From Gammaproteobacteria bacterium (lineage in GTDB: Bacteria > Pseudomonadota > Gammaproteobacteria > Nitrosococcales > Methylophagaceae): 33,259 bases of DNA. Below are positions 1 through 33,259 of this stretch, one piece after another (positions within the stretch are counted from its first letter, which is position 1; every line of letters starts with the position of its first letter). The translations under genes were made by a program, and so were the position numbers. Under the pieces are notes generated by a model that saw nothing but the letters and a program-made list of their open reading frames with translations, was not told the DNA's origin and searched no databases. The stretch is taken from positions 1 to 33,259 of the forward strand of contig QNEY01000002.1 in the NCBI GenBank assembly GCA_003645385.1, read 5' to 3'.

Positions 1-123
1 ATGCTAATCTGTGTGGTGCTGATCTGGATGGAGCTGATCTGGATTTTTCATCCCTACCCTTATGGTGTGGGGGATTAAGCTTTAGGATTGATGAAAGATT
101 GGCAAAGCAACTAATGTATCATA
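1..123. repeat. Left copy of an exact 123-nt terminal redundancy (matches 33137-33259); circular-assembly overlap
   Basis: Direct reading: 1-123 (atgctaatctgtgtggtg...ctaatgtatcata) is identical to the last 123 nt, including about 75 nt of non-repetitive sequence. Confidence 0.97.
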
Positions 124-260
124 CGTTACAAATAATGGATTACAGCGGAATTGACATTCCTCAGAATATTGAGGAATTACAGGCGTTTGCTAACGGCTTC
201 CATCAGGCACAAAGCGGTAGCGTAAAAAAGCTTGAGATATGCGAAAATAAGGAGGATTAG
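1..260 (+). CDS. Pentapeptide-repeat protein, C-terminal portion (partial at window start; same gene as 32605-33259)
   Basis: Codon phase starts at nt 3: ANLCG ADLDG ADLDF SSLPLWCGGLSFRIDERLAKQLMYHTLQIMDYSGIDIPQNIEELQAFANGFHQAQSGSVKKLEICENKED*, TAG at 258-260. The LPLWCGxL...D.RLA.QL.YH tail is, as I recall, common in phage pentapeptide-repeat proteins. Confidence 0.9.
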   Translation, partial: ANLCGADLDGADLDFSSLPLWCGGLSFRIDERLAKQLMYHTLQIMDYSGIDIPQNIEELQAFANGFHQAQSGSVKKLEICENKED

Positions 261-261
261 A

Positions 262-732
262 ATGGAACGAGAACTTGAACTATTGAAAGAGATGTGTGAT
301 GATTATGGTGCAGCTTGCAATCAATGTGGTTGCTATAATGAATCCGGAGAATGTTATTGCGAAATAGGGTTTGATAATTTCTCCCCTGACAAAATCAGGC
401 AGGCGATTAAAGAATGGCAAAAGAGCAAAGAGTATAAAGTGTCATTTGAGCTGATTAGCGTTGACTTTGAGAAGAAAGAATCTGTTTTTAGAGTGAAAGA
501 AGAGAATGGTGAGCAGGCGTGTGCATATGTTGTTGGTAATTCTTTCGACAGCTCATTGATTGATGATGTTTTTACTATAGATTTTGGGTGGCAGCACTAC
601 CGAGCAAACAATGAAGAAGCAACGGGGTTTACTGACGCTTGCAAGCTCTTCGCAATCGCACTTGCTAAGTTCATCAAGACCACTCCGATATATGACAGTC
701 ACATAAAGAATTATGGTAATGACAATGGATAG
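262..732 (+). CDS. Hypothetical protein with Cys-rich N-terminus (CNQCGCYNESGECYC)
   Basis: ATG 262 follows 'aaggaggattaga' (SD); start refined from 232 in the ORF track. Confidence 0.8.
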   Translation: MERELELLKEMCDDYGAACNQCGCYNESGECYCEIGFDNFSPDKIRQAIKEWQKSKEYKVSFELISVDFEKKESVFRVKEENGEQACAYVVGNSFDSSLIDDVFTIDFGWQHYRANNEEATGFTDACKLFAIALAKFIKTTPIYDSHIKNYGNDNG

Positions 733-3253
733 TATCAATATCAGCTATGGACTTAATGTGCTAAAACCAGCCGTTAAAACTGTAACGCTGGAACAGGTCA
801 TCAAGACTATACGCACTAACAAAACTCTGGCAGCCAAGATTAAGGCTGTCAGGGATGCACCTGACAAGAAAACAAAGTCAGAAAAGAAGAAGCTGTTACC
901 GTTCTTTTCAGGGGCAACATTCAAAAAGGATTACTGTAATAATGCGAATTTTGAACACATCACAGTGATTGTATTTGACTTTGATGATCTTGGCTCTGAG
1001 TTATCGTCGACCTTTGACCAACTCATTAAATTACCCTTTATTTTGGCTGTTTTCGTCTCTCCAAGTGGGGATGGCCTGAAGGTCATCTGTAGGTTGCCCA
1101 AGCTGGTCAAATCGGCTGAGGTATATTTACAATATTGGCATGAGTACTCATCTTTTTTCCGTGATCAGTACAAGCTTGAGAATGATCGAGGCACTAAGGA
1201 TGTCAGGCGGATATGCTACTTGTCAGCTGATCCAGATGCTTATTACAACCCTGCAGCAAAAGCAATGTACTCGTTTGATCCGGCAAAAGCAAGAGACTTT
1301 GACCGACCGGGCAAGTTACTTGCTGACTCTAACAAGCAGGCACAGATTGAGTATGACGGTGATGCGAGCGACTCAGATCTATTGTCAGCCGCTAAACATC
1401 TATCAAATCGATCGTGGGAATATAGTGATTGGGTTAAAGCTGGCATGGCTCTTGCTTCATTGGGTGCATCTGGTCTAAATTACTTTCTGGCAATGTCGGA
1501 CAATGCTAATTATGATGACTCTCAGCAATCCTTAGTTGATACGTTCAACGGATTTTTAAAGACTAAAAACGGATCTGTGCATATTAGTACATTCTTCCAT
1601 TTTGCGATTAACACAGGCTGGGATCGACCAAAAGCAAATTTTCCAGCAGCCGATGCTTTAGCAAAATCGAAATCTATTGAGAGAAAGAAAACTAAGGTAT
1701 CGGCTGATCCCATCAAATTTTGGACTTATGACAGCAAGAAAAATATCGTAATCAACCAGTCAACTATTACTGCATTCTTGGAGCATTTTGGATTTCGGAA
1801 ACTATTTGTCAATGAGCTGGTGTTCAGCTTTGTGCAGGTGCAGAATAAGATAGTCAGACAGGTTACACCAGTATTGATCAAGGATTTTGTCCTTGACTGG
1901 TTGGATGATCAGGATGCGATACTTGATGAGCTGAAAGCAATGCGAGACGGTGAGCCTGTGACCATTAATATCTGGAACACAGCAGTCAAAGATGTTTTGC
2001 TTGCAAAAGCGGGCTTATTCCGAGAGGACAAGCTTGAGTTCTTGAGGACGGAGGATATTAAGTTTGTCAAGGACTCCAAGCATAAGGCGTTCATTTTCTT
2101 CAAAAATCGATTTGTCGAGATCACCAAAACCGGATCAAAGATCAAGGATTATAAAGATTTGAAAGGCTGTGTCTGGGCGAGCAGAGTTGAGGATCGTAAT
2201 ATCACAGCAGATGCAGGCAACAGCGGGGATTTTGAACAGTTTTGTGTTAATGTAGCTAGTGGCGGCAATGCAACCAAAAGACTTGAGTCATTACGCTCAA
2301 TGGCTGGATATTTACTTCATAAGTACAAAGATCCCACAGATGCAAGAGCTGTTATTTTTATTGATGCAGCGATTAGCGACATGGGGCAAGCAAGCGGAGG
2401 CACTGGCAAGTCATTATTCTGCGAAGCACTGGGCAAGATGGTGTCAACTCACAGTCAGGACGCTAGAAACTTCAAATTCGGTAATCAATTTGGGTTCCAG
2501 AACGTACAGCCTGGGTTAGGATTATTCATTTTTAATGACGCAAATCCGACTTTTCCGTTTGGTAAGATGTTCAGCATGATCACAGATGGCATGATGACTG
2601 AGAAGAAGAATAAAGACGCTGTAGTTCTCTCTTTTGATTTATCACCTAAATTCATGATCACAACTAACTACATCATAGGTGGCATTGATGCAAGCTCTCA
2701 GAGACGACAGGCAATTTTTGAGTTTGCTGATTTTTATAGTGTTGAGCATAGACCGATTGATGAGTTTGGTAAAGCTTTCTTTAATGATTGGGATGCTGAT
2801 GACTGGAACTCGTTTGACTGGTTTATGATCAGCTGCATCCAATATTATCTGGCTAATGGTATTATTGATGCAGGTGTTGTAAATCTGCGATACAAAAAGC
2901 TACGAGCTGAGATCGGATCAAGCTTTGCTGATTGGATATTGGATCAATGGCGATTGGCAATGATCGACATGGCTGATGCAGGATTTGCCCGGATAGGCGG
3001 CAAGCTGAAGGATATGAAATTGAGCTACATCGAGACGTTCGGCGAAGCTAAGAAAGCTACGCCAAATTATATGAACACAATATTGAAGCGATTTGCCAAA
3101 ATTTATGGGCTTGAGTATGTTGATGTCAGGACAGGCACACACCGAGAGTTTTATGTGTCTGGCACAATACAAGACGAATCATTCATAATGTCACTTGGTG
3201 AGACCAAAACAGGTGAAGTGGCTAATAATAACCAAGAACAAATCCCGTTCTAA
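713..3253 (+). CDS. Replication protein: BT4734/VirE-N-like primase domain, PriCT_2-like linker and P-loop (SF3-like) helicase domain
   Basis: IVFDFDDLG...VSPSGDGLKVIC...DVRRICYLSADPDAYYNP (BT4734/VirE N-like); LSNRSWEYSDWVKAGMALASLG (PriCT_2-like); Walker A GQASGGTGKS; FIFNDANP...FMITTNY...RRQAIFEF. True start could be 713, 719 or 725. Confidence 0.87.
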   Translation: MVMTMDSINISYGLNVLKPAVKTVTLEQVIKTIRTNKTLAAKIKAVRDAPDKKTKSEKKKLLPFFSGATFKKDYCNNANFEHITVIVFDFDDLGSELSSTFDQLIKLPFILAVFVSPSGDGLKVICRLPKLVKSAEVYLQYWHEYSSFFRDQYKLENDRGTKDVRRICYLSADPDAYYNPAAKAMYSFDPAKARDFDRPGKLLADSNKQAQIEYDGDASDSDLLSAAKHLSNRSWEYSDWVKAGMALASLGASGLNYFLAMSDNANYDDSQQSLVDTFNGFLKTKNGSVHISTFFHFAINTGWDRPKANFPAADALAKSKSIERKKTKVSADPIKFWTYDSKKNIVINQSTITAFLEHFGFRKLFVNELVFSFVQVQNKIVRQVTPVLIKDFVLDWLDDQDAILDELKAMRDGEPVTINIWNTAVKDVLLAKAGLFREDKLEFLRTEDIKFVKDSKHKAFIFFKNRFVEITKTGSKIKDYKDLKGCVWASRVEDRNITADAGNSGDFEQFCVNVASGGNATKRLESLRSMAGYLLHKYKDPTDARAVIFIDAAISDMGQASGGTGKSLFCEALGKMVSTHSQDARNFKFGNQFGFQNVQPGLGLFIFNDANPTFPFGKMFSMITDGMMTEKKNKDAVVLSFDLSPKFMITTNYIIGGIDASSQRRQAIFEFADFYSVEHRPIDEFGKAFFNDWDADDWNSFDWFMISCIQYYLANGIIDAGVVNLRYKKLRAEIGSSFADWILDQWRLAMIDMADAGFARIGGKLKDMKLSYIETFGEAKKATPNYMNTILKRFAKIYGLEYVDVRTGTHREFYVSGTIQDESFIMSLGETKTGEVANNNQEQIPF

Positions 3254-3290
3254 ATATGGCGATTATGCCACAATTAAACAGGAGTATTAA

Positions 3291-3473
3291 ATGAAAACTT
3301 ACATAGTTCTTGAGAGCAAGGCAATTCTGACTTTTTCTAAGCAAAACAGTAATTATTTACTGGGTTTAACAAATCGGGAGAATGAAGAATGCATGCTTGA
3401 AGAGATTACTCTCAAGCAAATGGGAGAACTAGTGAAAATGATAAACATAATGGTCAAACAGGAGGAGGAATGA
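3291..3473 (+). CDS. Hypothetical small protein (60 aa)
   Basis: SD 'caggagtattaa' before ATG; stop overlaps the next start. Confidence 0.65.
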   Translation: MKTYIVLESKAILTFSKQNSNYLLGLTNRENEECMLEEITLKQMGELVKMINIMVKQEEE

Positions 3474-3838
3474 GTAATGTCAAAATATGTAATAACACAG
3501 ATATAAAGCAACTGAGGGAGCTTGAGGAAGCTGACGGGTATTTTAGGGACACCAAAACTCAGCTGAGAGTAAAAGGATGGAATGTCAAGTGCACATACAA
3601 GGAGATAACAGATACTTTCTTCCTTGAAAAAATGGAAGGCGACACAAGCGAGAATATTATTGAGCCTGCTGTTATTTATTTTGACATGATTAATGACGGT
3701 GAGATTGACCCTTACCAAACAGAGTTTGAGGTAATCTCCACAGTTTTCTTTGATGTTCCGGTTATCAAGCAAAAGAAAGACAGTAGCCAACTAGAGGTTT
3801 TTGACAACACAGGGGGAGAAGCAAATGACGCGGAGTGA
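3470..3838 (+). CDS. Hypothetical protein
   Basis: Strong SD 'aggaggaggaATG'; 122 aa. Confidence 0.7.
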   Translation: MSNVKICNNTDIKQLRELEEADGYFRDTKTQLRVKGWNVKCTYKEITDTFFLEKMEGDTSENIIEPAVIYFDMINDGEIDPYQTEFEVISTVFFDVPVIKQKKDSSQLEVFDNTGGEANDAE

Positions 3839-4079
3839 ATTACTATATAAATACACAGAAGTAACAAGGTTGTATGTTGACTATCTTGAAATGATACTAA
3901 ATGCAAACATTGAATATGAATGCGGAACAAGGTATAAGGTGGGGTCATTCTATATGGATTGGCGGGATATATATTTTGCGGTTAATACGGTGATGCCCCC
4001 AGATTTAGTATGGGCATGGATGAGGGTTGACGCGGAAGTGAGAGAAAGTTTAGAGAAATGGTGGCAACATAAACCTTAA
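3825..4079 (+). CDS. Hypothetical protein, paralogue A of a tandem pair (MTRxxL...YLEMIL...RDIxFAV)
   Basis: ATG 3825 follows 'agggggagaagca'; start refined from 3801. Clear similarity to the next ORF. Confidence 0.72.
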   Translation: MTRSELLYKYTEVTRLYVDYLEMILNANIEYECGTRYKVGSFYMDWRDIYFAVNTVMPPDLVWAWMRVDAEVRESLEKWWQHKP

Positions 4080-4091
4080 CAAGGAGGAGAA

Positions 4092-4295
4092 ATGACACGA
4101 GACAACTTACGATGCCAGTATGATAATGTAATGAGCATGTACACTGGATACTTAGAGATGATACTTGATACGGAGATTGATAAAATAGGAGATCAGGTTT
4201 ACAACATTGGTGATTATTATTGCAGTGATCGAGATATTCGATTTGCGGTTGACTCAGGAATGCAATCGGAAATGATATGGAGTGTGGGAAAATGA
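4092..4295 (+). CDS. Hypothetical protein, paralogue B of the tandem pair
   Basis: SD 'aaggaggagaaATG'; MTRDNLRCQYDNVMSMYTGYLEMILDTEI...YNIGDYYCSDRDIRFAVDSGMQSEMIW. Confidence 0.72.
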   Translation: MTRDNLRCQYDNVMSMYTGYLEMILDTEIDKIGDQVYNIGDYYCSDRDIRFAVDSGMQSEMIWSVGK

Positions 4296-4802
4296 CTAAC
4301 CTACACAATGGCGATTGCCTTGAAGTGATGAAGGGATTTGAGGACAACTAGTGGCACTTACAATACAGATAAGGGATTGGGCGATAATGCAAACGGGGTA
4401 GGTAGCGGAGTAAAGAAGCATATATCTAATGACCAACAAGGCAGATTCCCCGCCAATATAATACTCGATAATGAAGCAGCGAAATTGCTGGATGAACAGA
4501 CTAACGACAATGTGTCGAGGTTCTTCTATGTGGCTAAGCCTAGTAAGGCGGGGCGGAATAATGGGGTTGAGGATAGTAAGGCGGATGACCCATATAAAAT
4601 CAGGAAGCAAAACAACAAAAAGAATTTTCATCCGACTGTCAAGCCGGTAACGCTTATGAAGTACTTATGCCAGATGACACAAACGCCCACAAAAGGCAAT
4701 GTACTTGATCCGTTTATGGGGATTGAGAGGAATGAGGACTATTTCAACCTTGCAAAGACAAGGATCGAGAACGCTAATTTGCAGACTGAGCTGACGCTGT
4801 AG
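4292..4802 (+). pseudogene. Decayed DNA adenine-methyltransferase (first of two)
   Basis: N-term MTNLHNGDCLEVMKGFEDN* (4292-4351), then in another frame ...GRFPANIILDNEAAKLLDEQTNDNVSRFFYVAKPSKAGRN...NFHPTVKPVTLMKYLCQMTQTPTKGNVLDPFMG-IERNEDYFNLAKTRI. The DPPY region and the SGTTG...FIG stretch are missing. Confidence 0.8.
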
Positions 4803-4811
4803 GAGGCGGAG

Positions 4812-5171
4812 ATGAAGATTGATAATGTATACAATGAAGATTGCATAACGACAATGAGCAGGATGCCTGATGGGTTTGTTGATCTGGTGGTTACTTCTCC
4901 ACCTTATGATAATATGCGGACATATAACCAGGACATTGATAAATCTTGGGGTGATCATGTTTGGAAGCCGATTATCAAGGAGTTATTCAGGGTAACTAAG
5001 CGTTGGGGTAAGATACAACTTATGGAAAATAGCAAATCTTTCCCAGCTAGGTGTTGAGGAGCAATTAAGAACAAAAGAAAATGGATTGGATCAGAATTAT
5101 CAAGCGAATATTGCGATATTATCAACAAGAGAATCGGTATTGTAATGAGCCAATTAATGATTGATTTTTAG
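4812..5171 (+). pseudogene. Decayed DNA methyltransferase (second of two)
   Basis: MKIDNVYNEDCITTMSRMPDGFVDLVVTSPPYDNMRTYN...KELFRVTKRWG, a TGA at 5055-5057, then in the same frame GAIKNKRKWIGSELSSEYCDIINKRIGIV...: an N-terminus plus a C-terminal tail with the middle deleted. Confidence 0.8.
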
Positions 5172-5744
5172 TGTGTAAAATCACCCGAATTTTGACCAGA
5201 TTATAGACGTGGAATTGAGTGTTGAATATTGGCTCAGAAATGGGCTGTTTTTAGGGGTTATTTGCCAATGACAATTTTAAAATCAAAATTGTCACAGATT
5301 GCAAAAAATTGTCATAAAATTGTCATTTTAGTTAGGTTGCTAATAGTACGGTTCCGAAGCAATGACAAATTTGCATCTTTTTATGACAAAAATGACAAAC
5401 CCACTTTTAAAATTGTCATAGGTCAAGTTGTTGCGGCACAGCATTATAAGAAAAGTGCAATGACAAATTTTATTTGCACTTAAAGCTATACAACACATAG
5501 AGTTAAAGCGAATCTATGACAAATATGACAGTTTTTTTACGTAAACGTAAGGGAATAAAAATATATGTATATATAGGGTAAATAGAGAGAATATGTATAA
5601 AAAGCCAATATATATATAAAACATAGCGAAAAACTGTCATTTCTGTCATAAACTGCCCTAAAACATTGACTACGACCAGCCGGAAGGCACTTTTCAAAAT
5701 TGTCACAAAATAATTTTTAGAGGATAAAAACAACAGGAGGATTA
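5172..5744. promoter_or_regulatory. Largest non-coding region; array of TGACA(A)/(T)TGTCA elements around an A/T-rich segment: candidate replication origin or operator array
   Basis: About 14 core elements read by eye between 5269 and 5705, including AAAATTGTCA at 5285, 5305, 5316, 5409 and 5696; TGACAATTTT at 5269; TGACAAATTT at 5363 and 5461; A/T-rich 5551-5625. Confidence 0.6.
5453..5481. repeat. Perfect 8-bp inverted repeat AAGTGCAA / TTGCACTT enclosing one TGACAAATTT element
   Basis: aagtgcaa-tgacaaattttat-ttgcactt read directly. Confidence 0.8.
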
Positions 5745-7103
5745 ATGGAGCAAATTAACATTGATTTTGAGGCTAAAAAACAGGCTATTTTTTGCATGCA
5801 AAAAGGCACCATAAAACTACGAGATTATCAGCAGAATATTTATGAGGAAGCGATTAACATTTTGAACAAATACGGTCTCGTTTATCTGGCACTTGAAACC
5901 AGGCTCGGCAAGACATTTATTGCAGCATTTCTGGCTGACAAATTTCTAAAGGATCAGAACCAGAGTTTTCTATTTGTCACGAAAAAGAAAGCGATCCCAA
6001 ACATAAAAGAGAATCTCGAGGATATGGGATTGGCTGCCAGATGCAAATTGATCAACTATGAGTCAGTTCACAAGGTCAAAGAGTTTTATCCTGTTATCAT
6101 TCTGGATGAGGCTCACAGGCTCGGGTCATTCCCGAAAAAGTGTAAAGCAGTCAAAGTGCTTGAGAGGATGACAAGGAACTCATTGATCATTTACCTGTCA
6201 GCTACACCAACACCGGAATCATTAAGCCAGATTTATCATCAATTGCAACTATCCTCACATTCACCGTTCACTCAATATGCTAACTTTTACAAATTTGCTC
6301 GCAAATACGTCGACGTGAAGCAAAAGAAGATAAAAAAGGGTTTATCTGTTAACGATTATTCAAATGCCCGAGAATCGCTTATTATGCCTTTGATTGCTCC
6401 GCTCACTATTAAGTACACTCAGGAGCAAGCAGGATTCCCATTCCCCGAGATTGATGAGCGGATCGAGTTTGTCAAGATGAATGATAATGTTAAGTTGTTG
6501 TCAAACATACTATTAAAGCATAGCTTCTATCAGAGTAAGTTACAGCCGGAGTATTTTATTGACATCGGCAGTGCAGCGGATATGCAAAATAAGATACACC
6601 AAATCAGCTCAGGCAGTGTAATTTTCAAAAATGACCAAGATGAGCCGGAGTATATGATTCTGGATGAGGCGAAAGGCAGGCGATGCAAGCAATTAATCAA
6701 GGGCAAGAAAACAGCTATATTCTACAAATTTATAGGCGAGAAAAACATCATAGAATCTACCTTAGATCAGTGTAACTTAACCAATGACCCGATTGAGTTT
6801 GAGTCTAATAAAAATTGCGTGTTTTACGGCCAAATACAAGCCGTTAAGGAAGGTATCAAGCTAAAGTCAGCAGAACAGATCATTTTCTTTAATATCTCGT
6901 TCTCTTGGACGGATTACGCTCAGGCAAAGAACCGACTACAGGACATGCACCGGGAGCATCCCCCTAAGCTGATCTGGTTATTCTCAGAGGATGGAATTGA
7001 GCAGAAGATATATAAGCGACTGATGAAGAAAAAAAGCTTTACAACAATACACTTCAGGGCAGACTATGACTACAAGTATGTAAAAAAACAGGAGCAACAA
7101 TGA
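5745..7103 (+). CDS. SF2 (SNF2/DEAH-type) DNA helicase
   Basis: KLRDYQQNIYEEAI; TRLGKTFIA (motif I); VIILDEAHRLGS (II); LIIYLSATPTP (III); SD 'caacaggaggattaATG'. Confidence 0.9.
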   Translation: MEQINIDFEAKKQAIFCMQKGTIKLRDYQQNIYEEAINILNKYGLVYLALETRLGKTFIAAFLADKFLKDQNQSFLFVTKKKAIPNIKENLEDMGLAARCKLINYESVHKVKEFYPVIILDEAHRLGSFPKKCKAVKVLERMTRNSLIIYLSATPTPESLSQIYHQLQLSSHSPFTQYANFYKFARKYVDVKQKKIKKGLSVNDYSNARESLIMPLIAPLTIKYTQEQAGFPFPEIDERIEFVKMNDNVKLLSNILLKHSFYQSKLQPEYFIDIGSAADMQNKIHQISSGSVIFKNDQDEPEYMILDEAKGRRCKQLIKGKKTAIFYKFIGEKNIIESTLDQCNLTNDPIEFESNKNCVFYGQIQAVKEGIKLKSAEQIIFFNISFSWTDYAQAKNRLQDMHREHPPKLIWLFSEDGIEQKIYKRLMKKKSFTTIHFRADYDYKYVKKQEQQ

Positions 7104-7456
7104 GCGAGCAAACAATACAATCAAGGATAATGAAGGATATCAATAGCCGGAAGGGTTGTCACGCTTTTAAGATTGTCAGTGCAAGTAAAGCAGGCTGTCC
7201 GGATATATTAGCCTGCATCAATGGTCACTTCATCGGGATGGAGATCAAGAAGCCTGGTGAGATTCCTACACCACAGCAGGCACACCGACTAACTCAGATT
7301 AGATCATCTGGCGGCGTCAGTGTCTGGTTTGATAGCTTTGACAGTTACTTTGACTGGATTGAACGGTTCATTCCTAGGGCACTATTTGAGGTGGATGATT
7401 CGTTCCGTGAGTTAGCACCGCCAACGGCAAAAATAATAGAGGAGTTGATGATATAG
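7100..7456 (+). CDS. VRR-NUC domain nuclease
   Basis: SRIMKDINSR...KIVSASKAGCPDILACINGHFIGMEIKKPGEIPTPQQAHRLTQIRSSGG: VRR-NUC pattern PD...E.K...Q..........GG. Confidence 0.9.
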   Translation: MSEQTIQSRIMKDINSRKGCHAFKIVSASKAGCPDILACINGHFIGMEIKKPGEIPTPQQAHRLTQIRSSGGVSVWFDSFDSYFDWIERFIPRALFEVDDSFRELAPPTAKIIEELMI

Positions 7457-7467
7457 CAAAATAATAC

Positions 7468-7495
7468 TTGACAAGTGTTTTAATGCGGATAGAAT
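7468..7495 (+). promoter_or_regulatory. Candidate sigma70-type promoter upstream of the late operon
   Basis: TTGACA (7468-7473), 16-nt spacer, TAGAAT (7490-7495), 31 nt before the TerS start. Confidence 0.55.
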
Positions 7496-7525
7496 ATGGT
7501 TGAGAGATTGAGAGGGGGCTGAATA

Positions 7526-8119
7526 ATGCTAATGCCTGCACACCTGCAAGCTGAGTTGATGGATCGCTTTAGTCTTACGGACAAACAGGTTTACGCTGTT
7601 TACTTGGGTGTGTTACATTATCCTATTCCTGCCGATTTCAAGTTGGCTTTACAGCTTGCAGGGTACAAAGACGATTCAAAGACCTTAACAAACACAGCTA
7701 ACCGATTAAATAAATGCAAAAAAATAATTGCACTGCGAAAATATCTCAAAGCGAAACGAAAGAGACGTGATGATGATATTGAGCTTACGGACGAGAAAGC
7801 ATTATTGACAAGCATCATCAAGCATGATCCAGCTGACCTGTTCAAGGTTGAGATGATTGACAAGTATAATGCAGGTGAGGTTGTAGGATCAAAGCCGGGA
7901 ATCAGGCAATTAGCTGTCACGGAGTTGCCGGAGAAGACAAGACTAGCTTTGAAGCATGTACGCTCACACACTGACAAATACGGTCAAGTACACTTTGAGT
8001 ACATCGCACATGATAAGATTGAAGCGATTAAAGCAAAGGCAGACATTAAGAACCCTAAGACGGAGAAGGATCAATTCGAGATAGTATTCGAGGAGCGGCG
8101 CAATGAAGAAGATCATTAA
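7526..8119 (+). CDS. terS: Terminase small subunit
   Basis: HTH-like N-terminus (LTDKQVYAVYLGVLH...ALQLAGYKDDSKTLTNTANRL), position directly upstream of TerL, typical KHDPADLF...VTELPEKTRLALKHVR. Confidence 0.8.
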   Translation: MLMPAHLQAELMDRFSLTDKQVYAVYLGVLHYPIPADFKLALQLAGYKDDSKTLTNTANRLNKCKKIIALRKYLKAKRKRRDDDIELTDEKALLTSIIKHDPADLFKVEMIDKYNAGEVVGSKPGIRQLAVTELPEKTRLALKHVRSHTDKYGQVHFEYIAHDKIEAIKAKADIKNPKTEKDQFEIVFEERRNEEDH

Positions 8120-9365
8120 GTTTGCTCCTGATTACTTTTTGCCACATCAGCAAGAGTTCCTTGATTCAGAGGCTAAGCAGAAGGCATTAGTCACCGGTTA
8201 TGGTGGCGGCAAGACGTTTGCGTTCATCTGGGAAACATTCATGAACCATCTATTCCTTGTCAATAAGGAAGGTCAATCAAACGGCTGGATAGTTTATCCT
8301 ACATTCAGCATGGCAGAAGAGCTGTTTGTTGAGCCGTTCTTAATGCTATTAGATAGATACGAGATAGATTACAAGTACAATTCAACAAAGCATCTGATAT
8401 CCTCTGAGTATGGTAAACTTAGACTGTATCAACTCCAGACTCCTCATCGGATGGTAGGTGCAGAGCTGACATTCTTAGGGTTTGATGAGTTTGACATTGG
8501 CAGTTACAAGAACTGTGACATAGCATACAAGAAGGGTGTTGGACGATTAAGAGGCAGCAATAAGACCAAGATGTACTTTGTCACTACACCAGAGGGATAT
8601 CATTACATACACAAGCTATTTGTTGAGGATAATGAGGAGGGCGAGCGGCACTTGATCAAAGCCAAGTCAACCGACAACCCTTACTTACCGGCTGACTACA
8701 TTGATGATCTCAGAAAGAACTATGACAGCAAGCTAGTAGAGCAGTACATGAACGGTGAGTTTGTCAATCTGCGAGGCTCTGCGGCTTACTACGAGTTTGA
8801 CAGAGAGCGACATTGTAAAGATTTTGGCATTCACAACGCTGAGAAGAAGCCACAGGTGTTATATATGGGGATGGACTTCAATGTTGATCCGATGTCAGCA
8901 GTTGTGGCAATCAAGCGAGATAATAAACTAATTATGTTTGATGAGATAATTTTGCGGAACAGTAACACCCGGCAGATGATCGATGTGATCAAAGAGCGGT
9001 ATCCGGGTGCATATATATCAATTGCACCTGACCAGACAGGCGGCAGCCGTAAGACATCGGCTGAGATTGGAGTAACGGACATCCATCTATTAAAGCAGGC
9101 AGGTTTCAAGATACTTGGCAGCGGCACAAACCCAAGTGTCAAGGATAGCTTGAACGCTGTCAATGCGGCTCTATATCAAGGTAGACTAGAGATTGACAAG
9201 CGATGCACTGCATTGACAAATGACTTTGAGAAGGTCGTGAGAGATGATGCAGGTGAGATTGACAAAAAAGATAGTAATCTTTCACATATTTCAGATGCAG
9301 GTAGATATTTAGTTTGGTCACAGTTCCCATTATACGGATCAGCAATAAGGACAAGAGGCAGATAA
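8103..9365 (+). CDS. terL: Terminase large subunit
   Basis: ATPase LVTGYGGGKTFAF, LTFLGFDEFD; nuclease YMGMDFNVDPMSAVVA...SIAPDQTGGSRKTS. Confidence 0.94.
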   Translation: MKKIIKFAPDYFLPHQQEFLDSEAKQKALVTGYGGGKTFAFIWETFMNHLFLVNKEGQSNGWIVYPTFSMAEELFVEPFLMLLDRYEIDYKYNSTKHLISSEYGKLRLYQLQTPHRMVGAELTFLGFDEFDIGSYKNCDIAYKKGVGRLRGSNKTKMYFVTTPEGYHYIHKLFVEDNEEGERHLIKAKSTDNPYLPADYIDDLRKNYDSKLVEQYMNGEFVNLRGSAAYYEFDRERHCKDFGIHNAEKKPQVLYMGMDFNVDPMSAVVAIKRDNKLIMFDEIILRNSNTRQMIDVIKERYPGAYISIAPDQTGGSRKTSAEIGVTDIHLLKQAGFKILGSGTNPSVKDSLNAVNAALYQGRLEIDKRCTALTNDFEKVVRDDAGEIDKKDSNLSHISDAGRYLVWSQFPLYGSAIRTRGR

Positions 9366-10756
9366 TGACATTAATACAGAATGGCAAGAGACTAGCCAAG
9401 TGGCGGCACAACATAGAGCGACAGCTTGACATTGCTGAGAGGATAGCATTCTTGGACAATCGACAAAAGGATTTTCTGTATGCTGACTTGAGGCTGATAT
9501 TCCCTGAAACATACGCCCAGATGGTTAATTTTGCTTTATGCTTGCCGACAACCCAAGAGATAATCGAGGAAATCTCAATGATATTCCAAGAGCCTCCGAC
9601 AATAACCTTGCCAGATGATGAGGAATTGGAAGAGAACTTGGACCAGATGCTGAAGAAATCAAGATTGGGCATCGTCCTGAATGATGTGAATAAGCTAGTC
9701 AACTTGACAAATATGGTGGGTGTAATGCCTGTATATAGAGATGGTAGAGTTGACCTGGATGTATTGACAGGCGATAATCTATTTGTAACTCAATCAGATG
9801 CAGACCCGACACAGGCTGAAGCTGTGTATTATCAATATGGGATAGTAGAGGACTCACCGACAAAGGCGGAGAGCATATGCAAGTATGTCAAATTAACAGC
9901 TGACACAGTGTCATTCGTCGAGATCAACGCACACACGGGTGAGATTGCGAACGAGACAGATGTTGAGTATCACGGATATAATCAGATCCCAATTGCATGG
10001 TTTACGAATACGGTACAAACTAACACATTCTGGCCAACAAAGGATTGTCCTGTGGTGGAGTGCAACCGAAAACAAAATATAGTAGCAACTGACAAGATGC
10101 TGGCATTGAACATGACAGTACCTACATATTACCAGACTACGAGTCAGGAAAGTACAGACAGCGGCACTGTCATTGGTCGATTGGGTGTCATTAATCTACC
10201 TATGGAGTACGGCGGAGGTCAAGCAAGTTGCGGCTATGTGCAACCAGACTGGACTATCGACAAGATGGATGCAGCTATCGAGGAAATGAAAGTAGTTGTC
10301 GGATTAGCTTATGGGATTAACCCTGACACGCTGAGATCAAAGGGCGGTAGTGCATTTAGCTCTGGATACCAGATGCGATTGGCACAACAGACGCTGATGA
10401 ACCGGATCAATAAGGAGAAATGGTTTTATTTAGAGTCTATCGAGGAGCTGATCAGGCTGATGATGGCATGTAGCACAATGAATAATGACAAGTCATTTAG
10501 TAATGCAGAGAGCATGCGAATATTAGTTGACCTTGCACCTATTACGTTTGACGAGTCACCGATTGACACATTAGATTATTTAGAGCGTTTGGTGATGGCA
10601 AATATTATATCTCCTGCGGAAGCAAAACGGATTATCTCAGGCAGTGAGATGTCAACAGATGAAGCAATGGAACAGATTAAACAAAACAAAGAAATGAAAG
10701 AAGAATTGAGGGGCGGGATTGATCCGCTTGACCAGACAGAGGCATTAAATGACTGA
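9365..10756 (+). CDS. Phage portal protein
   Basis: Follows TerL (taATG overlap); ends VDLAPITFDESPIDTLDYLERLVMANIISPAEAKRIISG, typical of SPP1-like portals. Start refined from 9314. Confidence 0.85.
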   Translation: MTLIQNGKRLAKWRHNIERQLDIAERIAFLDNRQKDFLYADLRLIFPETYAQMVNFALCLPTTQEIIEEISMIFQEPPTITLPDDEELEENLDQMLKKSRLGIVLNDVNKLVNLTNMVGVMPVYRDGRVDLDVLTGDNLFVTQSDADPTQAEAVYYQYGIVEDSPTKAESICKYVKLTADTVSFVEINAHTGEIANETDVEYHGYNQIPIAWFTNTVQTNTFWPTKDCPVVECNRKQNIVATDKMLALNMTVPTYYQTTSQESTDSGTVIGRLGVINLPMEYGGGQASCGYVQPDWTIDKMDAAIEEMKVVVGLAYGINPDTLRSKGGSAFSSGYQMRLAQQTLMNRINKEKWFYLESIEELIRLMMACSTMNNDKSFSNAESMRILVDLAPITFDESPIDTLDYLERLVMANIISPAEAKRIISGSEMSTDEAMEQIKQNKEMKEELRGGIDPLDQTEALND

Positions 10757-11528
10757 CAAAATCTATGAGGCTAGTGTTGACAAGTACAACAGGCTGATTG
10801 ACAAGGCTACTGACAAACTTAACAAGTCAGTTGCTCTGTATGTCAAGGATTTTGATGTTGACAAACTAGGTCGGATCACCAAATCAAAGGCAAACCAGAA
10901 GTTGGTTATGAACTTTGACAGATGGCTACGGTCACAACTCGGATCAAGCGGATATGATGGAGTGTTGGTTGATTTTGCGAAGGATACAAAGCCGTTTATT
11001 AATAAGGTTATTGACTGGCAGGCAACCGAAGCGGGAGCGGGTGTTATTCCAATAGTGTTGAAGTCCACTGACATTTCGTCGATTGTAGCAATGCAGAAGA
11101 TTGACTACAGTCTTTTGGACAACCGGATCACCGCATCAATAAGTTCAATAAAAGAGCAGCTGTATAGGTCAATGGTACTGGGTGAGGAGTGGAGTTCTGC
11201 AACAGGATTTATCAAGACATCATTAGATAAAAATTTACAACAGTACACACAGACATATATTAACACATCCCGGAGCTTATTAATCCAGGAGATGGAGGAT
11301 GTTTCTGCAAGTCATATATCTGGTGAGCATTATTGGGAGTATATTGGCCCCGACGACAAGAAAACAAGAGAAATCTGTGTTGAGGCTCTGAACAAGAAAG
11401 TATTTACAGACGATGAGCGGCAGGCATACATTGACGAGCACGGTGTCAGGTATAATTGCCGACATATATTTATGCAAATCACGAAAGAGTATTACGAAGA
11501 GTATTCAGGAAATGAAATTGACAAATAA
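10749..11528 (+). CDS. Minor head / head-morphogenesis protein (SPP1 gp7-like C-terminus)
   Basis: EHYWEYIGPDDKKTREICVEALNKKVFTDDE...HGVRYNCRHIFMQI. Confidence 0.82.
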   Translation: MTDKIYEASVDKYNRLIDKATDKLNKSVALYVKDFDVDKLGRITKSKANQKLVMNFDRWLRSQLGSSGYDGVLVDFAKDTKPFINKVIDWQATEAGAGVIPIVLKSTDISSIVAMQKIDYSLLDNRITASISSIKEQLYRSMVLGEEWSSATGFIKTSLDKNLQQYTQTYINTSRSLLIQEMEDVSASHISGEHYWEYIGPDDKKTREICVEALNKKVFTDDERQAYIDEHGVRYNCRHIFMQITKEYYEEYSGNEIDK

Positions 11529-11560
11529 CCAAATAACCAAATAACAAGAAGGATAGAACG

Positions 11561-11857
11561 ATGGCGTTGAGCACACTAAAAGGGATTGAACTAGGTGATT
11601 TTATTACAGTTGATCACGACACTAACACAATCAGCTTTAAGATCCAGAATGGAGCAATTAAGGAGAATGGATTGAATGGTTGTCAGGTTGACAACATGAT
11701 TGAAACTGCCAAAATTATTATTGAAGGGCTGAACAAGAACTTCCCATCTGATTTTAATACTTTTGCAATTGAAGGACTAGACAAGTCATTGATTGCATTA
11801 AAAGAAAGAAAAAAAGACAGAGAGCATAGAGGCGTTGAAGGTTTTGAAAAGAAGTAA
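11561..11857 (+). CDS. Hypothetical protein
   Basis: 98 aa between head genes; SD 'agaaggatagaacg'. Confidence 0.65.
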   Translation: MALSTLKGIELGDFITVDHDTNTISFKIQNGAIKENGLNGCQVDNMIETAKIIIEGLNKNFPSDFNTFAIEGLDKSLIALKERKKDREHRGVEGFEKK

Positions 11858-11910
11858 ATTGACAAATAACACAACCATCGAGAACAGAACTCGTAAAAAT
11901 GGAGGTACAA

Positions 11911-12471
11911 ATGGATTTTAAGGCAATCTTAGCCAAACATGGGATCGAGAACGAAGCTGTCATTGCTGACTTGCAAACAGCTATTGACACATCTAACATG
12001 ATACCCAAAAGCAGATTTAACGAGGTGATCAGCCAGCGAAATGATTTACAGGCTACTAACACAGAGCTTGAGAATAATCTTGCAAAGGCAACCGCTAACT
12101 TGGGCGATATCAAGGTAAAACTCACATCGGCAAAATCTGAGAGTGCAAACGCACAGGAAGAATTGAAGGTGTATGTTGACAAACGTAATGAGCTGATGCT
12201 TGCAGACTGGAACAAGAAGTCTGCTGTTTTCGACGTCAAGAAAGGCGACGCCAATTTTGAGAAGTTTGAGAAGATCAAGCAAAAGTTCAAATTTGCTGAC
12301 AAGGATACACCGTTAACTCCTGAGCAAGTTGACAATAATCTATCACATTACAGGACATACGACGAGATCGGATATTTCGGAAGTGATAATACAAACGCAC
12401 CTGCATTACCGAAGGGCAAAAGCAACAATGGTAATCCGGTGAACAAATTAGACGAAATATTCCCAACATAA
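11911..12471 (+). CDS. Putative scaffold protein (GP20-like)
   Basis: MDFKAILAKHGI...MIPKSRFNEVISQRNDLQATNTELENNLAKA coiled coil, directly before the capsid gene. ATG 11911 follows GGAGGT; start refined from 11899. Confidence 0.78.
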   Translation: MDFKAILAKHGIENEAVIADLQTAIDTSNMIPKSRFNEVISQRNDLQATNTELENNLAKATANLGDIKVKLTSAKSESANAQEELKVYVDKRNELMLADWNKKSAVFDVKKGDANFEKFEKIKQKFKFADKDTPLTPEQVDNNLSHYRTYDEIGYFGSDNTNAPALPKGKSNNGNPVNKLDEIFPT

Positions 12472-12488
12472 AAAAGCGAGGTTAAAAA

Positions 12489-13409
12489 ATGGCTAATACA
12501 TTAGGGAAGCTGGTAAAGGCATGGGCTGGAGCTGGTGAAGAACATCTTGACGATGTATCAAAACATTCTGGATTACTTGAGGTTCTTTCTTTTAGAGGAG
12601 CTTCACATGGTCTTTCTGACAAATTCAGGATGAAAGTAACATTGCCGGGCAACTCTAACAGAGGTTTGAACGGTGGAGTTATTCCAACAAGCGGAACGGG
12701 CAAGTTGCTCCAACAGGATTTAGCATTGATCGACTCTCTCGAAGAAGTTGACAAGACAGAAGCCGAAGGGTACCCTGGTGGAGTGAACGCTTATTTCAAA
12801 AGCGAAACACCCGGACATATTGAGAGCATGTTACAGACTATTGCCTATCAAATGTTCTACGGAACAGGCAACAACAAAACCATCAAGGGCTTTGCACAGT
12901 ACGCAATAGACAACGGCAAGGCAACAACTTTAGGCGGTTCAGCTGGTAATGATATTTTCTGTGTAACGCTTAAAAAGAATGTTTGCGAAGGATTGTATAA
13001 TGCACAGGCTGTTAATGCAGGCAATCTTGTGACTGTAGAGAATGTGAGTGGCCCAGCTGGTGTTTACAAGGTTCTTGACACTACTACAGGCGAAGAGCTG
13101 AAAGTGTTACAGACTTCTTTTGAGTCTCGTATTGGATTAAGAGTTGGAGCACAACACAGTGTTGCAACACTCACCAATGTTGATGCAACTCATAAGCCAA
13201 CAGCAGCAAACTTGCTGACATTGATCAGAGCAGCAAAAGCAAAACCGTCAACATCATTCATCTTCGCAAACCAAAAGACTCTTGACTGGATTGGCGGCTT
13301 GAAGGCGGCAATGATGGAAATGGGTCCAATGGATACAAATTTTACTCAGTTCGTGGGCAAATTCGAGGGAATCCCTTTGATGCTTGACGAAAACATTCCA
13401 GAAGTTTAA
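12489..13409 (+). CDS. Major capsid protein
   Basis: Position after scaffold; ETPGHIESMLQTIAYQMFYG...SFIFANQKTLDWIGGLKAAMMEMG...FEGIPLMLDENIPEV. Confidence 0.8.
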   Translation: MANTLGKLVKAWAGAGEEHLDDVSKHSGLLEVLSFRGASHGLSDKFRMKVTLPGNSNRGLNGGVIPTSGTGKLLQQDLALIDSLEEVDKTEAEGYPGGVNAYFKSETPGHIESMLQTIAYQMFYGTGNNKTIKGFAQYAIDNGKATTLGGSAGNDIFCVTLKKNVCEGLYNAQAVNAGNLVTVENVSGPAGVYKVLDTTTGEELKVLQTSFESRIGLRVGAQHSVATLTNVDATHKPTAANLLTLIRAAKAKPSTSFIFANQKTLDWIGGLKAAMMEMGPMDTNFTQFVGKFEGIPLMLDENIPEV

Positions 13410-13419
13410 AGGAGAAAAC

Positions 13420-13869
13420 ATGGCTATTCCAAATCAAGGTCATTTAATAGATGACAATTCGATCCTTGCAGTTAGTACAGCCGCTTCGGGGACTCTTCCT
13501 GATGGCTCAAGTGCATTGGCAGGGGTCGCCAGTGATGCTGTTTTTATTGGCCCCACTGCAAATGCAGGGCTAACAATTACAGCAATCGCAAAAACAGAGA
13601 TCACTATTGCAACGGCAAAGCTCTTATCATTCGAGGTTCTTTGCGGGACAACTGCAAGTAATTGTGCAATTCCGGTTGCAGGGCATGTGTTACCATTCAA
13701 TATCAACGCAGTTGATGATGAAGTTGTTATTGCAGCAGGCGACACGCTGTTTGAGTACACTATTCCACCAACTTTGTTTGGTGCTAATACTTATGTGCAG
13801 CTCAAATCATGGGCTGATGAAGACCAAAGTGGATCTTCTTACGATGCTTTCATTTCGATGACTGTTTAG
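13420..13869 (+). CDS. Putative capsid cement/decoration protein
   Basis: ATG 13420 follows 'aaaggagaaaac'; small beta-rich protein after capsid, similar to the N-terminal half of the next ORF. Start refined from 13384. Confidence 0.6.
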   Translation: MAIPNQGHLIDDNSILAVSTAASGTLPDGSSALAGVASDAVFIGPTANAGLTITAIAKTEITIATAKLLSFEVLCGTTASNCAIPVAGHVLPFNINAVDDEVVIAAGDTLFEYTIPPTLFGANTYVQLKSWADEDQSGSSYDAFISMTV

Positions 13870-13943
13870 ACATTAACAAAGCCGGTGGGGGTGTTTTTAC
13901 TTCCTGTTTGCATTCTCATCGGCATAACTAAGAGAGATTAATT

Positions 13944-14801
13944 ATGGCTTATGACTGGTCGGCAACTACACTATCAACACTAGAGTCAATTGCAGCGATT
14001 GAGACCGAGATCAATCTCAGGTCACCGAGTGGCGAGGATGTCACGCTTGCGGATGAAATAGATATTGCATCGGCAACCAATCCGCTTGCCGGCTGTGTCG
14101 GGATATCTGTCACAGGCTCACAAGGTGCGGTAACACTAGCTGTGACGGCGGCAAGTGAGATCAAGATTGCTGATGGGCATTCGCTAACCGTGACATTCCG
14201 TGATTGTGCAACATTGACCGGATCATATGAAGAAATATTTCCTGGCATGATTGTGTATTATAAGCGAGCGAGCGGTGCAGACGTGACAATTGATGCAGAT
14301 ACATTATTTGCTAGTTTTGTAGTGCCTGATAGCTGTCAGGACTACATCAAGCCATATATCACATCTAGTGCAAGCAACACCGGCACTATCACAATAGCCA
14401 GTGAGCAAACTTGGCTGTCAAAGATAACAACTGCTAAATTAATGATCGGGAATATGATCCAGCAGATGTTACCTGAGTTGATAGGGGGCTATACCGGATC
14501 AACTCCTGAGTATGGTCTTGAGTACATGAGAGTAATTGATCAGGATGGTGGTGATGTATTAGATATTATTGCTAACGCTTCAGTATTTGATCTGGCAAGC
14601 GATTTGCTTACATTATCCTTGATATATGAGGACTTGATCGAAGTGCCTGAGGACGTAATGACCAGAAAGTCAGAGATGTATCACAAGCGGTTTATGGATG
14701 CTTTCGCAAATGCTAGAAAGATTATCAATCTTGATATTGATCGAGATGGAGATGTTGACAAGTATCGAGCCAAGTCAACACCAATGTTGAGGCGAATATG
14801 A
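13944..14801 (+). CDS. Putative fusion of a cement-like domain with a head-tail adaptor/connector
   Basis: N-half SEIKIADGHSLTVTF...VTIDADTLFASFVVP; C-half ...SKITTAKLMIGNMIQQML...DLASDLLTLSLIYEDL...MYHKRFMDAFANARKIINLDIDRDGDVD is adaptor-like and located at the head-tail boundary. Confidence 0.6.
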   Translation: MAYDWSATTLSTLESIAAIETEINLRSPSGEDVTLADEIDIASATNPLAGCVGISVTGSQGAVTLAVTAASEIKIADGHSLTVTFRDCATLTGSYEEIFPGMIVYYKRASGADVTIDADTLFASFVVPDSCQDYIKPYITSSASNTGTITIASEQTWLSKITTAKLMIGNMIQQMLPELIGGYTGSTPEYGLEYMRVIDQDGGDVLDIIANASVFDLASDLLTLSLIYEDLIEVPEDVMTRKSEMYHKRFMDAFANARKIINLDIDRDGDVDKYRAKSTPMLRRI

Positions 14802-15256
14802 GCATAGATGCAAAGATTGCAATCAAATTGCCTAACATGGATGTGTACAAAAAAGCGGTTGATGTGACACAGCCGGAGATGCTCAAGTCAGCATTATTCA
14901 TCCGGCAAGAGATGTTGAAAAGGTTAGAAACAGGTCGAGATATTTTTCTAAAGCCGTTTAAGCCTTACGCAAAATCGACAAAAGAGTATAAAAAAGAAAT
15001 GAGGAAGAACCCAAATATAGTCAATATGGAAGATTCTGGACAGATGATCAACAGTCTGAGAACCAATGCAAAGGTCAACAGGTCAATTGTTGACATAGCT
15101 AATGCACAACGACGAAAAATAGCTGACAAGCATATGGAAGGTCGTGGAGTTCCTAAGCGGGCATGGTTCGGCTCATCCCAAAAAACAGTAAAAAAAGTAA
15201 TAGCAGACATCCGAAAAATTATGGATCAACATATTAGGAGAGCAAATGCAAAATAA
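14798..15256 (+). CDS. Virion morphogenesis / head-completion (HK97 gp10 or Mu gpG-like) protein
   Basis: MEDSGQMINSLRTN...GVPKRAWFGSSQKTVKKV; ATGA overlap with previous gene. Confidence 0.65.
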   Translation: MSIDAKIAIKLPNMDVYKKAVDVTQPEMLKSALFIRQEMLKRLETGRDIFLKPFKPYAKSTKEYKKEMRKNPNIVNMEDSGQMINSLRTNAKVNRSIVDIANAQRRKIADKHMEGRGVPKRAWFGSSQKTVKKVIADIRKIMDQHIRRANAK

Positions 15257-15701
15257 ACTATCTCCAATATTGGGCGACATACGCAAATTATTAAAAGAGA
15301 TTCCGGGTGTAAAGACAGTTGGACATTATCCTGAGTATGTCAAAAATATTAAAAGCTCAAAGATGCCGGCTATTATGGTCGGTGTTGATAGTATTAGTTA
15401 CCCGGTTGACGAAGCTCAGAACATGGGCTATACAGTCATAGCAAATATTAGGGTGATGGTATATTTGAACGTTACAACCAATGTTGAGATTGCGATCCTG
15501 GATTTGAAAACAAGCATTATAAATAAACTAAATAAAGATTTATCGTTGAATCAGGAAGTATTGCTGTTGTGGCCTACCAATGTAACGATAGGTGATTTCA
15601 GCCCTGACTTTGATTTTTACACACCTAACATAAGCGAGCAGATGACATTATTCGAGATTGATTTCGAGTGCAAGTTTTGCGATGCTATAATTGATAGATA
15701 G
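15246..15701 (+). CDS. Putative tail terminator / head-tail joining protein
   Basis: Position; about 150 aa (ILGDIRKLLKEIPGVKTVG...). Confidence 0.55.
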   Translation: MQNKLSPILGDIRKLLKEIPGVKTVGHYPEYVKNIKSSKMPAIMVGVDSISYPVDEAQNMGYTVIANIRVMVYLNVTTNVEIAILDLKTSIINKLNKDLSLNQEVLLLWPTNVTIGDFSPDFDFYTPNISEQMTLFEIDFECKFCDAIIDR

Positions 15702-15709
15702 GGGGCACA

Positions 15710-15883
15710 ATGCCAAAGGGAAAGATGGTCAAGTTTGAAATAATTAAGCTAGTAACATGGCAGACAGGCGGCAAGTCATACAAGCTGGGAGCTTTGAAAG
15801 AGCTGCCTGAGCATGTAGCAAAACAATTGTCAGACTGTGGCTATATCAAAATCATTAACAATAAAAAGAATAAGGGGGCATAA
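15710..15883 (+). CDS. Small hypothetical protein (57 aa), absent from the ORF track
   Basis: MPKGKMVKFEIIKLVTWQTGGKSYKLGALKELPEHVAKQLSDCGYIKIINNKKNKGA*; G-rich SD 'agggggcaca'; taATG coupling to next gene. Confidence 0.65.
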   Translation: MPKGKMVKFEIIKLVTWQTGGKSYKLGALKELPEHVAKQLSDCGYIKIINNKKNKGA

Positions 15884-16827
15884 TGGCTTTTCGACAGGGG
15901 GCTTATCCGCTAATGCTGATTGGCAAAGAAACAGCTTATGGCACTGAGCAGACTACACCAGAGAACAAGTTTGCAGATATTTGCACAATGCAGGCGATCA
16001 CAAACAGTATTGACAGGGCTGTCAAAACACAGACTTACGAGCCGGACTTTTGCGAGACAACAGCGGGCACAACCGGCGGAACGGTGAGCGTTTCGGGGAC
16101 ATTATCACACGGTCACGCAATTTTCTTAGAGGCGTTCTTCAGCGATGATTCTTCTCCTCATGCGTTCCAGGTTGATCCAAACACATTCCAGAGTTACACG
16201 ATTTACAACCTGTTCAATGGCGGTGAGGTATCAACAAAAACAAACTGGAAAGGTGACATAGCTATTGGTTGTGTATGTGAGTCTTTCAATATTACCGGAT
16301 CACAAGGTGGAGTAATTGGCTATGAGGCAACATTCAGGGCTAAATCGATTGCAAGAGAGCAGGACTTGTCAGGTTTAACAACTACAACAATTACAGATGC
16401 AAGCAAGCCTTGTTATATCCCGTTCAAGTTCCAGTCGGTTACTGCCGACATGCTAAATTCAACAGTGACAAGCATTAACTCATTTTCCATCAGCTTAGGC
16501 AATGAGTTTGCTGATGACACAGTTGCTTACCAAAACTCAGCAACTAAGCTCAGGGAAATAGCGGTAAAAGCAAGCGGTGAGCTTGCTTTTGATGTTATTT
16601 ATGATGCGGCTGTAGCCTTGACATATAATCCAATATTAATGGCAACAACCAACCTTGATGATGTTATCACGCTATCGGGTGGATCTGGCACGTTCATCAT
16701 TACGATGTACGGCAAATATACATCTTATGATATTGCTGATCCTGACAAGGGCGTTTATGTAACATCGATTAACAAGCAACTCCAGGCAAATGCAAGCGGC
16801 TCGGCTATCTCAATAGCTGTGTCATAA
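15883..16827 (+). CDS. Major tail tube protein
   Basis: KETAYGTEQTTPEN...TTGGTVSVSGTLSHGHAIFLEAFF...INSFSISLGNEF pattern and position. Confidence 0.75.
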   Translation: MAFRQGAYPLMLIGKETAYGTEQTTPENKFADICTMQAITNSIDRAVKTQTYEPDFCETTAGTTGGTVSVSGTLSHGHAIFLEAFFSDDSSPHAFQVDPNTFQSYTIYNLFNGGEVSTKTNWKGDIAIGCVCESFNITGSQGGVIGYEATFRAKSIAREQDLSGLTTTTITDASKPCYIPFKFQSVTADMLNSTVTSINSFSISLGNEFADDTVAYQNSATKLREIAVKASGELAFDVIYDAAVALTYNPILMATTNLDDVITLSGGSGTFIITMYGKYTSYDIADPDKGVYVTSINKQLQANASGSAISIAVS

Positions 16828-16851
16828 CAAAAAAACAAACAGGGAGGAAAA

Positions 16852-17289
16852 ATGGCAAAGGCGAAAAAAGTGAAACTAACGGAGAACACATCGGCAAAAT
16901 GGAAAAACTGTTTTATGTCAGACAATCCTGAATATATTACAGAGATATATGATGGAGAAACTCACATCGCAACTGTGAAAGGTCTATCATACTTGGATCG
17001 AGCGGCAATCAATAAAGCAGCTTTGAGCAACCAGAAGATGTATAACTTTAATGCAGATTCCGGAGAACTTGAACGAAATAAAGACGTTGATATGAATTTG
17101 GAAGCTATGCAACTAATGACAATCCATAAGGCATTAACCGGTCATCCGGATTGTTGGTTTATTGGTGGTGATGATGTATCTGTTAGAAAACTTGATAAGC
17201 TGGATCATGAGCTTATACAACTGCTCTATGTCAAAATTTCAGAGGCTAATAAAAAAGCTGAGAACATTGCAGGGCTTGAGCAAAACTAA
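16852..17289 (+). CDS. Tail assembly chaperone (G-like)
   Basis: Located between tail tube and tape measure; SD 'agggaggaaaaATG'. Confidence 0.6.
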   Translation: MAKAKKVKLTENTSAKWKNCFMSDNPEYITEIYDGETHIATVKGLSYLDRAAINKAALSNQKMYNFNADSGELERNKDVDMNLEAMQLMTIHKALTGHPDCWFIGGDDVSVRKLDKLDHELIQLLYVKISEANKKAENIAGLEQN

Positions 17290-17300
17290 GGCGAGTCATA

Positions 17301-17612
17301 TTGCTCAACACAAGCCAAAAGCCGGTAGACTTGAGCAGTATGACAGAGACGCAGAGGGAAGGAATATTAAATGAGAATTATTGCAAATATTGCGACAACT
17401 ATCTTGACGATAAAGGGGATGTAAAGTGCAATACAAAGCAACACGGCAAGGTTATCCCGGCGGTGGACTGGATATACAACTGGGCGCTAGAGTGGAAGGA
17501 TGGCAACCGGAAATATCCATTCGGGAAAGATTGGGACGAGTTACCTTATTGGATCCCGCATTTATTACAGCGAGGTTATTTAATCTTAATGGAAGCAATC
17601 GAGGATAGATAA
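17301..17612 (+). CDS. Putative second tail assembly chaperone (T-like), with CxxC...C motif
   Basis: In the -1 frame relative to the preceding gene, directly upstream of the tape measure. Start uncertain (TTG 17301, ATG 17340, or frameshift). Confidence 0.55.
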   Translation: MLNTSQKPVDLSSMTETQREGILNENYCKYCDNYLDDKGDVKCNTKQHGKVIPAVDWIYNWALEWKDGNRKYPFGKDWDELPYWIPHLLQRGYLILMEAIEDR

Positions 17613-19385
17613 ATGGCTCAGAAAATATTGATCGAAACAGTAGTAAACACAGGCAAGGCAAAAGCTGAGGTCAAGAGCTTAGGGACATCTTTTAAAGACT
17701 TGGCAATTAAGGTTGGCGGTGCAGTAGTAGCTTACAAAGCTCTCAAGACAGCCGGTCAATTTATGTCAGAGTCAGTCAAAATGGCAAAAGAGCAGAAAGA
17801 TGTTTACAAAACTCTTGAAGTCACGATCAACAACACCGGTGCAAGCTACAAAGCGGCTAATGCAGAGCTTCAGAAACTATTTGCAACTCAGCAGAAGAAC
17901 ACGATATATGGCGACACAGAATCAGCGGCAATGCTCACAAAGCTCATAGAGCGAACAGGCGACTATGAGACTGCTGTCAATAATTTAGCACTGGCTCAGG
18001 ACATGGCAAGCTCTACTTCTTTTGACGCAAGCTCGGCAACTAATTATCTTGGTATGGCGTTAGCAGGCAATATTGAGATGCTAGGGCGATATATTCCTGA
18101 GCTAAAATCAAGTGTCAATGAGCAATTAAAGAGTATGACTGCAACGGAAAAATCAGCTTATGCAGTTGACCTACTAACAAAAAAATATGGCGGATTATCT
18201 ACAGAAGTCGATGAGAATGTACTTGCAGCGGCTAGGCTAGAGAATACTTGGGGCGATGCAAAAGAGAGTCTTGGTGACGCTTTGTTGCCTGCTGTAACTG
18301 AAGCGACAAAGGGATTGATCGGATTATCAAAGGCAGCAGAGTCATTTTTTGGGATGTTCGACACAAGCAAGGTTGCAAATGAGAGCATTGCAAGAGCAGC
18401 AGAGAACATAAAAATAATTCAAGATACATTAGTCGGTACACCCACAGCAATCCTAAAAGACGCTCTGGCAGACCAGGAAGAATATTTCAAAGGGTTGATT
18501 TCCGGCTTAGAAAAATATCCAGAGTGGCAAGATGAAGTTGAGCAGACAAGACAGAGGATTGTTGCTCTCAATAATGCGATAAAAGAGAACGCCATAGTGC
18601 AAGAGGCGGCAGCTCACGCAAGTGTTACCATTGCCGCTGAGACAAAGGCAACTGAAGAGCAAATATTAATCGATTACGTCAACAGGCAGCGAGAGATCAA
18701 CGCAGAATATGATGCTCAGGAAGGCGAGCGGTTGCAGGCTACTAGTGATAACAAGGTCAATCACACATTAGAGTTATTTGAGAGGCTGGATGCGATCAAG
18801 GCGGAGAATAGAGAAAAAGAAGTGAGGCTGGAAGAAGAAAAAAACAAAACAATCAAAGCAGGTGTGCGAACATTAGGTCAAGATTTGTTGACCTTATCTC
18901 GTTCATTCGGCAAAAAAGGTTTTTTAATTGCTAAGAGAATAGCACAAGCAAACGCTATTGTAAAAGGTGCTGAAGCGGCTGTAGCGGCTTGGAATGCGGG
19001 AATGAGTGTTGGGACTGGGCCAGTTGCACTGGCAGCAGCCTTTACATTTATGTCAATCTCTGCATCAGCAACAGCGGCACAAATCCAGCAGATTGAACAG
19101 CAGAAATATGCTAAGGGTGGCGATTTTATCACAGATGGGCCACAGTCAATATTGGTTGGTGATAATCCAGGAGGTAGAGAGCGAGTCACAATTACACCTA
19201 TGAGTTCACCAAATTATAATGGGCCACAAGGTGGCGACAATACAGACATCATTAATGCAATTGAGCGGCTGAACGAGACAATAATTGATAACAGGACAAT
19301 CGTAAATGTAGAGGCAAAAACAATTGATCCGGTAAAAGTTTATGACCTGGCACAAACAGGGCAACGGATAGCGAGCGATTTCTAA
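17613..19385 (+). CDS. Tape measure protein (short, 590 aa)
   Basis: Long helical N-terminus, Ala/Gly-rich hydrophobic C-region, EYAKGGDF-type tail (QKYAKGGDFITDGPQSILVGDNPGGRERVTI). Confidence 0.88.
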   Translation: MAQKILIETVVNTGKAKAEVKSLGTSFKDLAIKVGGAVVAYKALKTAGQFMSESVKMAKEQKDVYKTLEVTINNTGASYKAANAELQKLFATQQKNTIYGDTESAAMLTKLIERTGDYETAVNNLALAQDMASSTSFDASSATNYLGMALAGNIEMLGRYIPELKSSVNEQLKSMTATEKSAYAVDLLTKKYGGLSTEVDENVLAAARLENTWGDAKESLGDALLPAVTEATKGLIGLSKAAESFFGMFDTSKVANESIARAAENIKIIQDTLVGTPTAILKDALADQEEYFKGLISGLEKYPEWQDEVEQTRQRIVALNNAIKENAIVQEAAAHASVTIAAETKATEEQILIDYVNRQREINAEYDAQEGERLQATSDNKVNHTLELFERLDAIKAENREKEVRLEEEKNKTIKAGVRTLGQDLLTLSRSFGKKGFLIAKRIAQANAIVKGAEAAVAAWNAGMSVGTGPVALAAAFTFMSISASATAAQIQQIEQQKYAKGGDFITDGPQSILVGDNPGGRERVTITPMSSPNYNGPQGGDNTDIINAIERLNETIIDNRTIVNVEAKTIDPVKVYDLAQTGQRIASDF

Positions 19386-21142
19386 TGAGCATAAAAATTG
19401 AGGTCGGTTTTGTCCAGTCTGATTATTCCTGGCTGGCAGATAGCCGGTATACAGTCGAAGATAATTACATAAAAAAAATTACATTCGGCAGTAAAAATCT
19501 TGATGATTATAATGTTTTCCTCACAAGACCACAACGAGTCAATGTGACAATTTTTTCTCACAACTCAACATCAGCCAGAATGCTGAGAGCATTACTGCTC
19601 AGTGTTAACACGGTCAATGACAAAAATCTATTACGGAACGAATTCAAAATATTTAAAAACAATGAAGGCATTTTTGTTGGAGTTTGCGATCTTACATCAG
19701 TTCAGTACAACAATCTAACAAAAGAAATATCTTTTACACTTTACGACAGATTAAAACTTATTAACCTATACTCTGATGACACGACAAAAAGATTCAATGA
19801 TGGCGGTATCAATAAAGAATCGTTTCTGCGAGGGACACCAGCCGATTTAATGTTGCGATACATTGCAGCACTTGAGCTTGATTCACAGAGATTTATTGAT
19901 TTTACCGCAACTGCGACAACACCGTCACTACAAGTGGGTGGTATTGATCCGGGGGACTCAACAGAAATTATTGGATCTGAATTGATATATAAAGGACAAA
20001 ATGAGAAAGAGTGGCTGACACTGAACAACTGGACTAACTATATCCCAAGAACAGATCCGCCATTTTGGCCTTTTGTTTATCATGACCACAAGCGATATTA
20101 CATGATCAGGGATGCTGGCGAGCTAGGTATTCAGATATGCTGGTTCACGACTCAGTTGTTCACACAGAGTACAACCGGCTGGTCGGAGTATATAATTGCA
20201 CAGAGGATCGAATGTACGCAAATCCGCATCCATAATCTGGTAGTGTCAGAGGAGCGGTTCTCGTATATCAATCCAGAGTTTCAAACATTGGGAACAGACG
20301 ACACAGAAGAGCTTGCATTGAGAGTTATTAGATTCCGGAACAGGGGTTGGGATGAGTTCCTTGCTTGGTGTGCAGAATGGTCAGTTCCGCTATATGGCAA
20401 CGATGTGGATGTTACACCAGATCCAAATATCTGGCGTTCTAATGTTATTTCTGGTGACTATTCAAGTGGTGGATCACATATAGCAATTGCAGGACAGCGG
20501 ATCCCATCCGGACATGGCTCATCAAGATACTATATTTTTTGGGATGAGACACCGACAGATGATGTGTTTGTTCCGAGAGTATTCTTCTGGGGAGAGGTTT
20601 TCGAGCCGGTGCTAACAATGGGCAAATATTTTGTGTCAAAAATTAGTGAAGCATTGCCAACATTGCCGAGTATGTTTTCAAACTTACAGCCCGACACGCC
20701 AAAGCTGTTAGACATGATCAAGTGTATTTTGCTTTATTACAATAATTTCCTTTTTTGCGATGGTGACGGTAGAGTGATAATGCAGGATAGAGAACTGTCA
20801 ATGACACCTATTGAGATCCCGTTAAGCTCAATTATTGCTCAATACGAGATATCAGGGTTGACTAATTACATATTCCCTGATAAAAATCTTTTGCCGATAT
20901 CTGGTGATGACACCGGATATTTGCAAGACAAAACAGAGTTATATTATTATGATTATATGAGCGATAAAAAGATTATTGACATTGAGTTATTCAATGGCAA
21001 CGATGATGATGATGTATTTGCTACACCTTTATCTTTAGGTGACCAATGTACGGTTGAATATCTTTCATCAGCAACTATCACAATAATTGACATCCAAAAA
21101 GATTATTTAAAAAACACATACAAGATAAAAGGCTGGTACTAA
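19385..21142 (+). CDS. Tail tip / distal tail or hub protein
   Basis: Immediately after the tape measure; C-terminal hub-like segment (SLGDQCTVEYLSSATITIIDIQKDYLKNTYKIKGWY). Confidence 0.6.
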   Translation: MSIKIEVGFVQSDYSWLADSRYTVEDNYIKKITFGSKNLDDYNVFLTRPQRVNVTIFSHNSTSARMLRALLLSVNTVNDKNLLRNEFKIFKNNEGIFVGVCDLTSVQYNNLTKEISFTLYDRLKLINLYSDDTTKRFNDGGINKESFLRGTPADLMLRYIAALELDSQRFIDFTATATTPSLQVGGIDPGDSTEIIGSELIYKGQNEKEWLTLNNWTNYIPRTDPPFWPFVYHDHKRYYMIRDAGELGIQICWFTTQLFTQSTTGWSEYIIAQRIECTQIRIHNLVVSEERFSYINPEFQTLGTDDTEELALRVIRFRNRGWDEFLAWCAEWSVPLYGNDVDVTPDPNIWRSNVISGDYSSGGSHIAIAGQRIPSGHGSSRYYIFWDETPTDDVFVPRVFFWGEVFEPVLTMGKYFVSKISEALPTLPSMFSNLQPDTPKLLDMIKCILLYYNNFLFCDGDGRVIMQDRELSMTPIEIPLSSIIAQYEISGLTNYIFPDKNLLPISGDDTGYLQDKTELYYYDYMSDKKIIDIELFNGNDDDDVFATPLSLGDQCTVEYLSSATITIIDIQKDYLKNTYKIKGWY

Positions 21143-21669
21143 TGGCAGTAAAAGCATTATATGGATTTGGTGGGGTTGCTTTTATAAGCACCGTTGATCA
21201 AAATATTGTGGCGAATTTTCCTTATGCAAATGGGGTTGTTAGCTTTACTGAAGAGTTCCATCTTGCTCCGGTAGTTGCACTTGACGGCACTGTGCATTTC
21301 ATTCGCAAGGGATTCAGGGGCAATATTGAGGTGCTACTTGGCAATTATGACGACGATCAGACTGAGGATCTATTGATATTACAGAGCTTGATCAATGCGG
21401 GTTACATGGAGTGTTATCCGAGAAAAGCAACAGGTGATCCAGGCATTAGTTTTGATGAGGTTTCCCTTGCCGGTAGTTTTGCACCAAAAGATATTGCAAT
21501 GATCAATGCAGGGCAACAGGTCAAACTAAAATTTAAGGCGAGAAATTTACTCTCTGCATTACCGTTGATCACAGCCAGGACAGCAGAGCAAAACTGGATA
21601 GTTGATACAGCAACAGATGATTATTTAGTACCTGACGCATCAGGTGATTATTTAGTATTTCATGATTAA
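21142..21669 (+). CDS. Hypothetical tail protein
   Basis: Position; translational coupling (taATG). Confidence 0.6.
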   Translation: MAVKALYGFGGVAFISTVDQNIVANFPYANGVVSFTEEFHLAPVVALDGTVHFIRKGFRGNIEVLLGNYDDDQTEDLLILQSLINAGYMECYPRKATGDPGISFDEVSLAGSFAPKDIAMINAGQQVKLKFKARNLLSALPLITARTAEQNWIVDTATDDYLVPDASGDYLVFHD

Positions 21670-21680
21670 TAGGAGGTAGA

Positions 21681-22529
21681 ATGGCAGATCCAAAAAGGAT
21701 TAACCAACTAAGCACAGCATTAACAGCGGCGGCATCAGTAGCGGCATCATGTATTGCAATACAAGACGATATGTCAGCGACGGCGACAAAGTACATGAGC
21801 AGAACTGAACTGAGAAAGATGATCCTTGATATTGGCACTAACAGTGTAGCTCTTGAGACTGACGGATCAGGCAATCTGATTGCAAGTGCGGTGACAGCGA
21901 CGGAGCTAAACAAACTTGACGGCACATCAGGTGCATTGGTCGATATTGGCACAGCTCAGACAATGACCGGCAAAAAAACTTTTGATGAGCTAGAGACAAC
22001 AGGCACAACAACGGTTGCAGATGTTGATATTAATGGCGGCGAGATTGACGCAACACCGATCGGTGCAAACTCAGCATCTACAGTTGCAGGCACAACGATA
22101 TCAGCAGCAACAAGCACGACAGCTCCGCTTGATATTTTAGGCACATCCGGTGACGGATATCTTAAAAGGATGTACCAGAAAGACCAGGATGCAGCCGGAT
22201 CAGCGGTCAATAAATTTTATGTTGGCGATTTTACACTAAAGGCGGGCGAGCGGATTATCGGGGCACAGATCAAGGTTATTGTAGCAATGGGCTGTACATG
22301 GTCAGCTAAGTTTGATATTCTTGGGGTTGATCAAGAGATTGCAGCGACGGGTACATCAGCAGCAGCAAATACGATTGTAACTGCATTATTTGACTATAAT
22401 GCAGACTCACCAATCTGCACAACTGGCAATAATCGGATCGAGTTCACAGGTGATGCAGCAGCCAATTTTGATGCAGCGGCAGAAGCGAAAGTAACAGTAT
22501 TTTACGAATCAATGGAAGAAATGGCATAA
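21681..22529 (+). CDS. Tail fibre-like structural protein
   Basis: VTATELNKLDGTSGALVDIGTAQTMTGKKTFDELETTGTTTVADVDINGGEIDATPIG is typical fibre/needle sequence; SD 'aggaggtaga'. Confidence 0.65.
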   Translation: MADPKRINQLSTALTAAASVAASCIAIQDDMSATATKYMSRTELRKMILDIGTNSVALETDGSGNLIASAVTATELNKLDGTSGALVDIGTAQTMTGKKTFDELETTGTTTVADVDINGGEIDATPIGANSASTVAGTTISAATSTTAPLDILGTSGDGYLKRMYQKDQDAAGSAVNKFYVGDFTLKAGERIIGAQIKVIVAMGCTWSAKFDILGVDQEIAATGTSAAANTIVTALFDYNADSPICTTGNNRIEFTGDAAANFDAAAEAKVTVFYESMEEMA

Positions 22530-22545
22530 AAAAAGGAGATATATT

Positions 22546-22815
22546 ATGGGAAGTATGACAAATCTTGACGCACAAAAAGCAAGCATGGCAAGTGACTTTG
22601 ATATTATTGACGACACATCAGCACATACAGGCACTTGGATAGCTTTTCAGAGCTACAGTGCAACATTCGGGAGCAACACAACCGATGTAACTGTAGACGG
22701 AGCGGGCAAAGATCTCAGCGGGCTCAACAGTGTGTTACCCGATGGTGATATGACCTACGGACTATTTACAAAAATCACATTGACAGCAGGAATGGTCAAG
22801 GCTTATAAAGCATAA
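22546..22815 (+). CDS. Small hypothetical structural protein
   Basis: 89 aa; SD 'aaaaaggagatat'. Confidence 0.55.
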   Translation: MGSMTNLDAQKASMASDFDIIDDTSAHTGTWIAFQSYSATFGSNTTDVTVDGAGKDLSGLNSVLPDGDMTYGLFTKITLTAGMVKAYKA

Positions 22816-22825
22816 AGGGGTCATC

Positions 22826-24721
22826 ATGCGAGGAATGATCGGATTAGGATTACAGATCAATAAGAATCTTAGGGTTGGGGCACAAGCACCTGCAGGCTAC
22901 TCAAGCAACATACTCAGGGGTGTGCCAGTATTAAGGTCTGCTCAATGGGAGACAGTTGATAAGAACGGAACGGTTGACAAAGTGCCTAATGAGGGTTACT
23001 GCCTTGACCTAAACGGAACGACCAACTATGTAGATTTAGGCGATGAAGCATCATTAGAAACTGATGACTTCCACTTTGAGATTGATGTTGAGAATAATGA
23101 CACTGGAAACTACAGGAGTATCATTGCTTGCCAGGCTAACTTGAACGCTTCATATTACTCAGGCTGGTATCTCAGAAAGCAAAATGATGAGACTCTCAGA
23201 CTTGGCATATACAGGTCAAGTAGCTTATTTTCGTCATGCGATACAGTAGCAACATTAAGTACTGCAACAAAGTACAGGCTAAAAGTTACTAAGATAGGCA
23301 CTGCGGTCAAGATTTATATCGATGGAGTTGAGGCTGGCTCTGCTACATTGCCAACAAGCACAATCTATTATGGCGGCACTAAAAACTCAACATATTTTGG
23401 TGCTTATCGTGTTACTGATACAGCTTATAGTTTCTGGGCTGGCAAGATGGGCAATGTCAGGTCATACGATGGCTCAGGCAACCTCATAAATTCATGGCAT
23501 CTTGACGAGCATGGTAGTACAACAGCCTACGATTGTGTAGCTTACAAAGATGGAACGCTCACAGGCAGCACAGCGGCTATCCACGCAACCGATAACCGAT
23601 TCCAGAGCTACCAGAACGAGGTAGGCTATAAGGTAGGTGTATCTCCTACATTAATTCCAGCGGCTCTCAATGCAGATGGCACAAGCAAGCATGTTGACAT
23701 TAACGGTGCGGCACTGGACTATGACGGCAGGACTAAGCTCAATGCTAAGCTGGTCAATAATAACGTGGTTACATTAACAGCAGCAGGCAGCAAGATAGAG
23801 TTTACTGATTTGACTAATTATGCTTATTTGAGCTATGAGGGTTCACTTGGTGCAGCTCCTACGGTATCAGGCAATGATGTATTGCTTGGTACCGGGTGGA
23901 TCACAAAGCTAACACTAACAAACTCAACTACTAAGGTCAACAGCGTTTACACTTTTGCTGAGGGTGATGGGGTTACTGTCTATGATACTGGGACAAACAA
24001 AAATCATGGAGAGCTTGTAAGCTATTCGCACACGCAGAAAGATGCAGATACGGTTACACCTCACAACTTTATTAATGGATTTGACAAATGGATTAACGAT
24101 AGCACATCGGCAGTGCTAAGGGTTCCTTTTGGCTCTGATGGCACAAGTATCAAAACAAGTGGCGACACAGTCACAGGTTATACTTGGGCAAGCCGTAATC
24201 CGTATTTCAAGGGTTATCATAATGACGCAGAAACAAAAGTAATGCAATACAAAACACCTGAGATGACAGCACTTGATGAAGGGATGGGCTATTGGTACGG
24301 TGAGCGAATAGTTGACGGTGAAGATTTGGTAAATGCAACTGAGTATATCATCTTATCAAGAGGCACTTTGAATTTCATCACATACGGTGCAGCTGACAAT
24401 AATCGAGGTACAGTGTTCACCAGCTCGGGCACACCAACTCTAGGCACTGGCGATATTGTAGCGGCTACAGCATGGAGCGACACAGCACAGGAGATAGGTT
24501 TTAGCGAGATTCATGGCAACGTGTATGATGACAACATGTTCAATAAAATATTCGCAGATGTAAAACAACCTTATGCAAAGGGTAATATCTTTTGCTATGA
24601 CACAGCATTGACCGGCACAACATTCACTGGAGACCTGAGCAAGATGTACAGCGTAATAGCAAAGACATATTCAAGGCTTACTCCAACAACATGGCTAACG
24701 CCTATTACAAGGCTTAGATAG
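22826..24721 (+). CDS. LamG/concanavalin-like domain tail fibre or receptor-binding protein
   Basis: YCLDLNGTTNYVDLGDEASLETDDFHFEIDV...YRLKVTKIGTAVKIYIDGVEAGSATL...YFGAYRVT...FWAGKMGNVRSYDGSGNLINSWHLDEHG. Confidence 0.75.
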   Translation: MRGMIGLGLQINKNLRVGAQAPAGYSSNILRGVPVLRSAQWETVDKNGTVDKVPNEGYCLDLNGTTNYVDLGDEASLETDDFHFEIDVENNDTGNYRSIIACQANLNASYYSGWYLRKQNDETLRLGIYRSSSLFSSCDTVATLSTATKYRLKVTKIGTAVKIYIDGVEAGSATLPTSTIYYGGTKNSTYFGAYRVTDTAYSFWAGKMGNVRSYDGSGNLINSWHLDEHGSTTAYDCVAYKDGTLTGSTAAIHATDNRFQSYQNEVGYKVGVSPTLIPAALNADGTSKHVDINGAALDYDGRTKLNAKLVNNNVVTLTAAGSKIEFTDLTNYAYLSYEGSLGAAPTVSGNDVLLGTGWITKLTLTNSTTKVNSVYTFAEGDGVTVYDTGTNKNHGELVSYSHTQKDADTVTPHNFINGFDKWINDSTSAVLRVPFGSDGTSIKTSGDTVTGYTWASRNPYFKGYHNDAETKVMQYKTPEMTALDEGMGYWYGERIVDGEDLVNATEYIILSRGTLNFITYGAADNNRGTVFTSSGTPTLGTGDIVAATAWSDTAQEIGFSEIHGNVYDDNMFNKIFADVKQPYAKGNIFCYDTALTGTTFTGDLSKMYSVIAKTYSRLTPTTWLTPITRLR

Positions 24722-24729
24722 GAGGTGTT

Positions 24730-25239
24730 ATGGTAATAGCCAACATACCAACAACAGGCATTTATGGTGATGATATTGCCACACCAATAAACTCAAACTT
24801 TACTGAGCTAGCAGAGAAGAACGGAGTGTTTGCTTATCTGGCTTCGCCTACAGCAACTACAGTTACTACAGGTGGAACGTATTATACAATCGCAGGCACT
24901 TTCACAAATGCCCCGATGGAGAACTTTTCGCTCGGAACAGGGATTGACTATGACGGGTTGACCACAAAGTATTTTGAGGTTGATTGGCACGCAACGGTAA
25001 GCGGAGACAGTAATAGTATTACTTGTTCGGTGGGAATAAAAAAGAATACATCAGTAGTAACATCGTCAATAATGGGGACACTATTAAAGACATCAGGCGA
25101 GTCATACGTTCTGTCAGGCACTACGGTTGTAGAGCTTGCAACAAACGATGCAATATTATTAGTGCTAACAGCAGATGGCGATGGTGACGTAATCACCGTT
25201 GAACATTTTACAACAACAATCAGACCTTTCTTTTATTAG
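24730..25239 (+). CDS. Tail-associated protein, N-terminal module paralogous to next ORF
   Basis: MVIANIPTTGIYGDDIATPINSNFTELAEK; SD 'ataggaggtgtt'. Confidence 0.65.
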   Translation: MVIANIPTTGIYGDDIATPINSNFTELAEKNGVFAYLASPTATTVTTGGTYYTIAGTFTNAPMENFSLGTGIDYDGLTTKYFEVDWHATVSGDSNSITCSVGIKKNTSVVTSSIMGTLLKTSGESYVLSGTTVVELATNDAILLVLTADGDGDVITVEHFTTTIRPFFY

Positions 25240-25247
25240 GAGATTAA

Positions 25248-26135
25248 ATGGCAATTACAACGATACCATCAACAGGCGTTTACGGAGCAGACATAGCAGC
25301 CCCGATTAATACGAACTTCAGTGAAATTGACGAGAAGATAAAAGTCATGATTTTTACAATGCCGCTTACTGGCGTTGTAGATACTCGGCTCAACTGGATC
25401 GGCAACGACACAGTAATAACAACAGGCGAAACAGGCGACTACTCGACAGACTTTGGAGCAGTGAACCAGCACATCTGCATCAAGATTAATACAATAACAA
25501 CAGGTGGAGACATTGTTATAACTGGCACAAAAGTACACGAGTCAACAATGATCCCAACAGCGGCAACAGAGACAATCACAGTGGACACATCTACAGATCA
25601 GAGATATCAAACCAACCTTAAGTGGTTGGAGATTACTAATATTGATGTGAGCGATTTGGATACGCCAGATTATGATGTTGAGCTTTGCGGATACTTAGAT
25701 TTTGGCAACTCAGCATGGACAGTTGTTGGCTACAGAGCAGACATTAAGACATCAAGCAATACTTCTGATTTTGCTTTGCAACTGGTAAAGGTTCAGGATG
25801 ACGGATCAAAAAAAATGTCATACGTGCCGATGGAAGATTACGGTCATGACTCTCTCTCTAACGGGGGCAAGTATTTTGACAATCTCAGAACAGGTGGAGA
25901 TGACAGAGGCTTCACCATGACAGGCAGCGTTCCGCTTGCAGACAATAACGACAATATGTGCTATAAGGCACTTGATTTTAATAGTTATTTTACAAGCGAT
26001 GAGAATGTTTTAGATGGCACGCTGAACGAAGGGTTATTAATCCATCTAGAAGGGCGAACAGCAACAGGGACAGCAAGCGGTATCTCAGCGATTGACCATA
26101 TTTGCCTTTCATTATACTATACTAAAGAGGCATAA
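25248..26135 (+). CDS. Tail-associated protein, shares N-terminal module with 24730-25239
   Basis: MAITTIPSTGVYGADIAAPINTNFSEIDEK. Confidence 0.65.
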   Translation: MAITTIPSTGVYGADIAAPINTNFSEIDEKIKVMIFTMPLTGVVDTRLNWIGNDTVITTGETGDYSTDFGAVNQHICIKINTITTGGDIVITGTKVHESTMIPTAATETITVDTSTDQRYQTNLKWLEITNIDVSDLDTPDYDVELCGYLDFGNSAWTVVGYRADIKTSSNTSDFALQLVKVQDDGSKKMSYVPMEDYGHDSLSNGGKYFDNLRTGGDDRGFTMTGSVPLADNNDNMCYKALDFNSYFTSDENVLDGTLNEGLLIHLEGRTATGTASGISAIDHICLSLYYTKEA

Positions 26136-26137
26136 TT

Positions 26138-26509
26138 ATGACACGCACACAATTATTAACAGCGATAAATAACAGGGATGTATTACAAAACAGATATGAC
26201 TATTTGCTTGTCAGGGATGAGGTGCTTGATGATGTTGTGCCTGCTTATTTCCCTGGTGCTGATAGTGATGTTACTTGGGAGCAATATGTCAGAGGTCATA
26301 TTATCGAGACCGATATCTGCGAAAGCTCTGGCGGCATTGACTATCCATTAGTAATAATCTCTTTAGGCGTTCCGGATGATGATCACAAAAATCGACATAA
26401 TGAATTCCCGTCAGTCTATTACTATCTCTGGATTGATTATTTTGGGGTTGAATCATTAGTGTTAGAATCAGAACTTGGCGAGTACATCGAAAATATAGAA
26501 CCTGAATAA
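26138..26509 (+). CDS. Hypothetical protein
   Basis: 123 aa, coupled to previous gene. Confidence 0.6.
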   Translation: MTRTQLLTAINNRDVLQNRYDYLLVRDEVLDDVVPAYFPGADSDVTWEQYVRGHIIETDICESSGGIDYPLVIISLGVPDDDHKNRHNEFPSVYYYLWIDYFGVESLVLESELGEYIENIEPE

Positions 26510-26535
26510 TAATTATATTGACAAAGGATATAATC

Positions 26536-26925
26536 ATGAGCGAAAATGACATTAACTATATCATAACAAAAGAGGAAACCGATATGTCAGATAGGGAATT
26601 GTTTGATCTGAAAATGGAACGTATTGACGAGAAGATTTCCGGCATTTTGGTCAGTAATGCAAGTCTCACGTCAGCGGTGAGTGAGCTGTCAAAGATTGTA
26701 ACTAGGCTGACTGTCCAGTTTGACGCTCAGACTCATCCATCGCAAAAATGCAATGACTTTCTCTTTGCCAAATTTGTTAGCAAAGAGAACGCACCGTTTG
26801 TGATTGGTGAGGTGGTTGATAATAAGGTTACTAAATTTTGGACTAATATCAAGTTGATATATGGAGCGATTGCAGGCATTGCGGGCGTTTTTGGCTGGCT
26901 TGTGTACAAGCTTACAGGAGTATAG
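26536..26925 (+). CDS. Holin-like (XhlA-like) membrane protein
   Basis: Helical N-terminus with one C-terminal TM segment (IKLIYGAIAGIAGVFGWLVYKLTGV), next to a hydrolase gene; start refined from 26518. Confidence 0.6.
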   Translation: MSENDINYIITKEETDMSDRELFDLKMERIDEKISGILVSNASLTSAVSELSKIVTRLTVQFDAQTHPSQKCNDFLFAKFVSKENAPFVIGEVVDNKVTKFWTNIKLIYGAIAGIAGVFGWLVYKLTGV

Positions 26926-26926
26926 C

Positions 26927-27526
26927 ATGAAATATAATGATTTTAGCCTTGTCCTGTTCTCCGGACGCTCTAAAATATCATGGTTGATTAGATTCTCGAG
27001 ATGGCTGTTCAAAGGCAAATTTGGCAAATTCTCACATGTTGAAATGATTTATAATATTGAGACTGAGCAGGGATCAATGGTGTTTGGGTCAACTAGTCAA
27101 TGTGATCTGCCTGATTATTACACCGGCAAACAAAAGAACGGTGTACAATGCCATAAACTACAGGATAGAGTCAACGATTATGATGGAGATGTTTATATCA
27201 GGGAGTTTATTGCTCCTCCTGATTTCCTGCATGCTAAGAAATTACCGTTCTCTTTGTTCCGTGATAAATTTAAAAATGTTAAATACGAGAAAAGCCCGCT
27301 AGAACTTTTGAAGGCTGAATACGATGGGGTTTTTGGCAAAAACAAAGAAGACACAGCAAGTCAATTTTGCTCTGAGATAGTGGTAGGATGCTTGAAAGTT
27401 TGCCGGATTATCAAAACAAGTATCCCTGCTAATGAATTTACCCCTGAGGATACAAATAAAGTCATTGACAAGTACGTTACAAGCGGTAAATTTGGCAAAA
27501 CTATATTAATAAAAAAGACAAATTAA
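26927..27526 (+). CDS. YiiX/permuted NlpC/P60-like papain-fold hydrolase
   Basis: VLFSGRSKISWLIRF...KFSHVEMIY (His) ...TASQFCSEIVVGCL (Cys); start refined from 26861. Confidence 0.72.
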   Translation: MKYNDFSLVLFSGRSKISWLIRFSRWLFKGKFGKFSHVEMIYNIETEQGSMVFGSTSQCDLPDYYTGKQKNGVQCHKLQDRVNDYDGDVYIREFIAPPDFLHAKKLPFSLFRDKFKNVKYEKSPLELLKAEYDGVFGKNKEDTASQFCSEIVVGCLKVCRIIKTSIPANEFTPEDTNKVIDKYVTSGKFGKTILIKKTN

Positions 27527-27562
27527 ATTATGTACTACTCCTCCAGGAAGTACGTTACCAGG

Positions 27563-27602
27563 AAGCCGGCAAAGTCTCAATCCCTTTAGCCGGCTTTTTT
27601 TT
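27563..27602 (+). terminator. Rho-independent terminator at the end of the late operon
   Basis: AAGCCGGC-AAAG-tctcaatcc-CTTT-a-GCCGGCTT followed by a run of T ending at 27602. Confidence 0.88.
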
Positions 27603-27605
27603 GTT

Positions 27606-28019
27606 ATGAAACCTAAGCGAAAACGTTACCGAAATAAAGGCAGATACCCAAGTGTATTCCATTATGATTTTAAAAATCAGATACTCAGGGAACTCGATGT
27701 GCCTTTGGAATCCCGATTATTACAGCAAGGCGATCAGTGTATTGTTGAGGTGGTCGAGGATGGCGTGAGAATGCAGAAGTTAGCGACATTTATTTTTTAC
27801 CAGATCAGGACAGACAGTAAATCAACTCAGATAATGGTGCGACTGTACATCAATAATAAACTAGTAAAGAAGCGACTGAGCATTCGCAGGTTGCTCATCC
27901 AAGGAGAAAAAACTTATGTCAAAACAATACTTGATGCCGGTAAAAGACTGGGGCAAAGTGAGATATTTCAGCAAGCAAGAAATTGCTTGCAAATGCGGTT
28001 GCCAGGCGGCGGATATTGA
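27606..28019 (+). CDS. Hypothetical basic protein
   Basis: 137-aa ORF starting 4 nt after the terminator T-tract, no visible SD; last about 104 nt overlap the M15 gene in another frame. Confidence 0.5.
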   Translation: MKPKRKRYRNKGRYPSVFHYDFKNQILRELDVPLESRLLQQGDQCIVEVVEDGVRMQKLATFIFYQIRTDSKSTQIMVRLYINNKLVKKRLSIRRLLIQGEKTYVKTILDAGKRLGQSEIFQQARNCLQMRLPGGGY

Positions 28020-28311
28020 TGCACGAGTAATGTATGTAGCTGATATTGTGCGAGCATATACAAGGTTGCCAATGGTGATAACATCTGGGGTGAGATGTGC
28101 GGCACACAACAAGGCAGTTGGTGGAGCTAAAGACTCAGCCCATGTACAAGGATTTGCATTAGATATCCAGGTTAATGATGCAGTGCACAGGCGACTAATC
28201 AGGCATGCTTTGTCATTGTTTGGCGATGTTATTGGTATTGGGCAAGGCGAAAACTTCATACATTTCGATATTGACACAAAAAAACCAAAAAGAGAATGGC
28301 TATATAAATAG
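27916..28311 (+). CDS. Peptidase M15 (D-Ala-D-Ala carboxypeptidase-type) endolysin
   Basis: YFSKQEIACKCGCQ...VITSGVRCAAHNKAVGGAKDSAHVQGFALDI...FIHFDID: M15A metal-binding motifs; SD 'aaggagaaaaactt'. Confidence 0.92.
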   Translation: MSKQYLMPVKDWGKVRYFSKQEIACKCGCQAADIDARVMYVADIVRAYTRLPMVITSGVRCAAHNKAVGGAKDSAHVQGFALDIQVNDAVHRRLIRHALSLFGDVIGIGQGENFIHFDIDTKKPKREWLYK

Positions 28312-28352
28312 CTACAACACAACAACATAACACAATTCTATAAAAATATAAT

Positions 28353-28400
28353 AAAAAAATATATTTTTTTTCTTGGCAAGAAAACGCTCGTATATATTAT
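28353..28400 (+). promoter_or_regulatory. Candidate early promoter with upstream A/T palindrome
   Basis: AAAAAAATATATTTTTTT (28353-28370), TTGGCA (28373-28378), 16-nt spacer, TATTAT (28395-28400). Confidence 0.5.
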
Positions 28401-28458
28401 CAACCCATAAGTGATAAGGATTGAGTGAAACGAAAACAAAAAAAACCTGGAGGAAAAG

Positions 28459-28719
28459 ATGAACAAATTATTTGGTAGAAACGTCAATCATTACAAGACT
28501 GTTTGGCAACAAGCAGATCCCAAGTCTGGGAGGCGAGAGAGGGTGCGAGTATTGCACCAAGTGGCAACATTTCTACAGTTCGGGCTGGAGGCTGAAGAAT
28601 ATGACAACTCGGCTTGTAGTGCTACAGTTGCAATCATTATGACGGACACCGGAACGTTACAATTTATTGATCCACGAGACATCCAATTTATCGACACGGA
28701 GGATATATGTTACCAATGA
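28459..28719 (+). CDS. Hypothetical protein
   Basis: First gene after the candidate early promoter; SD 'cctggaggaaaag'. Confidence 0.7.
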   Translation: MNKLFGRNVNHYKTVWQQADPKSGRRERVRVLHQVATFLQFGLEAEEYDNSACSATVAIIMTDTGTLQFIDPRDIQFIDTEDICYQ

Positions 28720-28838
28720 TCATTTCATTCAGCTCACTTGCGATATTATTACTGATCGTAATATTTCATCAGGCAAACGTAATTGACAAATTGACAGATG
28801 AGATTGATCAACTGGAGGATGCAAATGAGCAAGATTAA
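28707..28838 (+). CDS. Small membrane protein (43 aa), absent from the ORF track
   Basis: MLPMIISFSSLAILLLIVIFHQANVIDKLTDEIDQLEDANEQD*; SD 'acggaggatat'; one TM plus short acidic helix. Confidence 0.62.
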   Translation: MLPMIISFSSLAILLLIVIFHQANVIDKLTDEIDQLEDANEQD

Positions 28839-29256
28839 GAATGCTATCGACTCAGCTGTTGCAGATCCTTTCTTCTTTCTGATTTGCTCACTAGTAATAC
28901 TTGGATCGTTTGTGATTATATTATTGATCGAGATTATAAAACGGAAAAAGCGGGATGAAAAAGATGATAATTACATAACTCAGGCTGCTAGTATTGCTGG
29001 AAAAGATGTTAGCGTTACACCTTTATCAAAATGGTTTCACGTCATTGATTACCAGGGGTTTAAGATCTACATTTCTATAGTCGGCACAATTGACAGCATC
29101 CAGATATACAATAAATATAATCAAAAACTATTTGAGGTGTATGATCCGTATATGACTCTCAAATCAGCTCGTAAGCTGGCGATCAAATGGCTTGAGGGTG
29201 AGAACCTTGTAGTAAAAAAACGAAAAGGAAATAGAAATAAAAGGAGGAGAAAATGA
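28825..29256 (+). CDS. Membrane protein with one TM segment and a very basic C-terminus
   Basis: FFFLICSLVILGSFVIILLIEIIKRKK...KKRKGNRNKRRRK; SD 'ctggaggatgcaa'; start refined from 28798. Confidence 0.7.
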   Translation: MSKIKNAIDSAVADPFFFLICSLVILGSFVIILLIEIIKRKKRDEKDDNYITQAASIAGKDVSVTPLSKWFHVIDYQGFKIYISIVGTIDSIQIYNKYNQKLFEVYDPYMTLKSARKLAIKWLEGENLVVKKRKGNRNKRRRK

Positions 29257-29483
29257 ATCTTAGAGAACGTTACAGCTCTGTCAATGACCAGCTTGTACAG
29301 GATGGATTGGCAAAGCTGAAATTGAAAGAACTGGCTCAACTGTTAGGTACAGAGCCAAGTACACTGTCAAGCTATTTCCGACTTGAGCAGCAAGACAGTG
29401 ACAACGAGCAAAAACTACGTGAGGCATTACCCGGAATAACAGCCGCACGAAAAGCAAGTAAGATGGCACTGGAGTCAAAATGA
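29253..29483 (+). CDS. Small putative HTH protein
   Basis: LKLKELAQLLGTEPSTLSSYFRLEQ helix-turn-helix-like; SD 'aaaggaggagaaa'. Confidence 0.6.
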   Translation: MNLRERYSSVNDQLVQDGLAKLKLKELAQLLGTEPSTLSSYFRLEQQDSDNEQKLREALPGITAARKASKMALESK

Positions 29484-29788
29484 GCCATATTAATCAATTA
29501 AAGAAGATTGTGGACAAGTTTGTTGAGGATGCCAAAGAACAGCCGAGAACACCGATCATGAGCATTGCAAGGGCGATGGAGCGGCGATTGGCTGAGAGGA
29601 AGGCTGAGTATATGCAGTGGAAGAATGAATCTGTGTCTGCTCTATTTGCAGGGATAGAGAAAGAGTTAAGCAACGCAACAGGTGATGCCAGATTTTTAGC
29701 CAAAAAGGTAGTCAAACAGAAGGCTGTCAGGATAGCTAATTTTGCAATGATGATCTACAACAACGCAGGAAAGCAGGTGGGAAAATGA
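29480..29788 (+). CDS. Hypothetical protein
   Basis: 102 aa, ATGA overlaps on both sides. Confidence 0.65.
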   Translation: MSHINQLKKIVDKFVEDAKEQPRTPIMSIARAMERRLAERKAEYMQWKNESVSALFAGIEKELSNATGDARFLAKKVVKQKAVRIANFAMMIYNNAGKQVGK

Positions 29789-30921
29789 GTAAAATCAAAT
29801 GGGAAATGAACAAAACAGGACAGCCAACGCTCACAAGTGGTCAACATGTGTACACGGTCACTGAGTTTGCCGAAGGCAAAATAGAACTGCATTTGCACCT
29901 ATGGAATAAGCACATATTTACGACTGCTCATCCATCATTGGCAGCAGCTAAAATATCGGCAAAACGGGATCTAAAAAAGAGAGTAGAGCAAGCGGTTAAG
30001 CTTGAGGACATCCCTGAGCTGAACGAGATCTACGAAGCGGAGATTGCTAAAGAAATTGACATTCCGCAAATGCCAATGGAGACAGCAAAAACAAATTCTG
30101 AAAGGCAAGCAAGAACAGCTGTGTATCGCTGTGATAATATCAAAAATGGTAGATGGTATGTGGTCAAGGATGTTGAGACTGGTGAGGTGCATCATGAGTC
30201 AAAACCATCTGTCACTACTATATTATCTGCTGTGATGCCGACTCCTCCGCAATTGGTCAACTGGCAAGTAAAACAAGGATGGAATGAGGAACAAAACAAA
30301 GCCGAGTACCGGAACTATATGAACGAGCGGGCTGAGGTGGGCACTGCTGTACATGTTGCGATTGATCGTTTTTTAGCAGATGGGACAATTGATCTGGACG
30401 CCGAGCCTCATTATTTTGATGCCGAGAAAAAGAAAATGTTCTTGGGATTTATTGGTTTTATGTTTGTGCATAAGCCTCAATCTATCCAGTCGGAATTGAC
30501 AATGTTACATCCGGATCTGCCTTTTGCCGGTACCGCTGATATGATAGCTGAGATTGATGATGAGCTATGGCTGATCGACTATAAGACCGGAGCCGAGAAC
30601 CCTGTACAGCACACAATCCAACTTAATATGTACAAGATGCTCTACGAGGCTATGACAGGGCAAGAGATCAAGCACATTGCCTGCTTATATATTAATGGCA
30701 AAAATAAAGGTCATTGGAAGAGCAAGACCAAAAAACAATCTGCTCAGTACAGACTAAAAGAGTATGAGTTTTTACCAAGACGGCAAGTCTTACAAACTGT
30801 GAAGATGTATAATTATTTGACCACAGGCGACTATGACAAGTCACCTGAGCCAATCCCAAGAGAAACAATCTACAACCTTGACGATGCCCGATCCGGTGCA
30901 TACGTTGACAACAGAGTATAG
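29785..30921 (+). CDS. PD-(D/E)XK nuclease (RecB/Cas4-like exonuclease)
   Basis: EVGTAVHVAIDRFL...SELTML...FAGTADMIAEIDDELWLIDYKTG...HTIQLNMYKML: GxxxH, GxxD, DYKTG, QLxxY. Confidence 0.87.
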   Translation: MSKIKWEMNKTGQPTLTSGQHVYTVTEFAEGKIELHLHLWNKHIFTTAHPSLAAAKISAKRDLKKRVEQAVKLEDIPELNEIYEAEIAKEIDIPQMPMETAKTNSERQARTAVYRCDNIKNGRWYVVKDVETGEVHHESKPSVTTILSAVMPTPPQLVNWQVKQGWNEEQNKAEYRNYMNERAEVGTAVHVAIDRFLADGTIDLDAEPHYFDAEKKKMFLGFIGFMFVHKPQSIQSELTMLHPDLPFAGTADMIAEIDDELWLIDYKTGAENPVQHTIQLNMYKMLYEAMTGQEIKHIACLYINGKNKGHWKSKTKKQSAQYRLKEYEFLPRRQVLQTVKMYNYLTTGDYDKSPEPIPRETIYNLDDARSGAYVDNRV

Positions 30922-30927
30922 GAGATA

Positions 30928-32073
30928 ATGATGAATGAACGAATAGAAATACCACAGATGAGCAGTGAGCCGTCATTCCAGAAGCGAGCTGGAACAATTA
31001 AAATTGGAGAGAAAGTCCCCGGAACAACAAAAACTGGGAAAGAATATGAAAGACCTGTAGCAACTGACTACTTTATCATGCACAGTGACAATCCTGATTT
31101 TGAGAAAGCTTTTAAAAAGCTTTACGGGGATGAGCCTAAGTCAATCAAGATTGCCTTTGCAAGTAATCAGCAAGAGCAGTTTTGTACCAATTACATGCGA
31201 CGATACACCAGCTCTGATGGCTTGGCATGTATGGGCAACAATGATAAAGCAAAGGTCAGAAATGACCTAAATGAATGGCAGTTAACGGATTGCCCTTGTC
31301 AGCATGCACAACCGGATAGTAAAAACCGAATTAATTGTCATCAAGTAGTGACACTTGACTTTCTCTTGCCGGAGATCGATGTGCTTAATACTTTTAGATT
31401 TTCCACAAAATCTTTTTATACAAGAGAAAATCTATTTAGCACAATCCAGAATCTAATGGCAATGACAACCAATAAGCCAATGCACATTGTACTTGATATG
31501 ACTGTTGAACTGAAAGAAAAACAGGTCAATAAACAAAAAAAGATCTATCCAGTTGTGTCTCTTTACATTCCCGACCTGACAATTAGCAGACTACAAAAAA
31601 TAGAGACATTATCAATCGCTCAGAGATTAGGTTTCTTTTTAGGTGTTGAGCCGGAGAAAGTAATGATTGAAGCTCCTGTTGACGAGCCGGTAGGAGCTGA
31701 GATAATTGACCAGGGAACTGGTGAGATTGTCAATGCAGTGATTAGCCTTGATGACCGATTGCAAGCAATTTTTGAGGCTGACCGGATCGATTATGATATG
31801 CTGAGATTTTTACTTGATAATGTAGTTGGATCTAATGTTGAGGTGATGGCAGTTGATATTTGTAGCAGAATTGAAGCGAATCCCGATTATAAAATAGTTA
31901 ATTTTGAGCAATCAAAGGAGCTGACAGCTCTCAAAAAAGCACACTTGAAAGAGTATCAAAAGATGTTGGCGAGCGAGAATGTCAAGCACTGGCTGTACCT
32001 GACAGAAGAGCGGGCAAGCATCGTGATCAAGAATCTCAGATCAATGAACCAGCAAAATGAGCTGGAAGTGTAG
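30928..32073 (+). CDS. Gp3-like recombination-directionality-factor family protein
   Basis: KRAGTIKIGEKVPG...ATDYFIMHSDNPDFEKAFKKLYGDEPKSIKIAFASN...DGLACMGNNDKAKVR...CPCQHA.....C: matches my recollection of the Gp3-like RDF family. Confidence 0.68.
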   Translation: MMNERIEIPQMSSEPSFQKRAGTIKIGEKVPGTTKTGKEYERPVATDYFIMHSDNPDFEKAFKKLYGDEPKSIKIAFASNQQEQFCTNYMRRYTSSDGLACMGNNDKAKVRNDLNEWQLTDCPCQHAQPDSKNRINCHQVVTLDFLLPEIDVLNTFRFSTKSFYTRENLFSTIQNLMAMTTNKPMHIVLDMTVELKEKQVNKQKKIYPVVSLYIPDLTISRLQKIETLSIAQRLGFFLGVEPEKVMIEAPVDEPVGAEIIDQGTGEIVNAVISLDDRLQAIFEADRIDYDMLRFLLDNVVGSNVEVMAVDICSRIEANPDYKIVNFEQSKELTALKKAHLKEYQKMLASENVKHWLYLTEERASIVIKNLRSMNQQNELEV

Positions 32074-32081
32074 GGGGAGAA

Positions 32082-32369
32082 ATGAAAGAATATATAATAA
32101 CTATACTATGCTTAGTAGCATTTAGTATAATGCTCACATCTGTAGTAAAAAATGCGAATAGGCAAGAATTAATCATTGACAAGATTGATTCGTTGTCATG
32201 CCAACAGACTCAGATTACCAAACAAGACTCAATTATAGCTGAGCAAGCTGTTTATATCTCGCAAATTGAAGCTGAGCTGGATAAACGCACAGAGGATTTG
32301 AAAGTAATTAATAACGAGATGGAGGATATTCTCAGAACCTTACGTAAAGAAATGGATGTGTGGAAATGA
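32082..32369 (+). CDS. Membrane-anchored coiled-coil protein
   Basis: N-terminal TM (IITILCLVAFSIMLTSVV) followed by a coiled coil. Confidence 0.65.
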   Translation: MKEYIITILCLVAFSIMLTSVVKNANRQELIIDKIDSLSCQQTQITKQDSIIAEQAVYISQIEAELDKRTEDLKVINNEMEDILRTLRKEMDVWK

Positions 32370-32590
32370 ACTACGAAGAAATCAAAACAGCAATAGACAA
32401 CGGCAAGAAAGTAATCATTGTCATTGCTGAACCTGAGATAGTCGAGAAAGCGATTACTTACGGATTGGCTATGGATTATGCCTGGAGTGGGAAGATAGAG
32501 ATGCTCCCTGATTATCCCTTTCCAATGAAACTAGTAACAACTCTCATCAAGAAACCTTATGAGGTGAAATCTTTGTGGGATAAAATCTAA
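32366..32590 (+). CDS. Hypothetical protein
   Basis: MNYEEIKTAIDNGKKVIIVIAEPEIVEKAITYG...; ATGA overlap; start refined from 32360. Confidence 0.6.
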   Translation: MNYEEIKTAIDNGKKVIIVIAEPEIVEKAITYGLAMDYAWSGKIEMLPDYPFPMKLVTTLIKKPYEVKSLWDKI

Positions 32591-32604
32591 ACTGGAGGAT
32601 TAAA

Positions 32605-33259
32605 ATGGATAGATATTCGGATAAAGAACTAAAAGAAATTCTCAAAAAGCATTCCCAATGGATAATGGACGAAAATGAAGGAGAGAAGGCTAATCTGTGT
32701 GATGCTAATCTGCGTGGTGCTGATCTGCGTGATGCTGGTCTGTGTGATGCTGATCTGCGTAAGGCTAATCTGCGTAATGCTAATCTGCGTGATGCTGATC
32801 TGCGTAATGCTAGTCTGCGTGGTGCTAATCTGCGTGGTGCTGATCTGTGTGGTGCTGATCTGTGTGGTGCTGATCTGCGTGATGCTAATCTGGATGGGGC
32901 TGATCTGCATGGTGCTAATCTGCGTAATGCTAATCTGCGTGATGCTGGTCTGTGTAATGCTGGTCTGTGTGGTGCTGATCTGCGTAATGCTAGTCTGCGT
33001 GGTGCTGATCTGCGTGATGCTAATCTGGATGGGGCTGATCTGCATGGTGCTAATCTGCGTAATGCTAATCTGGATGGGGCTGATCTGCATGGTGCTAATC
33101 TGCGTAATGCTAATCTGCGTGATGCTGGTCTGCGTAATGCTAATCTGTGTGGTGCTGATCTGGATGGAGCTGATCTGGATTTTTCATCCCTACCCTTATG
33201 GTGTGGGGGATTAAGCTTTAGGATTGATGAAAGATTGGCAAAGCAACTAATGTATCATA
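32605..33259 (+). CDS. Pentapeptide-repeat protein, N-terminal and repeat portion; continues at 124-260 after circularisation (263 aa in total)
   Basis: ATG at 32605 after 'actggaggattaaa' (SD). MDRYSDKELKEILKKHSQWIMDENEGEK then A(N/D)L(R/C)x units, in frame to the window end. Missing from the ORF track because it runs off the contig. Confidence 0.93.
   Translation, partial: MDRYSDKELKEILKKHSQWIMDENEGEKANLCDANLRGADLRDAGLCDADLRKANLRNANLRDADLRNASLRGANLRGADLCGADLCGADLRDANLDGADLHGANLRNANLRDAGLCNAGLCGADLRNASLRGADLRDANLDGADLHGANLRNANLDGADLHGANLRNANLRDAGLRNANLCGADLDGADLDFSSLPLWCGGLSFRIDERLAKQLMYH
32689..33183 (+). repeat. Array of 33 tandem 15-nt units encoding pentapeptides, consensus GCT-RRT-CTG-YGT-RRT
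   Basis: Counted by eye: 33 consecutive units, codon 1 always GCT and codon 3 always CTG. Higher-order blocks recur at 32881, 33016 and 33061. Confidence 0.93.
33137..33259. repeat. Right copy of the 123-nt terminal redundancy
   Basis: Identical to 1-123. Confidence 0.97.

Follow-up and report, generated by a model that had tools for sequence, protein, structure and literature searches.

A probable SaPI/D5-type iteron origin in the complete genome of an uncultured phage encoding a PrimPol-SF3 primase-helicase

In the present study, the whole contig of 33,259 nucleotides (hereafter the window) was analysed. Its ends overlap by 123 bp, so the contig is circular and represents a complete phage genome, with a unique length of 33,136 bp. 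Circularity was confirmed by a pentapeptide-repeat gene (A(D/N)LR repeats) that runs across the contig ends (32605-33259 joined to 1-260). The sequence is identical to IMGVR_UViG_3300014914_000002, and the contig has been binned into a bacterial MAG as contig C2. No close relatives at the DNA level were found in the phage collection searched. All long ORFs assigned to a known family (primase, helicase, endonuclease, terminase and exonuclease) are encoded on the + strand. The primase gene is followed by small ORFs, two methyltransferase ORFs (4338-5057), a non-coding array of short repeats, the SF2 helicase and endonuclease genes, a small ORF (7526-8119) and the terminase gene (8103-9365); the features that concern us are collected in Table 1. 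Both methyltransferase ORFs resemble decayed remnants. In that at 4338-4802 the motif DPFMG is fused directly to IERNEDYF, and that at 4812-5057 carries the motif TSPPY and ends at 5057; past the stop, the same frame encodes a methyltransferase-like tail, RKWIGSELSSEYCDIINKRI.

Table 1. Coordinates of the array and of the replication genes in the window
Feature	Position	Strand	Basis
PrimPol-SF3 primase-helicase (BT4734-like_N, PriCT_2, DUF5906), proposed initiator	713..3253	+	domain search, structure model
DUF5906 SF3 helicase domain, aa 561-665, GGTGKS Walker A	2393..2707	+	domain search
Predicted C-terminal winged helix, aa ~736-818, proposed iteron-binding part	2918..3166	+	structure model
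Iteron array, 14 elements wATGACA(A/g)wTTT, both orientations	5265..5705	.	motif counts, alignment
Elements of the array, + strand	5269, 5363, 5384, 5393, 5461, 5517, 5526	+	
Elements of the array, - strand	5290, 5310, 5321, 5414, 5635, 5644, 5701	-	
Third iteron pair, TATGACAAAAATGACA	5382..5397	+	pair count, complementarity analysis
Left arm, two iterons 9 bp apart, TATGACAAATATGACAGTTTTT	5515..5536	+	91% complementary to 5629-5650; geometry scan
A/T-rich core, candidate DNA unwinding element, iteron-free, holds palindrome TTTACGTAAA (5536-5545)	5531..5634	.	A/T profile
Right arm, inverted iteron pair 9 bp apart	5629..5650	-	complementarity, geometry scan
SF2 helicase	5745..7103	+	30% identity to NrS-1 phage helicase; start 40 bp past last iteron
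Small endonuclease, phrog_93	7100..7456	+	39% identity to NrS-1 endonuclease
PD-(D/E)XK exonuclease, replication/recombination module	29785..30921	+	family match

An earlier note on this DNA had described about 14 TGACA-core elements at 5172-5744, and all of them are present; the positions it listed were also correct, except that the reverse pair starts one base later, at 5635/5644 and not at 5634/5643. The 14 copies of TGACA/TGTCA are above every one of 2000 dinucleotide shuffles of the region (mean 1.41, sd 1.14, maximum 6). The enrichment against the rest of the genome that the note had proposed to check was likewise found: this is the densest 573-bp stretch of the contig, and the runner-up, within coding sequence near 10.3-10.9 kb, has 10 copies. 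The pentamer itself is twofold enriched genome-wide (201 copies vs 106 expected), but the longer and paired forms are concentrated here. The region holds 12 copies of ATGACA, six of the seven contig copies of AAAATTGTCA and all three copies of TGACA-N4-TGACA (expected 0.001); the last are the three pairs of 9-bp period that had been claimed, and they are the sole such pairs in the genome. The aligned elements gave a consensus of about wATGACA(A/g)wTTT, which is longer than TGACA.

The arrangement of these elements was also recovered by a motif-free scan, in which all 5-mers were searched for two copies 8-12 bp apart, a gap of 65-130 bp and two inverted copies 8-12 bp apart. The best match in the contig was TGACA at 5517/5526/5635/5644, with 14 copies vs 0-10 in 20 shuffles. 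The forward and the reverse pair form 22-nt arms, 91% complementary and 92 bp apart, and the geometry of the Sfi21, NrS-1 and S1 phages (two inverted iteron pairs of 8-12 bp spacing, 65-130 bp apart) is hence present in the window. A stem-loop of the pRN1 type has about 100 bp and a long continuous stem; in the window, stem-loop and iteron pairs are indistinguishable because the 22-nt arms are themselves the iteron pairs. The A/T-rich segment that had been placed at about 5551-5625 is real (80% A/T over 75 bp) and is second in the genome to 28286-28341, and the palindrome was found as described. That stretch, the richest of all in A/T over 75 bp, adjoins the end of ORF 27916-28311. The detrended cumulative GC skew peaks at 5264, the edge of the array, a suggestive position, yet the range of this curve does not reach significance (p ~0.10) and the contig has no sharp switch anywhere; the skew argument for an origin is uninformative. 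A DnaA-dependent origin was rejected, since the region contains no cluster of DnaA boxes and a single box-like match at 5172.

The primase-helicase was examined as the proposed initiator. Its AlphaFold2 model (mean pLDDT 69) matches the folds of AsfvPrimPol, MPXV E5, the SaPI5 primase-helicase (7ola, TM 0.58 by target) and the C-terminal region of the NrS-1 protein (6lrb); a sequence search of solved structures gave no match. Residues 736-818 are modelled in the order H-E-H-H-E-E, which is that of a winged helix, and the last 170 residues, modelled on their own, show this order again (pLDDT 84-89 in the domain core). When this C-terminal model alone was compared with PDB folds, nothing significant was obtained, and the weak top matches were largely winged-helix proteins, including ORC. 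Two proteins had been suggested for a gel-shift assay (EMSA) with the array. The primase is favoured by its match to SF3 primase-helicases, SaPI5 Rep and NrS-1 among them, and by its predicted terminal winged helix, and the small protein encoded at 29253-29483 matches no protein family. The primase-SF3 helicase is most likely the protein that binds the iterons. Furthermore, the window has several features of the SaPI/D5 type, namely multiple short non-coding iterons, iterons flanking an A/T-rich segment and an encoded SF3 (D5/DUF5906) helicase. The array lies 2.0 kb downstream of the primase gene and not directly after it, as the SaPI type has it.

Recurrence of the array was examined by scanning IMG/VR for TGACA-N4-TGACA and an inverted pair, 90-120 bp apart, which gave 82 stretches, and 80 loci were analysed. 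The array is non-coding in 64 of the 80 (median 13.9 elements per kb vs 1.8 in the remaining locus), and in 41 of these 64 an ORF of at least 200 aa has its 3' end facing the array within 400 bp. Both the pentamer and the 9-bp period are specific, because the controls gave few stretches: 19 for the permuted pentamer TCAGA-N4 (6 of them non-coding) and 5 for TGACA-N5 with 10-bp spacing. A Pfam scan of 54 proteins (the window primase and the ORFs flanking viral arrays) found DUF5906 (22), VapE-like (18), D5_N (11), Pox_D5 (11), Toprim (10) and AAA_25 (10) domains. The neighbours surveyed are mostly primase-helicases of the SF3 type (DUF5906/VapE/D5) or of the Toprim type. In addition, SF2/SNF2 helicases of the window's type and small nucleases recur beside viral arrays, at nine loci each with the window's own included.

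Homologues of the window primase (IMG/VR, 27-31% identity) were scanned for the same geometry with no motif named. Loci L159 and L166 carry 11 copies of TATGACGA, which surround an A/T-rich core and lie 6 kb upstream of the primase; in L159 an SF2 helicase resembling that at 5745 follows just after the primase. Arrays of CGGCACA (L103) and GGACGT (L097) lie shortly upstream of the primase, so that placement relative to this gene varies among the homologues, and L120 and L122 hold a weaker candidate. Most of the 79 primase relatives showed no array above noise in the scanned stretches; the array is therefore not universal in this primase family, or it lies outside the stretch fetched. Conservation in relatives, which had been named as a check, was accordingly found in part, as diverged arrays of the same form in some homologues, and the idea that every close primase homologue comes with a TGACA array was rejected. 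The same form with a different word is the pattern that would be expected if initiator and iteron co-evolve. A near-identical contig (sample 3300014913), whose assembly begins inside the array, has 4 differences in 14 kb. One of them, G5636A, turns the iteron at 5635 from TGTCA into TATCA (locus L002, position 334), so not every iteron copy is essential. Apart from this contig, relatives of the helicase and terminase in viral contigs were distant and had no array.

Look-alike arrays were also found in bacterial genomes. The scan gave 119 loci. The same primase cluster is present at 22 of them, and at 21 of these the array lies on the 3' side of the gene. The other 97 have no neighbour of the viral primase cluster, and many of them sit near metabolic genes on Bacteroidales chromosomes. 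Inverted TGACA-N4 arrays stand between such genes at L213, L247, L266 and other loci, and they may be a separate chromosomal element. Since look-alikes occur in these chromosomes, geometry alone does not prove an origin and context is needed. The host chromosome yielded no inverted array, the pattern was found in only 1 of 58 other genomes related to the host MAG, and TGACA pairs in the host outside the phage contig were not in excess (12 vs 9 for the reversed control pattern).

Taken together, we consider it probable that 5265-5705 is the phage replication origin, of the SaPI/D5 iteron class, and that it is acted on by the primase-SF3 helicase. The earlier note's reading of the region as a candidate origin is strengthened by three lines of evidence: the array shares its geometry with the annotated Sfi21 origin and with the primase-side arrays of NrS-1 and S1, viral look-alike arrays mostly adjoin primase-helicase genes, and arrays of like form but diverged sequence accompany some homologues of the window primase. 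In the mechanism that we propose, the primase-helicase would bind the ATGACA iterons through its C-terminal winged helix, and complexes would assemble on the inverted pairs 5517/5526 and 5635/5644 across the A/T-rich core. These complexes may then melt the core, load as ring helicases and prime DNA synthesis, presumably assisted by the NrS-1-like SF2 helicase encoded just downstream.

The region could also be an origin at which a different protein, of the phage or of the host, binds the iterons and the primase-helicase is recruited only afterwards. The distance of 2 kb between the primase gene and the array, the absence of an array from most close primase homologues and the company of viral TGACA arrays with unrelated primase types, including Toprim-AAA_25, would all agree with such a separate initiator. 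We nevertheless regard it as unlikely, as no gene of this kind adjoins the array (the small protein at 29253-29483 has no family), a host initiator finds no excess of TGACA pairs in the host chromosome, diverged arrays accompany some homologues of the window primase, and SaPI Rep and Cch2 each bind the iterons of their own element (PMC7581432). The operator array that the earlier note had offered as its other reading found little support and is much weaker than an origin. Here a phage regulator would bind the elements and control transcription of the helicase operon from 5745, and the array does lie directly upstream of the helicase gene. We know of no phage operator that resembles this array, in which 14 copies span 440 bp and enclose an A/T-rich core; arrays in other viruses are mostly at the 3' end of primase genes, and the region gave no promoter of the type searched, that of Bacteroidota. 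Such a regulatory role is therefore very improbable. The least probable explanation, to which we give hardly any weight, is an intergenic repeat of the Bacteroidales chromosomal type, acquired by the phage and unconnected with replication. It draws on the majority of genome-collection matches that have no viral primase cluster beside them, many of them near Bacteroidales metabolic genes, but the host MAG and its relatives are practically free of the pattern, the Bacteroidales elements may not share the iteron flanks of the window, and the matches that do carry the primase cluster have the array 3' of the gene with one exception.

With the primase-associated origin as the preferred reading, the complete genome of an uncultured phage gains a candidate origin that can be tested, together with a named protein as its candidate initiator. 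Origins in other SF3-primase phages, where the iteron sequence is not conserved, could be located with the geometry scan. Tentatively, and with rather more doubt than confidence, we suggest that PrimPol/Toprim-SF3 phages share one origin design that is undescribed as a class: two inverted pentamer pairs (8-12 bp), separated by about 75-110 bp, that enclose an A/T-rich core and are accompanied by scattered extra copies. The pentamer would change fast and the geometry would be kept, and TGACA with 9-bp spacing would be a recurrent version.

For comparison, origin regions of named phages were picked by protein homology or annotated origin, not by array presence. In the Streptococcus thermophilus phage Sfi21 (NC_000872 34487-34784, 298 bp), the motif-blind scan found 11 copies of GTAAC with inverted 8-bp pairs and a 76-bp gap, and this array coincides with the annotation 'origin of replication, 302 bp non-coding region, phage inhibitory sequence'. 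Pentamers in both orientations and inverted pairs flanking an A/T-rich core are common to Sfi21 and the window, whereas the pentamer is GTAAC and not TGACA, the array is directly 3' of the primase, and the primase is unlike that of the window (E = 0.009 only). In Stenotrophomonas phage S1 the same scan found 12 copies of CCGCAC beside the primase, in 9-bp pairs with a 90-bp gap. Arrays in both orientations that lack the strict pair geometry are present in Idiomarinaceae phage 1N2-2, Alteromonas phage PB15 and Salicola phage CGphi29, and no array was found 3' of the primase in Mano, FoX1, MW202828 and Leef_1.

The Nitratiruptor phage NrS-1 has 15 copies of AAGTG (AAGTG/GTGTA iterons) in an array that starts about 15 bases past the stop codon of the primase-polymerase, and its inverted pairs are separated by 91 bp. 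It shares with the window inverted pairs around an A/T-rich core, a homologous SF2 helicase and endonuclease, and an SF3-type C-terminal region with the 6lrb fold match; it differs in its iteron, AAGTGTAAC, in an array directly 3' of the primase and in primase sequences barely similar to that of the window. The octamer TTTGGTTA, reported as the site that the NrS-1 polymerase recognises when it initiates de novo (PMC8718748), lies inside the array, on the minus strand at 17198, and this is its only copy in the first 20.5 kb of the genome. The array with this site is annotated as the hypothetical gene NRS1_29 (AB746912 17052-17456), whose translation is low-complexity, and this ORF is probably spurious and not a protein. 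This suggests that the biochemically studied start sequence sits within a paired-iteron array entered as a gene in the record.

pRN1 and Bordetella phage BIP-1 have origins near the gene of the replication protein, described as large stem-loops, with a stem of 21 nt in pRN1 (PMC4234260). They resemble the window in a PrimPol-SF3-winged-helix replication protein, the winged helix being a prediction in the window, with an origin close to its gene, and their stem-loop origins differ from its iterons. The proposed stem-loop origin of BIP-1 was also considered as a TGACA array and rejected, as BIP-1 has none. The ori and crr of P4 carry iterons, and the P4 alpha protein differs from the window primase in its Toprim primase. 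It unites primase, SF3 helicase and C-terminal winged-helix binding of the iterons or origin in one protein (PMC4234260), a combination like that proposed for the window primase. The C-terminal domain of SaPI Rep recognises origin iterons directly downstream of the rep gene, and in SCCmec Cch2, of the D5 type, residues 400-538 bind the putative origin and helicase activity needs the 5-nt AAGTG iteron (PMC7581432). In the window, the iterons do not abut the initiator gene as in SaPI but lie 2 kb off, next to the SF2 helicase gene, and their sequence is unlike. Short iterons with a 5-nt core and a D5/SF3-type helicase, in the window the proposed initiator, are common to SaPI Rep, Cch2 and the phage described here, the predicted winged helix of which may correspond to their C-terminal DNA-binding domain, and it is well supported that the array works like a SaPI/D5-type iteron origin.
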